This document shows, piece after piece, positions 1 to 64,000 of a DNA stretch of 64,000 nucleotides. Position numbers and translations under genes: made by a program. Under the pieces are notes generated by a model. It saw only the letters and a program-made list of their open reading frames with translations. It was not told the DNA's origin and made no database searches. Where the stretch lies: contig JAUIGV010000013.1 in assembly GCA_030432565.1 (NCBI GenBank), forward strand, positions 62,001 through 126,000. The letters are read 5' to 3'. Within the stretch, counting starts at the first letter, position 1, and each line of letters opens with the position of its first letter. The stretch comes from Verrucomicrobiia bacterium (GTDB lineage: Bacteria; Verrucomicrobiota; Verrucomicrobiia; Verrucomicrobiales; Akkermansiaceae).

Positions 1-55
1 AAGGGCCCGCCAGCAAAAGCGGACCAAAAATCAGACTCTTCAAAAAAACATTCAT
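1..55 (-). CDS. N-terminus of an exported protein (partial, runs off the left edge)
   Basis: Only 18 codons are present, reading MNVFLKSLIFGPLLLAGP: a Lys followed by an unbroken hydrophobic run, as at the start of a signal peptide. The ATG lies 10 bp after the stop codon of the gene at 66-1118 on the same strand, so the two are probably co-transcribed. AGGGG sits immediately before the ATG, a rather short Shine-Dalgarno spacing. Nothing can be said about function because the rest lies outside the window. Confidence 0.5.
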   Translation of the reverse strand, partial: MNVFLKSLIFGPLLLAGP

Positions 56-65
56 CCCCTGGTTA

Positions 66-1118
66 TCATGGATTCAAACGAATCATAAAATCACGAAAGT
101 AAGCTTTCCCGCCTGATCTTCCGCTGCGATCCAGACTCACCTCACTCAGATCACCAATATCCGCCGCGTCCACTGTCACCGAGCTCGTGAATCGCTGCCC
201 CCCCTCTCCGGATTGCTCCAGCAAGACATCCAGACGCACATCTCCATCCGGCATTTTCGTCACATCGACCGACATCCATTGGCGGCCATCGCCCAGCGGC
301 TGGAACCCCACCGCTTTAATCCCGCCGAAATACTTGCGTGTATCAATTTGCTCAAATCGAAACGAACCATTCGCCATGCCCGGATGAAAGAGCGCGCGGA
401 TCCTCCCAATCGTAATCCCCATATGCCAGGCCCCGGACGAAACGTCCTCCCCCCCAAGCGTCGCCGAGACCCGAAAACGATGACCAAACCCATCCTTCCC
501 CGGCCAAATGTCGGATTTCAGCACCAATCGTTGATCGCCATCTTTCCCTGCCTCTCCGTCAAAGACCAAGCGCCCGCCTTCCACCTTCCCCGATCGTCCC
601 GAGGAATTCTCAAAACCAAAGAGACGATAGCCCTTCTTGAAATCCTGTTGGCCCTCACCAAACCATTCGAAAAACATTCCTCCCGTTTCAGCTGACTTCT
701 CTTCGCCGGCAACCCCTTCCGCCAGCAGAGACTTCACCGCATGAGCCACCGCAAGTTCGCGATCCTTGCGAAACACCAACCCGAGTTCTTCAATGACATT
801 CAGAACACGACGCCTCAGCTCGGGATCTTCGGAAGGCTCAAGCTCGCGCAACCATTTCAGAGCACTCTCACCCCCACCCAGCAACTTCTTCCGCCCCGCC
901 TCCCTCACATCGTAATCCTGCGAAGCGAGCTTCTCCAAAGCCCCCTCAAGCTCTTTCGTTACGTTCGGCACCGCCGTCAAAGCCTTCCGTAATTCCCCCA
1001 CCGAGGTCCCGATCCCCTCCTCCTTGAGAAGCTCCACCCGCCAATCAACAACCTTTACGTCGTCTGCCGAAAACGCCGCAACCGAGAGCCCGAGGGTAAA
1101 CAAACTCATAAACTTCAT
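66..1118 (-). CDS. Exported DUF1583-like protein
   Basis: A protein of about 350 residues. It opens with a short signal peptide (MKFMSLFTLGLSVAAFS). Next comes a helical stretch (about residues 40-115) with HEAT-like character, including LRELEPSEDPELRRRVL. The C-terminal two thirds is a beta-rich domain rich in Gly, Phe and Trp (AWHMGITIGRIRALFHPG) that resembles the DUF1583-type domains of planctomycetes and Verrucomicrobia. I chose ATG 1118 over GTG 1124 because GAGGG lies about five bases before the ATG, while the GTG would overlap it. No catalytic motif is recognisable. The gene is followed at 10 bp by another exported protein, so the pair probably forms a small operon of surface or periplasmic proteins. 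The family assignment is from memory and moderate. Confidence 0.7.
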   Translation of the reverse strand: MKFMSLFTLGLSVAAFSADDVKVVDWRVELLKEEGIGTSVGELRKALTAVPNVTKELEGALEKLASQDYDVREAGRKKLLGGGESALKWLRELEPSEDPELRRRVLNVIEELGLVFRKDRELAVAHAVKSLLAEGVAGEEKSAETGGMFFEWFGEGQQDFKKGYRLFGFENSSGRSGKVEGGRLVFDGEAGKDGDQRLVLKSDIWPGKDGFGHRFRVSATLGGEDVSSGAWHMGITIGRIRALFHPGMANGSFRFEQIDTRKYFGGIKAVGFQPLGDGRQWMSVDVTKMPDGDVRLDVLLEQSGEGGQRFTSSVTVDAADIGDLSEVSLDRSGRSGGKAYFRDFMIRLNP

Positions 1119-1178
1119 ACCCACCCTCTAGACGAGAGAAAGGAAAGATCCACCGAATTATTCCGGTAAGATCTTTCC

Positions 1179-2642
1179 ATGACCCGAAACCTCTTGCTGA
1201 TTCTGACCCTCCTCCTGCCCGGCCTCCTCTCCGCCGCAGACAAACCAAACATCATTCTCGTCATGACCGACGATCAGGGCTACGGGCCCGTCGGACGACA
1301 CGGTCATCCCTGGATCAAGACTCCCAATCTCGACAAACTCTACGACCAAAGCACCCGCCTCACCCGCTTTCTGGTCAGCCCCACCTGCTCGCCCACCCGC
1401 TCCGCCCTCATGACCGGACGGCACCCCCTCAAGAACGGCATCACCCACACCATCCTTGAGCGCGAGCGAATGACTCTCGACGCCACTATTCTTCCCCAGG
1501 TGCTAAAAACCGCAGGCTACACCTCTGGAATCTTCGGCAAATGGCACCTCGGTGATGAAGAAGTCTACCAACCCCACAAACGCGGATTCGATGAAGTCTT
1601 CATTCACGGAGCCGGAGGTATCGGCCAAGGCTACAAATGCTCCTGCGCCGACGTTCCCGGCAACAAATACTTTGACCCCACCATTCGTCACAACGGAACC
1701 TTCGTGAAAACAAAAGGCTACTGCACCGACCTCTTTTTCACCGCCGCCATGGGTTGGATGAAGGAAGCAAAGAAGGCCGACAAGCCCTTCTTCACCTACA
1801 TCACCACCAATGCGCCCCACGGTCCTTTCATCGCACCTCCTTCCAATACCAAACGCTTCACCGATCTTGGCTTCTCCCCAAAAACCGCCGGCTTTTACGG
1901 CATGATCGAGAACATCGATGAAAACATGGGCCGACTCATGGCAAAGCTCGCCGAGTGGGATCTCGAAGAAAACACCATCCTCATCTTCATGTCCGACAAC
2001 GGCATGACCGGCAATGGCGCCGGACGTGGACAACTCGGAAAAGACAAAGATGGCAAGCCCATGATGATGTTCAACGCCGGACAAAAAGGCCTAAAGGGAA
2101 GCGCCGACGAAGGCGGCGTCCGTGTCCCCTTTTTCATCCGCTGGAAAGGCACCCTGGAGGCGGGCCGCGACATCACAAACGTCGCCGCCCACATCGACCT
2201 CTTCCCGACCTTGGTTGACGTCGCCGGTGCAACCACCCCGGAAAACCAAGTCGAAGGGCGTACTTTTCTTCCTCTTCTCAAGGATCTCAAATCATCGTGG
2301 CCCGACCGCTACCTTTTCACCCAGAAAGCCCGCTGGCCCACCGGCTCCGAACCCAACAAGCACCAGTGGAAAAACTTTGCCGTCCGCAACCACCAATACC
2401 GCCTCGTTGATCACCAGCTCTTCGACATGCTCAAAGACCCCGGCCAGAAAACCGACATCGCAGCCAAACACCCCGACGTCGTCAAAGAAATGCGAGCCGC
2501 CTACGAAAAATTTTGGAAAGAAGCCCGCCCCCTCATGGTCAACGAAACCGCCCCCATGTCCCCCACCCAACCCTTCCGCGTCGAACACCAAAAGCAAATG
2601 GACGAAAAAGGTATCCCGGACTGGGCTCCGCCTAGTCTTTGA
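1179..2642 (+). CDS. Secreted Cys-type sulfatase (arylsulfatase family)
   Basis: An S1-family sulfatase of 487 residues. Residues 1-20 are a signal peptide (MTRNLLLILTLLLPGLLSAA). The mature part starts with the metal-binding strand KPNIILVMTDDQGYG, giving the Asp pair at 31-32. The catalytic signature CSPTR follows with Cys70, which must be converted to formylglycine by a maturation enzyme not seen in this window. GKWHLGD and a later FMSDNGMTGNG segment supply further metal and sulfate ligands. The C-terminal part has the usual DPGQKTDIA-like subdomain. The enzyme should hydrolyse sulfate esters in the periplasm or outside the cell; the substrate cannot be read from sequence. The gene diverges from the DUF1583-like gene, leaving about 60 bp for both promoters. 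It is a full-length family member. Confidence 0.93.
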   Translation: MTRNLLLILTLLLPGLLSAADKPNIILVMTDDQGYGPVGRHGHPWIKTPNLDKLYDQSTRLTRFLVSPTCSPTRSALMTGRHPLKNGITHTILERERMTLDATILPQVLKTAGYTSGIFGKWHLGDEEVYQPHKRGFDEVFIHGAGGIGQGYKCSCADVPGNKYFDPTIRHNGTFVKTKGYCTDLFFTAAMGWMKEAKKADKPFFTYITTNAPHGPFIAPPSNTKRFTDLGFSPKTAGFYGMIENIDENMGRLMAKLAEWDLEENTILIFMSDNGMTGNGAGRGQLGKDKDGKPMMMFNAGQKGLKGSADEGGVRVPFFIRWKGTLEAGRDITNVAAHIDLFPTLVDVAGATTPENQVEGRTFLPLLKDLKSSWPDRYLFTQKARWPTGSEPNKHQWKNFAVRNHQYRLVDHQLFDMLKDPGQKTDIAAKHPDVVKEMRAAYEKFWKEARPLMVNETAPMSPTQPFRVEHQKQMDEKGIPDWAPPSL

Positions 2643-2828
2643 GAACGGGGACCAACAAAGCTTTATGAAAAAGTGGGATTTTGAAGGTAGCTTGAATAGA
2701 CCACACCCTATTTGAGCCATTTTTGAGCGCGCAGAAGCAGAGGAAATCCAAGCACTTGTCACCCCCCTCCGGGCCAGTCCAAGGGCGGCTTCAAAGCCCT
2801 CCTGCCAAAAGCGAATTCCCAGACCCTG

Positions 2829-2908
2829 TTGCCTCATTAAAGGAGGACACCATACGGTGGCTGGATGAGCGCTCCATTGCCTCATTTACGAGGACACCGT
2901 AGCGGCTT
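2829..2908. repeat. Two imperfect ~32-bp direct repeats, 48 bp apart
   Basis: The unit TTGCCTCATTAAAGGAGGAC continuing into ACCATACGGTGGCT (2829-2862) recurs as TTGCCTCATTTACGAGGAC continuing into ACCGTAGCGGCT (2877-2907). The copies differ by a handful of bases and a one-to-two-base length change. The second copy overlaps the stop codon of the minus-strand fragment at 2882-3085. The origin is unknown; it may be left from a mobile element. Confidence 0.5.
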
Positions 2909-3085
2909 GGTTTTTTGATTCTTCCCTTGCTGAGGAAGGTCGCTTTGCCACTTCTCCGCCTTTTCGCGGTCCAGTTTCTCGACCAATCTCCAGATCTTGC
3001 TCAGTTCATCTTCAATTTCTCGCTTCATCTCGAAGGGATTGGTGGCGGCCAACTGCTCTTTGTCGCATGGAGCATGCAGACCCCA
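2882..3085 (-). pseudogene. C-terminal fragment of a lost gene (charged helical tail)
   Basis: A minus-strand frame with no start codon in a convincing place reads DKEQLAATNPFEMKREIEDE, then LSKIWRLVEKLDREKAEKWQ, and ends in a Lys/Arg-rich tail before TGA at 2882-2884. The amphipathic, charged composition is coding-like, unlike random antisense. An in-frame TGA at 3086-3088 closes it upstream. It could be the tail of a transposase or another mobile-element protein, but I do not recognise the family. Confidence 0.3.
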
Positions 3086-3129
3086 TCATGGCACAGCTGT
3101 GCAGTAGCATCTTCTCTCTGGAAATAGAG

Positions 3130-4554
3130 TTACTGAATCGCTGCCTCAAGCCGGTAGAAGCTCCGTGAACCGTTGACTGAAAACTCGAAGCGATTGTCTG
3201 TAGCGCTTATCGGCTCAAGGGTTGGATCGACTTCAACGGCATTATTGAAGTCGAGGGTCGGACTACTCATCACGCGATACCCTAGGCCGGGTGCCTTGAA
3301 CTCAATAAAGAATGTCCCGGCATTTACCAAGCCACTCCGCGTGATTTGGAGTTCGGCCAACTCCACAATCAATCCGTTCCGTAACGCTCCGACTCCACCA
3401 AACGAGGAAGCGTAGACAGGCTGCACGATGGCTTTGGCCCCTTCACCAAGAGAAGAGAAAGCAGAAGAGCCCATAGTCGGTGCGACACCCTCAAAGATCA
3501 CGCTGGTGAGACTGGCGCATTGATAGAAGGCATATCCCTCGATTGAAGTCACATTGTCGGGGATCGTCACGCTAGTGAGGCTGGTGCATTGCTGAAACGC
3601 CCCCGTCCCAATCGAGGTCACGCTATTCCCGATTGTTACGCTGGTGAGGTTAATGCAGCTCGCAAACGTCGCTTTCCGAATCGAGGTAACGCTGTTGCCA
3701 ACTATCACTCTGGTGAGACCGGTGCCCCAAAACGCATATTCCGCAATCGATGTCACGCTGTCGGGGATCGTCACGTTAGCGAGGCTGGTGCAGCGGGCGA
3801 AAGCCGACTCCCCAATCAAGGTAACGCCATCGGGGATCGTCATGATAGTGAGACTGGTGCATTCGTTGAATGCTGACTTCCCGATCGAGGTCACGCTGCC
3901 GGGGATCCTCACACCGGTGAGACTGGTGCAGCCGTCGAACGCCGACTCCCCAATCGAGGTCACGCTGTCAGGGATCGTCACACTGGTTAGGCTGCTGCAA
4001 TAAACAAACGTCCGATTTTCAATTGAAGTCACGCTGTCGGGGATCGTCACACTGGTGATGTTTAGCTTATGCTCAAAAGCATTGACGCTCCTTACTGTCG
4101 CTCCGTTGACTGTACTTGGAATCACGACATGACCATTTGCTCCACTGCTATCGACTAGAAAAGCATTTAACCCATTCTCACTCAGAAGGAATTTCAAACC
4201 ATCTCCTTCATGGTCATGACCAATCAGGGTGTGCTGAAACGCCCCCGTCCCAATCGAAGTCACGCTGTTTCCGATCGTCACCATGGTAAGATTGATGCAG
4301 CCCCAAAACGCATATTCCCCGATCGAGGCCACGCTGTTGCCCTCAATGGAATCGGGAATCTCGAGTTCACCAGAAACATCCCAGTTGCAGCTGTCGATAA
4401 TGACCTCAGTATCGATGACCCTGTAAGTCAAGGTAGCTGCGACACCAGTCGTTGGGACCGTGTAAGTAGCAGCAGCTGCTGCTAAAACCGCGGCGAAATA
4501 GAAGGTGACTATACCTTTCATTCCACGGAAAAAAATTGGCCTTATGCTCCTCAT
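3130..4554 (-). CDS. BspA-like leucine-rich-repeat surface protein
   Basis: An exported protein of 474 residues. An N-terminal hydrophobic segment (GIVTFYFAAVLAAAAA) acts as a signal peptide; the start may be ATG 4554 or the internal ATG at 4521, and neither has a strong ribosome site. Residues about 70-370 are a tandem array of 23-residue LRR_5 repeats of the form SVTSIGxxAFxxCxxLTxVTIP. In DNA these give a 69-bp period with recurring CGGGGATCGTCAC blocks. The repeats are interrupted once by a non-repeat insertion (about residues 110-165). The last 75 residues form a C-terminal module ending in SRSFYRLEAAIQ, of the same general type as the ends of the proteins at 9172-11343 and 58905-59756. 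Such repeats usually mediate adhesion or ligand binding at the cell surface. The partner is unknown. Confidence 0.85.
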   Translation of the reverse strand: MRSIRPIFFRGMKGIVTFYFAAVLAAAAATYTVPTTGVAATLTYRVIDTEVIIDSCNWDVSGELEIPDSIEGNSVASIGEYAFWGCINLTMVTIGNSVTSIGTGAFQHTLIGHDHEGDGLKFLLSENGLNAFLVDSSGANGHVVIPSTVNGATVRSVNAFEHKLNITSVTIPDSVTSIENRTFVYCSSLTSVTIPDSVTSIGESAFDGCTSLTGVRIPGSVTSIGKSAFNECTSLTIMTIPDGVTLIGESAFARCTSLANVTIPDSVTSIAEYAFWGTGLTRVIVGNSVTSIRKATFASCINLTSVTIGNSVTSIGTGAFQQCTSLTSVTIPDNVTSIEGYAFYQCASLTSVIFEGVAPTMGSSAFSSLGEGAKAIVQPVYASSFGGVGALRNGLIVELAELQITRSGLVNAGTFFIEFKAPGLGYRVMSSPTLDFNNAVEVDPTLEPISATDNRFEFSVNGSRSFYRLEAAIQ

Positions 4555-4687
4555 ATTTCTGATGATTCATCCCAAACCTTCATGGCTTGGACCAGTGTAG
4601 CTGTTCGCTTCAATTTTGCACCCGTGGTTCGAGCGTGCAACTCATCAGGAAATTTTCTTTTCATTGAGTTAGCGCAGCAGAGATTAA

Positions 4688-4855
4688 GCTTCAACCAAGC
4701 GGAGGTAATGGGAAAGGAACGAATCCAGCAATTCAGCCTGCTCGAAGACTTTCTTCACGAGGCGCCTTGCGGCGGAATCATCATCGATGAGCAATATAGT
4801 CTGCAAGCTGCTCGAAGTCCTGCAAGGCTGGCTCGGTCCAAATCAGTCGAGCCAT
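4688..4855 (-). pseudogene. ParE/RelE-family toxin remnant (frameshifted)
   Basis: From ATG 4855 the minus strand reads MARLIWTEPALQDFEQLADY, the typical N-terminus of a ParE-type toxin, then hits two TGA stops at 4778-4783. If one base is skipped just before these, the frame continues as DDDSAARRLVKKVFEQAELL and then DSF before decaying. The C-terminal catalytic part expected in a toxin of about 95 residues is not recoverable. The start overlaps the end of the antitoxin remnant by 13 bp, the usual antitoxin-toxin arrangement. The gene is inactive. Confidence 0.7.
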
Positions 4856-5099
4856 TTTGACATTCTTTGCTTCGCTTCTGCGTGACTAACAACTCTTCAC
4901 TCATGAATCGCCTTCTCACCCTTGGCAATCCCTTCAAGGAGTTGCAGCCTCACCTGCATCGCCTAGCAGGACTCTAATCCACCAGATAAGCGGCGGGAAA
5001 ACCGTGTTGGGTAATCAGCACGGGCTCGTCTTCCTCAAAAATTCTCGAAACGATCTCCGTGGCTTTCCGCTCAAAGGTAGTGACCAACTCTCCTTTCAT
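4843..5099 (-). pseudogene. Phd/YefM-family antitoxin remnant (frameshift and nonsense mutations)
   Basis: The minus strand reads ELVTTFERKATEIVSRIFEE, then DEPVLITQHGFPAAYLVD and a stop. This is the Phd/YefM DNA-binding fold with its TQHGxPxAYLVD signature. After a frame change it resumes as AMQVRLQLLEGIAKGEKAIH. Another in-frame TGA (4897-4899) follows, and then RVVSHAEAKQRMSKWLD, which is the toxin-binding tail, with its stop at 4843-4845. Together the pieces make a nearly complete antitoxin of about 85 residues broken at least twice. It lies directly before, and overlaps, the ParE remnant, so this is a dead type II toxin-antitoxin module. The start at 5099 is approximate. Confidence 0.75.
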
Positions 5100-5183
5100 G
5101 AGAGCGACACTCTGAATGACACAAGCATTCTTCTCATGACCCAACCTTACAGCACAAGAGAGCAGAACCCGAAGGCACCGAAA

Positions 5184-7745
5184 TCACTTTCGATACAGAA
5201 AAGCATCGGAGGTTACCAAGGACAAAATCAACGCCTTCATGCTTCCGCCACTTTCGCGGTAAGCACGGTGGGCCTCCTGCAAAACGGGAGCATCATTGAG
5301 CGTTTCATTGCGGCCCATCCAAAACCGGAAGGCATGCCTCACGAAGACCTGCTCAACTCGCTCGCTCTCGGAAAGCTTCTGAATGAGATCGAGCGCGTTC
5401 GTGACGGGCCCATCCAATTTCGGATCACCGGAATCGATGATCGCGCCGCTGGTATCCACCCGCTTGCCCAACTCGGTCGTGCGAAACACTCCTGCGTGAT
5501 TATACATCTCAAACGGGAGGCCCAATGGATCCATCTTTTCATGGCAGGTCCAGCAATAGGTCTCACGTGTCACCCGCATCCGCGATCGCAAGGTCGTGTT
5601 GGGCTCGTCCGGCAACATCGCGTCCACTGTGATTGGAACATCCGGAATGCCACCTCCCAGAAGTCGTTCCCGAATCCAGCGACCACGCAGAATCGCGTGA
5701 TTGTCCATGGCATCGGAATGCGAAACCAACCACGAAGGATGGGTCAAAATTCCAAGGCGTTCACCCTCCGGAGCCGTGGCCAGCATTCGCTCGGGCTTCA
5801 TCGAGCCATTCCCAAAGGAACGATGACTCACTCGCGCAAAAATCTGCGGTCCTGATAATTTGGCTTCCTCCACCGAGGGATTCCCTTTCCTCCTCGCGCC
5901 TTTCTTAACCGCATCTTGCGCCCTCTTTCTCGCTCCTTCCAGCTGCTTCTTCTCCCTCGCCAAGTCCCTTTTGGCACGACCATCCTTGGCGGCTTTGATT
6001 CTGTCATCGAGGGAAGTGAGCTTCTTGTTCAGGATCTTCAATTCAGCAGCAGCTTTTTCCTTCGCAACCTTCCCGGCTCTCCTCTGTTCCGCAGCGACTG
6101 CCTCCCTTTCCTTCTGCGTTCTTAACCTCCCAAAATAGGTATTATCATTCCGTGTCGCCACCACTTTCTGCGTCGTCAGCAGTTCCTTCAGAACGTCCTT
6201 GTCTTCTTCCAAAATCAACTCGATCAGCCGGTCCGTACTTGCCGTCGCATCAAACATGGCACGATAGTGCGCGGCCCCCCGCGCCGATACCCCTGTCGCC
6301 GCCAGCGCGTTATTGTCCTTACAAATGTAGCCTCCCAGATCGTGGTCAAAGAAGTCGCGGAAAAAGCGCAATATCCGGGGCTTACGCAAGCCATCATCTT
6401 CCAACATCCGGGTGACCTCACGTTTCACATCTTCCTTCGTCCGCATCCGCCCTTCAACGATCGCCCGACGAAGTTCCTCGTCCGGTTTGATGTAGGACAG
6501 CGCATGATTCACGGCCAGACCAAGCTCCCAATCCTGCAGCATCACCCGACCATCCCTGGCTGGCTTTCCACCCGCTCCCAGTTCCGGACGGAACAAGGCA
6601 TCACGATCGAGAAAGATTGCGGAGAGTCCGATGAAGACGCCGTCTTCCTTTCCCACCCTTTCAATCGCTTCACTCACAACCAGCAGGTATTGCTCGGATT
6701 CCTTCGATGTCGGCGGGCGAAACGTCACCGCTTCAAAGACGTAATCCACCGCGCTTCGCAACAAGTCCTCGCTCAACTCCGGAGCCTTCATCAATTCATA
6801 AACCGGCGTCAGCGGACGCTTCACCTTCGTGCTGTAAACCAAAGCCGTGGGGAGCCCGCGAAGATCACCCTTGGGCCTCACCTTTTCGTAAGTGTTTGGA
6901 TCATCGGTAATCTGTTCCGGATTCGCGATACTCAACGGACCGTATGCCATGTAGCGCAGAATATCCTCGGCCTTACCCAGAATCTGCGTGGCCTCGGCGC
7001 TATTGACGGTGTAAAAATTCGGATAATTTTCAAGGCCGTGCTTGCGCGCCGACGACAACACCACCGGCACACTCTTCACCGAAGTGGCATAGGCGACTGT
7101 TCCGCCCTGCCACTTGATAATCCGATCCACACCGAAGTAGAGCTTCAATTCGCCTCCATGATTGGTCGGCACCACGTCGCCTCGCGTCCTCACGCCCGGC
7201 TTTTTGGGATCATAGTGCGGCTCGCTATTGATCAACTCGTTGAGTCGTGTGATGTGCTCTTGCGGGGTCACCCGCCAAATCCGCTTTGGAGAAGCAGCCG
7301 GGGCCAACTCGATCCCTTCCGGCAGTTTACCAAAGAGCAGATCATGCTCTAAAAAATTCCCCTTTTGAGGATCAAGATGGGCCTGGAACCCACCCTTGTC
7401 CTTCATCACCTGCTGAAGTTCAGCGACAATCCAATCGGAAAACTGTAGCCGCTCGATCACTTCCGGCTGTTCCTTTTTCTTCGGCGGCATTTCCCTCAGG
7501 GAAACCTGCGCCCAAATCGATTTCCATAAATCTGCGTTGGTCTCATCAACCGGCCCCAAATCCTCAAGCGACAAGTCCCCTTTCTTCGTCGCTTCGTCAT
7601 GACACTCCAGACAATGGTAGTCGAGGAACCCGGACGCGAAATCCTTAAAACCAAGCTTCACCGGCTCTCCGGGAGTATACGGTTCCGCCCAGCCAATTCC
7701 CGCGCCGAGCGCGCATGCCACCACCCCGCGCAAGATCACTCTCAT
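5184..7745 (-). CDS. Secreted multi-domain cytochrome c-like protein (DUF1592/DUF1588/DUF1585)
   Basis: An exported protein of 853 residues. After a signal peptide (residues 1-20) comes a cytochrome c-type haem site CLECH at residues 45-49, then a divergent central region. A DUF1592-type domain (PSD4, about 385-540; [20 protein letters not shown]) follows, then a charged coiled-coil insert (about 560-640). A DUF1588-type domain (PSCyt3) carries a second haem site CWTCH at 731-735, and a DUF1585 domain (PSD2) ends with [15 protein letters not shown]. The family is abundant in Planctomycetes and Verrucomicrobia. It is presumed to work in redox chemistry outside the inner membrane, but its reaction is unknown. 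It lies 7 bp downstream of the DUF1552 gene on the same strand, the standard partner, so the two are an operon. The coiled-coil insert is not present in the paralogue at 35568-38078. Confidence 0.9.
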
Positions 7746-7752
7746 GCTTTGT

Positions 7753-9081
7753 TTACGCCAGGATTTCCCTCAACGGACCGCTGCCCGAGTCGAATTTTTT
7801 GGCCATCTTCTCACTCATGTTGAAGTGATCGTTTGACACTCCGACCGAACGAAGAATGGTGGAATAAAGCGCATTAATGGGACGCTTGCCATCAACGTGG
7901 GTGAAGCAACCCGACTTGAAGACTCCATCACAATTGCCCAAAAGCATAACCGGCCAGTTCGCACCGTTCGTGTGCTGCTTGTCCGCATTGTTACTTGTGT
8001 AAACGATCAAGGTGTTGTCCATCATCGTGCCACTCCCCTCGGGCACGCTTTCCAGCTCCTCCATGATTTTAACAAGCATCCGCGAGTTATACTGACGGAT
8101 CTTAATCCAGATCGGATTATCCTTCTGCTTCATGTGCCCCAGGTTGTGACCCTGTTGCTCAATTCCCAATCCTTTCCAGGATCCAAAGATCTCACCGCGA
8201 CCCGACCCAATCGTCAGCACGTTCGTGATCCCCGACTTGAGCGAAGAAATCCCCAAGTCCAAAAGGACATCGTGCCAATCCGTCTCAAACTCCGGGGACG
8301 AGTAGCGATCGTCCACCTTTGGGGCAAAATTCCGCAAGTGATCAGAGACGCTACCAAGTCGCTCGCGCAACCCGTTCATATCTTCAAATCCCTGCACAAA
8401 CTCCCCGTATCGTTGCTTCTCAGAGATCGGTAAAACACCGCCCTTTGCGGCCGCCAGTTGTCCAATCCGGTCGAGCATTCCGGAACGCGCCTCGTGCTGT
8501 TTGCGAATCTCACCCTTGGAAATTCCTCCATAAAGAGTCTGATAAAGGTGATTCGGGTTTGAATGCATGAAAATCGGCTGTCCCGCGCCGCTCGCCGAGA
8601 GATTCGCCACCGTCGGCTTGGTTTTCATGTTCTCCAACGAATCCATCCCAATGCACAAATGCGGCAACAAGGTCTCGGGCAAGGCCCTGCTCAACTCATA
8701 ATCGATTGTCGAAGCACTTGGCGGCACCCCGTCGCTGCCACGATATCCTCCCAAAGCACCAAAAAAGGCACTATGTGACGGACTGGTATGAATCCCATGC
8801 AGCCCGCTGATGATGTGCAGTTTCTCTTTGAACGGCTCCAAAGCCTTAATGGGCTCCGGCAACCTGGCCTTGGCCAGAGACCCACTGTGACGCATCCCAT
8901 CCGGAATACAGGTCTCAGGTTCGAAACCTTGGTTCTGCATGAAAAAGACCACCCTCTTGGGCCCTCCTGATGAAGAAGAAGCCAGCCCGCCTCCATTACC
9001 AAACGAGGGCAACACAGTGGAACCAAGCGATGCACCAAGGCCGGCGGCCAGGCTCTGAAGGGTTTTTCGACGGGTGATCAT
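7753..9081 (-). CDS. DUF1552 protein with Tat-like signal
   Basis: A protein of 442 residues. The N-terminus [20 protein letters not shown] has a twin-arginine and a hydrophobic stretch, as expected for Tat export of a folded protein. The body fits DUF1552: [16 protein letters not shown] near the start, [12 protein letters not shown] with conserved His, GMDSLENM in the middle, and a C-terminal [20 protein letters not shown] segment. DUF1552 proteins accompany DUF1592-type cytochromes; biochemical function is unknown. A metal-dependent hydrolase role has been suggested by its resemblance to the alkaline phosphatase fold. This gene is first in a two-gene operon with the cytochrome at 5184-7745. 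A terminator (9126-9156) separates it from the upstream LamG gene, so it needs its own promoter in the short gap around 9082-9125. Confidence 0.9.
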
Positions 9082-9125
9082 AATAAGCTTGGATAGATAC
9101 GGCGAGCCGTGCTGCCTGTTATCGA

Positions 9126-9156
9126 ATAAAAACGACCGGTTGGCATAACCGGTCGT
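9126..9156 (-). terminator. Rho-independent terminator of the double-LamG gene
   Basis: A perfect 10-bp stem ACGACCGGTT / AACCGGTCGT (9132-9141 with 9147-9156) with a five-base loop is followed on the minus strand by TTTTTATTC. It lies 16 bp after the stop of the gene at 9172-11343. Confidence 0.9.
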
Positions 9157-9171
9157 CGACAGCAGAACTAC

Positions 9172-11343
9172 TCAATTCTGTTGAATAAAAAAGAATGCCT
9201 TCGGAACCGGCCCGTCCCCCGTATTGGGCACCGGAAAGTTGTGTGTTGTTAGATCGCTGTTCGGATCGGCATTGATCGAATCATTCAGTTCCACGTAGTC
9301 AGGCCGGTCCTCAAAATCCGAGGTCCAGAAGAGTGAATAGCTTCGTCCCGGCTTCGAAGTAAAGGTCAGCGAAATTATATTGGTCTCCTGGTCCACACTA
9401 ATCTCAGTCACTTTCAGGCCACTACCACCGGCGCCACCTGTTGGAATCATTGCCGCTTGGATCATCTCTTCGGTCAGCGCCTGATCAAAAACCTTCACCT
9501 CGTCGATCGCTCCATTGAAGCTCATCCCGGCCGGGTCGGGTGCATCCCGACCATGTCCACCCACGATGACGGGCAGGGTCTCGGAACCCAGAGTGCCTCC
9601 AGCTCCTCGAAGGGTCTCCTCGCCGTTGACGAAAATCACCTTGTCCGTCCCGTCATACTGGAAGGTCAGGTGGGTCCACTCCCCGGGGGTCACAATCCCA
9701 CCATTGTTGAGGTCATTCCCCCAACCACCGTAATGCGCGTGCGAGCCGTCCGCCTCGTCACGAATCCCGTGGTGGAGCATTGCGTTGTTCCCGGGGCCAT
9801 CTTCGGCTCCGAAGATCATATGGTCGCCCTGGGCTCCGCCCAGGGAGGTCGTGCCATTCCAGTTGATCCAGGCCATTGCCGTGTAAACACCGCCGCTGGC
9901 GCTCGAGGCACCCATTCCAAGATCGACTCCGGTCAGTCCGGTCTGAATGTAGGCATCATTCGCTCCGGTCCGGTTTCCCAAAAATGCCTTTCCAAACGTC
10001 GCATCCTTGCTGTCGACATAGGTCACCCCTCCGGCAACTCTCCCCGGAGTTCCAAGACGCCCCAGATTTTCAACCTCCGAGGCTCCCTCGTCATCAAAGC
10101 TGTAATAAAGAATGGGCTCGCCCGTTTGAACGGAAGGAAAATCCGTGGCATCATTTGGGTCGGTTCCGGCTTCGATCTCTCTCGCGTCGGAAAAGCCATC
10201 ATCGTCTGAGTCAGAATCATTTGGATCGGTTGCATAAATCTGAATTTCCTCACCGTCGGTTAATGTGTCATTGTCGGAATCCGGGTTATTAGGGTCCGTC
10301 GCGTGCGTTTCCAATTCAGCTCGATCATTGAGTTCGTCGTCGTCCGAATCACTGGACTGGGGATCGGTCTTGTGAATTTCTATTTCAGCAAGATTGCTCA
10401 AGCCATCAAGATCCGGATCACCTTCCGGGCCATCATCTCCCAGAGCAGAATTTGGATCCAGGGAGTTTGCCACCTCAACGCCATCCCAAAGACCATCGTC
10501 GTCAGTATCCGGATCATTGGGATCCGTGTTGTAGAGGGTATTTTCATCCTCGTCGCTCAAACCATCGCCATCGGAATCGTCTGACACCATCGAAGGAGCC
10601 ATTTCAGCCTGAATCATCTCTTCGGTCAGCGCTTCATCAAAAACTTTCACCTCATCGATCGCTCCATTGAAACTCATCCCGGCCGGGTCGGCAGCATCAC
10701 GGCCGTGTCCCCCGATAATGACAGCCAACGCCTCCGACCCCAGAGTGCCTCCGGCTCCGCGAAGAGTCTCAACCCCGTTAAAGTAAATCACCTTGTCCGT
10801 CCCGTCATACTGGAAGGTCAGGTGGGTCCACTCCCCGGGGGTCACAATTCCACCGTTGTTGAGGTCATTCCCCCAACCACCGTAATGCGCGTGCGAGCCG
10901 TCCGCCTCGTCACGAATCCCGTGGTGGAGCATTGCGTTGTTCCCGGGGCCATCTTCGGCTCCGAAGATCATATGGTCGCCCTGGGCTCCGCCCAGGGAGG
11001 TCGTGCCATTCCAGTTGATCCAGGCCATTGCCGTGTAAACACCGCCGCTGGCGCTCGAGGCACCCATTCCAAGATCAACTCCGGTCAGTCCGGTCTGAAT
11101 GTAGGCATCATTCGCTCCGGTCCGGTTTCCCAAAAATGCCTTTCCAAACGTCGCATCCTTGCTGTCGACATAGGTCACCCCTCCGACAGCAGTTCCGTCT
11201 TCCAGAGAACCTTCGTTTTTAACAACCTCTCCATTCTGAACATCAAAGGGATAATAAAGCAGCAAATCCCCGGGAGACTTTTGAATGGCAGCAGTGTTCA
11301 CTGCAACTGCAGCAATTGTGATAATTTTTGAGATTGAGTGCAT
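9172..11343 (-). CDS. Secreted protein with two near-identical LamG domains and a calcium-binding-type linker
   Basis: A protein of 723 residues. A signal peptide (residues 1-20) precedes a first concanavalin/LamG domain (about 25-235). An acidic linker (about 250-405) follows with repeats such as DSDGDGLSDEDENTLYNTDP and NDPDTDDDGLWDGVEVA, the thrombospondin type 3-like calcium-binding pattern. A second LamG domain (about 415-630) is almost identical to the first. The C-terminal 75-residue module ends PKAFFFIQQN and is related in pattern to the ends of the proteins at 3130 and 58905. LamG domains bind carbohydrate or protein ligands. The two domain-coding blocks (about 9530-10030 and 10690-11185) and a third at 15390-15840 are nearly identical in DNA. 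The product is probably an outer-surface or secreted binding protein. A strong terminator follows. Confidence 0.88.
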   Translation of the reverse strand: MHSISKIITIAAVAVNTAAIQKSPGDLLLYYPFDVQNGEVVKNEGSLEDGTAVGGVTYVDSKDATFGKAFLGNRTGANDAYIQTGLTGVDLGMGASSASGGVYTAMAWINWNGTTSLGGAQGDHMIFGAEDGPGNNAMLHHGIRDEADGSHAHYGGWGNDLNNGGIVTPGEWTHLTFQYDGTDKVIYFNGVETLRGAGGTLGSEALAVIIGGHGRDAADPAGMSFNGAIDEVKVFDEALTEEMIQAEMAPSMVSDDSDGDGLSDEDENTLYNTDPNDPDTDDDGLWDGVEVANSLDPNSALGDDGPEGDPDLDGLSNLAEIEIHKTDPQSSDSDDDELNDRAELETHATDPNNPDSDNDTLTDGEEIQIYATDPNDSDSDDDGFSDAREIEAGTDPNDATDFPSVQTGEPILYYSFDDEGASEVENLGRLGTPGRVAGGVTYVDSKDATFGKAFLGNRTGANDAYIQTGLTGVDLGMGASSASGGVYTAMAWINWNGTTSLGGAQGDHMIFGAEDGPGNNAMLHHGIRDEADGSHAHYGGWGNDLNNGGIVTPGEWTHLTFQYDGTDKVIFVNGEETLRGAGGTLGSETLPVIVGGHGRDAPDPAGMSFNGAIDEVKVFDQALTEEMIQAAMIPTGGAGGSGLKVTEISVDQETNIISLTFTSKPGRSYSLFWTSDFEDRPDYVELNDSINADPNSDLTTHNFPVPNTGDGPVPKAFFFIQQN

Positions 11344-11395
11344 GGTTGTGTGGCTAAATTTTACTTGCTAAGATTTAAGAAAGGCTAAGGGATGA

Positions 11396-14300
11396 TTACT
11401 CGGGTTGTTTGATCACCATCGTGGGTTCCGCCAAATCCGACTGATGGCGGCTCTCGCTTCCGTCAGGCCAGTTGACCAGGAGATCCATTTTTGTAGCACT
11501 CTCCGGTATCGAAATACAGATGGACGAAGGAGACTGCGAAAGGTATCCCCCGCCACCGTAGGTTTCCTCAATGCGGGTTTGCTTTGTATCAAAGCTAATA
11601 CGTAGCCGGGCACCAAGTGCGGTAGGGTTTCCGGACGCTCCAACGAGCTTTAACTGAATGGCATTTCCTTCTGCGCCCTTCTTCTCGAAGACGCCGACAG
11701 GACCGTTATTTTTTGCGATAACGAAATCCATTGCGCCATCTCCGTTCACATCTGCTCGGGTCAAACTAGCGGCATCACCCGGGACCCAAAGCCCGCTTTG
11801 CTCGGCCGGAATCGGATCAAAGCTGCCATCTCCTTTTCCGAGCAAAAGTTGACTCAAACCTCCCGACATTCTACCCGTTTCAACCTGGGGGCTGTGGAAG
11901 TTCTGCGCAAGGTAGAGATCCGCTTTCCCGTCATGATTCACATCGTCAACCACCACTCCAAACGATGGGGCGATTTGAGCAATTCTGGGCAGCACCTTGA
12001 AAGTGAAACGAATTGCTCCCCCGGCTTCGGAATCATTGATCAGAATACCCGATTCCAAAACCGCCGCATTCAGCTTGAGAGCAGTTTTCAGACGATCCGG
12101 CTTGTAGATATCAGTCAAAGAAGCTCCCGCAAACTGCTTGAAAGAAGTAAAGGTCTTTCGCAAGTGGGGCATGGCATTACTTGAACAGCTTCGTCCTCTT
12201 CCGGGATAGAGCACATCATCTTCGAATTCTGCCTCAACGATTCTCTTACGCCCCAGATTCTCAAAATCGCCGTAGTAAATCAAAGCAGGATGCTCCTTCG
12301 AAGCATGGTATTTGGTGTTCAACCCGAAATTGGTGACTGCATAGTCGATGTCACCGTCCCCGTCAAAATCACCTCCGGCAATGCCATTCCACCAACCCGT
12401 GAGATCGGCAATCCCGGTTCCCGCAGTGAGTTCGGAAAGCTTGCCTTCCCTGTTCTGAAAAACACGAACCGGGCCCCATTCGGCGGTCACCAGGAGATCC
12501 AACCAGCCATCCCCATTGACATCCGACCAGAGAGCCGAGGTGACCAGACCTTTGACATCCAAACCGGCATCCGAAAACTTCCCGTCGTCATTGATCAAGA
12601 GCTTACTCTGCGCTGGCTCCGGATAGGCACCCGGGATCTGACGACCTCCTACAAAGAGATCAACATCACCGTCACGGTCGAAGTCCGCGCCCACCACAAC
12701 CGAACCGCTTGTCCGATCGTCCGGAATGATTCCGTCATCGGCCGGGCGCAGCTTCCCACCCTCATTCAAGTAGAGTCGATCTCCCAATTCCGGGTCATCA
12801 GGTTCGAAGTCCGAACCACCGCTCACGACATACAAATCCATCGTTCCGTTGCCATCGGCATCGAACCAAAGACCTCCCATGTCCTCAAATCCGGCATCAT
12901 CAGCCAACGCCGGCATAGTCTTCCTCTCGAATGAACCAGCCCCCCCATTAATCCAAACCTGCCCCGCCGAACCAGCCGCTCCACCGAGCCAAAGGTCATC
13001 ATCGCCATCTCCGTCAAGATCACCCCAAGCCTGCCCGGGTCCAAGTTGGGACATTTTATTGGGCAACAAAGGTTGCCTCACAAAGTCATCAAACTCGTTT
13101 TCACGATGACCCGCTCCTTGAAGCGTTTCGGCCTTCACAAACATCGGCTCGGGATCATCTTCCGCGGGATCGACAGGAGCACTCTCACCGCCCTGGACAA
13201 TGGTGTAGTGATGGTTCGCTTTCAGATCGCCCACTTTCTGTCGATGACCGTCCGCCCACTCGATCATGAGGCTCTTCGGCTGGCGCTCCCCGAGGCCAAA
13301 GTGAACCGAAGGTTCGTTCGACGCCAAATAACCCCGCACCGGAATCAAACGCCGTTGCTGGGTCGTGCCGTCATCCATCAGGAGGGTCACCTTGGCTCCG
13401 ATGCCGAACGTGTTTGATTTTGACCCCCGAAGCGAAATCACCAAACGATTCCCACGACTGCTGTTATTGCGATAGATGGTTACCTTTTCCCCGAGATTGC
13501 AGACAATCATGTCCAGATCGCCATCCCCGTCGAGATCGGCATGAGCGGTTCCGAAGCTCATGCCGACATGGTCCAGTCCCCACTCCTGACTCACATTGGC
13601 AAACTTCAAGTTTCCCTCGTTCTTGAAGGCCAGGTTCTGCTCCCGTAGTTCTTCAGTCCCGGCACGCACGTGGCGATCCCATTCGGATTCATTGGGTTTG
13701 GGCTCCACTGCCGCATTATCCGATTCGTTGAAATTTTTCGACATGCCATTGGTCATGAAGACATCAGCAAGGCCATCACAGTCGAAGTCACTCAGCTTCA
13801 CCGTCCAGGTCCAATCTGAATTGGCCAGACCTGCCATCTGCGCCGCCTGCATCAGTCGCTCCCCGCCAGTTCCAAGGAAGAGGGCATTCCGCATATACTG
13901 TTGGGGGTTCGCCGTCCTCAGAAACTCGGCCTTGGCTCCCATCGAGCCCATATTCGTTTTCTGCTTGAAATGGTTCGTTCCCGACATATCGGCGATCAGA
14001 AAATCAGGCTTCTGGTCGCCGTTGAGATCGGCAAAATCCGCGCCCATCGAAAACCACGAGGTATGTGGCACGATGTCTTTCACCACATCTGTAAAAGTTC
14101 CATCTCCGTTATTTCGATAAACCCGGTCGGGATCGTCAAAATCATTTCCGACCCAGAGATCAACCCATCCGTCTTGATTGTAGTCCCACCAAGTCGCGGA
14201 AAGACCAAAACCAACTCCATAGATTCCGGACTCCTTGCTCACATCGACAAACTTTCCTCCGTCGTTTCGGAACAACACATCGGCCTGCCCCACTTTCTGG

Positions 14301-15130
14301 ATGTTAAAGATCGGGCGACCATCAGGAGCCTGACCGGATTGGAACGGCCTAAAATACAATCCCAAGGTCGGATCGGTGTATTTGATACGCCCGGCCCCAT
14401 TCACGACCTCGAAACGGAGAACATCTTCCGCCTTGGGCTGGCCTTTGGGTGAATGGTAGCGATTGGTGAGCAAATAAAGGTCCAAATCGCCATCCTTATC
14501 ATAATCGCAGAAGGTAGGCATGTGACTTGCACTCACGTGTGCCAAACCGAATTCGGCGGCCTTCTCCTCGAAAGTCGCATCGCCTTTATTCACATACAAT
14601 TGGTTGGGTTTGCCATAATTGGCCACGTAGATATCAAGATCTCCGTCACCATCGATGTCGATCATCGCCGCACCCGCGCCCCAGCTGTCACCACCGTGCA
14701 GCCCTGAGGCCTCGGTAGCATCCACGAAATTCATCGCACTCTTTTGCAAGAAAAGCCCATTTGCCGACGGGCCATTCGTGAAAAACAGATCGGGCAAGCC
14801 GTTCCCATCGAGATCTCCGACAGCCACACCTCCGCAAACTTTCTCCGTCGCGTAAAGATGACGCATCGGGTGGTCTTCCTGGATCAGATTTTGAAAGTCC
14901 ACACCGGTTTGGTTCGAAGGGAGACTCTCAAAGAGAGGTTGCCCGGCCTGCCCAGTGGGGCGGGTTTCCAATTCACGGCACCTGACTGGATTTGCTTCAC
15001 CAACCAATGGATACCCGGAGGATTCGGACTGATCTCCCGTCTCTGACCTTTCTTCGGGGTCAGAGCATGAGAACAAGAGACAAAACGGAAGACTAGGAGT
15101 TAATCCAGAGAGAATAGTACGCAGGTTCAT
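11396..15130 (-). CDS. Large exported FG-GAP/VCBS protein with two UnbV/ASPIC domains
   Basis: A protein of 1244 residues. An N-terminal hydrophobic stretch ends in LLFSC at residue 22, a weak lipobox. Many FG-GAP/VCBS repeats follow, each with the Ca-binding core DxDGDGDxDLxV, for example DIDGDGDLDIYVANYG and DLDGDGDLDMIVCNLG; they should fold into one or two beta-propellers. An ASPIC/UnbV domain lies at about residues 555-645 (FGIGAKVTLLMDDG, YLASNEPSVHFGLG). A second propeller set and a second, shorter UnbV-like end (about 1150-1240) suggest an internal duplication of the whole architecture. Such proteins are usually outer-membrane or secreted binding proteins. The gene lies between the two LamG genes on the same strand, 52 bp upstream of the double-LamG gene, so co-transcription with it is likely. 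Confidence 0.88.
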   Translation of the reverse strand: MNLRTILSGLTPSLPFCLLFSCSDPEERSETGDQSESSGYPLVGEANPVRCRELETRPTGQAGQPLFESLPSNQTGVDFQNLIQEDHPMRHLYATEKVCGGVAVGDLDGNGLPDLFFTNGPSANGLFLQKSAMNFVDATEASGLHGGDSWGAGAAMIDIDGDGDLDIYVANYGKPNQLYVNKGDATFEEKAAEFGLAHVSASHMPTFCDYDKDGDLDLYLLTNRYHSPKGQPKAEDVLRFEVVNGAGRIKYTDPTLGLYFRPFQSGQAPDGRPIFNIQKVGQADVLFRNDGGKFVDVSKESGIYGVGFGLSATWWDYNQDGWVDLWVGNDFDDPDRVYRNNGDGTFTDVVKDIVPHTSWFSMGADFADLNGDQKPDFLIADMSGTNHFKQKTNMGSMGAKAEFLRTANPQQYMRNALFLGTGGERLMQAAQMAGLANSDWTWTVKLSDFDCDGLADVFMTNGMSKNFNESDNAAVEPKPNESEWDRHVRAGTEELREQNLAFKNEGNLKFANVSQEWGLDHVGMSFGTAHADLDGDGDLDMIVCNLGEKVTIYRNNSSRGNRLVISLRGSKSNTFGIGAKVTLLMDDGTTQQRRLIPVRGYLASNEPSVHFGLGERQPKSLMIEWADGHRQKVGDLKANHHYTIVQGGESAPVDPAEDDPEPMFVKAETLQGAGHRENEFDDFVRQPLLPNKMSQLGPGQAWGDLDGDGDDDLWLGGAAGSAGQVWINGGAGSFERKTMPALADDAGFEDMGGLWFDADGNGTMDLYVVSGGSDFEPDDPELGDRLYLNEGGKLRPADDGIIPDDRTSGSVVVGADFDRDGDVDLFVGGRQIPGAYPEPAQSKLLINDDGKFSDAGLDVKGLVTSALWSDVNGDGWLDLLVTAEWGPVRVFQNREGKLSELTAGTGIADLTGWWNGIAGGDFDGDGDIDYAVTNFGLNTKYHASKEHPALIYYGDFENLGRKRIVEAEFEDDVLYPGRGRSCSSNAMPHLRKTFTSFKQFAGASLTDIYKPDRLKTALKLNAAVLESGILINDSEAGGAIRFTFKVLPRIAQIAPSFGVVVDDVNHDGKADLYLAQNFHSPQVETGRMSGGLSQLLLGKGDGSFDPIPAEQSGLWVPGDAASLTRADVNGDGAMDFVIAKNNGPVGVFEKKGAEGNAIQLKLVGASGNPTALGARLRISFDTKQTRIEETYGGGGYLSQSPSSICISIPESATKMDLLVNWPDGSESRHQSDLAEPTMVIKQPE

Positions 15131-15163
15131 CGTGGTAAAAGATACCGATTCTTAACACAGAAA

Positions 15164-15192
15164 GACCGGTCCCCAAAATTGGAGAACCGGCC
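15164..15192 (-). terminator. Weak terminator-like hairpin after the LamG PEP-CTERM gene
   Basis: Minus-strand GGCCGGTTCTCC / GGGGACCGGTC pairs imperfectly around ACCGG and is followed by TTTCTGTG. It lies 42 bp after the stop of the gene at 15234-16022 and just before the start of the 1244-residue gene. The T-tract is poor, so partial readthrough is possible. Confidence 0.45.
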
Positions 15193-15233
15193 TGCTAATT
15201 AAATGAAAGTCGGCAAGATCATCTCGCTCCCTC

Positions 15234-16022
15234 TTAGCGGCGACGGCGGAGAAAGAGAAAACCGGTCAGTGCAAGAAGGCCCATGGAAGACGGCTCCGGC
15301 ACATTGTTCATTGCTGCCATGATCGCAGCTTCGCTGAGGTCCTCATCATAAATGCGGACATCATCAATGAGACCGTTGAAGCTCATTCCAGCCGGGTCGG
15401 CAGCATCACGGCCGTGTCCCCCGATAATGACAGCCAACGCCTCCGACCCCAGAGTGCCTCCGGCTCCGCGAAGAGTCTCGACCCCGTTAAAATAGATAAC
15501 CTTGTCCGTCCCGTCATACTGGAAGGTCAGGTGGGTCCACTCCCCGGGGGTCACAATTCCACCGTTGTTGAGGTCATTCCCCCAACCACCGTAGTGAGCG
15601 TGCGCGCCATCAGCCTCGTCACGGATTCCGTGGTGAAGCATTGCGTTGTTCCCGGGGCCATCTTCGGCTCCGAAGACCATATGGTCGCCTTGGGCTCCGC
15701 CCAGAGAGGTCGTGCCATTCCAATTCACCCACGCCATTGCCGTGTAAACACCGCCGCTGGCGCTAGAGGCACCCATTCCAAGATCGACTCCGGTCAGTCC
15801 GGTTTGGATGTAGGCATCATTTGCTCCGGTCCGGTTTCCCTGAAAAGCCCGGCCATAGATGCCGTCAGCGTAGGTAGTTCCTCCGACAGCCGTCCCGTCA
15901 CCCAGGGTTCCGCTGTTTTCCGCGTTATCGTTGTCAAAAGTATAGTGAACGAGAAGGGCGGCACTGGCCACAGAGCTTCCCAAAAGTGGGGCAGCTGCCA
16001 GGAAAAGTAATTTTAGTCTCAT
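15234..16022 (-). CDS. LamG-domain PEP-CTERM protein
   Basis: A protein of 262 residues. It has a signal peptide (MRLKLLFLAAAPLLGSSVASA), one LamG domain (about 25-230) almost identical to those in the gene at 9172-11343, and a PEP-CTERM sorting signal at the end: VPEPSSMGLLALTGFLFLRR, that is the VPEP motif, a hydrophobic helix and a basic tail. PEP-CTERM proteins are cleaved by an exosortase (not in this window) and are typically exported into extracellular polysaccharide. In the double-LamG protein the same domain is instead followed by the FYxx/FFxx type of C-terminal module. The DNA of the LamG block forms a mosaic with the other two copies, pointing to gene conversion. Confidence 0.9.
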   Translation of the reverse strand: MRLKLLFLAAAPLLGSSVASAALLVHYTFDNDNAENSGTLGDGTAVGGTTYADGIYGRAFQGNRTGANDAYIQTGLTGVDLGMGASSASGGVYTAMAWVNWNGTTSLGGAQGDHMVFGAEDGPGNNAMLHHGIRDEADGAHAHYGGWGNDLNNGGIVTPGEWTHLTFQYDGTDKVIYFNGVETLRGAGGTLGSEALAVIIGGHGRDAADPAGMSFNGLIDDVRIYDEDLSEAAIMAAMNNVPEPSSMGLLALTGFLFLRRRR

Positions 16023-16612
16023 GATATTTGCTTGGGTGTTCTTTGTGTGGTTCTGTTATTCTGCGACCGGCGAAAAACTTTCCCCAATCGATAGAGAAGG
16101 CAAATTATGGAAAATCTCAATCCATGGCAATTCAAAAATGTCAAAAATCTGAATTAAACTTTCAATAAGCCCCTCAGCGACAACGAGACAGTGTCTAATC
16201 CCAAAAAACAATGCGCCTCCCCACTCGCAAAACCGCTTGGTTTCTCCGTCCTGCAAAAGGCATCCTTCAGGAAAGCATGCCCGACACCCCAAAGATTCCA
16301 ATTGCGATGGTGAGCCCCTTCTCAATCCACCCTCCTAGGCGATCCACAACAAAACCTCGTCGTCCCTGCACCTTTGTGCGATCCTTCTCCTGAACTTAGT
16401 CACTTAAGTTCGGGGCCCCTGCCAAAAAGAACTGGTCCCATCCGCCCCCGCAATTGCCCCGGCAAGGGAAACCAAAATTATTTCTCCGTCCTGTCCAAAA
16501 TCCCCTCACGCTCAAAGGCTGCGATTCCGGCCCCACCACCGTCTTACCTCTCACCGCGCGAGGCCAAAAAGTCCTTTTGATCTTCTCGGAAACAGCCGCT
16601 AAACCACCTGCC
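16023..16612. other. 590-bp divergent intergenic region with a small inverted repeat
   Basis: No gene is supported here. It must hold the divergent promoters of the LamG PEP-CTERM gene (minus) and the PDZ-type gene (plus). A perfect 7-6-7 inverted repeat GAACTTA / TAAGTTC lies at 16392-16411, a possible operator. In-frame codons upstream of ATG 16613 exist but give a poor, non-signal-peptide N-terminus, so I do not extend the plus-strand gene into this region. Confidence 0.5.
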
Positions 16613-18856
16613 ATGTTCACTCGAACCCTCTCCTCCCTCCTTCTGCTTTTCTTCACAAGTCTCCTGTCCCCGGCAATCATGGAGCGCGGCGACTACCCCT
16701 GGAAGACCGGCCTCCGAAGCTTTTACGATCAGGAAATGGCCAAAACCCTGGGCGATGCTTATTGGTATCTCAACCTCGGCCCCACCGGAATCCGGGCTCG
16801 AATCTACCCCGAAAAGCCCGACGAACTTGCCGTGATGTATGTCTTTCAGGACAGCAAATCTCCCGCGAAAGGCTTGGTTGAAATTGGCGACGTCATCGTC
16901 GGAGCCAACGGCAGGCAATTCAAAACCTCCCATCGCTTCGGCAGGAATCTTCCCGGCGGCGGTGGCTGGGACGGCCCCATGCTTGAACTTGCCGGCCACC
17001 TCGAAGACAGCCAGGGAAAGGACGGAAAACTTGAACTGATGGTCCGCCCCGGAGGCTCCCGAAGCACTCTCGAAACGGTGACCTTGCAACTCCGCCCGGT
17101 CGGGCGCTTTGCACCCACCTTTCCCTACCAGTGCAAACGCTCGGACCAAATGCTCACCGAGCTCTGTGACTTCATGGTGATGGACTACAAGTCCGATAAC
17201 TGGAAGAAGGCCAATACCTTTCACGGAGCAGCCCACGGACACGCCCACCAACTCCTTGCCCTGATGGCCAGTGGCGATAAAAAATACTCCAGGATCATCA
17301 AGGAGAATATCGCCCGCTACTACAGCAAACGCTACGACCCCGCCGGCGGGGGATTCCAAATGTGGAACTGGGGCTTCGACTCCATTGTGATGGGCGAATA
17401 CTACCTCCAGACCGGCGACCGTAAACTCGAGGACGCCATGGAATCGCTCGCCAAAGCCATGCCCGAAGGGTGCCACAATGGAGATGGCATTTACACCCAC
17501 CGCTCACAGATCAACATCCGGCTCCTCGGTCGCAAACCCTACGCATCCATCGCCGCGATTTCCGGCCTCCAGATGATTGGAATGAGCCTCTTCAAAGAAG
17601 CCAACCTTCCCTACGACGAACGGCTCTACCAAAACATCCACCAACACTACCTCAACAGCACTTCGCCCGAGGCCGTCAATATCGCCTACGCTTTTGGCAA
17701 TGCCGACAAGCTCAACGACGCGGACCTCTCGGCGAGGCACGCCATCATCAAGCTGGCCGACCCGAAGAAAGGACTCAGCGGGCGCGGGCCCGGCTATGTT
17801 TGCCCTACCGGAATGGCTGGCATTGGCGAATATGAACTGGTCTGGCCAACCAAAGCCGACCCACGCTGGAAGCCGACCGACTGGATTGAAAAAGAAGCTG
17901 ACACCAATATTCTCACCGAACACAAGGGCGAAGGAATTCGCCGCGTCGATCGTAATTGCCCCAAATACAAGGTCGCCGAAGAACCTACCAAATCCTACAA
18001 GACCACCCGCACCGGCAGCCACCTCGCCCCTGTCGGAATGGGAGCCGTCGCCCACCTCATCGGGCCGCAAGAAGAGTCCTGGAAATATCTCGGAACGCAC
18101 GCCGCCAACACCTGCGTGCTGGGACCCGGCAATGCTTTCGACGGACACGCCGCCTCCAATCTCCACGGATTCTGGAGCGTCGTCGGAGCTGCCCGAAGCG
18201 ACCAGCCAAAGAAGCTTCGCCAGTATTTTGACTATATGAAGACCTTTCTCATTCTATCCGAAACTCACAACGGCGGACTCATCCTCCAACCGTGGGGACG
18301 CGACCGGCCGAACTGTAATTCCGACGTCAGCTACGGACCACGCACCCTCCCGACAGCCACCGGAGCCATCCTTCTTTCGCTCGCCAAAAAGCAACTCCGG
18401 ATCACAGGCGCTGGCACGGGCGGTTCGGAAAAATCAGCCTCCGCAAAGTCCGCCCGCGTCGCGCGGAAGCTCTCCGAGAGATACATCCCCATGCTCGACA
18501 CCGCCCTGCTCAACGCCCTGGGCGAACTCAACCGCGCCGGAGAACTCAAAACCGTCCCGCTCACCCTATCAAAGGCTTCTTCCAAAGTCCTCCTCGCCAA
18601 TGTCGCAAGCGATGGCACTTTGACCTTTCAGGCCAAGCAAGGAAGCAAACAAGCCTCCTTCAAATACCAGGACCTCACCACAACAGATCACGCGTTCCTC
18701 GCCTGCCTCGTCGCCCGGTTCCGCCCCACAAATCCCGAAGCCCAGGTCTATGCCGGCATTTTCATGGAACGAACCGGCGACACTGAAGCCGCTGACACCT
18801 ACTACGCCAAAGCCGATCCCGAATTGGTCGGGCAAATCAGCAAGCTCTTCGAATGA
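16613..18856 (+). CDS. Exported PDZ-domain protein with helical-toroid-like body (DUF6288-like)
   Basis: A protein of 747 residues from ATG 16613, which gives a clean signal peptide (MFTRTLSSLLLLFFTSLLSP); upstream in-frame codons would bury it. Residues about 25-165 hold a tryptophan-rich start (GDYPWKTGLRSFYDQEM) and a PDZ-like segment (VEIGDVIVGANGRQF). The long middle (about 180-600) has repeated Ala/His-rich helices, such as AAHGHAHQLLALMASGDKKY and FWSVVGAARSD, in the style of alpha/alpha-toroid enzymes. The C-terminus is a TPR-like tail (MERTGDTEAADTYYAKADPE). I believe it corresponds to a DUF6288-type family of Planctomycetes and Verrucomicrobia; no catalytic residues can be named. 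It stands alone, divergent from the LamG cluster. Confidence 0.75.
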   Translation: MFTRTLSSLLLLFFTSLLSPAIMERGDYPWKTGLRSFYDQEMAKTLGDAYWYLNLGPTGIRARIYPEKPDELAVMYVFQDSKSPAKGLVEIGDVIVGANGRQFKTSHRFGRNLPGGGGWDGPMLELAGHLEDSQGKDGKLELMVRPGGSRSTLETVTLQLRPVGRFAPTFPYQCKRSDQMLTELCDFMVMDYKSDNWKKANTFHGAAHGHAHQLLALMASGDKKYSRIIKENIARYYSKRYDPAGGGFQMWNWGFDSIVMGEYYLQTGDRKLEDAMESLAKAMPEGCHNGDGIYTHRSQINIRLLGRKPYASIAAISGLQMIGMSLFKEANLPYDERLYQNIHQHYLNSTSPEAVNIAYAFGNADKLNDADLSARHAIIKLADPKKGLSGRGPGYVCPTGMAGIGEYELVWPTKADPRWKPTDWIEKEADTNILTEHKGEGIRRVDRNCPKYKVAEEPTKSYKTTRTGSHLAPVGMGAVAHLIGPQEESWKYLGTHAANTCVLGPGNAFDGHAASNLHGFWSVVGAARSDQPKKLRQYFDYMKTFLILSETHNGGLILQPWGRDRPNCNSDVSYGPRTLPTATGAILLSLAKKQLRITGAGTGGSEKSASAKSARVARKLSERYIPMLDTALLNALGELNRAGELKTVPLTLSKASSKVLLANVASDGTLTFQAKQGSKQASFKYQDLTTTDHAFLACLVARFRPTNPEAQVYAGIFMERTGDTEAADTYYAKADPELVGQISKLFE

Positions 18857-19051
18857 ACAGCGCGGGACAACAATCCCAGCGGCAAAGGGGCGAATGAATC
18901 ATTTTCCTTTGATCGCAACCGTAATTTAGAGACTTGGCAGCCCGAAAGCGAAGCCGGAATCGCCTTTCGAATTCGCAGAGAATCTCGAATCAAGCCGGTT
19001 CTTGTCCTCAGTTCATGAAATACCCGGGGAGATGGTCGTCTCACCGCCACA

Positions 19052-19084
19052 ATAAAACGCCCGACTGGATCAACCAGCCGGGCG
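19052..19084 (-). terminator. Terminator of the cytochrome b562-like gene
   Basis: Minus-strand CGCCCG-G-CTGG / CCAG-T-CGGGCG (19058-19084; one mismatch) with loop TTGAT is followed by TTTTATT. It lies 32 bp after the stop of the gene at 19116-19538. Confidence 0.85.
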
Positions 19085-19115
19085 GATTAAAAAGTTCCGA
19101 TTTTTAACCGAAATA

Positions 19116-19538
19116 TTAGTCGGTGTATTTCTCGTGGCCGTCTTTTTTGAGATCCTTGAGTTCTCCCTTGATGGCGTCGGCCTTCTCTTCGTCGCCCGCA
19201 AGATAAGCCATCTCAAGCTCACAAAGTTTCGCGTAGGTGAGACCAATAAGTCGCTTGTAATCAGCAGTGGCTTTGGCCTTCTCCTTTTCATCCTTGATAT
19301 CCTTGAAGATCATCGGAGAAAACTCGAGAGACTTGATGGTAGCCTTCTGGGCCGCGTGAACCAACTCGACCTTTTCGGCAGCGGTCTCGGCTTTGCGGAG
19401 CTTCTTGAGCGAGCCACTCAAAACGTCCATTTGCTCACCGAGAGGAGTTTCGTCATCGTCAGCGTGAACAGGAGCGAGCAATCCGAGGCTCATCACGGAA
19501 GCGATCGCCAGAGTCTTAATTGAAAAGTTGAATTTCAT
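19116..19538 (-). CDS. Cytochrome b562-family periplasmic protein
   Basis: A protein of 140 residues from ATG 19538. It has a signal peptide (MKFNFSIKTLAIASVMSLGL to VHA) and a mature four-helix bundle of about 115 residues. The first mature helix, GEQMDVLSGSLKKLRKAE, aligns by eye with the cytochrome b562 N-terminus that provides the axial Met. The last helix, KDLKKDGHEKYTD, aligns with the C-terminal helix providing the axial His, so both haem ligands appear present (inference from memory of the E. coli protein). It is a small electron carrier or haem-binding protein of the periplasm. It is transcribed divergently from the HAD gene with 82 bp between starts and ends in a clear terminator, so it is monocistronic. 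Confidence 0.75.
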   Translation of the reverse strand: MKFNFSIKTLAIASVMSLGLLAPVHADDDETPLGEQMDVLSGSLKKLRKAETAAEKVELVHAAQKATIKSLEFSPMIFKDIKDEKEKAKATADYKRLIGLTYAKLCELEMAYLAGDEEKADAIKGELKDLKKDGHEKYTD

Positions 19539-19620
19539 GTCGGGAGAACTACTCCCAAAACTTTCGCCGTCTGTCAAAACAAGGCTCGGAAAATCCATTC
19601 ACACCAATTATCGCGGCCCC

Positions 19621-20256
19621 GTGATTCGTGGACTTATTTTTGATCTTGATGGCACCCTCGTCGATTCCCTCCCCGGAATCGCCACCGCTCTCAACCATTC
19701 TTTGGACGACCTCAAGCTGCCAAACCACCCTCAGAACGTGGTGGAAACCTTCATTGGTGATGGCATTTTAAACCTCGTCATCCGTGCCCTTGGCCCCGAT
19801 CTGGCCGACCAACAGGGAGCTCTTCTGAGCGCCTTTCAAAAGCACTATGCCGAGGATTGGAAAACGGGCACCCATCCCTACCCCGGCTTTGTGGAACTTT
19901 TGGAGGAAATCCGGCAACGGGAGATCCCGATGGCCGTTCTTTCCAACAAGCCTCATGCCTACACGGTCGAAATCGTGGAAGCTCTCTTTCCAAAAAACAT
20001 CTTTGATTCGGTGCGCGGACACCGTGAGGAGTTCCCAAAAAAGCCAGACCCCACCACCGCCCGCCAGATTATTTCCGATTGGAACCTCGAGCCCGGGGAG
20101 GTCGCCTACGTTGGCGATTCCACCGTCGATCTCGCCACAGCGAGGAATGGCAGCATGATCCCCCTGATCTTTTCCTGGGGATATGGCACTCCGGAAGACT
20201 TTCCCTTAATGGATTCAGTCAATGACTTGAGGCCCGCCATTTTCAACGCCGGTTGA
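19621..20256 (+). CDS. HAD-superfamily phosphatase, phosphoglycolate phosphatase-like
   Basis: A protein of 211 residues starting at GTG 19621 (VIRGLIFDLDGTLVDSLPGI). This places the catalytic motif I DLDGT at residues 8-12, as usual for the family. The cap domain follows (helical, to about residue 85), then motif II in VLSNKPH, motif III at the KKPDP lysine and motif IV in AYVGDSTVDLATA. This set matches the Gph/PGP group that hydrolyses 2-phosphoglycolate and similar small phosphates in the cytoplasm. Upstream codons (from TTG 19528) are open but overlap the divergent cytochrome gene and add no family-like sequence. The stop overlaps the next leader; the dienelactone hydrolase begins 41 bp later. 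Confidence 0.88.
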   Translation: MIRGLIFDLDGTLVDSLPGIATALNHSLDDLKLPNHPQNVVETFIGDGILNLVIRALGPDLADQQGALLSAFQKHYAEDWKTGTHPYPGFVELLEEIRQREIPMAVLSNKPHAYTVEIVEALFPKNIFDSVRGHREEFPKKPDPTTARQIISDWNLEPGEVAYVGDSTVDLATARNGSMIPLIFSWGYGTPEDFPLMDSVNDLRPAIFNAG

Positions 20257-20297
20257 GTGTGCTTTGCATAATCCACAATCAGCGTATTATCAGCGGT

Positions 20298-21074
20298 ATG
20301 AAAATCGTCGCCATCATTCTCGCCACCGCCGCCAACCTCGTCGCTGAGATTCAAGAGAAGACCGTCGTCTATCAGGACGGCGAGACCGAACTCGAGGGCT
20401 TCTACGTCCACGATCCCGACGTCACCCAAACCGGAAAGGCCGTTCTGATCGTCCACCAATGGACTGGCCTCGGCGACAACGAAAAAATGCGCGCCCGCAT
20501 GCTGGCCAGGCTGGGTTACAAAGCCTTCGCTCTCGATATTTACGGCATGGGCATTCGTCCCCAACCACCGGCAGCCGGGAAATTTGCGGGCAAATACAAA
20601 GGGGATCGCAAGCTCTACCGCCAGCGCCTCGACCTCGGATTGAGCCAGTTAAAATCACTTGCGAAGGTCGCAAACAAAGATGTTGCCGCGATCGGATACT
20701 GCTTTGGAGGCACCGGTGTTCTTGAAATCGCGCGGGCCGGAACTCCGCTCGCCGGGGTCGTTTCCTTCCACGGAGGACTCGGAGCTGCCGAAGGAATGGA
20801 AGCAACAAAGGACGCTCTTAAAACCAATCTCCTCGTCCTTCACGGAGCTGACGATCCCTACGTCCCGGCGAAAGAGGTCAGTGCCTTCAAAAAAGAAATC
20901 AAAGCTGCAGACGGCGAGATGAAATTCATCGCCTATCCTGGTGCAGTCCATGCCTTCACTCAAAAAGGAGCGGGAAACGACAACTCAAAAGGAGCCGCAT
21001 ACAATAAGAGCGCCGACCAAAAATCCTGGAGCGAGATGCAGGAATTTTTCAAGAAGATCTTCGCAGCCGAATAG
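20298..21074 (+). CDS. Dienelactone hydrolase-family protein, exported
   Basis: An alpha/beta hydrolase of 258 residues. The start at ATG 20298 gives a short signal-like N-terminus (MKIVAIILATAANLVA). The nucleophile elbow is GYCFGG with Cys135, the dienelactone-hydrolase type of nucleophile. The acid is in HGADDPYV and the catalytic His in YPGAVHAFT near residue 225. IVHQWTGLGDNEKMRARMLA is the oxyanion-hole region. Members cleave ester or lactone bonds in small molecules; the physiological substrate is not known. It directly follows the HAD phosphatase and may be co-transcribed with it. Confidence 0.88.
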   Translation: MKIVAIILATAANLVAEIQEKTVVYQDGETELEGFYVHDPDVTQTGKAVLIVHQWTGLGDNEKMRARMLARLGYKAFALDIYGMGIRPQPPAAGKFAGKYKGDRKLYRQRLDLGLSQLKSLAKVANKDVAAIGYCFGGTGVLEIARAGTPLAGVVSFHGGLGAAEGMEATKDALKTNLLVLHGADDPYVPAKEVSAFKKEIKAADGEMKFIAYPGAVHAFTQKGAGNDNSKGAAYNKSADQKSWSEMQEFFKKIFAAE

Positions 21075-21092
21075 TCACACCTCTTACGCATC

Positions 21093-21728
21093 TTGAACGA
21101 TTGGACCCTCGAAAAACTCAATGAAGCTGATCGGCGGCAATTGGCTCGACGCCTGGCACAGGCCCAACTGGGCTCCAGGATCTATCGTCGCCGGGTTCTC
21201 AAGACTACCCCATGGCTTATAGGAATATTTTGTGTCTGGACCCTCTTGGCTTCCGAAGTATCCGCACTGTATATCGTCATATTCTGGCTGGGGATCGGGG
21301 CACTCATTTCGTCATGGCTCTATCTCGAATCAAAGTCAGAGGAGGCAAAGGCAAGGTCCAGAATAGAAGGAGCCCTGACAACCAATACCGTTCGAAGAAT
21401 TGGGATCAAAGCGCGCAGACTGTGGGAGATTCATTCTGCCGAATTTGGGGATATTTATCTTTTTGAGAACGATCAAAATTCAGTGACCTCTCTCTCGTCC
21501 ATTGACTTCCACCGAACATCTTCTTTCCCCTCGCTAAATTTCGAATATCGCGAAATTCTCGGTCCGGAGAGTGAGGTCATCGAATCCAGATATCAGTCAG
21601 CCAGTCAGAAAGCGGAACCCGAGAGGATCATCACTTGCGGGAAACTTCCTGATGACATCTCGACCTCATCTGTCACCTTTCACCGCTCGTCGCTTGACGA
21701 CCTCATCAGTCAATTTGAGCTTTCGTAG
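21093..21728 (+). CDS. Membrane protein of unknown function
   Basis: A protein of 211 residues starting with TTG 21093; no in-frame ATG fits better. A charged amphipathic N-terminal helix (residues 5-35; LNEADRRQLARRLAQAQLGS) precedes two adjacent transmembrane segments (about 39-58 and 60-77). A cytoplasmic or periplasmic domain of about 130 residues follows, without recognisable motifs. It begins 18 bp after the dienelactone hydrolase and is followed by two more small membrane proteins. I do not recognise the family. Confidence 0.6.
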   Translation: MNDWTLEKLNEADRRQLARRLAQAQLGSRIYRRRVLKTTPWLIGIFCVWTLLASEVSALYIVIFWLGIGALISSWLYLESKSEEAKARSRIEGALTTNTVRRIGIKARRLWEIHSAEFGDIYLFENDQNSVTSLSSIDFHRTSSFPSLNFEYREILGPESEVIESRYQSASQKAEPERIITCGKLPDDISTSSVTFHRSSLDDLISQFELS

Positions 21729-21803
21729 CCGACGCGTCATCGCAGTCTTGGAGGCCGCAAGTCCAAGACAATTGGCAAACCATAGAGTCGCACCTCCACA
21801 ATA

Positions 21804-22478
21804 ATGATCGTCGGGGGGCATCACCACTGTCATGTTTCGGCAGTGAGTCGACGTCTGATCACCCTGTTTCTCCTAACCATCGGACCGGCGAAGGCCGGGA
21901 TGACTTCAATCGTTCTCTCGGACCTCGCCGAGGCTCGGATCGAGGTTATTTCGTTCTTCATTCTGATCTATCTCCTGTTGACCTTGGTGGTGAAATTCCT
22001 CTGGAACAAACTCGCCCAAGGCATCCCTGCCATTCCAAAAATCAACTTCCGCAGAGCGCTGTGCCTCATGCTTGTGAGCGGACTTTTCATGTATGTCATC
22101 CTGACCATGATCTCGGGCGCGCGTGAATTGATGACGCCGGGGGCCTGGGAGAAGGAAGGAATCTCCTACCGGCTCAAATCGAAGGGCAACCCGCGTAAAG
22201 AGCAAATCCAGACCCTACGCGATGCTCTCTGGAAACACGCGGAGGATCACGACGGCAGGTTCCCTTCAGGACGCCTCGATCCGGCTATTCCCCACAAAAA
22301 GTGGAAGGTCCCGGAGGGCGCCGGCTTCTACTCCTTTCTGGCACCGGAAGCTGACGGCGAAATTCTCGTCTTCGAGCCACCGACGGCCGGAAAGAAGAGC
22401 TATGTCATTTTGGAAAGCGGAGACATTGAGCTGTGGTCGCGCTCGAAGGTGGAACGAGAAATTAAGGAGAAACGATGA
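21804..22478 (+). CDS. Small membrane protein with prepilin-like soluble domain
   Basis: A protein of 224 residues with a cleavable or anchoring N-terminal hydrophobic segment (LITLFLLTIGPAKAG) and two further membrane segments (about 48-68 and 88-110). The C-terminal part (about 130-215) has the pattern LRDALWKHAEDHDGRFPSG, then a FYSFLAP block and YVILESGDIEL, reminiscent of the globular part of type II pseudopilins that display text-like periplasmic domains. Its stop codon overlaps the ATG of the next gene (ATGA), so the two are translationally coupled. Function unknown. Confidence 0.6.
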   Translation: MIVGGHHHCHVSAVSRRLITLFLLTIGPAKAGMTSIVLSDLAEARIEVISFFILIYLLLTLVVKFLWNKLAQGIPAIPKINFRRALCLMLVSGLFMYVILTMISGARELMTPGAWEKEGISYRLKSKGNPRKEQIQTLRDALWKHAEDHDGRFPSGRLDPAIPHKKWKVPEGAGFYSFLAPEADGEILVFEPPTAGKKSYVILESGDIELWSRSKVEREIKEKR

Positions 22479-23239
22479 AAAGACGGATTTCTCCACTTAG
22501 GGTCATCATCCTACTCATGATTTTGGCTCTCATCTTTTTTGTATCGATCATCACATTATTCTTGTTGGGTGAGTGGACTTTCGAAGCCGTGTGGGCGCTT
22601 GCGAGCGGCTGGTTCACTTACCCGGTCCGGGTGATCCCGCAAATCAGCTACAACGTGGAAATGATTCTCTGCGGGCTGGGGGCTTTTGGTATGGCGCTTT
22701 ATTTCAGCCACCGCTTGCTGAAATGGCTGGCCGAAAATCTCTCTCACCTCCCTTCTCCGTGGCCCTTTCGCTTCACTGCGTTCCTCTCCTTCTTGCTCCT
22801 GTCAATGTTTGGCACCTCCATCGCGATGACGGGAATTATCCATCAAACAGCTTGGCTTGTGCGGAGTGAGTCCATTGTCGAGAGAAGGGGATCATCGATC
22901 ACCATTAAACAAGAAAGGGAGGCCAAAAGCCTGACAGGCTGGCTTTTGGTAGCAGCCTCCGAAAACGCCGACCGCAAATTCCCTGCGAAGCTAACTGAGC
23001 TTTCCAGTCTGCTGGAACCCGAAGACGGTCCCACCTCTCTTCTTTGCCCCTTCGAGAGAGGCGGAGACGCACCATGGCTCTATCCTGCGGCGGCGAAAAC
23101 GGCAGAAGGCTTTTTCCCGATTTTGGTCAGTCCCAGACCAAATCATAGAGGCTTCGTCGTGGTGGCCTATTCCGATGGCGAGGTAATCAGGTTCCAGCTG
23201 GATGAACTTCCTTCGGATGTCGCCATCTACTTTGACTAG
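22475..23239 (+). CDS. Membrane protein, likely divergent partner of the preceding gene
   Basis: A protein of 254 residues with three to four transmembrane segments in the first 125 residues (starting ILLMILALIFFVSIITLFLL). The C-terminal domain (about 145-250) follows the same layout as the preceding protein: LLVAASENADRKFPAKLTEL, a PxxL block, then GFVVVAYSDGEVIRFQL. The start codon overlaps the previous stop (ATGA), indicating coupled translation. I do not recognise a named family. The gene ends 54 bp before the mlaE-like gene and may be in the same transcript. Confidence 0.6.
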   Translation: MKRRISPLRVIILLMILALIFFVSIITLFLLGEWTFEAVWALASGWFTYPVRVIPQISYNVEMILCGLGAFGMALYFSHRLLKWLAENLSHLPSPWPFRFTAFLSFLLLSMFGTSIAMTGIIHQTAWLVRSESIVERRGSSITIKQEREAKSLTGWLLVAASENADRKFPAKLTELSSLLEPEDGPTSLLCPFERGGDAPWLYPAAAKTAEGFFPILVSPRPNHRGFVVVAYSDGEVIRFQLDELPSDVAIYFD

Positions 23240-23293
23240 CACTCCGGCAATTCCGCATGGTCTTATGGCTTTTCGAGGACTAGATTCCCGCCC

Positions 23294-24091
23294 GTGATCA
23301 TCTTCCAGGCAACCGGCCGGGTCGTCCTGACCTTTATCAACTACCTTGGGCAACTGGGGCTGTTGACGCGTGAGATCATGTTTTCACTCACGAAAGGTCA
23401 AAAACGTTGGCGCAAAATGTGGGAGCAGGTCGCCGAGATCGGGGCGCGCTCGCAGGTCGTGGTCGGCGTAACCGGGGCTTTCACCGGCGCGGTCCTGGCA
23501 GCCCAGACCCTTTTCCAATTCAAGCTTTTTGGTCTCGAAACCGCAGCAGGCGGCCTGGTCTCGGTCGCGATGCTTCGCGAACTTGGCCCGACAATCACCG
23601 GACTCATGCTGGCCGGGAGGGTCGGCTCGGCCATGGCTGCCGAGATTGGCACGATGAAAGTGACCGAGCAAATCGATGCCCTCCGCTCAATGGCGGTCAA
23701 TCCGGTCGACTATCTGGTCACGCCCCGCTTTCTTGCCATGATCATTTCCGTCCCACTCTTGATTGCGGAATCGGCAGCGCTCGGGATGGTGGCCTCCTAC
23801 ATCGTCGGCGTCGGAGTCTTCCATGTGGAATCGGCCTACTGGATCGATAACATGAAGACTTATGTTGATCTCACCGATCCCACCATCGCACTTACCAAAG
23901 GACTTTTCTTCGGAATTTTGATTGTGATCATTTCCTGCGACCAAGGTATGAAGGCCAGCAACGGAGCCGTTGGGGTAGGTCGCGGAACGACCCGGGCGAT
24001 GGTCTATTCATCGCTCGCCATCCTGGTGGTCAATTTCTTCCTCACCCTGATCATGCAGATCATTTTCCCGGCTTCCTTGTTTTCAAGCTAG
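23294..24091 (+). CDS. mlaE: MlaE-family ABC transporter permease
   Basis: A protein of 265 residues starting at GTG 23294. It carries the MlaE/YrbE signature: the coupling helix region LRELGPTITGLMLAGRVGSA followed by AAEIGTMKVTEQIDALRSMA, and five to six membrane helices. In the Mla system it is the inner-membrane channel that, with an MlaF ATPase and an MCE-domain protein, moves phospholipids between the membranes. The ATPase and MCE genes are not adjacent: a minus-strand terminator and the pdh genes follow. The partners must therefore be elsewhere or the permease is an orphan copy. The protein is full length. Confidence 0.93.
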   Translation: MIIFQATGRVVLTFINYLGQLGLLTREIMFSLTKGQKRWRKMWEQVAEIGARSQVVVGVTGAFTGAVLAAQTLFQFKLFGLETAAGGLVSVAMLRELGPTITGLMLAGRVGSAMAAEIGTMKVTEQIDALRSMAVNPVDYLVTPRFLAMIISVPLLIAESAALGMVASYIVGVGVFHVESAYWIDNMKTYVDLTDPTIALTKGLFFGILIVIISCDQGMKASNGAVGVGRGTTRAMVYSSLAILVVNFFLTLIMQIIFPASLFSS

Positions 24092-24184
24092 CAGCCTGTC
24101 GGACTTGGAGTTCGGTGCAATTGGGTCCAGTTTATAAGATGAATTCGCCGGATTGAGTAGGCCCGAGCGACTACTTGCGCCTCG

Positions 24185-24223
24185 GAAAAGCAAAACCGCC
24201 CTCCTGCGCAAACAGGAGGGCGG
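24185..24223 (-). terminator. Strong terminator of a short minus-strand transcript
   Basis: A perfect 11-bp stem CCGCCCTCCTG / CAGGAGGGCGG (24196-24206 with 24213-24223) with a six-base loop is followed on the minus strand by GGTTTTGCTTTTCC. On the plus strand no T-tract follows, so it serves minus-strand transcription. Confidence 0.85.
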
Positions 24224-24250
24224 CCACACAAACACACAAAATCAGAGGGG

Positions 24251-24298
24251 TTATTTCTGACGGTGGTTCAATACGAACTCCGTTGATTCCTCTTTCAT
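24251..24298 (-). CDS. Candidate 15-residue small protein or leader peptide
   Basis: ATG 24298 opens a 15-codon frame (MKEESTEFVLNHRQK). It is preceded at a good distance by AAGGGAGAAG, a strong Shine-Dalgarno sequence, and is followed 28 bp later by the perfect terminator hairpin at 24196-24223. Ribosome site, short frame and terminator together suggest a real short mRNA, or a small RNA that happens to contain the frame. No known leader peptide or small protein is recognised. Confidence 0.35.
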   Translation of the reverse strand: MKEESTEFVLNHRQK

Positions 24299-24528
24299 GC
24301 TCTTCTCCCTTTTTTTCAACGGCCACCGCTATTTTCCGAGAAATCGTGGTTAAGGCTGGGAAATCAAGGACTGAAACCATGGACCAAAGCGTCCCAACAA
24401 GCGATTTCATGAGGAAAAAAGAGCATGAAGGGTTTGTTTTTGTCTGATTTGCGACAGAATGAGGAAGCCGCATTAGTCTTGCGGCGATTCAAAGGGGCCG
24501 CTATGTCCGCTCCCGAAAAACTCTCGCC

Positions 24529-25617
24529 ATGGAAACTGCCAACAGCCCAAACCATTCCCCGCTCGATTTTGCGGGCTCGCCGATCAACAAAACACTTTCT
24601 GCCGAAGAGAAACTCGAAACCTACCGCCAGATGGTTCGAATTCGCCGCTTCGAGCAGGCCGCGCTAAAGAACTACCAAAAAGATGGCACCATGGGCGGCT
24701 TCCTCCACCTCTATATCGGGCAGGAATCCCTCGCCGTCGGAGCAGCCTCCCTGATGGGCGATCACGATCATATGATCACCGCCTACCGCTGTCACGCCCA
24801 CGCCCTCGCGGTCGGGATGAACATGAACGAGTGCATGGCGGAACTTTACGGAAAAGCCACCGGTTGCTCAAAGGGCAAGGGCGGATCGATGCACTTCTTC
24901 GCACCTGACAAGAATTTCTGGGGCGGCCACGGGATTGTTGCAGGCCAAACCCCCCTGGGTCTGGGGCTGGGCTACGGCCTAAAATACAAGGGCCTCGAGG
25001 GCTGCGCGCTCTGTTTCCTTGGCGATGGAGCGGTCAACCAGGGAGCTTTCCACGAATCACTGAACATTGCAGCCCTTTTCGGAATCCCCGTCGTTTATAT
25101 TATCGAGAACAACGGCTACTCCATGGGAACCTCGCAAAAGCGTTCAAGCGCCTACAAGGATTGTCTCGCCCAGCGTGCCGATGCCTACGATATGGATTGG
25201 GACGTGGTGAACGGCGAAGACTTTTACGAAGTTCGCGCCAAAACCCATATCGCCATGGAGCGGGCCCGCAAGGAACACAAGCCTACTGTGCTCGAAATCA
25301 TGACCTACCGCTACTATGGCCACTCGGTCGCTGATGCAAACCACAAGAAATACCGATCCCCGGAAGAGATCGCGGATTACAAAAAGAATCACGATCCCAT
25401 CAACCTCTGGGCCGCCAAGCTGATCTCTGAGGGACATCTTACCGAAGAATCTGCCAAAGCCATCGACACCGAGGCCAAGAAGGAGGCAGCCGCCTCCACC
25501 AAGTTCGCCGAGGACTCCCCCGCTCCCACCATCGATGATATCACCGATGACGTTTACTGGGAAACCGACAACAACACCGAGGCCTCCAAGATCGGACGCC
25601 ACTTCTTCAACGATTAA
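24529..25617 (+). CDS. pdhA: Pyruvate dehydrogenase E1 component, alpha subunit
   Basis: A protein of 362 residues. It has the conserved MVRIRRFEQAALKNYQKDG start of the fold and the thiamine-diphosphate motif GDGAVNQGAFHESLN, beginning at residue 165 and closed by IENNGYSMGTS. The phosphorylation-loop region YRYYGHSVADANHKKYRS is also present. It catalyses decarboxylation of pyruvate in the pyruvate dehydrogenase complex in the cytoplasm, as an alpha2beta2 heterotetramer with the next gene's product. The beta subunit begins 21 bp downstream, so they form an operon. The E2 and E3 genes are not adjacent. A second ATG in another frame (24503) has a purine-rich site but leads out of the family sequence. 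Confidence 0.95.
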   Translation: METANSPNHSPLDFAGSPINKTLSAEEKLETYRQMVRIRRFEQAALKNYQKDGTMGGFLHLYIGQESLAVGAASLMGDHDHMITAYRCHAHALAVGMNMNECMAELYGKATGCSKGKGGSMHFFAPDKNFWGGHGIVAGQTPLGLGLGYGLKYKGLEGCALCFLGDGAVNQGAFHESLNIAALFGIPVVYIIENNGYSMGTSQKRSSAYKDCLAQRADAYDMDWDVVNGEDFYEVRAKTHIAMERARKEHKPTVLEIMTYRYYGHSVADANHKKYRSPEEIADYKKNHDPINLWAAKLISEGHLTEESAKAIDTEAKKEAAASTKFAEDSPAPTIDDITDDVYWETDNNTEASKIGRHFFND

Positions 25618-25638
25618 TTTTTTACCTTTTTAGATACC

Positions 25639-26622
25639 ATGCGCGAAATCCAATACCGTGACGCCTTGAACGAGGCCTTTGACGAGGAACTTGCCCGCGA
25701 CGAGAACGTCGTCCTTATGGGCGAGGAAGTCGCCCAATACAACGGAGCCTACAAGGTCACCAAAGGCCTCTGGGACAAATGGGGCGACAAGCGGGTCGTC
25801 GACACCCCGATCTCCGAAGCCGGCTTCATCGGCATGGGCATCGGAGCCTCCATGCTCGGCGTCCGTCCCGTCATGGAGCTGATGTTCTGGTCCTTTCACT
25901 CGGTGGCCTTCGACCAACTGGTCAACAATGCTGCTTGCTGCCGCTACATGTCCGGAGGCCTGATCAACGTCCCCATCGTGATGCGCGGACCGGCCAACGG
26001 CGGCACCAACGTCGGCGCAACCCACTCTCACACTCCCGAGGGCCTCTTCGCCGCTTTCCCCGGCCTCAAAGTCTGCTCGCCCGCCACGCCGGCTGATGCG
26101 AAAGGCCTGATGAAAACCGCCATCCGTGACAATGACCCTGTCTATGTCATGGAAAATACCACCCTCTACGGAAATTTGGGCCATGTCCCGGATCCGGCCG
26201 ATGGTGATTTTTTGATTCCCCTGGGTAAGGCTGACATCAAGCGTGAAGGCTCCGATATCTCGCTCATTGCCCACGGTGCAAGCGTGCTCCGTTGCCTTGA
26301 GGCCGCCGAAATTCTTGCCAGCGAGCACAACATCGACGCCGAAGTCGTCGACCTTCGCTCCATCCGCCCGCTCGATCAGGACGCCATCATTGAATCCGTC
26401 AAAAAGACCAATCGCGCCGTCCTCGTTGACGAATCGAAGCCTTTCTGCGGTGTTTCGGCCCAAATCGCGACCCTCATCCAGGACTACGCTTTCGATTATC
26501 TCGATGCACCGGTCAAACGAGTCTGCACCATTGATGCACCTGCCATCTACTCGCGACACGTCGAACCGGACCAGCTTCCAAATGCCAAGCGCATTGTGGC
26601 TCAAGTCCTGACCATCGCCTAG
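25639..26622 (+). CDS. pdhB: Pyruvate dehydrogenase E1 component, beta subunit
   Basis: A protein of 327 residues, the usual length. The N-terminus MREIQYRDALNEAFDEELAR, then NVVLMGEEVAQYNGAYKVTK and TPISEAGFIGMGIGASMLG, are hallmarks of the E1 beta/transketolase pyrimidine domain. Glu in GEEVA activates the thiamine cofactor. The C-terminal transketolase domain includes LRSIRPLDQDAIIESVKKTN. It pairs with the alpha subunit encoded immediately upstream. The methyltransferase gene starts 11 bp after the stop and is probably on the same mRNA. Confidence 0.95.
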   Translation: MREIQYRDALNEAFDEELARDENVVLMGEEVAQYNGAYKVTKGLWDKWGDKRVVDTPISEAGFIGMGIGASMLGVRPVMELMFWSFHSVAFDQLVNNAACCRYMSGGLINVPIVMRGPANGGTNVGATHSHTPEGLFAAFPGLKVCSPATPADAKGLMKTAIRDNDPVYVMENTTLYGNLGHVPDPADGDFLIPLGKADIKREGSDISLIAHGASVLRCLEAAEILASEHNIDAEVVDLRSIRPLDQDAIIESVKKTNRAVLVDESKPFCGVSAQIATLIQDYAFDYLDAPVKRVCTIDAPAIYSRHVEPDQLPNAKRIVAQVLTIA

Positions 26623-26633
26623 GCTGCAAACCC

Positions 26634-27398
26634 ATGGACGACGCGATCTTCGACGAGGTTAAGGAAGACCTCAAGAAGGACGAGGCCTACCTTCGAAATC
26701 ACGAGCACCGCTTCCGACTCAGCGCGGAAGCAGTGCAATCGGTTGGCTCCGAAAAACCGCGCCTCCTTGATATCGGATGCTGGCCGGGTTACCTTTCGCT
26801 TTATTTTAAGCGAAGCGGGTGGGACGTGAGCGCCATTGACCTCAAGCCCGACCGCCTCCCCGTAATCAGCGATGCCGGAATCGAGCTACTCGATCACAAT
26901 CTCAACGATCACCCCAGCCTCCCCTTTCCGGAGAATCACTTCGACACCATCCTCTTCACCGAGGTCTTCGAACACCTGAATCCAGCCTCTTTTGAAAAAC
27001 TCTTCAAAGGAATCGAGCATTGCCTGAAACCGGGTGGACGGGTCATTTTGACCACCCCGAACCGCCGGGCCCTCAACAAAAACTTTTTCATTCCAAACCG
27101 CTGGAAAGAACCGGAGGTCGATGAGGAAGGCCACGGACACTGGAAAGAATACACTTTGGCCGAGGTTTTGGAATGTTTCAAAGACACCTCCCTGAGCATT
27201 ATTCGCAGCGAAACGGCCTCGTTTTATTCACACCTCGGCCGCTCGAACGAGACCGGCTACTTTCCGCTCGGCGACTGGAAGGCCCATCCCAACAAGCTCC
27301 GAAACCTCGCCAAATTTGCCATCAACCCCATCCGCAACCTCCCAATTTTCAGGGACAGCTTGTTTGTGGTCGCCCAAAAAGCCCCAATTGCCGGATAA
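26634..27398 (+). CDS. Class I SAM-dependent methyltransferase
   Basis: A protein of 254 residues. The glycine-rich SAM-binding motif is LLDIGCWPGYLSLYF (about residues 39-53), followed by the acidic strand end AIDLKPD and the motif IV-V region LFTEVFEHLNP and CLKPGGRVILTTPNRR. This is the UbiG/Methyltransf_11 type. The acceptor is not deducible; proteins of this layout often act on small molecules or glycans. It follows pdhB by 11 bp, but no functional link to pyruvate dehydrogenase is evident. Confidence 0.85.
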   Translation: MDDAIFDEVKEDLKKDEAYLRNHEHRFRLSAEAVQSVGSEKPRLLDIGCWPGYLSLYFKRSGWDVSAIDLKPDRLPVISDAGIELLDHNLNDHPSLPFPENHFDTILFTEVFEHLNPASFEKLFKGIEHCLKPGGRVILTTPNRRALNKNFFIPNRWKEPEVDEEGHGHWKEYTLAEVLECFKDTSLSIIRSETASFYSHLGRSNETGYFPLGDWKAHPNKLRNLAKFAINPIRNLPIFRDSLFVVAQKAPIAG

Positions 27399-27470
27399 TC
27401 TCAAAATCTCTCTCGACAACTGCAAGGAGGATTTGATTTCCTCTCCAGAGTCAAAACACCGCAGACATTC

Positions 27471-27869
27471 ATGAAAAAACTGATCCCACTTCTCTTCCTC
27501 GGCCTCATCGCCACTCTTCTTCCATCTTGCTGTGGCTTTGGAGGCTGCAAACAGCTTGGCCGCATCGACCGCTCCGGCTGCGAGAACCAAGCTTACACCA
27601 CCGAGAAGGTTACCAAATATAAGACCGTCAAGCGCATGGTCGATCCTGGAACCAAGGGCGGAATCCCATACGAAGCCGAAGAAAAGGTTGCTTACACCGA
27701 GACCGTCAAGGTCAAGGCTAAGTGCGGCGCTTGCGGTTCCACCTACTGCCCGGCTCCTGGATGCTGCGGAACTGTTAGCCCGGCTGTCCTTAAACGCGCA
27801 ACCGCGCAAAACGGAACAGGCGAGCCTCATATCGGCACCATCCCAACGATGAAAGTCCTCGCTGAGTAA
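27471..27869 (+). CDS. Small Cys-rich lipoprotein
   Basis: A protein of 132 residues. A signal peptide ends in the lipobox LLPSC (Cys20), so the mature N-terminus is lipid-anchored. The mature part has ten or so cysteines, in CCGFGGCKQ near the start and in CGACGSTYCPAPGCCG at about residues 84-99. The spacing suggests a metal site or disulfide knot. A Lys/Thr-rich middle (TEKVTKYKTVKRMV) separates them. I do not recognise a family. A clear terminator follows at 27896-27930, so it ends its transcript. Confidence 0.7.
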   Translation: MKKLIPLLFLGLIATLLPSCCGFGGCKQLGRIDRSGCENQAYTTEKVTKYKTVKRMVDPGTKGGIPYEAEEKVAYTETVKVKAKCGACGSTYCPAPGCCGTVSPAVLKRATAQNGTGEPHIGTIPTMKVLAE

Positions 27870-27895
27870 TCAGATCGATTGACAAATTTCCAAAG

Positions 27896-27930
27896 CCCGC
27901 ACTCCTCTCGATTGAGGGTGCGGGTTTTTT
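27896..27930 (+). terminator. Rho-independent terminator after the lipoprotein gene
   Basis: CCCGCAC (27896-27902) pairs with GTGCGGG (27918-27924). An inner CCTC/GAGG extends the stem, and TTTTTT follows directly. Confidence 0.9.
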
Positions 27931-27936
27931 CATGGG

Positions 27937-28167
27937 CCCTTAGCGGCCGTCTGAAAAATGCCGGATGAGTGCTGCAGAGGAATTTCATCTCAAGCAAGGC
28001 GCGACGAGGGAGCTATTCGAGACCAGTGACTTGGGAGCAACGCGGCTTGATTTAAAGGGCCTCGCACCCCGACAGGGTTAATTTTCCAATCAATCGGCGC
28101 AGCCGCAATTCTTCATCACATCAAACCTGAAACACTCCTTGGGCTGTTTTCAAACGGCCTCTAAGAG
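27937..28167. mobile_element. MITE-like element, ~230 bp with ~21-bp terminal inverted repeats
   Basis: The left end starts CCCTTAGCGGCCGTCTGAAA (27937 on). The right end, read on the minus strand from 28167, starts CTCTTAGAGGCCGTTTGAAA. The ends match at about 17 of 21 positions, and the core GGCCGTYTGAAAA is conserved. The interior has no coding potential and includes AAGCAAGGCGCGACGAGGGA. The right end covers the stop codon of the branching-enzyme gene (28161-28163). No target-site duplication is obvious. Non-autonomous elements of this size usually depend on a transposase elsewhere in the genome. It could also be a degenerate structured RNA repeat. Confidence 0.55.
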
Positions 28168-30128
28168 TGATCTTCTTTGCGCTCAAAGACCAGGATCGTC
28201 CGACAGGGCAAATAAATCTTCAGCCTACCAGCAACAGTCGGGTAATCAATCGAACTGTCCGTCCGGTCATGACCGCCAAATTCCGGATCATCCGATGAAA
28301 GAATCAGCCGGTAGACACCCTCGCGATGGACCGGAAATTCGTAATCAACGACGGAATTCGAAGGACTCAAATTCACCGCGAAGACAAGATCCCCTCTCTC
28401 AAACTGCATGCACTGGTTCTCTTGATCGAGGTTCAGCATCTTGCCTCCCGGCGTGCCAAGAACCTTGTCCGCCACTTTCATCATCGCACCATCAAATGCT
28501 TCCAGCTCCCGATATTTTAGATCCGGATGATCTGCGAGCGACCATTGACGCCTCGCATATTGGTAGCTCCACTCGTTGCCTTCGCGTGGGAAATCAACCC
28601 ACTCGGGATGGCCAAATTCATTACCCATAAAGGTCAGGTAGCCTTCTCCACCGAGAGCCAGAGTCATGAGGCGCAGAATTTTGTGCAGCGCCATTCCCCG
28701 ATCCACGACCGCATGATCATCGCTCTTACCCATGTGATGATACATCGCGGCATCCATGAGCCAAAACGCGAGAGTCTTGTCACCAACCAAGGCCTGATCA
28801 TGGCTCTCGGTATAAGCGATGGTCTTCTCTCCATAGCGACGATCGGTGAGGGTGTGGTAAATCTCATCGAGCTTCCAATCTTCGTCCGGCGTATGCTTGA
28901 GCAACTTAATCCAGTAGTCGGGAATTCCCATCGCGAGACGAAAATCAAAACCAACCCCGCCTTCGCTCAAAGGGCGGCAGAGCCCGGGCATCCCGCTCAT
29001 ATCTTCGGCAATACTCAGGGCGTTCGGATTAATCTCGTGGATCAACTTGTTCGCCAACTGAAGATAAGTCACCGCATCCCATTCCACCCCATCCAGAAAA
29101 TATTTGTCGTAGTGATCGAAAGCGATATTGCCATGGTGGTGATAAAGCATTGAGGTCACCCCATCGAAGCGGAAGCCATCAAAGCGGAACTCGGTCATCC
29201 AGTAAGCCACATTTGAGAGCAGGAACCGACAGACCTCGGTCCGACCGTAATCGAAAAGTCGCGAGTCCCATTGCGGGTGGTCGCGCTCGTGAAAATAAAG
29301 CCCCTCTTCTCCGTCAAACGATGACAGTCCTTCCGCGAAATTCTTCACCGAGTGCGAATGCACAATATCCATCAACACCGCGATCCCCATTCCGTGGGCG
29401 GTATCGATGAGATATTTCAAATCCTCGGCCGGACCACATCGCGAGCTTGGCGCGAAATAGTTGGCAACGTGGTATCCGAATGACCCGTAATAAGGATGCT
29501 CGGCAATCGCCATGAGTTGTACCACATTGTATTCCAAACGAGCGAGGCGCGGCAAAACATCGTCCGCAAATTCACGATACGTCCCCACCCGGAACTCCTC
29601 GGTGGCCATGCCCACATGCGCCTCGTAGATTTTTGGGGTCTTGACCGCCCCAGGGGCTTCGTTCCGCCACTCATACGCGGGGGCATCCTGCACTTGAGCC
29701 GAAAACACCTTGGTCTCCTCGTCCTGCACCACATAGGTGGCATGCGACGGGATCCGGTCATGCGCGCCATTCGCCCCCACAATGTGGATTTTATACAAGT
29801 CGCCATGTTTTAACGCCTGACCGGGAATCCTGACCTCCCAAACCCCCAATTCGGGGGAACGCCGCAAGGGATATTCCACACGCGACCAATCACAAAAATC
29901 GCCGGTCAGGAAGAGCGCCCTGGCCCGCGGAGCCCACTCCCGGAATACCCAAAAGTCCCCTTCGCGATGAAGGCCCAGCCGTTGATGACTCGTTGCAAAA
30001 TCCAACAACGATCCAAATTCGGCCAAGCGCCCCTCAAACCGGGCCGTCCGGTCACGAATCATCCGGGCATAAGGCGCGAGCCAGGGATCAATTTTCACCA
30101 GACCGGGCACTTCATTTTCGTCGCTCAC
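28161..30128 (-). CDS. glgB: 1,4-alpha-glucan branching enzyme, eukaryote-like GH13 type
   Basis: A protein of 655 residues. A carbohydrate-binding module 48 (about 60-150; FWVFREWAPRARALFLTGDF) precedes a GH13 catalytic barrel. The catalytic residues are Asp322 in DGFRFDGVTSMLYHHHG, Glu375 in IAEDMSGMPG and an Asp in TESHDQALVGDKT. The C-terminal all-beta domain ends in LKIYLPCRTILVFER. It makes alpha-1,6 branch points in glycogen. The segments MLYHHHG, YYGSFGYHVANYFAPSSRCG and DHAVVDRGMALHK are closer, by memory, to animal and plant branching enzymes than to E. coli GlgB. Such eukaryote-type enzymes do occur in some bacteria. It is alone on its strand; its stop codon lies inside the inverted repeat of the MITE-like element. 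Confidence 0.93.
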   Translation of the reverse strand: MSDENEVPGLVKIDPWLAPYARMIRDRTARFEGRLAEFGSLLDFATSHQRLGLHREGDFWVFREWAPRARALFLTGDFCDWSRVEYPLRRSPELGVWEVRIPGQALKHGDLYKIHIVGANGAHDRIPSHATYVVQDEETKVFSAQVQDAPAYEWRNEAPGAVKTPKIYEAHVGMATEEFRVGTYREFADDVLPRLARLEYNVVQLMAIAEHPYYGSFGYHVANYFAPSSRCGPAEDLKYLIDTAHGMGIAVLMDIVHSHSVKNFAEGLSSFDGEEGLYFHERDHPQWDSRLFDYGRTEVCRFLLSNVAYWMTEFRFDGFRFDGVTSMLYHHHGNIAFDHYDKYFLDGVEWDAVTYLQLANKLIHEINPNALSIAEDMSGMPGLCRPLSEGGVGFDFRLAMGIPDYWIKLLKHTPDEDWKLDEIYHTLTDRRYGEKTIAYTESHDQALVGDKTLAFWLMDAAMYHHMGKSDDHAVVDRGMALHKILRLMTLALGGEGYLTFMGNEFGHPEWVDFPREGNEWSYQYARRQWSLADHPDLKYRELEAFDGAMMKVADKVLGTPGGKMLNLDQENQCMQFERGDLVFAVNLSPSNSVVDYEFPVHREGVYRLILSSDDPEFGGHDRTDSSIDYPTVAGRLKIYLPCRTILVFERKEDHS

Positions 30129-30222
30129 ACGTCCACCGTAGCAAAGAGCAAGCCAGAAGGCTCAGGGAATCCGAGACATTCGCTTTATTTTTCAGAATCA
30201 TTTAGTTAACTTAACCATCTCG

Positions 30223-31140
30223 ATGGCCAATCGCAGACTTTCCAGCAAACTCAACCAACGCGCCCGCACCCGCCAGAAGCGCCGCGCCGGTTGGGGCACC
30301 AGCCTGCTCAACCTTCACCAACGTGCACAAAGCCAGGTCAATTTCCGGGGCAATCGCAGACGCCGCGGCATGACCCGCCAGGCAGCCATCGCCGACACCG
30401 CAAAAGCGGATGACCTGTATGAGGATGACTTTCTCCACCTCACTTTGGTCCGCCGGATTCTGCACTGGGGATTGGCAATCCTCCTCATTCCGCTCTGCTT
30501 CATCACCACCATCACCCTCATGAAAGAGAGCGGTGAGGAACGAATTTTTCAAACTATCTGGTATTCCACCGAACTCCTTTGCTTCGTCGCCGGAATTGGC
30601 TCGATGATCAGCTGGTTCATCGCCGGAATCGCCAACGATCGCCTGCTTTACCTCTATGTGCTGGGACATGAAATGACCCACGCCATGTTTGTTTACGTCT
30701 GCGGCGGGCGCATCAGCGCGATTCACTTCAGCACCGAGGGTGGATATGTGATGACCAATAAATCCAATATTCTCATCGCCCTTTCGCCCTACTTCATTCC
30801 CTTCTGGTCGGCCGTTATCATCTCCCTTCACAGTTTTGTAAGCCTTTGGTGGAAAATCCCCGCCGGAAGCCTTATCCTCACCGGACTTCTCGGCTTTACC
30901 TGGACCTTCCACATCATCTGGACTGTCTGGATGATCCCGAAGGATCAACCCGATCTGAAAGAGAACGGAACTTTCCTCTCGCTGATGATCATCATCTTCG
31001 CCAATCTCGTTCTTTTCTCCGTCATCCTCTGCGCCACTTCACGCGAGGTGCAACTCGCAAGCTTCATTTTTCAGTGGTGGAACAACTTCCTGGATCTTGG
31101 TGAATATCTCCTCCGGTTGATTCCCTTCTACGCCAATTAG
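30223..31140 (+). CDS. Integral membrane protein with HExxH motif (M50-like)
   Basis: A protein of 305 residues with a very basic N-terminal tail (residues 1-50, rich in Arg) and six or so membrane helices. The helix LYLYVLGHEMTHAMFVYVCG carries an HExxH zinc-protease motif with His149, Glu150 and His153, as in site-2-type peptidases. A second ligand motif is not evident. The start could instead be ATG 30370 (MTRQAAIAD), which removes the Arg-rich tail; neither start has a good ribosome site. The role is unknown. It is divergent from glgB and followed by the epimerase gene on the same strand. Confidence 0.65.
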   Translation: MANRRLSSKLNQRARTRQKRRAGWGTSLLNLHQRAQSQVNFRGNRRRRGMTRQAAIADTAKADDLYEDDFLHLTLVRRILHWGLAILLIPLCFITTITLMKESGEERIFQTIWYSTELLCFVAGIGSMISWFIAGIANDRLLYLYVLGHEMTHAMFVYVCGGRISAIHFSTEGGYVMTNKSNILIALSPYFIPFWSAVIISLHSFVSLWWKIPAGSLILTGLLGFTWTFHIIWTVWMIPKDQPDLKENGTFLSLMIIIFANLVLFSVILCATSREVQLASFIFQWWNNFLDLGEYLLRLIPFYAN

Positions 31141-31192
31141 AGACCAAGAGTCGTTTTCCTTTTCGCCATTTGTGGCTAGCTTGCGTTGTCAC

Positions 31193-32626
31193 ATGCACAT
31201 TCTCCTCACCGGCGCCAATGGATACATTGGCATGCGCCTGCTTCCCACCCTGCTGGAAGCGGGCCACACCGTGACCGGAATCGTCCGCTCAATTCCGCGC
31301 TTCCCCTCCTCGCAATTCCGCCCGTTCATTGCGAGCAATCAACTCACCCTGCTGGAAGGAGATTTCCTCGGCGACCTTCCGCCCGTCCCCGAAGACATCG
31401 ACGCCGCCTACTATCTGCTCCACTCGATGGGAACCGGAAGCGATTTCGCAGAACGCGAAGCCGAGTGCGCCCGCCGCTTCACCAGCTGGATCAAGTCCCG
31501 CCAAGTCATCTACCTCAGCGGACTCGTCCCAAAGGGCTCACTGTCCACCCACCTCGCCTCTCGCGAAAAGGTCAACGATCTCCTCCGTCAAGGCCCCACG
31601 CCCGTCACCACCCTCCGCGCCTCCATCATCGTCGGCTCAGGATCCGCCTCGTTCGAAATCATCCGCGACCTCGCCGAAAAGCTCCCCTTCATGATCACCC
31701 CGAAGTGGACTGCCAACCGTTGCCAGCCCATCGCCATCCGTAACGTCATCGGCTACCTCACCGGAGTCCTCGAACACGAAGAAACCCTTGGCGAGGAATT
31801 CGACATTGGCGGCCCCGACGTCCTCTCTTACCGCAAACTCCTCCTCGGGTATGCTTCCGCACGTCACCTCAAGCGCCTGATCATACCCATCCCGTTTTTC
31901 ACCCCGGGGCTTTCCGCGCGTTGGCTCTACCTTGTCACCGCCGCCAGCTACCCGCTCGCCAAGTCCCTCGTCCAATCTCTCGTGAACGAAACCATCTGCC
32001 AGGACGAGCGCCTCTCCAGGCTCATCCCCCAGGACCTTCTCACCTACGAACAAGCCATCGATAAAGCCTTCGTTCGTATCGCCCAGAACAAGGTCCCCTC
32101 CTCGTGGTTTGATTCACTCGCCTCAGGTAATCTTGATCCCGCTTTCCTTCAATCTGTGCAAGTTCCCTCGCACGGTATCCTCTCCGACAAACAAACCTTT
32201 CCTCTCAAATCCGAACGCGAACAAGCCATCACCTCCGTGTGGTCCCTTGGCGGCGCCAAAGGCTGGCCCTCGATGAACTGGGCCTGGAAACTTCGCGGAT
32301 GGATGGACCGCCTCATGGGCGGCACCGGGATCCGACGCGGCCGACGCCACCCCACCGAGCTGTTCCCCGGCGACGCCCTCGACTTCTGGCGCGTCGTCCT
32401 CTCCGACCGGGGCCATCCCCAATCATCCGCCCGCTTGATTCTCGCAGCCGAAATGAAAATGCCCGGCGAAGCCTGGCTCCAATTCGAGATCACTGATGAC
32501 CAACTCATCCAAACCGCCACCTTCCGCCCCCGCGGACTTCTCGGACGCGCCTACTGGTATGCCGTTCTGCCCCTCCACTGGATCCTCTTTCCCCGCATGG
32601 CCAAACGCCTCGCAGCCGGCGAGTGA
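31193..32626 (+). CDS. NAD(P)-binding epimerase/NmrA-like protein with DUF2867 domain
   Basis: A protein of 477 residues. From ATG 31193 the N-terminus reads MHILLTGANGYIGMRLLPTL, the GxxGxxG dinucleotide site of an atypical short-chain dehydrogenase. The usual Tyr-x-x-x-Lys pair is not obvious; in its place is YLSGLVPKGSLSTHLASREK. The C-terminal 170 residues match DUF2867 (LAAEMKMPGEAWLQFEITDD, then GRAYWYAVLPLHWILFPRMA). The fusion is common and its substrate unknown. The GTG at 31172 in frame upstream adds only seven residues without support. The selenoprotein gene starts 76 bp downstream. Confidence 0.85.
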   Translation: MHILLTGANGYIGMRLLPTLLEAGHTVTGIVRSIPRFPSSQFRPFIASNQLTLLEGDFLGDLPPVPEDIDAAYYLLHSMGTGSDFAEREAECARRFTSWIKSRQVIYLSGLVPKGSLSTHLASREKVNDLLRQGPTPVTTLRASIIVGSGSASFEIIRDLAEKLPFMITPKWTANRCQPIAIRNVIGYLTGVLEHEETLGEEFDIGGPDVLSYRKLLLGYASARHLKRLIIPIPFFTPGLSARWLYLVTAASYPLAKSLVQSLVNETICQDERLSRLIPQDLLTYEQAIDKAFVRIAQNKVPSSWFDSLASGNLDPAFLQSVQVPSHGILSDKQTFPLKSEREQAITSVWSLGGAKGWPSMNWAWKLRGWMDRLMGGTGIRRGRRHPTELFPGDALDFWRVVLSDRGHPQSSARLILAAEMKMPGEAWLQFEITDDQLIQTATFRPRGLLGRAYWYAVLPLHWILFPRMAKRLAAGE

Positions 32627-32702
32627 CCGACCGTTCCGGCAAAAGATCGCCTTTGGTGAGACAAAATTGCTCCACAGCTTCGCATTAGGGACTGAATCCC
32701 TT

Positions 32703-33401
32703 ATGAAGAAAACCTTCCTCACAGCCATCACATCCCTCATGTTGGCAGGCCTCGGTCAGGCCCGCACCTGGACCAGCGCCGATGGCTCGAAAACCTTCGA
32801 AGGGGACTTTGTCTCTTGCGATGGCACCTCGGTCACCGTCAAACGCGGCCTCAAGCAGATGACCTTCAAACTTACGCTTCTATCGGACGAAGATCAGGAG
32901 TGGGCCAAAGCGGAAGGCGAGAAAATCGCCTCGTCCGAAGCCAACAAGATCGCTGCTGAAGAGTTCTCCGGAAGCAAGTTTGGCAAGGCCCTCAGGAAGC
33001 TTCAAAAATTCGACCATTCCAAGTTCACCAAACATGAACTCGAGGAAGTTCCAAAATACTTTCTTCTCTATTTTGCAGCCAGCACATGAGGCCCCTGTCG
33101 TAATGGCGCCCCGCAGTTAGCGGAGACCTACAATAAGGAAATTGCAACCAATCCCAACCTTGAGATGGTCCACATTTCACTCGATGGGTCCGAAGATATG
33201 GCCACCGCATGGGCCAAGCAATTCAATCAACCCTGGCCTACGATCTTGCGCGAAGATCTCGATACCGGGCAATTCGTAAGCCCCTTCTTCCCGGGAGGCG
33301 GAATTCCAATGCCCTCCTACATTCTTGTCGACCGGGAAGGCAAGGAAGTCGCCCGCGGCAAAGCTGCAGCCCTCGCCGCCGCTAAAAAAGACGAAGCCTA
33401 G
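32703..33401 (+). CDS. Probable selenoprotein: SHD1 domain + thioredoxin-like domain with UGPC active site
   Basis: The reading frame of 233 codons is interrupted once by TGA at 33087-33089. It has a signal peptide (MKKTFLTAITSLMLAGLGQA), then an SHD1 domain (about 21-70; RTWTSADGSKTFEGDF, VTVKRGLKQMTFKLTLLSDE). A thioredoxin-like domain (about 105-225) contains VPKYFLLYFAAST-UGA-GPCRN, then PNLEMVHISLDGSEDMATAW and the cis-Pro segment IPMPSYILVDREG. The UGA sits exactly at the first Cys of the CGPC redox motif (codon 129; Cys at 132). Frame, family features and codon use continue smoothly on both sides. A hairpin lies at 33111-33123. It would act as an exported thiol/selenol oxidoreductase. 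The alternative is a recent nonsense mutation, which would have to hit this one codon. A terminator follows. Confidence 0.8.
33087..33125 (+). promoter_or_regulatory. In-frame UGA and candidate bacterial SECIS hairpin (thioredoxin-like gene)
   Basis: The UGA is at 33087-33089. A stem CCGC/GCGG (33111-33114 with 33120-33123) closes the loop AGUUA (33115-33119). The loop starts 26 nt after the UGA and has G as its second base. That fits the loose rules I recall for bacterial SECIS elements: G among the first loop bases, and 16-37 nt from the UGA to the loop. The stem is short, with one further pair possible beyond a mismatch. Confidence 0.5.
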
Positions 33402-33421
33402 TTCTTAAAAAACCTCATCAA

Positions 33422-33459
33422 AACGGTGATCGGGATTCTTCCCGGCCACCGTTTTTTTT
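33422..33459 (+). terminator. Terminator of the thioredoxin-like gene
   Basis: ACGGTG-ATCGGG / CCCGG-CCACCGT form a two-part stem around ATTCTT and are followed by TTTTTTTT, 21 bp after the stop. Confidence 0.9.
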
Positions 33460-33493
33460 CTATCCGAACAGAAAACCCAAGATACCTTTCGCC

Positions 33494-35518
33494 ATGCTCC
33501 GAATCATTGCCTTTCTCACCCTAAGTCTGCCCCTCCTTGCCGAACACGGTGGCACAAAATCCTGGCTCAAGAATATGCAGGATCTCTATGAAAAACAGCG
33601 GGCCCAGGTTCCCAACACCAGACTCCCCCACCGATGGTCCGGGGACAACAAAACCTTCTTCTTCAAAGCGAACCTCGATGGCTCGGAGAAATCATACCAA
33701 CTCGACCTCTCATCCGCAGAAGTCACCGAAGCCCCCTTCGATCCGAAGGCCAAAAACTCACTCGAACCCAAAGCCTTCGCCCAAGGCGCAAGCCGTGGCC
33801 GCACCAGACCCTCCGCAAAATCTCCCGATGGCAAATGGGAAGTGCTCTTTGAAAACCAACCCAGACTCAAAAATCTGGACAGCGGAAAAACGAAACAGCT
33901 TCCACCGCCCCCCAAAGGATCGAACTACGACTCCCGTGTCCATTGGCATGCCGATTCCTCCTGCTTCTACCTCACCCACCGGACCCAACATCCCACCTAC
34001 CAGGTCCACCTGGTTGAATCTTCCCCAAAAGATCAGCTTCAACCCCGGCACATCGTTCACAACTACGAAAAACCCGGCGACAAACGTAATGTCTCCACGC
34101 CGGTCATCTTCTTCACCGACGACCGCAAATCCATCCCCGTCAGCCCCACCCTCGTCAAAAACCCCTACTCCATTTCAGATCTCCGCTGGCACGAAAAAGG
34201 CCACCGTCTCACCCTCGCCTACATTGAGCGTGGCTTCGGAAAATACCGTCTTATTGAAATCGACGCGGACACCCGCTTCCAGCGCATCCTTGCCGCCGAA
34301 GAATCAGACAAATTCGTTCACGTCTTTGAACACTGCTACTACCGCTTCCTTGGCAATCAAAGGGAATTTCTCTGGCTCAGCCAACGCACCGGCTACAATC
34401 ACCTCTATCTCCTCGACCGTAAATCAGGCGATGTCATCCGCCCCCTCACCAGCGGAGACTGGGTTCTCCGCGACGTCGTCGCCGTCGATGAAGCCAAACG
34501 CACCGCGCTCCTCCAAGTCTCCGGCTACTACTCCGGCCAAGACCCCTACTATCTCCACTACGCCCTCGTTAATCTCGACACTGCCAAACTGACTCTTCTC
34601 ACCGAATCAGACGGCACCCACGAGATTTCCTTCTCACCCGACAAAACACACTACCTCGCCAAATGGTCCCGCGTTGATCACCCCCCTGTCTACGAAGTCC
34701 GCCGTACTTCCGACACCAAAATCGTCGCCACCCTCAACAAACCCGAACTTAAAATCGACTGGCAACTCCCCGAGCGCTTCGTCTGCAAAGACCGCAACAA
34801 CGAATACGACATTCACGGCGTGATCTGGCGACCCCGCGACTTCCAGAAGGGCAAGAAGTATCCCGTCATCGAAAACATCTATGCGGGCCCTCACGGTTCC
34901 TTCGTCCCCAAAAGCTGGAGCAGCTGGTCCAGCCACAAATACGAAATGGCCGAAGGTGGCTTCATCGTCGTCCAAATCGATGGCCTCGGCACCAACCACC
35001 GCGGCCAAAAATTCCAGCAGGTCGCTTACAAAAACCTCAAAGACTCCGGCTTCCCCGACCGCATCAAATGGATGAAAGCCGCCGCCGCCAAACACCCCGA
35101 AATGGACCTCACCCGCGTCGGCATTTACGGTGGCTCCGCCGGCGGCCAATCCTCCACCGCCGCCCTTCTTCATCATCCCGATTTCTACAAGGTCGCGGTC
35201 TCGGACTGCGGCTGCCACGACAACCGGGTCGACAAAATGTGGTGGAACGAACAGTGGCTCGACTGGCCTATCAACGAATCCTACATCGAGAACTCAAACC
35301 GCACCCACATCCCCAAGCTGAAAGGAAAGCTCATGCTCACCGTCGGCGAAATGGACAAAAACGTCGATCCCTCCTCAACCTACCAGATTGTCAACGATCT
35401 CATCAAAGCCGATAAGGACTTCACCTTCTACATGATCCCCGGAGCCGGACACGGCGCAGGCGAGGCCCCACACTTCCGCCGTAAACGCATTGAATTTTTC
35501 CAGCAGCACCTGCAGTAA
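33494..35518 (+). CDS. Secreted S9-family peptidase (dipeptidyl peptidase IV-like)
   Basis: A protein of 674 residues. The signal peptide (MLRIIAFLTLSLPLLA) is followed by a beta-propeller region (about 30-420; SPDGKWEVLFENQPRLKNLD, SDLRWHEKGHRLTLAYIERG). The C-terminal alpha/beta hydrolase domain has the nucleophile Ser548 in YGGSAGG, an acid Asp in GEMDKNVDPSS and His in PGAGHGAGEA. These define the S9 prolyl-oligopeptidase clan, which removes dipeptides or processes peptides outside the cytoplasm. The nucleophile motif is GGSAGG rather than the GWSYGG of classical DPP-IV. The gene is closely followed (49 bp) by a cytochrome-type gene on the same strand; a shared transcript is possible. Confidence 0.9.
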   Translation: MLRIIAFLTLSLPLLAEHGGTKSWLKNMQDLYEKQRAQVPNTRLPHRWSGDNKTFFFKANLDGSEKSYQLDLSSAEVTEAPFDPKAKNSLEPKAFAQGASRGRTRPSAKSPDGKWEVLFENQPRLKNLDSGKTKQLPPPPKGSNYDSRVHWHADSSCFYLTHRTQHPTYQVHLVESSPKDQLQPRHIVHNYEKPGDKRNVSTPVIFFTDDRKSIPVSPTLVKNPYSISDLRWHEKGHRLTLAYIERGFGKYRLIEIDADTRFQRILAAEESDKFVHVFEHCYYRFLGNQREFLWLSQRTGYNHLYLLDRKSGDVIRPLTSGDWVLRDVVAVDEAKRTALLQVSGYYSGQDPYYLHYALVNLDTAKLTLLTESDGTHEISFSPDKTHYLAKWSRVDHPPVYEVRRTSDTKIVATLNKPELKIDWQLPERFVCKDRNNEYDIHGVIWRPRDFQKGKKYPVIENIYAGPHGSFVPKSWSSWSSHKYEMAEGGFIVVQIDGLGTNHRGQKFQQVAYKNLKDSGFPDRIKWMKAAAAKHPEMDLTRVGIYGGSAGGQSSTAALLHHPDFYKVAVSDCGCHDNRVDKMWWNEQWLDWPINESYIENSNRTHIPKLKGKLMLTVGEMDKNVDPSSTYQIVNDLIKADKDFTFYMIPGAGHGAGEAPHFRRKRIEFFQQHLQ

Positions 35519-35567
35519 ATTTTCGTAGAGCTGTAAGTCCATCCCCGCGACCACCGTTTCAATACCG

Positions 35568-38078
35568 ATGGTCCGGTCACTGTTGTTGCCCCCCCTTTTC
35601 GTTGCCTCCGCATTTGCCGGTCCCGATCCGGTCGTCCTCTACCAATTCAATGAAGATAGCAGCTCGCAAATCATCGATTCCTCCGGCGTCAACCCACCTG
35701 CCCACCTTGAAATCCCGGATCAAAAATCGCTGAAGCGCGCATCCGGCTCCCTCACCCTCCTCCGCCCCACTTTTCTCGCCTCCAAGACTCCCCCCACCAA
35801 GCTCATCAACGCTGTCAAAAAATCAGGCGAAATCACCATCAGCGCCTGGATTACTCCGGCCAATCTTTCTCAATCCGGTCCTGCACGAATCGTCACCATC
35901 TCGCGAGACTCCTCAAATCGCAACGCCACTCTCGGTCAGGACAAAAGCACCTTCGACGCCCGCTTTCGCACCGACAGAACCGGGACGAACGGAACCCCCT
36001 CACTTTCCTCGGGAAAAGTCCTCACGAAACAAACTCATGTCGTCTTCACCAGATCGAAGAACGGCAAGGGCACAACGTTCATCAACGGGCGCCAAAGCGG
36101 ACAACGGAATTTCTCCGGATCACCCGTAAATTGGGATGGCGGCTACCGCATCGCTCTTGGAAATGAACTATCAAATGACCGCCCCTGGCTTGGAACCTTC
36201 CACCAGGTCGCCATTTACGCCGATGCCCTTTCACCAACCGACATCGCCAAGCTTTTCCAAAACGGCCTCGCCCCTCCCAAACCCAAATCTCCCGCCGACC
36301 GGAGCCGCACTCTGTTTATCAATCACATCGAGCCAATCATTGCCAAACACTGCCTGGAATGTCACGACTCGACCACGGCCGAGGGCGATCTTGACCTTTC
36401 CCATAAAAGCACCGCGTTTCTGGATCCGGAGATCATCTCCGCCGGGCACCTCAAAAAGAGCCTCGTCTGGGAATCCGTCGAATCAGATGAGATGCCTGAG
36501 AAACGCGCCCCTCTTTCTGCCGAGGAAAAAGCACACCTCCGTGAGTGGATCGAAACCGGCGCGATCTGGAGCAGCGAGCATCTTGACCCTGCCGCGCATC
36601 TTCTCATCACCAACCCAAAAAAGTTCCCGCGTCGCCTCACCACTTCGGAATACATCGCCACCGTCAAGGCCGCCACCGGCGTCGACATCGAGAAGGAGGC
36701 TCGCGAACTCCTGCCGCCAGACCTCCGCACCGACGGATTCAGCAACACCGCCTACAACCTCGGCGTCGACCTCAAGCACGTCGAAGCCCATGCCAAACTC
36801 GCCAACCTCATCGTCGCCAAACTCGACGTCCCAAAGTTCGCCCGCCGCTTCTCAGGCAATCGCAAAACGATTCAAAATGCGATCCGCCCCCACCTCCAGT
36901 CGGTCGGCACCTGGCTGCTCCGCGGTCCGCTTTCCGGCCGTGAAATTGATCTCTACCAGGGCATCGTCACCAGCGTTGGAGCATCCGGCGGTGATTTTGA
37001 TTCAGCCTTTGCCTATGTGCTTCGCGGCATGCTCCAGTCCCCCCGCTTTCTCTACCGTATCGAGGGAGAGGGCTCACCCGACTCCTACGAACTTGCCTCA
37101 CGCCTGAGCTATCTCGTCTGGGGCGGACCACCTGATCAGGAACTTTTTGACGCCGCCAAAAATCACTCACTCCACGATCCCGGGCAACTTCGCAAACAAG
37201 TGATCAGGTTGCTGAATGACCCCCGTGCCGTCGCCCAATCGCAGACCTTCATTTCGGAATGGCTCAATCTCGATCACCTCAAAAATCTCCAGCCCAATCG
37301 AACAGAATTCCCCGAGTGGAAACCCGAACTCGCAGAAGACATGCGGCGTGAAACCCTCGCCTTTGCCAAACACCTCCTCTGGGAGGAGAAGCGTCCCCTC
37401 GGCGACCTCCTCAACGCCCGCGTCACCTTCCTTACCCCTGATCTCGCAAAACACTACCGACTCAAACCCAAGTCCGATCCATTCACCAAGTACGACTTAA
37501 GCAGTACTCCACGGGGCGGACTTCTCACCCAGGGCAGCCTCCTCACCATCGGAGGCGACGAAGCCTCCATGGTCACCCGGGGCCTCTTTGTTCTGCACGA
37601 CCTTCTTCGGGGCTCGGTCAAAGACCCGCCACCTGGAGTCGACACCACACCCGTCCCATCCGCACCCGGGCTTTCCCAGCGAAAAGTCGCCGAGCGCCGG
37701 ATGCTCGATCAATCATGCGGCGGATGCCACGCCAAGTTCGAACCTCTCGCCTTCGGCCTTGAGCAATATGACGGACTCGCCCGCTATGCCACCCGCGACC
37801 ATTTCAAAAATGAACTCCGCCAGGATGGCGAAATCCTCATTCCCGGAACTGCCCAAACAGTCAAATACAAGACCTCGCGCGAACTCATGGATCTGCTCGC
37901 CAAAAGCCCCCGCGTGCGTCAGAATATCATCTGGAAGCTCGCGCAATTTTCATTGGGCCGCCCCATCGCTACAACTGATCGACCTCACCTTGACTCCATT
38001 TTTTCGCAAGTCCGCGAAAACCAATCCTACCAAAACGTCATCCTCCATCTCGCCACCTCCCCTCTCGTCACCGAGTAA
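35568..38078 (+). CDS. Secreted LamG + multi-domain cytochrome (PSCyt1/DUF1587/DUF1595/DUF1592/DUF1588/DUF1585)
   Basis: A protein of 836 residues. The signal peptide is at 1-17. A LamG-type domain (about 20-220; ITISAWITPANLSQSGPARI) is followed by a cytochrome c site CLECH at 262-266. The planctomycete-type series comes next: DUF1587 (about 340-405; RRLTTSEYIATVKAATGVDI), DUF1595 (about 430-490), DUF1592 (about 490-620; RYRLSYLVWGG-type region) and DUF1588, with a second haem-type site CGGCH at 717-721. DUF1585 lies at the end (WKLAQFSLGRPIATTD). The DUF1552 partner starts 20 bp downstream. It is a paralogue of the gene at 5184-7745 but with a LamG fusion and without the coiled-coil insert. 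Its role is presumed to be extracytoplasmic redox chemistry. Confidence 0.92.
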   Translation: MVRSLLLPPLFVASAFAGPDPVVLYQFNEDSSSQIIDSSGVNPPAHLEIPDQKSLKRASGSLTLLRPTFLASKTPPTKLINAVKKSGEITISAWITPANLSQSGPARIVTISRDSSNRNATLGQDKSTFDARFRTDRTGTNGTPSLSSGKVLTKQTHVVFTRSKNGKGTTFINGRQSGQRNFSGSPVNWDGGYRIALGNELSNDRPWLGTFHQVAIYADALSPTDIAKLFQNGLAPPKPKSPADRSRTLFINHIEPIIAKHCLECHDSTTAEGDLDLSHKSTAFLDPEIISAGHLKKSLVWESVESDEMPEKRAPLSAEEKAHLREWIETGAIWSSEHLDPAAHLLITNPKKFPRRLTTSEYIATVKAATGVDIEKEARELLPPDLRTDGFSNTAYNLGVDLKHVEAHAKLANLIVAKLDVPKFARRFSGNRKTIQNAIRPHLQSVGTWLLRGPLSGREIDLYQGIVTSVGASGGDFDSAFAYVLRGMLQSPRFLYRIEGEGSPDSYELASRLSYLVWGGPPDQELFDAAKNHSLHDPGQLRKQVIRLLNDPRAVAQSQTFISEWLNLDHLKNLQPNRTEFPEWKPELAEDMRRETLAFAKHLLWEEKRPLGDLLNARVTFLTPDLAKHYRLKPKSDPFTKYDLSSTPRGGLLTQGSLLTIGGDEASMVTRGLFVLHDLLRGSVKDPPPGVDTTPVPSAPGLSQRKVAERRMLDQSCGGCHAKFEPLAFGLEQYDGLARYATRDHFKNELRQDGEILIPGTAQTVKYKTSRELMDLLAKSPRVRQNIIWKLAQFSLGRPIATTDRPHLDSIFSQVRENQSYQNVILHLATSPLVTE

Positions 38079-38098
38079 AATTTCCACCCTTCCTTCCC

Positions 38099-39490
38099 AT
38101 GAACCGCCGCACCCTCCTTCGCTCCCTTGCCGGAACCACCATCGGACTTCCATTCCTCGAAGAAATGTCAGCCGCCACCAGGAGCGCAGATGCCGCCATC
38201 CCCATGCGCGCCTTCAACCTTTTCTTCGGTCTCGGCATTCCCTCGCCTCTTCAGCAGGAAGGATTCGATGGCGTCATGGAACCCCTCAAGCCACTCGCCG
38301 ACAAACTCCTCATCATGCGGGGAGTCGATCACGTCCGCGCCGACCAATCCGGCATCAACGCCCACTTCGACGGCTCATCCGCCGCCTTCACCGCCACCGC
38401 CCCGAATGGAGAAGCGCGCGCCGGCGGTGCTTCCCTTGACCAACTCCTCCGTCAGGCCCACTACCCGAAAGGCCAACCCGATGGCGTCGTCCCCACCCTT
38501 GTCGCCGGAACCTTTTTCCGGCGCAGCCGCATCTCCCGCTACGTCCATTCCTACCACGCCGACGGCACCGTCGCCGCCGCGATGCAGGAAAGACCCATCG
38601 ACCTCTTCACCCGGGTCTTCGGCAAAATCCAGGGTAATGACGACCTTGACGAACGCCTTCAACGAAGCGTTCTCGATTCCGTTCTCGAACAATACCGGCA
38701 CTACTCCGGCAAAAACTCCCCTCTCGGCTCCGCCTCCAAAGATCGATTTAAAAACCACCTCGACCGCATCCGCGAATACGAACAACGCGCCTTCCAGTTC
38801 GAAGTCGACAAAGACGCCCCACCTCGCCCCGAATCCTCACAACTTCCCCACGGAGGCAAAGCCGACCCCGGCGGCCAGGGCCTCGACATGCAGCTCGATG
38901 ACCTCGTCCGCGAATGGCGCCTCATGTCCGGACTCTACGCCCTCGCCATCCAGACCGATCGTGCCCGCTTCGGTTCCCTGACCTTCCTCGCCGCCGGCGA
39001 ACGACTCCGCATCAAAGGTGACTACATTTACAACGGCGAAAAGCGCTTCACCTTCGACGACTCCGCCCAGCTTCGGGCTTCCGGCGACAAAGGTTGCTCC
39101 CACGAGTGGTGGCATAAATTCAACGAGAAAAAGAAGAACGAACAACTCCGCGCCCACGCTCACATGAAGATGCGCGAAGTCGCTCACTTCCTCTCTCTCC
39201 TTTCAACGGAAGAGACCCGTGAAGCGAATGGCAAAACCATTCTCGAAAACGCCATGATCACCGTCTCGACGGAATCAGGTGATGGTCGTCATAACGACAC
39301 CAAACGCGAACTATCCGGCGTCTTCCACGCCTGCACCGGAGCCAACGGCCGCCTCAAAACCGGCCAAATTGTCGACGTCAATGCCGAGGGCCTTGATGTT
39401 TATAACACCATGGCCCGCACCACCGGCACCAAAGCCAAACTCGGCCCCCAAGACCGCACCGGAAAATTGATCGACAAGATCATCGCCTGA
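38099..39490 (+). CDS. DUF1552 protein with Tat-like signal (partner of the cytochrome upstream)
   Basis: A protein of 463 residues. MNRRTLLRSLAGTTIGLPFL is a twin-arginine-type export signal. The body follows DUF1552: a region of conserved His around INAHFDGSSAAFTATAPNGE, then SKDRFKNHLDRIREYEQRAF and VSTESGDGRHNDTKRELSGV. It lies 20 bp after the LamG-cytochrome gene, the same pair composition as 7753/5184 but in reverse gene order: here cytochrome first, there DUF1552 first. Function unknown; no metal-binding residue set can be assigned with confidence. Confidence 0.9.
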   Translation: MNRRTLLRSLAGTTIGLPFLEEMSAATRSADAAIPMRAFNLFFGLGIPSPLQQEGFDGVMEPLKPLADKLLIMRGVDHVRADQSGINAHFDGSSAAFTATAPNGEARAGGASLDQLLRQAHYPKGQPDGVVPTLVAGTFFRRSRISRYVHSYHADGTVAAAMQERPIDLFTRVFGKIQGNDDLDERLQRSVLDSVLEQYRHYSGKNSPLGSASKDRFKNHLDRIREYEQRAFQFEVDKDAPPRPESSQLPHGGKADPGGQGLDMQLDDLVREWRLMSGLYALAIQTDRARFGSLTFLAAGERLRIKGDYIYNGEKRFTFDDSAQLRASGDKGCSHEWWHKFNEKKKNEQLRAHAHMKMREVAHFLSLLSTEETREANGKTILENAMITVSTESGDGRHNDTKRELSGVFHACTGANGRLKTGQIVDVNAEGLDVYNTMARTTGTKAKLGPQDRTGKLIDKIIA

Positions 39491-39641
39491 CCCGTCATCG
39501 TTATCCAGAAGGATCGGTAGTGAAAAGTATGGAGTGAGGAGGCAATCCCTTCTCTCCCAAGGGCGAACCATCTGTTTTTGCGATCCTTAAATTAGAAGTA
39601 TCGATTTACGAAATGGCGCCAAAGTTGGCTAGATCAGGAAT

Positions 39642-40121
39642 ATGTCCCGCCCGATTCTCTTACTCATCTCCACCGGCGTGCTCGCCTCCTCACTCCCTTC
39701 CTGCACTGTCCTTCTCGCGGCAACTGAGAAATACAGACCGCATCTCAAACCATCTCAGACGCGGACAGAGGTGCACCGAAAGTTGGGAAAACCCCGGTCC
39801 TCGACAAACTTCCCAAAGCCGATGCCCCTAAAAAACACCCCGGCTTTCAAAGAGAGGCCCGACGAACTCTCGCATCTCACCATGAATCTGCCGGTCTCCT
39901 GCCGGGAAGACTTCGTCACCTGGGGAACCTACACCCATGGTGCGGGCGGTTTTTCGCAACAGGAAATATTCGCTCTTTACTCCGCCTTCTCCCTTTTCCT
40001 GCTTGAGCCGCTCATCGCTCCATTTGCGACCATGAATTGGGTCTTTGGCCGGTTTGAGCGAAATGAGATTTCCGTTTGGTATTCTCCCTCAGGCAATTAC
40101 GTCGATCAACACTGGGAATAA
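39642..40121 (+). CDS. Hypothetical lipoprotein
   Basis: A protein of 159 residues with a signal peptide and lipobox (VLASSLPSC, Cys21). The mature part starts TVLLAATEKYRPHLKPSQ and TRTEVHRKLGKPRSSTNF, the latter resembling the SmpA/BamE-like lipoprotein pattern in which a helix-loop sets up a short beta hairpin. A hydrophobic stretch (about 110-130; YSAFSLFLLEPLIAPFA) is unusual for that family and may be a membrane helix. Its stop is 96 bp before the serS start codon. Confidence 0.6.
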   Translation: MSRPILLLISTGVLASSLPSCTVLLAATEKYRPHLKPSQTRTEVHRKLGKPRSSTNFPKPMPLKNTPAFKERPDELSHLTMNLPVSCREDFVTWGTYTHGAGGFSQQEIFALYSAFSLFLLEPLIAPFATMNWVFGRFERNEISVWYSPSGNYVDQHWE

Positions 40122-40217
40122 ATGCCCCTGCGGTCAGGCGGGATGAATCTACCTTTGCCAGACCCGCGGAAATCGGGTAAGCGCCTTGCGGATTCACGAA
40201 ACATCCAATCTCTCACC

Positions 40218-41483
40218 ATGCTCGACATCAAAGTCATCCGCGAAAATCCTGAACTCGTCAAAGAACGCCTCGCCAATCGTCACGATGGCTCCGCCGATCT
40301 TATCGACGAAGTCCTCGCTTGCGACGAGACCCGCCGCAAAAACGAAACGGCCAAGCAGGTCCTGCAGTCCGAGCGCAAAGCAACCTCCAAGGAAATTGGA
40401 AAACTCCGCGCCAATGGCGAAGATTCCTCTGGCATCGAAGCCGAAGTCAAGAAGATCGGCGAACAAATCAAGGCTCTCGACGACGAAGGAAGTAAGGCCG
40501 CCAAGCGCCAGAACGAACTTCTTCTTAACATCCCGAATCTTCCACACGAAGATTGTCCGGTTGGTGCTGACGAGGAAGCCAACCCCATTATCCGCAGCTG
40601 GGGAGAAAAGCCATCTCTCGCCAATGCCCGCGATCACCTCGATCTCGCTGAAGAAAAAGGCCTCATCAGCTTCGACGATGGTGCGCGCCTCTCGGGATCC
40701 GGCTTTGCGGTCTATCGAGGCAAGGGAGCCCGGCTCCAACGTGCCCTCATCCAATTCCTCCTCGATCTTCAAAGCCGTGAAAACGGCTATGAAGAGGTCA
40801 ACGTTCCCCACATCATCAAGCGCGAATGCATGGAGGGAACCGGCCAGCTCCCCAAGTTCGAGGACGACATGTATGGCACGGAAAACAACGAGTTTTTCCT
40901 CGCGCCAACCGCCGAGGTTCCTGTCACCAATCTCTACCGCGACACCCTCCTCGCCAAAAGCGAACTCCCCATCAAAATGACCGCCCATACTCCTTGCTTC
41001 CGCCGCGAAGCAGGCAGCGCGGGTCGTGACAATCGCGGCATCATTCGCATGCACCAGTTCGACAAGGTCGAGCTCGTCCAAATTGTCGATCCCGCCACCT
41101 CAATGGCTGTTCTTGAAGAACTCACCGGCCACGCCGAAGCCGCTCTTCAAAAGCTAGGCCTGCATTATCAGGTGATCGAGCTCTGCACCGGCGACGTCGG
41201 CTTCAGCTCTTGCAAAACCTATGATATCGAGGTCTGGGCACCCGGCCAGGGCAAGTATCTCGAAGTCTCCAGCTGCTCGTGCTTCGGAGATTATCAGGCA
41301 CGCCGCATGAAGCTCCGCTACAAGGATGCCGAGGGAAAAAACATCTTCTGCCACACTTTAAATGGCTCCGGCACTGCCCTGCCGCGCCTTCTCGTGGCCC
41401 TCCTGGAGCAATGCCAGGATTCCGATGGAACTATTCACATCCCCGAAGCACTCCAGCCCTATTACGGCGAGGCAACTCTCTGA
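40218..41483 (+). CDS. serS: Seryl-tRNA synthetase
   Basis: A protein of 421 residues from ATG 40218 (MLDIKVIRENPELVKERLAN), matching the usual N-terminus; upstream in-frame codons are spurious. Residues 1-105 form the long antiparallel coiled coil that binds the extra arm of tRNA-Ser. The class II core carries TAEVPVTNLYRD, motif 2 FRREAGSAGRDNRGIIRMHQ, and motif 3 LNGSGTALPRLLVALLEQCQ. It charges tRNA-Ser, and in organisms that use selenocysteine also tRNA-Sec as the first step. A clear terminator follows at 41507. Confidence 0.97.
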   Translation: MLDIKVIRENPELVKERLANRHDGSADLIDEVLACDETRRKNETAKQVLQSERKATSKEIGKLRANGEDSSGIEAEVKKIGEQIKALDDEGSKAAKRQNELLLNIPNLPHEDCPVGADEEANPIIRSWGEKPSLANARDHLDLAEEKGLISFDDGARLSGSGFAVYRGKGARLQRALIQFLLDLQSRENGYEEVNVPHIIKRECMEGTGQLPKFEDDMYGTENNEFFLAPTAEVPVTNLYRDTLLAKSELPIKMTAHTPCFRREAGSAGRDNRGIIRMHQFDKVELVQIVDPATSMAVLEELTGHAEAALQKLGLHYQVIELCTGDVGFSSCKTYDIEVWAPGQGKYLEVSSCSCFGDYQARRMKLRYKDAEGKNIFCHTLNGSGTALPRLLVALLEQCQDSDGTIHIPEALQPYYGEATL

Positions 41484-41506
41484 TCGACGTCCTCCTTTAC
41501 AGCTTC

Positions 41507-41538
41507 AACAGCCCATCGTTCCCGCGATTGGGCTGTTT
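41507..41538 (+). terminator. Terminator of serS
   Basis: AACAGCCCATCG / CGATTGGGCTGTT (41507-41518 with 41524-41537, one bulge) around TTCCCG, followed by TCATTTTTCG. Confidence 0.85.
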
Positions 41539-41564
41539 CATTTTTCGTTACGGAAATATATTTT

Positions 41565-41586
41565 ACTTTCAGTAATTACTGAAAGT
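41565..41586. promoter_or_regulatory. Perfect 22-bp palindrome, candidate operator
   Basis: The sequence centred between 41575 and 41576 (ACTTTCAGTAA and its mirror TTACTGAAAGT) is a perfect dyad, set in AT-rich DNA just after the serS terminator and 30 bp before the ATG of the gene at 41617. Its position relative to a start codon suggests binding of a dimeric repressor. No T-tract follows, so it is not a terminator. Confidence 0.6.
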
Positions 41587-41616
41587 TTTACTTTTAATGT
41601 ACTTCTGTTCTGTTAA

Positions 41617-42546
41617 ATGGTTCCCATGAAATCGCCTTACGATCCACCGGAGGAATCACTTCAAGCTGAACCTCTCCCACCCAGACCAGTTCCCGAAGCC
41701 GTGGTTTTCATCATTGTTTTGGCCGCCATTTCCGTGAGCTGGCGCCTTCTGGCGGGAAGTGGATTGAGAGGATCTGGCCTTCTTTACATCGGAATGCCCA
41801 CTGCGCTTGCCATCCTGCTGGCTTACCTCCCCGCTCCCGGCTCAGCGACCGGAAAAATCATGAAAGGCATCACCCTCTTTCTGCTGCTGGTCGGAATTTT
41901 GCTGATCGAGGGCTTGATTTGCATCCTGATCGCAGCCCCCCTTTTCTACGGTGTTGGGGCGATCATCGGAGTCATCGCCGACGGTCGCGAACGCCGCCGC
42001 AAGAGAACCCTCAATTGCTCTCTCAGCCTCGCGCTTCTCTTTTTCAGTCTTGAGGGCGTCACCGGCATCCTCAGCTTTGACCGAAACGAATCGGTCGTGG
42101 TGGAACATCAAACCAAACTCTCTTCCACCGAGGTTCGCGCCGCCCTGGCAGCCGGACCCGACTTCGATCTCTCAGAATTGCCGCTCTTCCTGATGGCCGG
42201 ATTTCCAACGCCGCAAGAAATCTCTGGCGTCGGCCTCGAACCCGGCAGCCGGTGGACCATCCAATGGCAGGGACCGGATGGGTTCGACCCGCTCACGGTC
42301 GAAGTCGTGGAATCGTCGGCAAATCGAATTGTCTTCGACTGCGTTGAGAACGAATCGAAAATCGGTGAGTGGGTGAACATTAAAAACATCATCTGGGATC
42401 TCCAACCCATTGATTCCGGAACGACCGTCTCAATGACTTTGAAATACGAGCGCCTCCTCGATCCAGCCTGGTATTTCAAGCCGATCCAGCGCTATGGCGT
42501 CCGTAAAGCCGGCGAATATTTCATGAGCCAGACCTTTCGGAATTGA
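41617..42546 (+). CDS. Membrane protein with SRPBCC-like C-terminal domain
   Basis: A protein of 309 residues; ATG 41617 or ATG 41626 may be the start. Three to four membrane helices (about residues 28-150) are separated by short loops; the charged stretch GRERRRKRTLNC marks a cytoplasmic side. The C-terminal half (about 165-300; QTKLSSTEVRAALAAGPDFD, RWTIQWQGPDGFDPLTVEVV) has the beta-rich layout of START/SRPBCC ligand-binding domains. The stop overlaps the start of the next gene by one base (TGATG), so the two are coupled and likely work together. A candidate operator palindrome lies 30 bp upstream. Confidence 0.6.
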   Translation: MVPMKSPYDPPEESLQAEPLPPRPVPEAVVFIIVLAAISVSWRLLAGSGLRGSGLLYIGMPTALAILLAYLPAPGSATGKIMKGITLFLLLVGILLIEGLICILIAAPLFYGVGAIIGVIADGRERRRKRTLNCSLSLALLFFSLEGVTGILSFDRNESVVVEHQTKLSSTEVRAALAAGPDFDLSELPLFLMAGFPTPQEISGVGLEPGSRWTIQWQGPDGFDPLTVEVVESSANRIVFDCVENESKIGEWVNIKNIIWDLQPIDSGTTVSMTLKYERLLDPAWYFKPIQRYGVRKAGEYFMSQTFRN

Positions 42547-43832
42547 TGACCGACACCTGGAAAATTGAAGCCGCCGCGCTTTATCTTCCCATCGTCGCTG
42601 CCACGATTCTACTGGGCTGGCTGGTCCCCCATCGGCGCATTCGCATCGGACTTGTCCTAACCTGCGGATGGCAGGCCGCGACTCTCCCGTGGGTGAATCT
42701 CTGGGCCAATGAACTCGGTTTCTGGACCTTCCATCCTGAAGGTTCAGCACTCTTTGGGATGCCACTTCCCTTCTACTTCGGCTGGATCATTCTCTGGGGA
42801 TTGATCGTTCCCTTGATCGCCGGACGGCTTCCGGTTCGGCACCCGATGTGGTGGGTAGCTGCCGGAGCACTTCTCCTCGATCTTCTGACCATGCCACTCC
42901 TCGAGCCGTTCTTGATCCTCGGCCCCCGATGGATCCTCGGCGAAGTGGCCCTCCTCTCCGCCTGCCTGGCTCCCGCTCTTGTTCTGGCACATCACACCTT
43001 TTTGGATCAAAACCCCAAAGTCCGCGCACTTCTTATATCGCTTGCCTTCACCCTTCTCACCTTGGGTGTCCTTCCATTTGTTCGGGAACCGTCGATGGCC
43101 ACCTTTCTAGGAGATTTTCGACATGAGCGCACGCCATGGGGTCACCTGTCCAATCTCGCGATCGTGATTATTCTTGGCGTGCCCGCAATGGCGGGAGTCC
43201 GGGAATTCGCCACCGTCGGTCAGGGAACGCCCATCCCTTTCGATCCACCCAAAAACCTCGTTACCACCGGGATTTATGCCTACTTGCGAAATCCCATGCA
43301 AACCTCGCTGGTGGCAACCCTTCTCGTTTGGTCACACTATCTTCAGAGCGAAATCTCTCTTTTGCTCGCGGCCGCCGGCGTGATTTACTCACTTGGTTTT
43401 GCCCGATGGTCCGAAGGCGCTGATCTCATCCAAAAGCACGGAGTCAGGTGGCAAAATTATCGCAATTCCGTCCGTCCCTGGCTTCCAAACCTTTTTCCCT
43501 GCGAGCAAGATAAAGCCTCGGTCATCTTTTTCGACCTCCGGTGTTGTCCCTGTCGCGAAGTGGCTCGATGGTTCGGCAAGCATCAACTGATCAGTCTGGA
43601 GCTTGCAGACACCGCCACCTTCAAAGGGCCGCCTCTCCTTCGCGTGACCTACCGCTACCCCGATGGCACCCTGCTCGGCGGCGTGGAAGCCATCGCCGCC
43701 GCCCTCTCCCATCTCCACCTCGGATGGGCTTGGCTCGGCTGGCTGATCCGACTGCCCATCATTCTGCCGCTTTCCGAAATCGCCTTCGGCAATGCCTTCT
43801 CCAATCGATCCCGGTGCGAACTTGACATTTAG
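42546..43832 (+). CDS. Fusion: lycopene-cyclase-like membrane domain + ICMT-type methyltransferase + DCC thioredoxin-like domain
   Basis: A protein of 428 residues starting with ATG 42546. The N-terminal 175 residues contain five or so membrane helices with LWANELGFWTFHPEGSALFG and FYFGWIILWGLIVPLIAGRL, resembling carotenoid (lycopene) cyclase-type domains. Residues about 190-320 match the isoprenylcysteine carboxyl methyltransferase/phospholipid methyltransferase fold: FDPPKNLVTTGIYAYLRNPM, then HGVRWQNYRNSVRPWLP. Residues about 325-420 form a DCC-type thioredoxin-like domain with VIFFDLRCCPCREVARWF, a CxxC site. All three parts are continuous in one frame. Assignment of the first domain is tentative. 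Confidence 0.7.
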   Translation: MTDTWKIEAAALYLPIVAATILLGWLVPHRRIRIGLVLTCGWQAATLPWVNLWANELGFWTFHPEGSALFGMPLPFYFGWIILWGLIVPLIAGRLPVRHPMWWVAAGALLLDLLTMPLLEPFLILGPRWILGEVALLSACLAPALVLAHHTFLDQNPKVRALLISLAFTLLTLGVLPFVREPSMATFLGDFRHERTPWGHLSNLAIVIILGVPAMAGVREFATVGQGTPIPFDPPKNLVTTGIYAYLRNPMQTSLVATLLVWSHYLQSEISLLLAAAGVIYSLGFARWSEGADLIQKHGVRWQNYRNSVRPWLPNLFPCEQDKASVIFFDLRCCPCREVARWFGKHQLISLELADTATFKGPPLLRVTYRYPDGTLLGGVEAIAAALSHLHLGWAWLGWLIRLPIILPLSEIAFGNAFSNRSRCELDI

Positions 43833-43849
43833 TGCTGTTTTTCCAACAT

Positions 43850-44317
43850 ATGCAAATGAAGGACAAGGCCCCCATCCTCTCATTGCAATGTCCCAAGCTT
43901 TGGCGGGAGATGCCGGGATCGGAGACGAAACGCTTCTGCGAGGAATGCGGACACCACGTTCAGAATCTCTCTCTCCTGAGCGAGGAAGAACGCAGCGAAC
44001 TTTTTCAGCGCGCAAAGACCGAAAGAGTTTGCGGCACCTATTATCGGGATCTTGATGGCAATCTCGTCACCGCCGATTCCGAGGCCAGCTTAACGGCAAA
44101 AATCCGGGCCCTCCGACTCGCGGCCTTTGCCGGAAGCGCGGTCGCCCTCGCTTCGTGTGCCAAAGAAGAAGAGCCACAACTTGTGGGACTCATTTGCGCT
44201 CCGGACGAAAATCACGAAGAACCCGCGATGCCAGCCACCGGCCCCACCTCTCCGCCGCACCCCGATGGGCTCCTTGGTGATTTCTCAAAAAAGGAGTCTT
44301 CTACCCCGAAAGAGTGA
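43850..44317 (+). CDS. Small protein with CxxC-type zinc-ribbon N-terminus
   Basis: A protein of 155 residues from ATG 43850 (or ATG 43856). The N-terminal half has CPKLWREMPG and RFCEECGHHVQNLSLLSEEE, the C-x(n)-RFCxxCxxxVxNLS pattern of a short zinc-ribbon protein that I recall from Verrucomicrobia. YRDLDGNLVT follows. The C-terminal part starts with an apparent membrane segment (LRLAAFAGSAVALASC) and a Pro/Glu-rich tail. It begins 18 bp after the fusion gene above, perhaps in the same transcript. Function unknown. Confidence 0.65.
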   Translation: MQMKDKAPILSLQCPKLWREMPGSETKRFCEECGHHVQNLSLLSEEERSELFQRAKTERVCGTYYRDLDGNLVTADSEASLTAKIRALRLAAFAGSAVALASCAKEEEPQLVGLICAPDENHEEPAMPATGPTSPPHPDGLLGDFSKKESSTPKE

Positions 44318-44383
44318 AAGGAAAACACGAATCGCGCAAAATACTTGCTTCCTTGGGATTCGTGGCTAAAACCGCCGCCCCGC

Positions 44384-45259
44384 GTGTCCCACTCACTCAA
44401 AATAGCGCTTCCAAAAGGAAGCCTGCAGAAACCGACCCTCGATCTCCTCGAGAAGGCCGGCTATAATATTTATACCTCGGATCGGGGTCTCCGGCCTTCT
44501 TCCGATGACGATTCTCTGGATATCTACATGATCCGGGCCCAGGAAATCGCACGCTATATTGATCAGGGATTCATCGACTGCGGGATCACCGGCCTCGACT
44601 GGGCCTACGGTCACGACGTCGATCTCGTCGATCTTGCGGAACTTCCCTACTCGCGCGCCTCGACCCGCCCCACCCGTTGGGTTCTCGTCGTGCCGGAAGA
44701 CTCCCCGATCAAAACGGTGCAAGACCTTGAGGGCAAACATATTGCGACCGAAGGGATTGATATCACCAAGCGCTACCTTGCCGAAAAAGGAGTGAACGCC
44801 AGCGTCGAGTTTTCCTGGGGAGCCACCGAGGTTAAAGTGCCGGACCTCGTCGATGCCATCGTCGATGTCACCGAAACCGGATCCTCTCTTCGCGCCAACA
44901 AGCTTCGCATTGTTGACGAACTTCTCTCCTCCTTCCCTCACTTCTACTCCAGCAAGAAAGCCTTCGACGACGAATGGAAGCGCGGCAAGATGGAGCGCAT
45001 GGTCATGATGCTCAAGGGAGCGCTTGAAGCCCGCGATAAAGTTGGTCTCAAGCTCAACCTACCCGAGGCATCGCTCGATGCAGTCCTGGAGCGCCTCCCT
45101 TCCCTGCGCCGCCCCACCGTGGCCAAGCTCACCGAAGATGGTTGGCTTGCACTCGAGACCATCATCTGCGAGAAGGTGGCGCGCCACATCATCCCGGATT
45201 TGAAAGAACTGGGCGCTGAAGGCATTATCGAATATCCTCTCAACAAGATCGTTTCCTGA
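44384..45259 (+). CDS. hisG: ATP phosphoribosyltransferase (long form)
   Basis: A protein of 291 residues starting at GTG 44384 (VSHSLKIALPKGSLQKPTLD). The PRPP-binding motif is EGIDITKRYLAEKG with the nearby VDAIVDVTETGSSLRANKLR, and the substrate-site region is FIDCGITGLDWAYGHDVDLV. The extra C-terminal domain of about 75 residues (LPSLRRPTVAKLTEDGWLAL to VARHIIPDLKELGAEGIIEY) marks the long, allosterically regulated HisG type. It catalyses the first step of histidine synthesis. No other his gene is adjacent; histidine genes must be scattered. Confidence 0.96.
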   Translation: MSHSLKIALPKGSLQKPTLDLLEKAGYNIYTSDRGLRPSSDDDSLDIYMIRAQEIARYIDQGFIDCGITGLDWAYGHDVDLVDLAELPYSRASTRPTRWVLVVPEDSPIKTVQDLEGKHIATEGIDITKRYLAEKGVNASVEFSWGATEVKVPDLVDAIVDVTETGSSLRANKLRIVDELLSSFPHFYSSKKAFDDEWKRGKMERMVMMLKGALEARDKVGLKLNLPEASLDAVLERLPSLRRPTVAKLTEDGWLALETIICEKVARHIIPDLKELGAEGIIEYPLNKIVS

Positions 45260-45327
45260 AACAAACAAAAATTTAACGGAATTGCGGTTTCAAAAATCCG
45301 CAGAACTCAACCCCAACTACAAAAACC

Positions 45328-45432
45328 ATGGGCAACCTTAAGAAGCGTCGGAAGACCAAGATCAGCAAGCACAAGCGCCGTAAGCGCATGAAGGCCAATC
45401 GCCACAAGAAGCGCCTCCGCTACAAGTCCTAG
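45328..45432 (+). CDS. AURKAIP1/COX24-domain short basic protein (ribosomal type)
   Basis: A 34-codon gene: MGNLKKRRKTKISKHKRRKR followed by MKANRHKKRLRYKS. The order of basic residues (KKRRKTKISKHKRRKRMKANRHKKR) is the signature of the AURKAIP1/COX24 family, small proteins bound to the 30S ribosomal subunit in several bacterial phyla. It is short enough to be lost by automatic gene callers. It starts 68 bp after hisG and ends before a terminator-like hairpin at 45495. Strongly basic, without acidic residues; likely highly expressed. Confidence 0.88.
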   Translation: MGNLKKRRKTKISKHKRRKRMKANRHKKRLRYKS

Positions 45433-45494
45433 GGATCTTTCCCCGTGCGACTTGCATGATCCGGTCCGGCAGACCGCACACTTCTGCCATTTGC

Positions 45495-45527
45495 ACCGTC
45501 GGGCTTATCACTCGGCGGTTTTATTTT
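45495..45527 (+). terminator. Terminator-like hairpin before the sigma-factor gene
   Basis: CCGTC / GGCGG (with one G-U) around GGGCTTATCACTC is followed by TTTTATTTTA. It lies 63 bp after the stop of the short basic protein. Confidence 0.7.
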
Positions 45528-45611
45528 ACTTATATCTGCTATACTGAGAAATCGCCCAAAAGTTCATCTAACTCCTAGTCAACTCTGGATTATGTGCCAA
45601 GATCTTTTGCC

Positions 45612-46460
45612 ATGAACAAGGATTCCGATAGCATCTTGCGTGTTTACATGAACGAGATCGCCAAAACCCCGCTTTTAACCATTGAAGAGGAGGTCGAACT
45701 CGCCGAACGCATCAAGGACGGGGACGAAGCAGCCCGCGATCACATGATTCGCGCCAACCTGCGCCTCGTCGTCAAAATCGCGAAAGACTACTCAAACTAC
45801 GGCCTCCCGCTCGCCGACCTCATCTCCGAGGGTAACATCGGCCTCATGAAGGCTGTGGAGAAATACGATCCTGAAAAGGGTGGAAAGCTTTCAACCTATG
45901 CCGCTTGGTGGATCAAACAGTCGATCAAGCGTGCCCTCTCAAACCAGAGCAAGACCGTGCGTCTGCCGGTCCACATGGTCGACAAGATCGCGCGGCTCCG
46001 GAAGATTTCCCTCGCCCTTACAGAGGAGCTCGGCCGTGAACCCTCCGATGAGGAGTTGACCGAAATCCTGGGGATTCCCCGCAAGAAGCTGGCTCTCCTC
46101 AAGCAGGCGGCCCAGCGCCCGACCTCCCTCGACGCACCTGTCGGAGAGGACAGTTCGACCACCTACGCCGAAACTCTTGGCGATTCCAAGGCCGTTGACC
46201 CTTCCGAGGCGCTAACCGCCAAGGAGATGCACAACGAACTCGGCCCGCTGCTCAACCTCCTCGACAAGCGAGAAACCAAAATCATCGGAGCCCGGTTCGG
46301 ACTCAACGGAAAGAAACCCCTCACTCTCGAGGAAATCAGCCGCGACTTCGGCGTTACCCGGGAGCGCATCCGCCAGTTGCAAAACATCGCTCTGGACAAA
46401 ATGCGGCGCGCCCTCGGGAAAAAGGAGAATCCAATTCCCACTCTCTCCAACGAGGCCTAG
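45612..46460 (+). CDS. Sigma-70 family RNA polymerase sigma factor (RpoD/RpoS-like)
   Basis: A protein of 282 residues from ATG 45612; GTG 45594 would add six residues. Region 1.2 is near the start (SDSILRVYMNEIAKTPLLTI). Region 2 has ANLRLVVKIAKDYSNYGLPL and then DLISEGNIGLMKAVEKYDPE. The 2.4 DNA-contact helix is YAAWWIKQSIKRALSNQSKT. Region 3 and region 4.2 (LTLEEISRDFGVTRERIRQL) complete it. Region 1.1 is missing, as in secondary or small primary-type sigma factors. A perfect -10-like TATACT lies at 45540-45545. A terminator follows directly. Confidence 0.93.
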   Translation: MNKDSDSILRVYMNEIAKTPLLTIEEEVELAERIKDGDEAARDHMIRANLRLVVKIAKDYSNYGLPLADLISEGNIGLMKAVEKYDPEKGGKLSTYAAWWIKQSIKRALSNQSKTVRLPVHMVDKIARLRKISLALTEELGREPSDEELTEILGIPRKKLALLKQAAQRPTSLDAPVGEDSSTTYAETLGDSKAVDPSEALTAKEMHNELGPLLNLLDKRETKIIGARFGLNGKKPLTLEEISRDFGVTRERIRQLQNIALDKMRRALGKKENPIPTLSNEA

Positions 46461-46481
46461 GCGCTTCGACAACTCTCTCTC

Positions 46482-46516
46482 AAAGGAGCCTTCCCCCGGG
46501 GAATGGCTCCTTTTTT
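46482..46516. terminator. Bidirectional terminator between the sigma factor and ferredoxin genes
   Basis: AAAGGAGCC / GGCTCCTTT (46482-46490 with 46505-46513) around TTCCCCCGGGGAAT, followed by TTTT on the plus strand and TTTG on the minus strand. It serves both convergent genes and overlaps the stop of the ferredoxin gene. Confidence 0.85.
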
Positions 46517-46754
46517 ACTGCTTTTCCAAATCATCCCCGATGCTTTCAGTCGGGCAGGCCTCAATCGCCTCGAGGGCCAGCTTTTCTTCCTCCTTTGTTT
46601 CCGGTTGCTTGTAGATATAGGAAAATCCCTCATCGTCATCTCGGCGAAAAAGATTCGGAGCAATCTCCGGACACATCCCGCAATCGATGCAGGAAAGATC
46701 ATTGTAAAAGCGTCCGGGGACATTCAGCGGGTTTCGTTCGATTAGGTCACTCAT
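46515..46754 (-). CDS. Single-cluster 4Fe-4S ferredoxin
   Basis: A protein of 79 residues when started at ATG 46754 (MSDLIERNPLNVPGRFYNDL), which fits the family; codons upstream to 46856 are open but would overlap the divergent regulator. The cluster ligands are in LSCIDCGMCPEIAP (three Cys) and a distal Cys in ALEAIEACPTESI. It is an electron carrier of the cytoplasm. The acidic tail and the single CxxCxxC...CP set favour one [4Fe-4S] cluster. It is divergent from the LysR-type regulator, which may control it. Confidence 0.85.
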   Translation of the reverse strand: MSDLIERNPLNVPGRFYNDLSCIDCGMCPEIAPNLFRRDDDEGFSYIYKQPETKEEEKLALEAIEACPTESIGDDLEKQ

Positions 46755-46807
46755 TTCTTGGATCCCTCTTGGGCTAATCGAGTATCTCATCGACTTTACT
46801 TTATCAG

Positions 46808-46838
46808 AAATGCACAATAGGTCTTCTTTAGTGCATTT
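46808..46838. promoter_or_regulatory. Inverted repeat in the LysR/ferredoxin divergent promoter
   Basis: AAATGCAC (46808-46815) and GTGCATTT (46831-46838) form a perfect 8-bp dyad with a 15-bp spacer, five bases before the LysR start codon. LysR-type regulators bind spaced dyads between divergent genes, so autoregulation and control of the ferredoxin gene are plausible. Confidence 0.55.
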
Positions 46839-46843
46839 TTCGA

Positions 46844-47692
46844 ATGAATCTCCCAATCGATCTTAATTCCCTCCAATTAATTCGTTTGGTTGCTGAATTC
46901 CGAAGCTTCTCCCGGGCCGCAAAAGAAGCCGGGCTCTCTCAAAGCGCTCTGAGTCGACAAATATCCAATGCGGAATCTAAGCTTGGGGTGGCACTTTTCC
47001 AACGGACCACCCGCCGGGTCAAAATCACTGAAGCCGGCGCCATTCTGCTACGCGAAACCGCAGCCATTCCGAACTTGCTGCGAGGAGCGTTCCGCCGAAT
47101 CGAGGAAGAATGCCTGCACGCCAAACCGAAGATCAGAATCGCCATTTCGAATGAAATCGCGCTCGCTCATATCCCCGGAATTTTCAAGGTGAAGCCTGCC
47201 GAAGCTAAGATCATCGTCTCCCAAGAGGAGTCCGCAGAGCTACAGGCCCGACTCCGTGAAGCTCGCTACGATCTCGGAATTTTTGCCGATATGGATGCAA
47301 TGACATCCGATTTTAAAATCACTCATCGCATGGCGGATCCTTTCATTCTGATTGCCCCCGCAAGTCAAAGTGAACCACTAATCACAGATCATGTTCAGTG
47401 GATCCTCCCGCCTTCCGGCAGCCCGGCCAGACGACTGATCAACACCGGTTATCCGAACCTTTCTGCCTCGATGGAAATCGAAAATTTCGACCTGATGATT
47501 CAGCTCGTCGCGCTCGGACACGGTTGCTCCTTTGTCCCCCGGCGGGCGCTCAGCAGCTTTACCCGGAAAAAACTAATCCAAAAAATCCCCATCCCCCGTC
47601 CGCTGGTCCGCCAGCTGATCGTTGCCGCTCCGAAAAACCTCAAGCCGACAGCACATGTCGAAAGCTTCGTGCGACAAATCCTCTTTTCATAA
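46844..47692 (+). CDS. LysR-family transcriptional regulator
   Basis: A protein of 282 residues. The winged helix-turn-helix is at residues about 8-67 (LQLIRLVAEFRSFSRAAKEA, then GLSQSALSRQISNAESKLGV and LFQRTTRRVKITEAG). It is followed by a substrate-binding periplasmic-fold domain (about 95-280). In LysR proteins a small ligand switches the regulator; the ligand here is not known. The gene lies divergent from the ferredoxin gene with 89 bp between start codons and a spaced dyad in that gap. Confidence 0.92.
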   Translation: MNLPIDLNSLQLIRLVAEFRSFSRAAKEAGLSQSALSRQISNAESKLGVALFQRTTRRVKITEAGAILLRETAAIPNLLRGAFRRIEEECLHAKPKIRIAISNEIALAHIPGIFKVKPAEAKIIVSQEESAELQARLREARYDLGIFADMDAMTSDFKITHRMADPFILIAPASQSEPLITDHVQWILPPSGSPARRLINTGYPNLSASMEIENFDLMIQLVALGHGCSFVPRRALSSFTRKKLIQKIPIPRPLVRQLIVAAPKNLKPTAHVESFVRQILFS

Positions 47693-47703
47693 CCAATTTC
47701 TGA

Positions 47704-48600
47704 TCATCGCATCCCGTGGCGATTCCAGAAATCAACCAGACTGCCATAGGATCCTTTGAAAACATTGCGCTCGAGCACCCGGTCCATGCTGCCGAAATAT
47801 TTGGGGAACCGGTATCGCCCGTGACTATAAACCTTGGCATTCGAACGACGATTCTCCCAACTCACTCCACCGTATTGCCAAATCGTCCACGTCGGCCAAA
47901 CAGCGTATTGATCCACGAGAGCTTCAGGACTTCCCGGTGGAGAAAACTCCGAGGTTTTCCCGCTCTCGTGGGAATACAAGGCAAGCCAATAGGGAGCCCG
48001 ACGAAGCCGCGACTTGGTTCCTCGATCCGCCGCTCTCATTTTGAGCTTCAAGTCCTGGCTATTCTCCAAATAAGCCACCGGAACCACCCCGGTTCGTTGC
48101 TCGACCCGATCTTGAAACGCCAGGATGGCCGACAAGGATAAATCGCCGTCGTAATCCCCGCAAAGCAGCAATGGAGCTGCTCCGGCAGGCCGCCCCCGGG
48201 AGAGAGATTGCGCCCGGTCAACGAATTGATCGGCCTGACGCCTCGCGCTCATATGTTTCTGGACCCGGTAATATACCCCGGCCAGCAATCCGGCCCGATC
48301 TGCCGCTTTAATGAAGGATCCGCACTTTTCATCAAGATTTCCACCTTTCCCCGCCCGGGCAATGAGACCTTTTGCACCATTGGCCCGCAGCGAAGTGACA
48401 TCATACTCGGAATAACTCCGGCCCGAGCGCGACCTTTCCTTCGGATCATAAGCCGAGACATTAATGATGTGTTGCAGTCCGCCACTGTTCGCCGGAGTCA
48501 CCGCAGCCCTCCTCAATGCATTGGGCGATTGGCTTGAAGGAAGATCAGCCGTGCAAGTCACCAGAAGAAAGAGAGCGGGGAGCGTGAGAAGCAATTTCAT
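47704..48600 (-). CDS. GH25-like muramidase, exported
   Basis: A protein of 298 residues from ATG 48600 (MKLLLTLPALFLLVTCTADL), which gives a signal peptide with a weak lipobox LVTC; upstream in-frame codons add no signal-like sequence. The body follows the glycoside hydrolase 25 barrel: INVSAYDP at the start, GAKGLIARAGKGGNLDEKCG, LLAGVYYRVQ and PLLLCGDYDGDLSLSAILAF, then TWTIWQYGG near the end. The usual catalytic DxE pair appears as GDYDG, so activity is not certain. It would cleave peptidoglycan in the periplasm. It converges on the LysR gene and diverges from the phosphatase gene. Confidence 0.75.
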   Translation of the reverse strand: MKLLLTLPALFLLVTCTADLPSSQSPNALRRAAVTPANSGGLQHIINVSAYDPKERSRSGRSYSEYDVTSLRANGAKGLIARAGKGGNLDEKCGSFIKAADRAGLLAGVYYRVQKHMSARRQADQFVDRAQSLSRGRPAGAAPLLLCGDYDGDLSLSAILAFQDRVEQRTGVVPVAYLENSQDLKLKMRAADRGTKSRLRRAPYWLALYSHESGKTSEFSPPGSPEALVDQYAVWPTWTIWQYGGVSWENRRSNAKVYSHGRYRFPKYFGSMDRVLERNVFKGSYGSLVDFWNRHGMR

Positions 48601-48726
48601 AAGTGTTTGTGTGAAGGTATCCGTGCACCGCCACGCATCAATACGAAAACTAAAGACGCTCTCAGACATTCATCACTTCTGTGCTTAACTCCGGGGGCCC
48701 GAAACGCTTACCCTGACCGCGGACCT

Positions 48727-49386
48727 ATGAGAACACTTGCCATCAGCGACATTCACGGATGCCTCGACCCGCTCAGACAAATGATCGAGGTCATCGCCCC
48801 CACCCCGGAAGACCATCTCATTTTCGTCGGAGACTACGTCGATCGCGGCCCAGATTCCAAAGGAGTCATCGAGTTCCTCATCGGCATCAAGGAAAAATAC
48901 AGAGCCACCTTCCTGCACGGAAACCACGAGGAGAAGTTTCTCCTTTCCCGGATCGATCACACCGACCTCGCCCATTGGCTTGAGGCGTGGGGCGGCGGGG
49001 AGACCCTGGAATCCTATGGAGGCATGGACGCCGTCCCCGAATCCCACTGGGAGTTCATCCGCAACACCCAGCCCTACCACGAGACCGAGACCCACATCTT
49101 TGTGCATGCCAACCTTGAGCACGACATTTCCGTTTCGAAGCAGCATCCTTTCACCCTGATTCACAAGAAATTCGGCACGCCGCTTCCCCACCAGTCCGGA
49201 AAGGTCATGGTCTGTGGCCACACTGCCCAAAAAGCTCCCCACCTCCCCCTGAACCTCGGACACGCCATCAACATCGATACCGACGTCGGCCGCGGCGGCT
49301 GGCTCACCTGCCTCCATGTCGAGTCCGGCCACTACTGGCAAACCAACGTCGACGGTGAAACCCGCGATGACGAACTCAGCTCCTGA
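48727..49386 (+). CDS. Calcineurin-like metallophosphatase (Ser/Thr protein phosphatase type)
   Basis: A protein of 219 residues starting at ATG 48727. The metal-binding motifs are complete: ISDIHGCLDPL, FVGDYVDRGPDSKGV, FLHGNHEEKF and, towards the end, GHTAQKAP. This is the PrpA/lambda-phosphatase subgroup, which removes phosphate from Ser/Thr or from small nucleotide substrates using two metal ions. No dedicated neighbour suggests a substrate; the second sulfatase gene begins 162 bp downstream on the same strand. Confidence 0.92.
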   Translation: MRTLAISDIHGCLDPLRQMIEVIAPTPEDHLIFVGDYVDRGPDSKGVIEFLIGIKEKYRATFLHGNHEEKFLLSRIDHTDLAHWLEAWGGGETLESYGGMDAVPESHWEFIRNTQPYHETETHIFVHANLEHDISVSKQHPFTLIHKKFGTPLPHQSGKVMVCGHTAQKAPHLPLNLGHAINIDTDVGRGGWLTCLHVESGHYWQTNVDGETRDDELSS

Positions 49387-49548
49387 TCGGGAGATCATCC
49401 CAGCGAACCCGGCGGAAGAACGTCGCAATTTGAAACGTTGAAACACCATCCCCGGCCTGCTCCGGAGAAACAGAAACCTCAACGATTCCCGACCACCTTT
49501 GGAAAAGACCTTCCGAAAAACGATTCCCCCTTATCAACCAAAACCAAA

Positions 49549-50925
49549 ATGCGCTTCTTCCTCCTGCTCCTCCTCTCCATCGCGGCCTCGGGCAAGCCTA
49601 ACATCGTCTTTATTATCGCCGACGATTGTACCTTCCGCGACCTCGGGTGCTACGGGGGGCAGGCCCACACTCCCAACATCGACAAACTCGCCAGCCAGGG
49701 CATGCGCTTCACCCGCTGCTTCCAAACCGCGCCAATGTGTTCGCCCACCCGGCACAATATTTACACGGGCCTTCCTCCGGTCGTAAGTGGTGCCTATCCA
49801 AACCACACCTTCGTCGCACCCGAAACAAAAAGCGTAGTACAATATCTCTCCGAACTCGGCTACACCGTCGCCCAAAGCGGTAAAACGCACGTCTCACCCG
49901 GAAAGGTCTTCAGCTGGCAAAAAATCCCGGGTGGCAAAAATCCCGAGTTCGAAAAAGTAAGTTCATTCATCAACGAACAAGCCGAAAAAAAGAAGCCCTT
50001 CTGCCTCCTGCTTTGCTCCAACGAACCACACACCCCGTGGAATTTGGGAGACCGTTCACGCTACCCGGTCGACAAAGTAAAACTTCCCCCTTACTTCGTC
50101 GACACCCCCGAAACCCGCGATGGATTCTCACGCTATCTCGCCGAGATCACCTATTTCGATTCACAAGTCGGCCAGGCCATGGAACTGGTTGAACAAAATG
50201 GCCTCACCGGCGACACCCTCTTTATCGTCACCTCCGAACAGGGCAACTCCTTCGCCTTTGCCAAGTGGACTTGCTACGACAACGGGCTCCAGACCGCTCT
50301 CATCGCCCGGTGGCCGGGACACATCAAACCCGGATCGGTGAACCCTGCCATGATCGAGTACCTTGACCTTCTCCCCACCTTCATCGAGGCCGGAGGTGGC
50401 ACCCCGCCCGCCGATCTCCGGGGCAAAAGCCTCCTTCCGGTCTTCGCCGGAAAACAATCCCATAAGAAGTTCGTCCACGGAATCATGACCACCCGTGGCA
50501 TCAACGACGGGTCGCCGCATTATGGCATCCGCTCGATCCGCTCGGAAAACTACAAATTGATCTGGAACCTCACCCCCGGGATCAGGTTTGTGAACGCCTG
50601 CACCACCGCTCCTGAATTCAAAAGCTGGCTCGCCCTCGCTGAAACTGGAAATCCGGATGCCATCGCTAAAACCACCCGCTACCAGCGACGGCCGGAATTC
50701 GAACTCTACGACATCCGAAAAGATCCGCTTGAATTGACCAATCTCGCCGGAAAACCCGAATTAGCCAAAACTCAGAAAAACCTCCACCAAGGGCTCTTGG
50801 CTTGGATGAAATCCTGCGGTGATCGAGGAAAAGCCACTGAAATGGAAGCCCTTGAGCACATGACGGGGAACCGGAGGAAAAAGAAAAAAGCTCTAAAAAA
50901 CTCTCCGAAACCTAAGTCAAGATAG
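49549..50925 (+). CDS. Secreted Cys-type sulfatase (second)
   Basis: A protein of 458 residues from ATG 49549; upstream in-frame codons add no signal peptide and precede it by 111 bp. The signal peptide is MRFFLLLLLSIAASG. The metal site NIVFIIADDCTFRDLGCYGG and the formylglycine motif CSPTR (Cys64) mark an S1-type sulfatase. FIVTSEQGNSF with CYDNGLQTALIARWPGHIKP near 235-265 are the other signature parts. The C-terminal region ends in a Lys-rich tail (NRRKKKKALKNSPKPKS). The tail is unusual and could bind acidic polymers. It shares no close identity with the sulfatase at 1179-2642. Confidence 0.92.
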   Translation: MRFFLLLLLSIAASGKPNIVFIIADDCTFRDLGCYGGQAHTPNIDKLASQGMRFTRCFQTAPMCSPTRHNIYTGLPPVVSGAYPNHTFVAPETKSVVQYLSELGYTVAQSGKTHVSPGKVFSWQKIPGGKNPEFEKVSSFINEQAEKKKPFCLLLCSNEPHTPWNLGDRSRYPVDKVKLPPYFVDTPETRDGFSRYLAEITYFDSQVGQAMELVEQNGLTGDTLFIVTSEQGNSFAFAKWTCYDNGLQTALIARWPGHIKPGSVNPAMIEYLDLLPTFIEAGGGTPPADLRGKSLLPVFAGKQSHKKFVHGIMTTRGINDGSPHYGIRSIRSENYKLIWNLTPGIRFVNACTTAPEFKSWLALAETGNPDAIAKTTRYQRRPEFELYDIRKDPLELTNLAGKPELAKTQKNLHQGLLAWMKSCGDRGKATEMEALEHMTGNRRKKKKALKNSPKPKSR

Positions 50926-51009
50926 CCCGATAGGGAAATTCATCTCCCATTCAGGTTTTTTGAAACTTTTCCGGAGAACCCGGGTTTATTCCAGTAGCCG
51001 GAGAAAGCC

Positions 51010-51423
51010 ATGAAGCCGAACCACCCAACCAATCCACCCTCAGATTTCGACGCAGACCTCGAAAACGATGCCGTCTGGAATCTTCTTGATGACGCAACCC
51101 CAACCGATCCGTCTCCCCGTTTTGTGCAGGATACCCTCCGCCGGGTGCGTCTTGAAGAGACCGAACGGAAATCCCCTTGGTGGAAAACCCTCCTCTCCCC
51201 CAAACCACTCATGGGAGCCGCCGGAGCTGCGCTGGCTGCCATCGCAATCGTGATTTCGTTGCCCAGCGAACCTGCCCCGAAGGGCGGAACAGTCGCAAAG
51301 ACTCCTGAGGTCACCGAAGACTTCGATCAACTCGAAGACACCTTCGCCACCGAACTCCTCTCGGGGGCGGCTGAAGACCCAACCCTCCTCTCCGACGCGG
51401 AAATCGTCGCTCTTCTCTACTAA
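51010..51423 (+). CDS. Small single-pass membrane protein (possible anti-sigma-like)
   Basis: A protein of 137 residues with a strong ribosome site (GGAGAAAG) before ATG 51010. A soluble acidic N-terminus (DAVWNLLDDATPTDPSPRFV, QDTLRRVRLEETERKSPWWK) precedes one membrane helix (about 71-86; GAAGAALAAIAIVISL). A short acidic exterior tail ends in LLSDAEIVALLY. The layout resembles anti-sigma factors that precede DUF1549 genes in related bacteria, but no sigma factor is adjacent. It ends 12 bp before the DUF1549/DUF1553 gene, so it heads that operon. Confidence 0.65.
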   Translation: MKPNHPTNPPSDFDADLENDAVWNLLDDATPTDPSPRFVQDTLRRVRLEETERKSPWWKTLLSPKPLMGAAGAALAAIAIVISLPSEPAPKGGTVAKTPEVTEDFDQLEDTFATELLSGAAEDPTLLSDAEIVALLY

Positions 51424-51435
51424 ATTGAACTCACC

Positions 51436-53499
51436 ATGAAATTCCTCCTCCCCCTCATTGTCACCATTCCAGTGGTTTTCGCGAAGCCGCTGCCCCTGGA
51501 CGTGGTGCGCAATACCGCCCGCGAGATCGACGAGCTCCTGCACGCCGGCCAAGAGGCCCGAAGCATCAAGGCAAATCCCATCACCGATGATTCCACCTTC
51601 GTTCGCCGGAGCTACCTGAACATCATCGGACGCCTTCCGACTCACGACGAAGCCCGCTCCTTCCTGGAATCAAGCGATCAAGAAAAGCGAACCAAGCTTA
51701 TCGACTCCTTGGTCGAATCTCCCGGCTTCAACTCCCGACTCTTCAACTTCTGGACCGACCTCCTTCGCGTCCAAACCAACAACGAACACAATGGACTGGG
51801 TTGGCACGTCTGGTTGAAGGATGCCGTCGAGAACAACATGCCCTACGACAAGATGGTCACGGAAATGCTCGCGGCCGACGGCCACGCTGCCGAAAATCCT
51901 GCCGTGGGATACTACCTGCGTGATCGTGGCATGCTCCTCGATAACGTCAGTAATACCGTCCAGGTTTTCCTCGGCCAGCAAATCGGCTGCGCCCAGTGCC
52001 ACGACCACCCCTTCGACGACACCACCCAAATGGAGTATTACCAATTGGCGGCTTTCCTGGGAGGCACCGACTACCGCTTCGAGGGTGGCCGGGAAAAAAT
52101 CAAGGAAGCGATCGGGTTCGATCCCGATAAACGGCCCAAAAAAGCCTTTAAGAACATGACCAAAGAAGAGCGACGGAGATTCGCCCTCCAGGCAAAAAAA
52201 GCGAGGGAAAAGGCCATGTCCAAGCGTGAGGAAGCCCGCGCCATCGGTCAGGTCTTCCGCTACCACAACCGCAACGCCCTCGCCGACAACACCAGCAAGG
52301 AACTCAAACTACCCGCCGACTATCAATATGAAGATGGAAAACCGGGCGACGTGGTCAAGCCCGGATTCCTCTTCGGACTTGATGCCAAGGACGTGAAACC
52401 CGGGCAGCGGCGCGAATACTTCGCCAAGTGGGTCACTTCTCCCAAAAATCCCTACTTCACCAAGGTCATCGCCAACCGCATGTGGGAGTATGCCTTCGGC
52501 TACGGCCTCGTCGCCAACCCCGACGACTGGAACAATTCGCCCCAGCCCCACTACCCTGAGCTCGTCAACTATGTCGAAAAAGCGATGCTCGCGGCCAACT
52601 ATGACCTCCGGCAGTTCCTGCGCATCCTTTATCACACCAATCTTTTCCAACGGGAAGTCAGCACCGAGGAGCCCGCCCAAGGGTTCTCCTTCGACTTCCA
52701 GGGACCGATTCTCCGCCGGATGAGCGCCGAGGAAATTCGGGATTCATTCATCACTCTCGCATCCGGCAATGTCGACTCCAACACCAACAACAGCTTCGAA
52801 GAAGCGTGGGATGATTATGTAAAAGCCTTCGACTTCCTCATGAGCACCAACAGCAAGCAACTGAAGGAAATCAGCACCGTTGTTATCGAAGGCGAGAAAC
52901 AACGCCGGGCGCTCCAAAAGGAAGTCTCCATCCTCCGCACCAAAGCCCAGAAGGCACGAGAAAATGGTAACATGGCCGCCTTCCGGGAAGTCTCCGCTGA
53001 AATCAGATCCGTCCAGAAAAAATACGGGAAGGGCTACAGCAAAGGAAGAGGCATGAGCGAAAACAGCGTGACGACCAAAGCAGCCCCGGCCCTTGCCCGT
53101 CGTGCCCGCACCGGCCGCCCCGACGAGCCCGAGTTCCGCATGCGGGCCTCCGAACTTCCCGTTCCCGCAAGAGGTGGCACCTTCCTCGCCGAATTCGGCG
53201 GATCGGATGCCGAAAGCCCGTCTTCCGCTCACACCGAAGCCACCGTTCCGCAAACCCTGCGCCTTCTAAACGGGCTTGAGACCAGCCTTCTCACCAATAA
53301 GAAGAATTCTTTTGCCCGCTCGCTCCGTGCCATTGAATCACCTTCCAGAAGACTCGATTTTCTCTTTCTCAGCCTCTACTCCGCCTTCCCAACCGAAGAC
53401 GAGAAAGAAGCCTTCCTCCCCGAAATGAAAACCCCGGAGTCCACCGAGACATTCGCCCGGGCCATCCTCACCTCCAACCGTTTCCTCTTTGTCCAATGA
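51436..53499 (+). CDS. Secreted DUF1549/DUF1553 protein with cytochrome-type CxxCH site
   Basis: A protein of 687 residues with a signal peptide (MKFLLPLIVTIPVVFA). The DUF1549 domain (PSCyt2, about 15-215) has DDSTFVRRSYLNIIGRLPTH and the haem-type CAQCH at 185-189. The DUF1553 domain (PSD1, about 310 onward) starts FAKWVTSPKNPYFTKVIANR and MWEYAFGYGLVANPDDWNNS. A long charged insert (about 475-600; RALQKEVSILRTKAQKAREN) separates the two halves of DUF1553. It has no separate PSCyt1 domain, unlike the gene at 60021. Its stop overlaps the DUF1501 start codon (ATGA), so the two are coupled. Function unknown; presumed extracytoplasmic redox. Confidence 0.92.
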   Translation: MKFLLPLIVTIPVVFAKPLPLDVVRNTAREIDELLHAGQEARSIKANPITDDSTFVRRSYLNIIGRLPTHDEARSFLESSDQEKRTKLIDSLVESPGFNSRLFNFWTDLLRVQTNNEHNGLGWHVWLKDAVENNMPYDKMVTEMLAADGHAAENPAVGYYLRDRGMLLDNVSNTVQVFLGQQIGCAQCHDHPFDDTTQMEYYQLAAFLGGTDYRFEGGREKIKEAIGFDPDKRPKKAFKNMTKEERRRFALQAKKAREKAMSKREEARAIGQVFRYHNRNALADNTSKELKLPADYQYEDGKPGDVVKPGFLFGLDAKDVKPGQRREYFAKWVTSPKNPYFTKVIANRMWEYAFGYGLVANPDDWNNSPQPHYPELVNYVEKAMLAANYDLRQFLRILYHTNLFQREVSTEEPAQGFSFDFQGPILRRMSAEEIRDSFITLASGNVDSNTNNSFEEAWDDYVKAFDFLMSTNSKQLKEISTVVIEGEKQRRALQKEVSILRTKAQKARENGNMAAFREVSAEIRSVQKKYGKGYSKGRGMSENSVTTKAAPALARRARTGRPDEPEFRMRASELPVPARGGTFLAEFGGSDAESPSSAHTEATVPQTLRLLNGLETSLLTNKKNSFARSLRAIESPSRRLDFLFLSLYSAFPTEDEKEAFLPEMKTPESTETFARAILTSNRFLFVQ

Positions 53500-54809
53500 A
53501 CCCCTTTAATCAACTCGACGACCAATCACGCCGGAGCTTTCTGGCCAGCACCGCCCGCACCGCCTTCGGCGTGACCCTTGGCGGCGCTTCCGCTTCCTGG
53601 TTCTCCTCCGCAGAAGCGGCCGAAGCCATCAAAAAATCCAACGGTAAGGCCAAGAACGTCATCTACCTCTACATGGCAGGCGGCATGACTCACATCGACA
53701 CCTTTGACCCCAAGCCCGAGGCGCCCTCCGAGTACCGCGGCCCCATCAAAGCAATTTCGACAAAAGTAGATGGCATCCAGCTCGGCCAGCACTTCGAACG
53801 CACCGCGAAGCACACCGACAAGATGGCCATCGTTCGCTCCATGACCTCGACCCAGGGGGCTCACGCCCAGGGCAACTACCACATCCACACGTCCTACACC
53901 CAGCGGGCCTCGATCACCCACCCCTCACTCGGTTCGTGGGCCAACAAGCTTGATGCAGATCGGCTTAAGGGAACCCTCCCTCCTTACGTTACCGTTCACA
54001 GCGGCAACAACCATCCCGGGGCAGGATTCTTCGAGCCCAACGTGGCGCCTCTTCCCGTGGGTGATGCCGAAAAGGGACTCCAGAATTCCAGACGCCGCAG
54101 CAACGTTTCGGAGTCAGCCTTTAACCGCCAAATCGCTCTCCGCTCGAAGCTTGATGCCGACTTTGGTTCGCGCTTCAAAAAGGGACAGCGCAGCGTTCGC
54201 GCTTACGATGAGATGTTCAGCTCCGCGGTCAGCCTGATGCAGTCCAAGGACCTCGAAGCCTTTGATCTCTCCAAGGAATCCAAAGACGCCCATGCAGCCT
54301 ACGGAACCGATAAGTTCGGCAAAGGAGTTTTGCTCGCACGACGTCTTGTCGAACACGGAGTCCGCTTTGTTGAAGTGCAACTCGGTGGCTTCGACTGGCA
54401 CTCCGATAACTTCACCAAGGCCGACGAGAAACTTCCCATCCTCGATCAAGCCTACGCCGCCCTTCTTTCCGATCTCGAGCAACGTGGACTTCTCGAAAGC
54501 ACTCTTGTTGTCATCGCCACCGAGTTCGGCCGGACCCCGAAGATCGACGATGACGCCGGACGAAACCACTTCCCGAAAGCCTTCTCCTTTGCTCTCGCCG
54601 GAGCCGGCATCAAAGGGGGAACCGTTTACGGCGAGACCGACAAAACAGCCTCCAACGTCATCACGGAAAAGACCACCGCGTCCGACTTCAACGCCACCAT
54701 TGCCGCCGCCATGGGATTGCAATACGACCAGGTCGTCTTCTCTCCCACCAAGCGCCCTTTCAAGATGGGAGGAAAAACCGGCAAACCCATCACCGAAATC
54801 CTCGCCTAA
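53496..54809 (+). CDS. DUF1501 protein with Tat-type signal
   Basis: A protein of 437 residues. The N-terminus SRRSFLASTARTAFGVTLGG is a twin-arginine export signal. DUF1501 features follow: VIYLYMAGGMTHIDTFDPKP, VRSMTSTQGAHAQGNYHIHT, FVEVQLGGFDWHSDNFTKAD and VVIATEFGRTPKIDDDAGRN, then a GGTVYGETDKTASNV segment. The fold is of the alkaline phosphatase/sulfatase type. The gene overlaps the DUF1553 gene at ATGA; both are exported, one through Sec and one through Tat, and are expected to work together. A strong terminator follows. Confidence 0.92.
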   Translation: MNPFNQLDDQSRRSFLASTARTAFGVTLGGASASWFSSAEAAEAIKKSNGKAKNVIYLYMAGGMTHIDTFDPKPEAPSEYRGPIKAISTKVDGIQLGQHFERTAKHTDKMAIVRSMTSTQGAHAQGNYHIHTSYTQRASITHPSLGSWANKLDADRLKGTLPPYVTVHSGNNHPGAGFFEPNVAPLPVGDAEKGLQNSRRRSNVSESAFNRQIALRSKLDADFGSRFKKGQRSVRAYDEMFSSAVSLMQSKDLEAFDLSKESKDAHAAYGTDKFGKGVLLARRLVEHGVRFVEVQLGGFDWHSDNFTKADEKLPILDQAYAALLSDLEQRGLLESTLVVIATEFGRTPKIDDDAGRNHFPKAFSFALAGAGIKGGTVYGETDKTASNVITEKTTASDFNATIAAAMGLQYDQVVFSPTKRPFKMGGKTGKPITEILA

Positions 54810-54835
54810 CCCCGCGGGCAAGTTTCACTTTTCCA

Positions 54836-54869
54836 AACCAGCACCTCGAAAGGGGGGCTGGTTTTTTTT
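54836..54869 (+). terminator. Terminator of the DUF1549/DUF1501 operon
   Basis: AAACCAGC / GCTGGTTT around ACCTCGAAAGGGGG, followed by a run of T (54862-54869), 27 bp after the stop codon. Confidence 0.9.
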
Positions 54870-55412
54870 GGGGTCTGACGTATCTGATCATTGGGTCGGA
54901 AAAGGCACGCTGCATGGCCCCTTCAATTTTGTCGTCCTAAGATAAAATCTATTAGGGAGTGAGGGCCATCTGTTGTGTTCCCCCAAAATCTGACAGACTC
55001 CGTCTGCTTTAATCTACTGTCCTACAAAGTCCTTGATCATTCGCTTCCGTCACCTGGTGTTTGAGACCTTGTTGCAACCGGGCGATGTCGCGGCGATTGA
55101 TAAAAAATTCACTAAGTCGATGCGGACGGCGGTGATTAATCCGAAGCAGTTGGAGCAGCATGAATCCCAGCCGTCATCGATGATCCAGAGTCAGTACGAC
55201 GACTCCAACAGAAGACCGAAATTTTGAAGGTGCGTCGAACCACTCTTGGGCTATGAAATTATTTCATGGATATCATCCTCGATTGATCTTTCCATCTCAA
55301 GAGTCACAGCTCCCAGCCATCTCGATAAGGTCATTTAAAAAAAGCACCGCCAATCGTTTGTCGTTGTTCAGTTTTGGGTGGTAGAACACAGAAACCACCA
55401 CCATGATTCAGC
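54870..55412. other. 543-bp region without a supported gene
   Basis: A 64-codon plus-strand frame (TTG 55033 to 55227) contains FETLLQPGDVAAIDKKFTKS and INPKQLEQHESQ, which is coding-like in composition but matches no family I know and has no ribosome site. The rest is AT-richer than its surroundings, with many short A- and T-runs, and probably contains the promoter of the gene at 55413. It may be the relic of a deleted gene. Confidence 0.4.
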
Positions 55413-57845
55413 ATGCCCGCTAACTTCAAAGGACGAGGGATCACCTGTTTCCAGCATAAACTTGCAAACTTGATGCAGGGACTTGGGGCGGGAATTCTGC
55501 TGGCACTGGCCGTGATTGCTTGCTCGGAGGAAAAACCGGCTCAAAAACAGGAAGTCTCCACCGATCAGCGAATCAAAGAGATGATTGCCACCGAGGAACT
55601 GTTGCAAAAACTGACCCCGAAGCTGCGCAGCCTGGGAGCTTCGATGATCAGCGGTTCCGTCGAGGATCTGCCGGGATCGGTGACCGGTAAAGCTGGTGTC
55701 CCACCGTGGAAAGGGCTCGATCCGTCCCACCGGTGGACCAGTGCTTCCTTCGGAACTCTCAAAGCCTCCTTCGAAAACAATGACTTCAAGATGAAGACAA
55801 AATTTGACGGAATACGCCGGGGGAAGGACGGAACGATCGTAGGGGTGACAGCCAAGCAAAGATTGATTTGGAGGAAAAGTGATGAGACGGAGGTTGGCTG
55901 GAAGCTCGTGAAATGGGAACCGCTTGAGTTTGAGACCGATGAGTCTCCCCAACCACTTTTTGAGGAAGTTCTCGATCGGGTGATCGCCGACCCCGCTGCT
56001 TTGGCGAAGGCCAGGACGTCCTTTCAAGAGGAAGTTCTCCGCAAAACCTTTGCGGGCCAAACCGCAAGCGTCGGACGTTTTAATGTGACCTCGTCTCCCG
56101 ATATCGAGAGTACCGTGCAATATCCAACGGTCAGTGTGATGGACTTCGACAGCGATGGTCACGAGGACTTTTTCCTTTCGGCGCGGTGGGTCCCGCCACA
56201 ATTGTTCAGAAACCTTGGCAACGGAACTTACGAGGAAGTGGCAGCCCGGTCGGGTATCACCGTCGACGGACATGTCACATGCGCTGTCTTTGCAGATTTT
56301 GATAACGATGGTGATCCCGATGCTCTTTTGGGACGGAGCTTCGAGCCAACCGTATACTATCGCAACGACGCAGGTCGCTTTACCGATGTCACCGCAACCG
56401 CAACAGATTTGGGAAATCTCCTGGTCGTATCCAGCATGGCTGTCGCCGACGTCAATCGAGACGGACTCCTCGACGTTTATTTGTCGACCTATAACACCCC
56501 GATTGCCCGTGTCCAGGACATCAACCCCGGAATCCTGAGCCCCGCACAGCTGAAAAAATTTGTTCACTACCTCCGGACTGATAGCGCGCCTTTCCTCAAT
56601 GAACGTGGTTTTCCTAACGTCCTTTTAATGAATCGGGGAGGGGGTCGTCTCGAACGGGCGGGAGGCGACGTCGTTGAACTCTATCGCAAGAGTTATCAAC
56701 CGCTTTGGTTTGATGCCGATAACGACGGTGATGAAGATCTCTACGTCTGCAACGACTTTGGGCCGGACAGCTATTTGCGCAATGACACTCCTCCGGGAGC
56801 AAGTGATCCGGTTTTAGTAGAGGCCTTTGCCAAGGTGTTTCCCGACGGGAAGATGTCCTATGGGATGGGCGCTTCCTGTGGAGATTTTGACAATGACGGC
56901 GATCTGGATCTCTTTGTCACAAATATGTATTCGAAAGCCGGCAACCGCATTGTTCCGGCAATCGGGAACAGCGATCCACGTATCATCACGTCCGCACGAG
57001 GAAATTTTCTTTACCGAAACGATGGGGGGATCTTCCGGCTGATTAGCGAGGAGGATGCACCGGAAACCAAAGTCGGCTGGGCCTTCGGGGGCCAGTTTGC
57101 GGACTTCAATAATGACGGATGGTTGGACCTTTACGTTCCAAGCGGTTTATACACCGCACCCCGTGAGGTGGCAACCGAGGTTGACTTGTGAGCATGCTTC
57201 TGGAGTACGGTCGTGCTCAAAGACCAGACTCGGAGCAGCGAGTTTCAAAAGTCTCCCTACTGGAAATCTCCCCTCCTTGATTTCCAACTACGGGTGCCGG
57301 AAGGAGTTCCGGGAAACAGTCGGGCCGCCAAAAGCAATTCGCTCAGCGGAAACGAGCGAAACCGGCTCCTTATGGGTGGACAGGACGGATTCGTAGGACG
57401 AACCCTCGTGAGCGGCGCTGACTGCAAAGAAGACGCCCGCTCCTTTGCACTCCTCGATTTTGATCAGGACGGCTGGGTTGATATCGCCCTGGCAAGCTGC
57501 AACGGACCTCGCCTCCGCTTCTTTCGAAATCGCTTTGGAGAACTCGGTGCATTGGGAAGTGTCGTGGAGGTCATCCTGCGCGGCAGCCATGCCGGAGCGA
57601 CTCCTTCATCAGGTCAGAGCAATCGTGACGGCGTGGGAGCAATTGTCACCGCCGCCACAAACCAACGGATCCGCGCCTTCCGGAAATCAATTGGGGAAGG
57701 CCTGGCCGCCCAGAATTCATCCCGGATTCGAGTTACCCTCGCCCCCGGAGAAATACTCAAGCAGTTGGAGGTCCGCTGGCCTTCCGGGAAAGTTTCCAGC
57801 TTAAAACCCTCTCCTGACGAATCTCTGATACGCATCAACGAGTAA
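55413..57845 (+). CDS. Probable selenoprotein: FG-GAP/VCBS lipoprotein with UnbV/ASPIC domain, in-frame UGA at codon 593
   Basis: A frame of 811 codons interrupted only by TGA at 57189-57191. It has a signal peptide and good lipobox VIAC (Cys37; the real start may be ATG 55473). A helical region (about 45-200) is followed by FG-GAP/VCBS repeats (about 215-600), such as VMDFDSDGHEDFFLSARW and VADVNRDGLLDVYLSTYN. The sequence goes REVATEVDL-UGA-ACFWSTVVLKDQTRS, then another repeat (FALLDFDQDGWVDIALASCN) and a UnbV/ASPIC domain (about 710-805; DGVGAIVTAATNQRIRAFRK). Without readthrough the last repeat and UnbV domain would be lost. The residue pattern U-A-C, two apart, could be a redox pair. A SECIS-type hairpin follows the UGA. 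The alternative is a new nonsense mutation. Confidence 0.8.
57189..57227 (+). promoter_or_regulatory. In-frame UGA and candidate bacterial SECIS hairpin (FG-GAP/UnbV gene)
   Basis: After UGA 57189-57191, GAGUAC (57203-57208) pairs with GUGCUC (57213-57218) as six base pairs with one G-U. The loop is GGUC (57209-57212), starting 18 nt after the UGA. A lower helix CUG/CAG (57200-57202 with 57225-57227) extends the hairpin across a six-base bulge (AAAGAC). A GGUC loop at this distance is the arrangement I recall from E. coli fdhF. Confidence 0.7.
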
Positions 57846-58023
57846 AGCTCTCTAAAGTGGAGATAATTCGATTAGGTGGGAAGATAACCGGGCGAAAGAC
57901 CGGTTCCTGAAGCTACATCTTCATTAAAAATACGATTAAACATGAATGACTCTAATCCAGCGATGCGAATGAGTTTGCGTTCATTCTTTAAAAGTTCTAC
58001 AACTGGAACGCCCCAAGAAAATT

Positions 58024-58737
58024 ATGAAATTAAACCAAAAAAATAAGCTGGCGACAGCCAGTTTCTCGGTACTGGCAAGTCTCGGTCTCTCCGCGACGTC
58101 AAACGGCGCCCTGATCCTTGGCACCACCATTGAAAGTGCTACAACGGGTCTCAATCCTGCGATGGCGCCGGAAAATGCCATTAACGGCAGTGGTCTTCCT
58201 GACAATGTGCCGGCTTTAACCGGATCCCATGGCAATTCATTTGACACAAACTGGTGGACCGGGTGGGACGGTAACGTCACCGAGTGGCAACTCACGGTGG
58301 ATCTGGAAGGTAATTATGATCTCGATACAGTGCAAATTTGGAACTACCGGGAAGGCTGCTGCTCCGGTCGTGGTTTGAGTTCCGTCGAGATCTATGTGTC
58401 TTCTGTTGAGGACGAACTCAGTCTCATCAAGCTTTCAACCAACGGATCAGGCACTCATGACGACGGCTTGGGCAACTTCCTTTTACCACAAGCACCAGCG
58501 GCCGGTGATTACTTCGGTTTCAACCTCGACTTGTCCGGGGTGACAGACCCCAGCCTTTTGGACAACGTCCGCCTTTTCCGCATTGATGGCGGAACTGACT
58601 TGTGGGGTGACGGGCAAATCCACGCTGGTTTGGCAGAAATCCAGTTCGGAGGGGTGGACGCCATTCCAGAACCTGCGACCACTGGACTGCTCCTCTTCGG
58701 CGTTTTGGGTCTCATGGTCCGTCGCCGCAAAGCCTAG
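58024..58737 (+). CDS. Discoidin-like PEP-CTERM protein
   Basis: A protein of 237 residues with a signal peptide (LATASFSVLASLGLSATSNG). The body (about 30-205) is an F5/8-type/discoidin-like jelly roll: NWWTGWDGNVTEWQLTVDLE, TVQIWNYREGCCSGRGLSSV and LLDNVRLFRIDGGTDLWGDG. The C-terminus IPEPATTGLLLFGVLGLMVR plus a basic tail is a PEP-CTERM sorting signal. It is a tandem paralogue of the next gene, which has the same domain but another C-terminal module. Such domains bind glycans or lipids at the cell surface. A terminator lies after it. Confidence 0.88.
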   Translation: MKLNQKNKLATASFSVLASLGLSATSNGALILGTTIESATTGLNPAMAPENAINGSGLPDNVPALTGSHGNSFDTNWWTGWDGNVTEWQLTVDLEGNYDLDTVQIWNYREGCCSGRGLSSVEIYVSSVEDELSLIKLSTNGSGTHDDGLGNFLLPQAPAAGDYFGFNLDLSGVTDPSLLDNVRLFRIDGGTDLWGDGQIHAGLAEIQFGGVDAIPEPATTGLLLFGVLGLMVRRRKA

Positions 58738-58771
58738 AAAGGCAGGAACTCAGAACAAATTTATTTCGAGA

Positions 58772-58802
58772 ACCGCTCGTCGAATGGCGGGCGGTTTTTT
58801 TT
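58772..58802 (+). terminator. Terminator between the two discoidin-like genes
   Basis: ACCGC-TCG / CGG-GCGGT with inner G-U pairs around TCGAATG, followed by eight T. It lies 34 bp after the stop of the first paralogue. Confidence 0.85.
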
Positions 58803-58904
58803 GCTAGGGCAGAATGCACGGCATTCTCCCCTAAAAGCGCCTTTGAAATCTACCGTCAGATTGACGGTCTTTCCTACGAACCCTAATCCAAAAACAACTT
58901 CACC

Positions 58905-59756
58905 ATGAAAATTAAGCCCCTCCTTGCAATCCTTTTGTCAACAACCGCTCTCGCCAGCGGTGATCTAATTACCGGACTCACCGTTGAAAGTGCTACAACG
59001 GGTCTTAACCCCGAGATGGGTCCGGAAAAAGCCATTAACGGCTTTGGATTGGACGGAGATGTCCCCTCTCTCACCAGCTCCCATCGTGAGCAATTTAGCT
59101 CAAACTGGTGGTCCGGTTGGTCCGGAGACGTCACTGAGTGGCAGATCACCATCGATTTGGGTGCCAATTACGATCTGACTGAAACACACATTTGGAATTA
59201 CCGCGAGAATTGTTGCGCCGGTCGGGGACTCAGCAGCGTCGAAATCTACGTCTCACCTGATGAAAATGAGGACAATCTCGTCAAACTCATCACCGACGGT
59301 ACGGGCGAACATGACAACGACGACGGGGGATTTTCGTTTCCACAGGCACCAACAGGTGGTGATTACCTCGGTTTCGACCTCGATGTCTCCAGCGTGACCA
59401 ATGCTGCCTTGCTGGACAACGTGCGCCTGTTTCGTATCGATGGCGGCTCATCCCTCCACGGAGGCGGCCAAGTTCATGGTGGCCTTGCTGAAATTCAGTT
59501 TGACGGTGTCCCCGCTTCTGTTGGCCCGGAAGATCTGGCCTTTGAGATCATCCCGCTTGGAGACACCCTCACCTTCAGCTGGGCAGGGAAGGACGGCAGG
59601 CTCTATGATCTCGTCAGCTCGACCAACCTGTCCACTCCTCCCGGGGAATGGTCTATCTACGAGGGCAACAGCAACATCGTCGGATCTATTCTCACAGAGG
59701 TCCCTTTCGACGGAAACACGCGCTTCTTCGCTCTGATCGAAAAAAATGCACAATAG
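58905..59756 (+). CDS. Discoidin-like protein with a non-PEP C-terminal module
   Basis: A protein of 283 residues with a signal peptide (MKIKPLLAILLSTTALASG). The central discoidin-like domain (about 22-205; NWWSGWSGDVTEWQITIDLG, THIWNYRENCCAGRGLSSVE, LLDNVRLFRIDGGSSLHGGG) is highly similar to the previous gene's. The last 75 residues, FEIIPLGDTLTFSWAGKDGR to TEVPFDGNTRFFALIEKNAQ, form the C-terminal module also seen in the proteins at 3130 and 9172. So the same binding domain is sorted by two different C-terminal modules in adjacent genes. The linker GVPASVGPEDLA replaces the IPEP helix. Confidence 0.88.
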   Translation: MKIKPLLAILLSTTALASGDLITGLTVESATTGLNPEMGPEKAINGFGLDGDVPSLTSSHREQFSSNWWSGWSGDVTEWQITIDLGANYDLTETHIWNYRENCCAGRGLSSVEIYVSPDENEDNLVKLITDGTGEHDNDDGGFSFPQAPTGGDYLGFDLDVSSVTNAALLDNVRLFRIDGGSSLHGGGQVHGGLAEIQFDGVPASVGPEDLAFEIIPLGDTLTFSWAGKDGRLYDLVSSTNLSTPPGEWSIYEGNSNIVGSILTEVPFDGNTRFFALIEKNAQ

Positions 59757-59810
59757 AGCGCTCTGCCCAATTGCTTACGGATAGATTTTCACTTACGGCA
59801 ATTTCACAAA

Positions 59811-59844
59811 GGCGCTCCCAGGCAATCTGGCAGCGCTTTTTTTT
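59811..59844 (+). terminator. Terminator of the second discoidin-like gene
   Basis: GCGCT-C-CCAG / CTGG-C-AGCGC around GCAAT (one C-C mismatch), followed by TTTTTTTT. Confidence 0.85.
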
Positions 59845-60020
59845 CGTCCGGGAGCAGCCGATTGATCCTTCTAGGCGTCCCCCGAATGATGTGGATCAAC
59901 CTTCGGCATTTGCATCCTTCAAGCATGAAACAATCAAGCTGGTATTTGGGTATCTGATTTAACTCGACTTGGCACAACGCGAATTCCCACTAATGTCGAA
60001 TCAGGAACCTTTTCTTTATC

Positions 60021-62399
60021 ATGCTAGAACGTGTCTTAACTGGCCTCCTAACCGTTGCTCTCCTTCCGGCAGCTGAAATCTCTTTCAATCAGGACATCCG
60101 TCCCATCCTCTCCGCCAAATGCATCGTGTGCCACGGTCCCGATGATGGCGTTGACGCCAAGGGCAAACCCAACCGCAAAGCCGGACTCCGCCTCGACACC
60201 CCCGAAGGCGCCTACGCCGAAAAAGATGGCATCGCCGCCATCGTCCCCAACTCCCTCGAAGACTCCGAAGCCTGGATCCGCATCACCGACAAGGATGACC
60301 CGATGCCTCCCGCCGACGGACACGCCAAACCCCTCACTTCAGGAGAAAAAGAACTCCTCAAAAAGTGGATTCAAGAAGGTGCCGAATACGAAGACTTTTG
60401 GGCCTTCGTTCCTGCTAAGAAACAACAAGCTCCTGCCGTCGAAAATAAAGCGTGGCCCCAATCAGAAATCGATCAATTCGTCCTCGCCAAAATCGAAGCC
60501 AAGGGCAAGTCACCCAAGGAAAAGGCCGACAAGCGCACTCTCATCCGCCGACTCGCCCTCGACCTCACCGGACTCCCGCCCACCCTCGAGGAAATCGAGC
60601 AATTCCTCGCCGACACCTCGCCCGACGCTTACCAAAAACTCGTCGAACGCTTCATCGCAAAGCCCGCTTACGGCGAGCACATGGCGAAATACTGGCTCGA
60701 TCTCGTCCGCGTTGCCGACACCAACGGCAACCACCACGATCACTTTCGCGACCATTCCCCTTACCGCGACTGGGTCATTGAGGCTTTCAACAAAAACCTC
60801 CCTTACGATGAGTTCACCAAATACCAAATTGCGGGCGATCTTTACGAAAACCCTACCCGGGAACAACTCATCGCCTCGGGCTTCAATCGACTCCACCTCA
60901 TCATCGATCGTGGCACGGCCCTCCCGGAGGAATCTCATTTCAAAAACGTAGTCGACCGCGTCTCTGCCGTCGGCACAGCCTTCATGGGCCTCACCATGGG
61001 CTGCGCCGTCTGCCACGACCACAAGTACGACCCCATCACCCAGAAGGATTTCTTCCAAATGTATGCCTTCTTTAACAACTTCGACGGAGCCCCCGAAACC
61101 GGCGGTCGTGGCGGTCCCGACTTCTATCGCGGCCTCCAACCACCCTACCTCGATCTTCCAACAGAAGAGCAGAAGGCAAAGCTCGACGACTTCGATCGCC
61201 AAATAAAAGCAAACCAAGACCGGGTCACTGACCTCAAAAAACAACAAGCCGCGCCCGCGCCACCGGCCGGCCCGGACGGTACTCCCCAACCCAAACCTGA
61301 TTTCAAACCCCAGATCGCCCAAGCCGAAAAGCAACTTGCCGATCTCAAAAAACAACGCTCAAACTACCTCCATCAGGTCCGCGGAGCCATGGTCATGCGC
61401 GAGCGACCCGAGCCCAAAAAGACCCACATCCGCGTTCGGGGCAACTACGACCAAATCGGCGCTGAAGTCACCCGCGACACCCCGCACTTCCTTCCACCCC
61501 TCAAAAAGTCCGGTGAGGTCGCCAGCCGCATGGACCTTGCCAACTGGCTCGTCGAAAAAGAAAACCCCCTCACCGCCCGCGTCGCCGTCAACCGTTTCTG
61601 GCAGCAATTCTTCGGCACCGGACTTGTGAAAACCTCCGAAGACTTTGGAGCCCAAGGGATGTGGCCCAGCCACCCCAAACTTCTCGACTACCTCACCCTC
61701 AAATTCATCGAATCAGGTTGGGACGTTAAGAAACTCGTTAAAGACATCGTCCTCACTCAAACCTATCAACAATCCTCCGCCGCTTCATCAGTCGACTTTG
61801 ACACCGATCCCGAAAACCGCCTCCTCGCCCGCGGCTCCCGCACCCGGCTTGACTCGGAAGTCATCCGCGACCAACTCCTCGCCGTGACCGGCGTCCTCAA
61901 CCGCGAAATGGGCGGACGTTCTGTCAAAACCCCACAACCCGCCGGGATTTGGAAAATGGTCGCTCTTCCCTCATCGTATCCAAATTCCTTCACCCCTGAT
62001 CCCGCCCCCGCCGACAAACGCCGCTCCATTTACACCTTCTGGAAACGTGGCCTCGCCCCACCGCAGATGACTATCTTCGATGCCCCCAGTCGCGACGCCT
62101 GCATCGCCCGACGCGAACGCACCAATACCCCCCTTCAAGCCCTTCTTCTCATGAACGAGCCCGAGTATTTTAAAGCGGCCGCCCACAAAGCCCAAACCCT
62201 CATGGCCGAGGAAGGAACGGAGGACGAAAAATTGATCCGACTTCACGAAACCGTCACCGCCCACAAGCCAACCGGGACCACCCTCAAACTCCTCAAAGAC
62301 GGCCTTACCACCTTCCGGGAAGACGGCGACGACCACTTCGCCTGGACCATGATCGTCCACACCCTCCTCAACCAGGACAGCTTCAAAAACAAGCAGTAG
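60021..62399 (+). CDS. Secreted PSCyt1 + DUF1549 + DUF1553 protein
   Basis: A protein of 792 residues with a signal peptide (MLERVLTGLLTVALLPA). The cytochrome c-type PSCyt1 domain at about 22-115 has CIVCH at 34-38 and Met in KDDPMPPADGH as a likely second axial ligand. DUF1549 (about 145-345) has TLIRRLALDLTGLPPTLEEI and a second CAVCH. A Lys/Pro-rich coiled linker lies at about 385-460. DUF1553 (about 495-750) includes WLVEKENPLTARVAVNRFWQ, FFGTGLVKTSEDFGAQGMWP and APSRDACIARRERTNTPLQA. The DUF1501 partner starts 46 bp downstream. It is the full-length version of the gene at 51436, which lacks PSCyt1. Function unknown but redox-related. Confidence 0.93.
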   Translation: MLERVLTGLLTVALLPAAEISFNQDIRPILSAKCIVCHGPDDGVDAKGKPNRKAGLRLDTPEGAYAEKDGIAAIVPNSLEDSEAWIRITDKDDPMPPADGHAKPLTSGEKELLKKWIQEGAEYEDFWAFVPAKKQQAPAVENKAWPQSEIDQFVLAKIEAKGKSPKEKADKRTLIRRLALDLTGLPPTLEEIEQFLADTSPDAYQKLVERFIAKPAYGEHMAKYWLDLVRVADTNGNHHDHFRDHSPYRDWVIEAFNKNLPYDEFTKYQIAGDLYENPTREQLIASGFNRLHLIIDRGTALPEESHFKNVVDRVSAVGTAFMGLTMGCAVCHDHKYDPITQKDFFQMYAFFNNFDGAPETGGRGGPDFYRGLQPPYLDLPTEEQKAKLDDFDRQIKANQDRVTDLKKQQAAPAPPAGPDGTPQPKPDFKPQIAQAEKQLADLKKQRSNYLHQVRGAMVMRERPEPKKTHIRVRGNYDQIGAEVTRDTPHFLPPLKKSGEVASRMDLANWLVEKENPLTARVAVNRFWQQFFGTGLVKTSEDFGAQGMWPSHPKLLDYLTLKFIESGWDVKKLVKDIVLTQTYQQSSAASSVDFDTDPENRLLARGSRTRLDSEVIRDQLLAVTGVLNREMGGRSVKTPQPAGIWKMVALPSSYPNSFTPDPAPADKRRSIYTFWKRGLAPPQMTIFDAPSRDACIARRERTNTPLQALLLMNEPEYFKAAAHKAQTLMAEEGTEDEKLIRLHETVTAHKPTGTTLKLLKDGLTTFREDGDDHFAWTMIVHTLLNQDSFKNKQ

Positions 62400-62445
62400 C
62401 TCAGGCCTCCCGCCGACCAAGCTTAAGACTTCACCCTTAAACCCC

Positions 62446-63864
<1,419 letters not shown>

Positions 63865-63893
63865 CCATCCATTTCCATCACAGACCGTTTCAC

Positions 63894-64000
63894 ATGAAAA
63901 CGCTGCTACTCTTCCTCGCCCTCACTTCCACTGTATCCGCCAACGAGTGGCTTAAGATTTTCAAAAATCAAAAAGGCTGGCAACCCGCTGAAAAAATCTC
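63894..64000 (+). CDS. N-terminus of an exported protein (partial, runs off the right edge)
   Basis: From ATG 63894 the frame reads MKTLLLFLALTSTVSA, a typical signal peptide with AxA cleavage, then NEWLKIFKNQKGWQPAEKI to the window edge. It starts 29 bp after the DUF1501 gene and is likely in its operon. The function cannot be read from 35 residues. Confidence 0.7.
   Translation, partial: MKTLLLFLALTSTVSANEWLKIFKNQKGWQPAEKI

Follow-up and report, generated by a model that had tools for sequence, protein, structure and literature searches.

A probable selenocysteine-containing family among the FG-GAP/UnbV (CRTAC1-like) beta-propeller proteins of bacteria

The window analysed here, a stretch of 64,000 nucleotides from a member of the Akkermansiaceae (Verrucomicrobiota), carries on its forward strand a gene (55413..57845) for an FG-GAP/UnbV protein of 810 residues, whose single in-frame UGA is, on comparative evidence, almost certainly read as selenocysteine (Sec). 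A new selenoprotein family among the FG-GAP/UnbV (CRTAC1-like) proteins, as suggested by the original prediction, is the best reading of the data, since the conservation of the UGA column, the selenocysteine machinery and the hairpin downstream of the UGA agree on it. The full model, in which an exported propeller selenoprotein is decoded by means of SelB and the hairpin and its Sec is resolved either by a fused CxxC domain or by the cysteine of a U-x-C motif, is considered highly likely.

Gene and predicted protein

The reading frame bears out the description of a lone UGA (57189..57191, the sole TGA, proposed Sec593 of 810 residues) in an otherwise open and complete frame, and the UnbV domain indeed lies beyond the UGA in the same frame. 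Pfam places UnbV_ASPIC at residues 740-800 (57630..57812; E 4.4e-06, 26.9 bits, cut-off 23.4), and both this domain and the FG-GAP repeats exceed their gathering scores in the read-through protein. All features of the gene are on the forward strand. The protein begins with a putative lipoprotein signal (55413..55523) that ends in LALAVIAC, a stretch up to Cys37 which we take to be lipobox-like. The Cys37 column holds Cys in 10 of the 11 alignment rows having a letter there, and this conservation is consistent with an exported lipoprotein; the gene product would be exported and probably lipid-anchored. The signal is followed by an N-terminal domain of helices and beta-sheet according to the AlphaFold2 secondary structure (approximately residues 50-215, 55560..56057), in which Pfam found no match, and by a beta-propeller with FG-GAP repeats (approximately residues 240-706, 56130..57530; Pfam FG-GAP_3 and FG-GAP, and the AlphaFold2 model). 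The model, computed with Cys substituted for Sec, has a pLDDT of 85.0 and a pTM of 0.86. In it, residue 593 is the second residue of a helix (592-602) that comes after a loop behind a propeller strand; the CRTAC1-like beta-propeller would bear its Sec near the start of this helix, ahead of the last FG-GAP repeat. Cys595 (57195..57197), at U+2, completes a U-A-C motif and is the proposed resolving residue. The protein ends after UnbV, and has this U-x-C motif instead of a C-terminal thioredoxin-like CxxC domain.

A CRTAC1-like propeller fold was found for the predicted model with both Foldseek and VIA. Murine CRTAC1, which combines FG-GAP repeats with UnbV/ASPIC (PDB 9etn), is the best match among solved folds (Foldseek E 3.8e-23). 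VIA aligned it to residues 180-810 of the model with a Z of 34.5 and 20% identity over 455 residues, the next chain reaching 26.2; the N-terminal domain before residue 180 lies outside the fold match. When the family profile was run on PDB sequences, CRTAC1 alone gave a match at E up to 0.001 (E 6e-20), in alignments whose displayed stretches miss the Sec helix. CRTAC1 is not known to contain Sec.

Gene pairs of the DUF1549/DUF1553 and DUF1501 types are present on both sides of the selenoprotein gene (51436-54809 and 60021-63864). They do not form a general operon with it: only 4 of the 80 homologous loci contain relatives of the adjacent DUF1553 or DUF1501 genes, two of these loci a DUF1501 relative, though many loci are too short for neighbours to be seen. 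Downstream, at 58024-59756, two proteins with weak galactose-binding-like domains are encoded, one of them with a PEP-CTERM motif; relatives of both are found side by side in locus L047. A plasmid search returned 95 records that match in part, none of them across more than 80% of the query.

Conservation of the UGA column

The genome of origin contains 23 matches to the protein, 8 of which (the window gene and seven others, L011-L017) cover the query through to its UnbV end. Each of these has exactly one TGA, in the same column in 8 of 8; the remaining 15 are weaker FG-GAP matches with no stop. Among GTDB genomes 420 loci were confirmed, and of the best 80 of these, 72 have TGA at the column. 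As to the eight others, L051 and L054 end short of the column, L077 has Asn and L090 Glu in the same motif, and L100, L105, L106 and L107 were assigned by eye to other FG-GAP subfamilies, as were the weaker matches of the genome of origin. The loci with UGA come from four phyla (Verrucomicrobiota, Planctomycetota, Acidobacteriota and Myxococcota/Deltaproteobacteria) and a few unplaced bacteria, and the motif D-x-U-x-x-x-W is invariant across 33 diverse UGA rows. Differences between the window gene and L033 at codon positions 1/2/3 number 62/47/136 after the UGA and 111/79/287 before it, a distribution of the same shape; against L047 they number 28/23/113 after the UGA. These comparisons indicate that the coding sequence is conserved before as well as after the in-frame UGA.

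The UGA has a negligible probability of being a recent nonsense mutation, the mark of a pseudogene or an error of assembly. Faults do occur in some loci, such as a frameshift in L056 (which has TGA at the column all the same) and an extra stop in L240, but the explanation is refuted by the sharing of one UGA column by the 72 loci and by all eight own-genome copies, and coding-type substitution continues downstream of the UGA. At L240:4032 the UGA at the column is followed by the further stop 21 codons on, which marks either a decayed copy or an assembly error.

It is very improbable, too, that the UGA is a true stop which leaves a functional 592-residue product and a second protein started at GTG 57213, by a split gene or by termination-reinitiation. 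A GGAG (57202-57205) is located just upstream of this in-frame GTG, and 57213-57845 appears in the mechanical listing of open reading frames. Yet the seven codons from the UGA to the GTG encode conserved residues, including the Trp that is invariant in the 33 rows; in the closest group four of them vary, three synonymously and one between Ala and Ser. Their conservation as protein argues against a split gene. GGAG is missing from many relatives, which have TGGCG instead, a single domain order is kept across the phyla, and the UGA is associated with SelB.

SECIS-like hairpin

A hairpin of six pairs (GAGUAC-GGUC-GUGCUC, 57203..57218) was located as predicted, with the GGUC loop (57209-57212) starting 18 nt past the UGA. 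One of its pairs is U-G, and is C-G in close relatives. The additional lower helix that had been proposed was not recovered, the isolated fold of 57180-57245 giving a minimum-energy structure that differs from the hairpin (z -1.57; 15 of 200 shuffles fold as well). Rfam reported no SECIS family, either in the whole window at the gathering score or in 57150-57300 at a relaxed threshold. Since the hairpin of the window is not the minimum fold and has no Rfam match, the support for it is comparative.

In this respect, a stem of at least six pairs near the expected place is found at 78 of 98 distinct UGA sites. At the 83 of these sites with upstream codon pools the mean stem is 6.16 bp, versus 3.85 after synonymous codon shuffling, and exceeds the means of all 100 shuffle sets (highest 4.36). 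The 14 non-UGA relatives, two of them identical, show a stem of 6 pairs in 1 and of 5 in 4. The apical-loop G of a SECIS hairpin is represented by a G at nucleotide 19 past the UGA in 97 of the 98 sites; the loop has 4 nt at 54 sites, 5 nt at 31 and 3 nt at 13. In the 5-nt class the third pair is formed by U-A, C-G, A-U, G-U and G-C, is paired at 31 of 31 sites and has one side at a third codon position. In the 4-nt class the second pair is broken at 14 of 54 sites. When partners were permuted in 2,000 trials the observed pairing was never reached in the 4-nt or the 5-nt class, a result that is supportive and not decisive, as the permutation ignores kinship and the loop classes were themselves picked by pairing. 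By these comparisons the hairpin is kept in the UGA forms beyond the demands of the protein, and most of the non-UGA relatives read have a short stem or none.

Selenocysteine machinery

The machinery for Sec, the absence of which would speak against the family, is present: SelA, SelB and SelD of the genome of origin each exceed the cut-off, and its tRNA-Sec exceeds the Rfam gathering score and was also called by ARAGORN. The selD gene (L245:1501-2430) has an in-frame UGA of its own in the motif ASCGGU-ASK. SelD is unrelated to the propeller protein; as a fellow UGA-containing gene it is a positive control, from whose sequence UGA decoding is judged to be in use in this genome.

SelB exceeds the cut-off in 41 of 44 UGA genomes (that of the window and those of 43 of the 72 UGA loci). 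It does not in the UGA genomes of L034, L062 and L070 or in G425 and G538, for which completeness is not given. SelB is present in 6 of 6 genomes of the loci L077, L090, L100, L105, L106 and L107, and in neither of two genomes picked for a Cys or Asp form. In the Acidobacteriota sample (197 genomes, with the column read in all 21 UGA genomes) SelB occurs in 20 of 21 UGA genomes versus 110 of 176 others, and in the Planctomycetota sample (195 genomes, at least 48 of them with UGA) in 47 of the UGA genomes versus 79 of 147 others (Fisher 0.0012 and 6e-10, respectively, both ignoring kinship). Twenty planctomycete regions retrieved as UGA forms, L240 (G546) among them, were checked at the column nucleotide by nucleotide. 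SelB is common regardless, being found in 130 of 197 Acidobacteriota and 126 of 195 Planctomycetota genomes sampled; in the Acidobacteriota sample a non-UGA form extends across the column in ten genomes, five of them with SelB. The genome counts for these two phyla and for Myxococcota were tallied by eye, and each sample contains its centre genome, which was chosen for UGA.

Decoding of the UGA as Trp or Cys, whether through suppression or an altered genetic code, can be given only a marginal probability. The residues at the column vary in the non-Sec relatives, so that the column alone names no residue; against such a decoding stand the complete Sec machinery, the association with SelB, and a GGUC-type hairpin that has SECIS-like spacing and exceeds the demands of the protein.

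Residues replacing selenocysteine

Twenty-six non-UGA relatives, being those retrieved, were read at the column (second matches in L205 and L206, with His, were treated as another family). They have Glu (6), Ala (5), Asn (4), Ser (3), Asp (3), Cys (2), Gly (1), Arg (1) and Gln (1). Both Cys forms (L114 and L128) come from one Verrucomicrobiota genome, G286, in which SelB does not exceed the cut-off. The proposed check of whether the column holds Cys or Sec has a different outcome: the column holds Sec or, for the most part, a residue without redox activity, with Cys in only these 2 of the 26. As far as the sequences go, the rarity of Cys weakens a simple Sec/Cys pair and does not refute Sec. 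According to its authors, deep-Sep may misidentify selenoproteins that lack Cys homologues (PMC12013277). The scarcity of Cys counterparts may plausibly be why the family was missed by Cys-based screens.

Redox partners

Two forms of the Sec protein are distinguished by length, "short" being fewer than 300 residues past the UGA. The region after Sec matches UnbV in 91 of 91 cases and AhpC-TSA in 62 of 91, and in many Sec forms UnbV is followed by a domain that matches AhpC-TSA or Redoxin. The closest solved relatives of the fused domain of L082 are ResA (4nmu, E 4.9e-15), TlpA and DsbE. These are extracytoplasmic thiol-disulfide oxidoreductases, with which nearly all long Sec forms have a CxxC in common, at one column of the C-terminal domain; unlike in those proteins, the domain is fused to a Sec-bearing propeller, and the window protein is without it. 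CxxC is present at one aligned column (MAFFT alignment, near-copies not thinned) in 77 of 79 long Sec forms versus 1 of 21 long non-Sec forms, the exceptions being the long Sec forms L061 and L067, without CxxC at the column, and the non-Sec form L212, which retains it. Cys at U+2 is found in 33 of 33 short Sec forms, including that of the window, and in 0 of 79 long ones; the fused domain is absent from the short Sec forms. These CxxC and U+2 counts exclude L240 and five sites truncated where their locus ends. Among non-Sec tails, 9 of 22 were recognised as AhpC-TSA and 12 have TPR repeats; in the other non-Sec tails the domain as a whole may have been lost, or have diverged, together with its CxxC.

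A rapid maximum-likelihood tree of 132 rows, from which the Sec column, U+2 and the fused domain had been removed, shows two changes of the U+2 Cys, three of Sec and seven of CxxC. Each comparison (Sec with CxxC, and U-x-C) can draw on two independent pairs; nearly all pairings go the expected way, in numbers too few for significance. The association of Sec with a redox partner appears striking in the sequences yet is statistically thin once kinship is counted. The idea that U-A-C is a redox pair gains from its complementarity with the fused CxxC domain and is held back by the few independent changes, two or three. A redox-active Sec, resolved by CxxC or U-x-C, is on the whole favoured, with moderate confidence.

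Short and long forms also occur together. A long form with Sec and CxxC meets a short U-x-C form tail to tail, their ends overlapping, in L037:6669-8387 (also L036, L040 and L041), and the two may be a functional pair; a short and a long form are on opposite strands in eight loci. Tandem short U-x-C forms on the same strand are seen in Pirellulaceae-type loci (L048:6491-9845; also L049, L052, L053 and L079).

The protein could be a selenoprotein in which Sec is a metal ligand or a structural group and the ResA-like domain does something else, a reading that is unlikely though it merits attention. It would fit the retention of FG-GAP and UnbV in relatives whose column residue is E, A, N, D or S, and the redox correlations are based on few independent changes. 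What speaks for the catalytic role instead is that CxxC is absent from 20 of the 21 long non-Sec forms and that U-x-C, with two changes on the tree, is confined to Sec forms without the fused domain.

Comparison with described selenoproteins

A 2026 catalogue comprises, by its own count, 119 bacterial selenoprotein families or subfamilies, and reports UxC and CxU motifs in other families; it describes characterised selenoproteins as mostly thioredoxin-like in fold (PMC13188914). The catalogued families have the UGA, the downstream hairpin and the Sel machinery in common with the propeller family. Compared by name, no row of Table 1 of that paper, which includes "hypothetical" rows, refers to CRTAC1, UnbV or FG-GAP, and the terms CRTAC, ASPIC, FG-GAP and VCBS are absent from its text. 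NCBIfam models, which cover many of the "hypothetical" rows of the catalogue, gave no match over the cut-off with three proteins of the family, and one domain below it. No report of a Sec family of the CRTAC1/UnbV type was found in the open literature; an earlier candidate may be contained in the candidate table S9 of a study of planctomycete selenoproteins (PMC4807772). The family terms had no match in PMC9312934, and no paper on UnbV with FG-GAP in Planctomycetes was found in the open literature. A CRTAC1 family gene was reported to adjoin hydrazine-synthase-like genes (PMC12758564).

Distribution

Within the host's own family, 47 of 195 genomes have a match, with up to 19 in G991 among the matches listed, each of which contains one TGA. 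Of 288 genomes from the Verrucomicrobiota as a whole, 14 match a longer profile, and a TGA is seen in the genome of the window only. In Myxococcota 16 of 188 genomes match, and 11 have a TGA inside a match that spans the column, as judged by match span and not base by base.

Proposed mechanism and implications

Decoding would follow the standard bacterial route, SelB with Sec-tRNA-Sec acting at the UGA as placed by the hairpin 18 nt downstream. Sec insertion of this kind is usual in bacteria; the family is set apart by the protein that carries Sec, by the number of its copies, by how seldom Cys counterparts occur and by the pattern of redox partners. The selenol of Sec is envisaged as the catalytic group of an extracytoplasmic oxidoreductase of the peroxide, disulfide or sulfoxide type. 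In the long forms Sec would be resolved after attack by the ResA/TlpA-like CxxC domain of the same chain; in the short forms, such as the window protein, it would be resolved by the cysteine of U-x-C, which a separate thioredoxin-like protein would then re-reduce. The balance tips slightly towards the broader view that few bacterial selenoprotein families are as expanded as this one, an extracytoplasmic propeller selenoenzyme to which a ResA-type reductase of its own is often fused, that its Sec is recycled by CxxC in cis or by U-x-C, that both redox centres disappear together where Sec is lost, and that it stayed hidden because Cys counterparts are nearly absent.

Proteins of the family are probably cut at the UGA by gene finders. 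If the reading is correct, the selenoproteome of bacteria would gain a multi-copy family, present in Planctomycetota, Verrucomicrobiota, Acidobacteriota and Myxococcota, in which Sec is carried by a beta-propeller and which may help to explain the retention of the Sec machinery in these bacteria. The alternation of fused CxxC and U-x-C would allow the role of Sec to be probed directly with mutants and would offer a first handle on the function of UnbV/CRTAC1 proteins.
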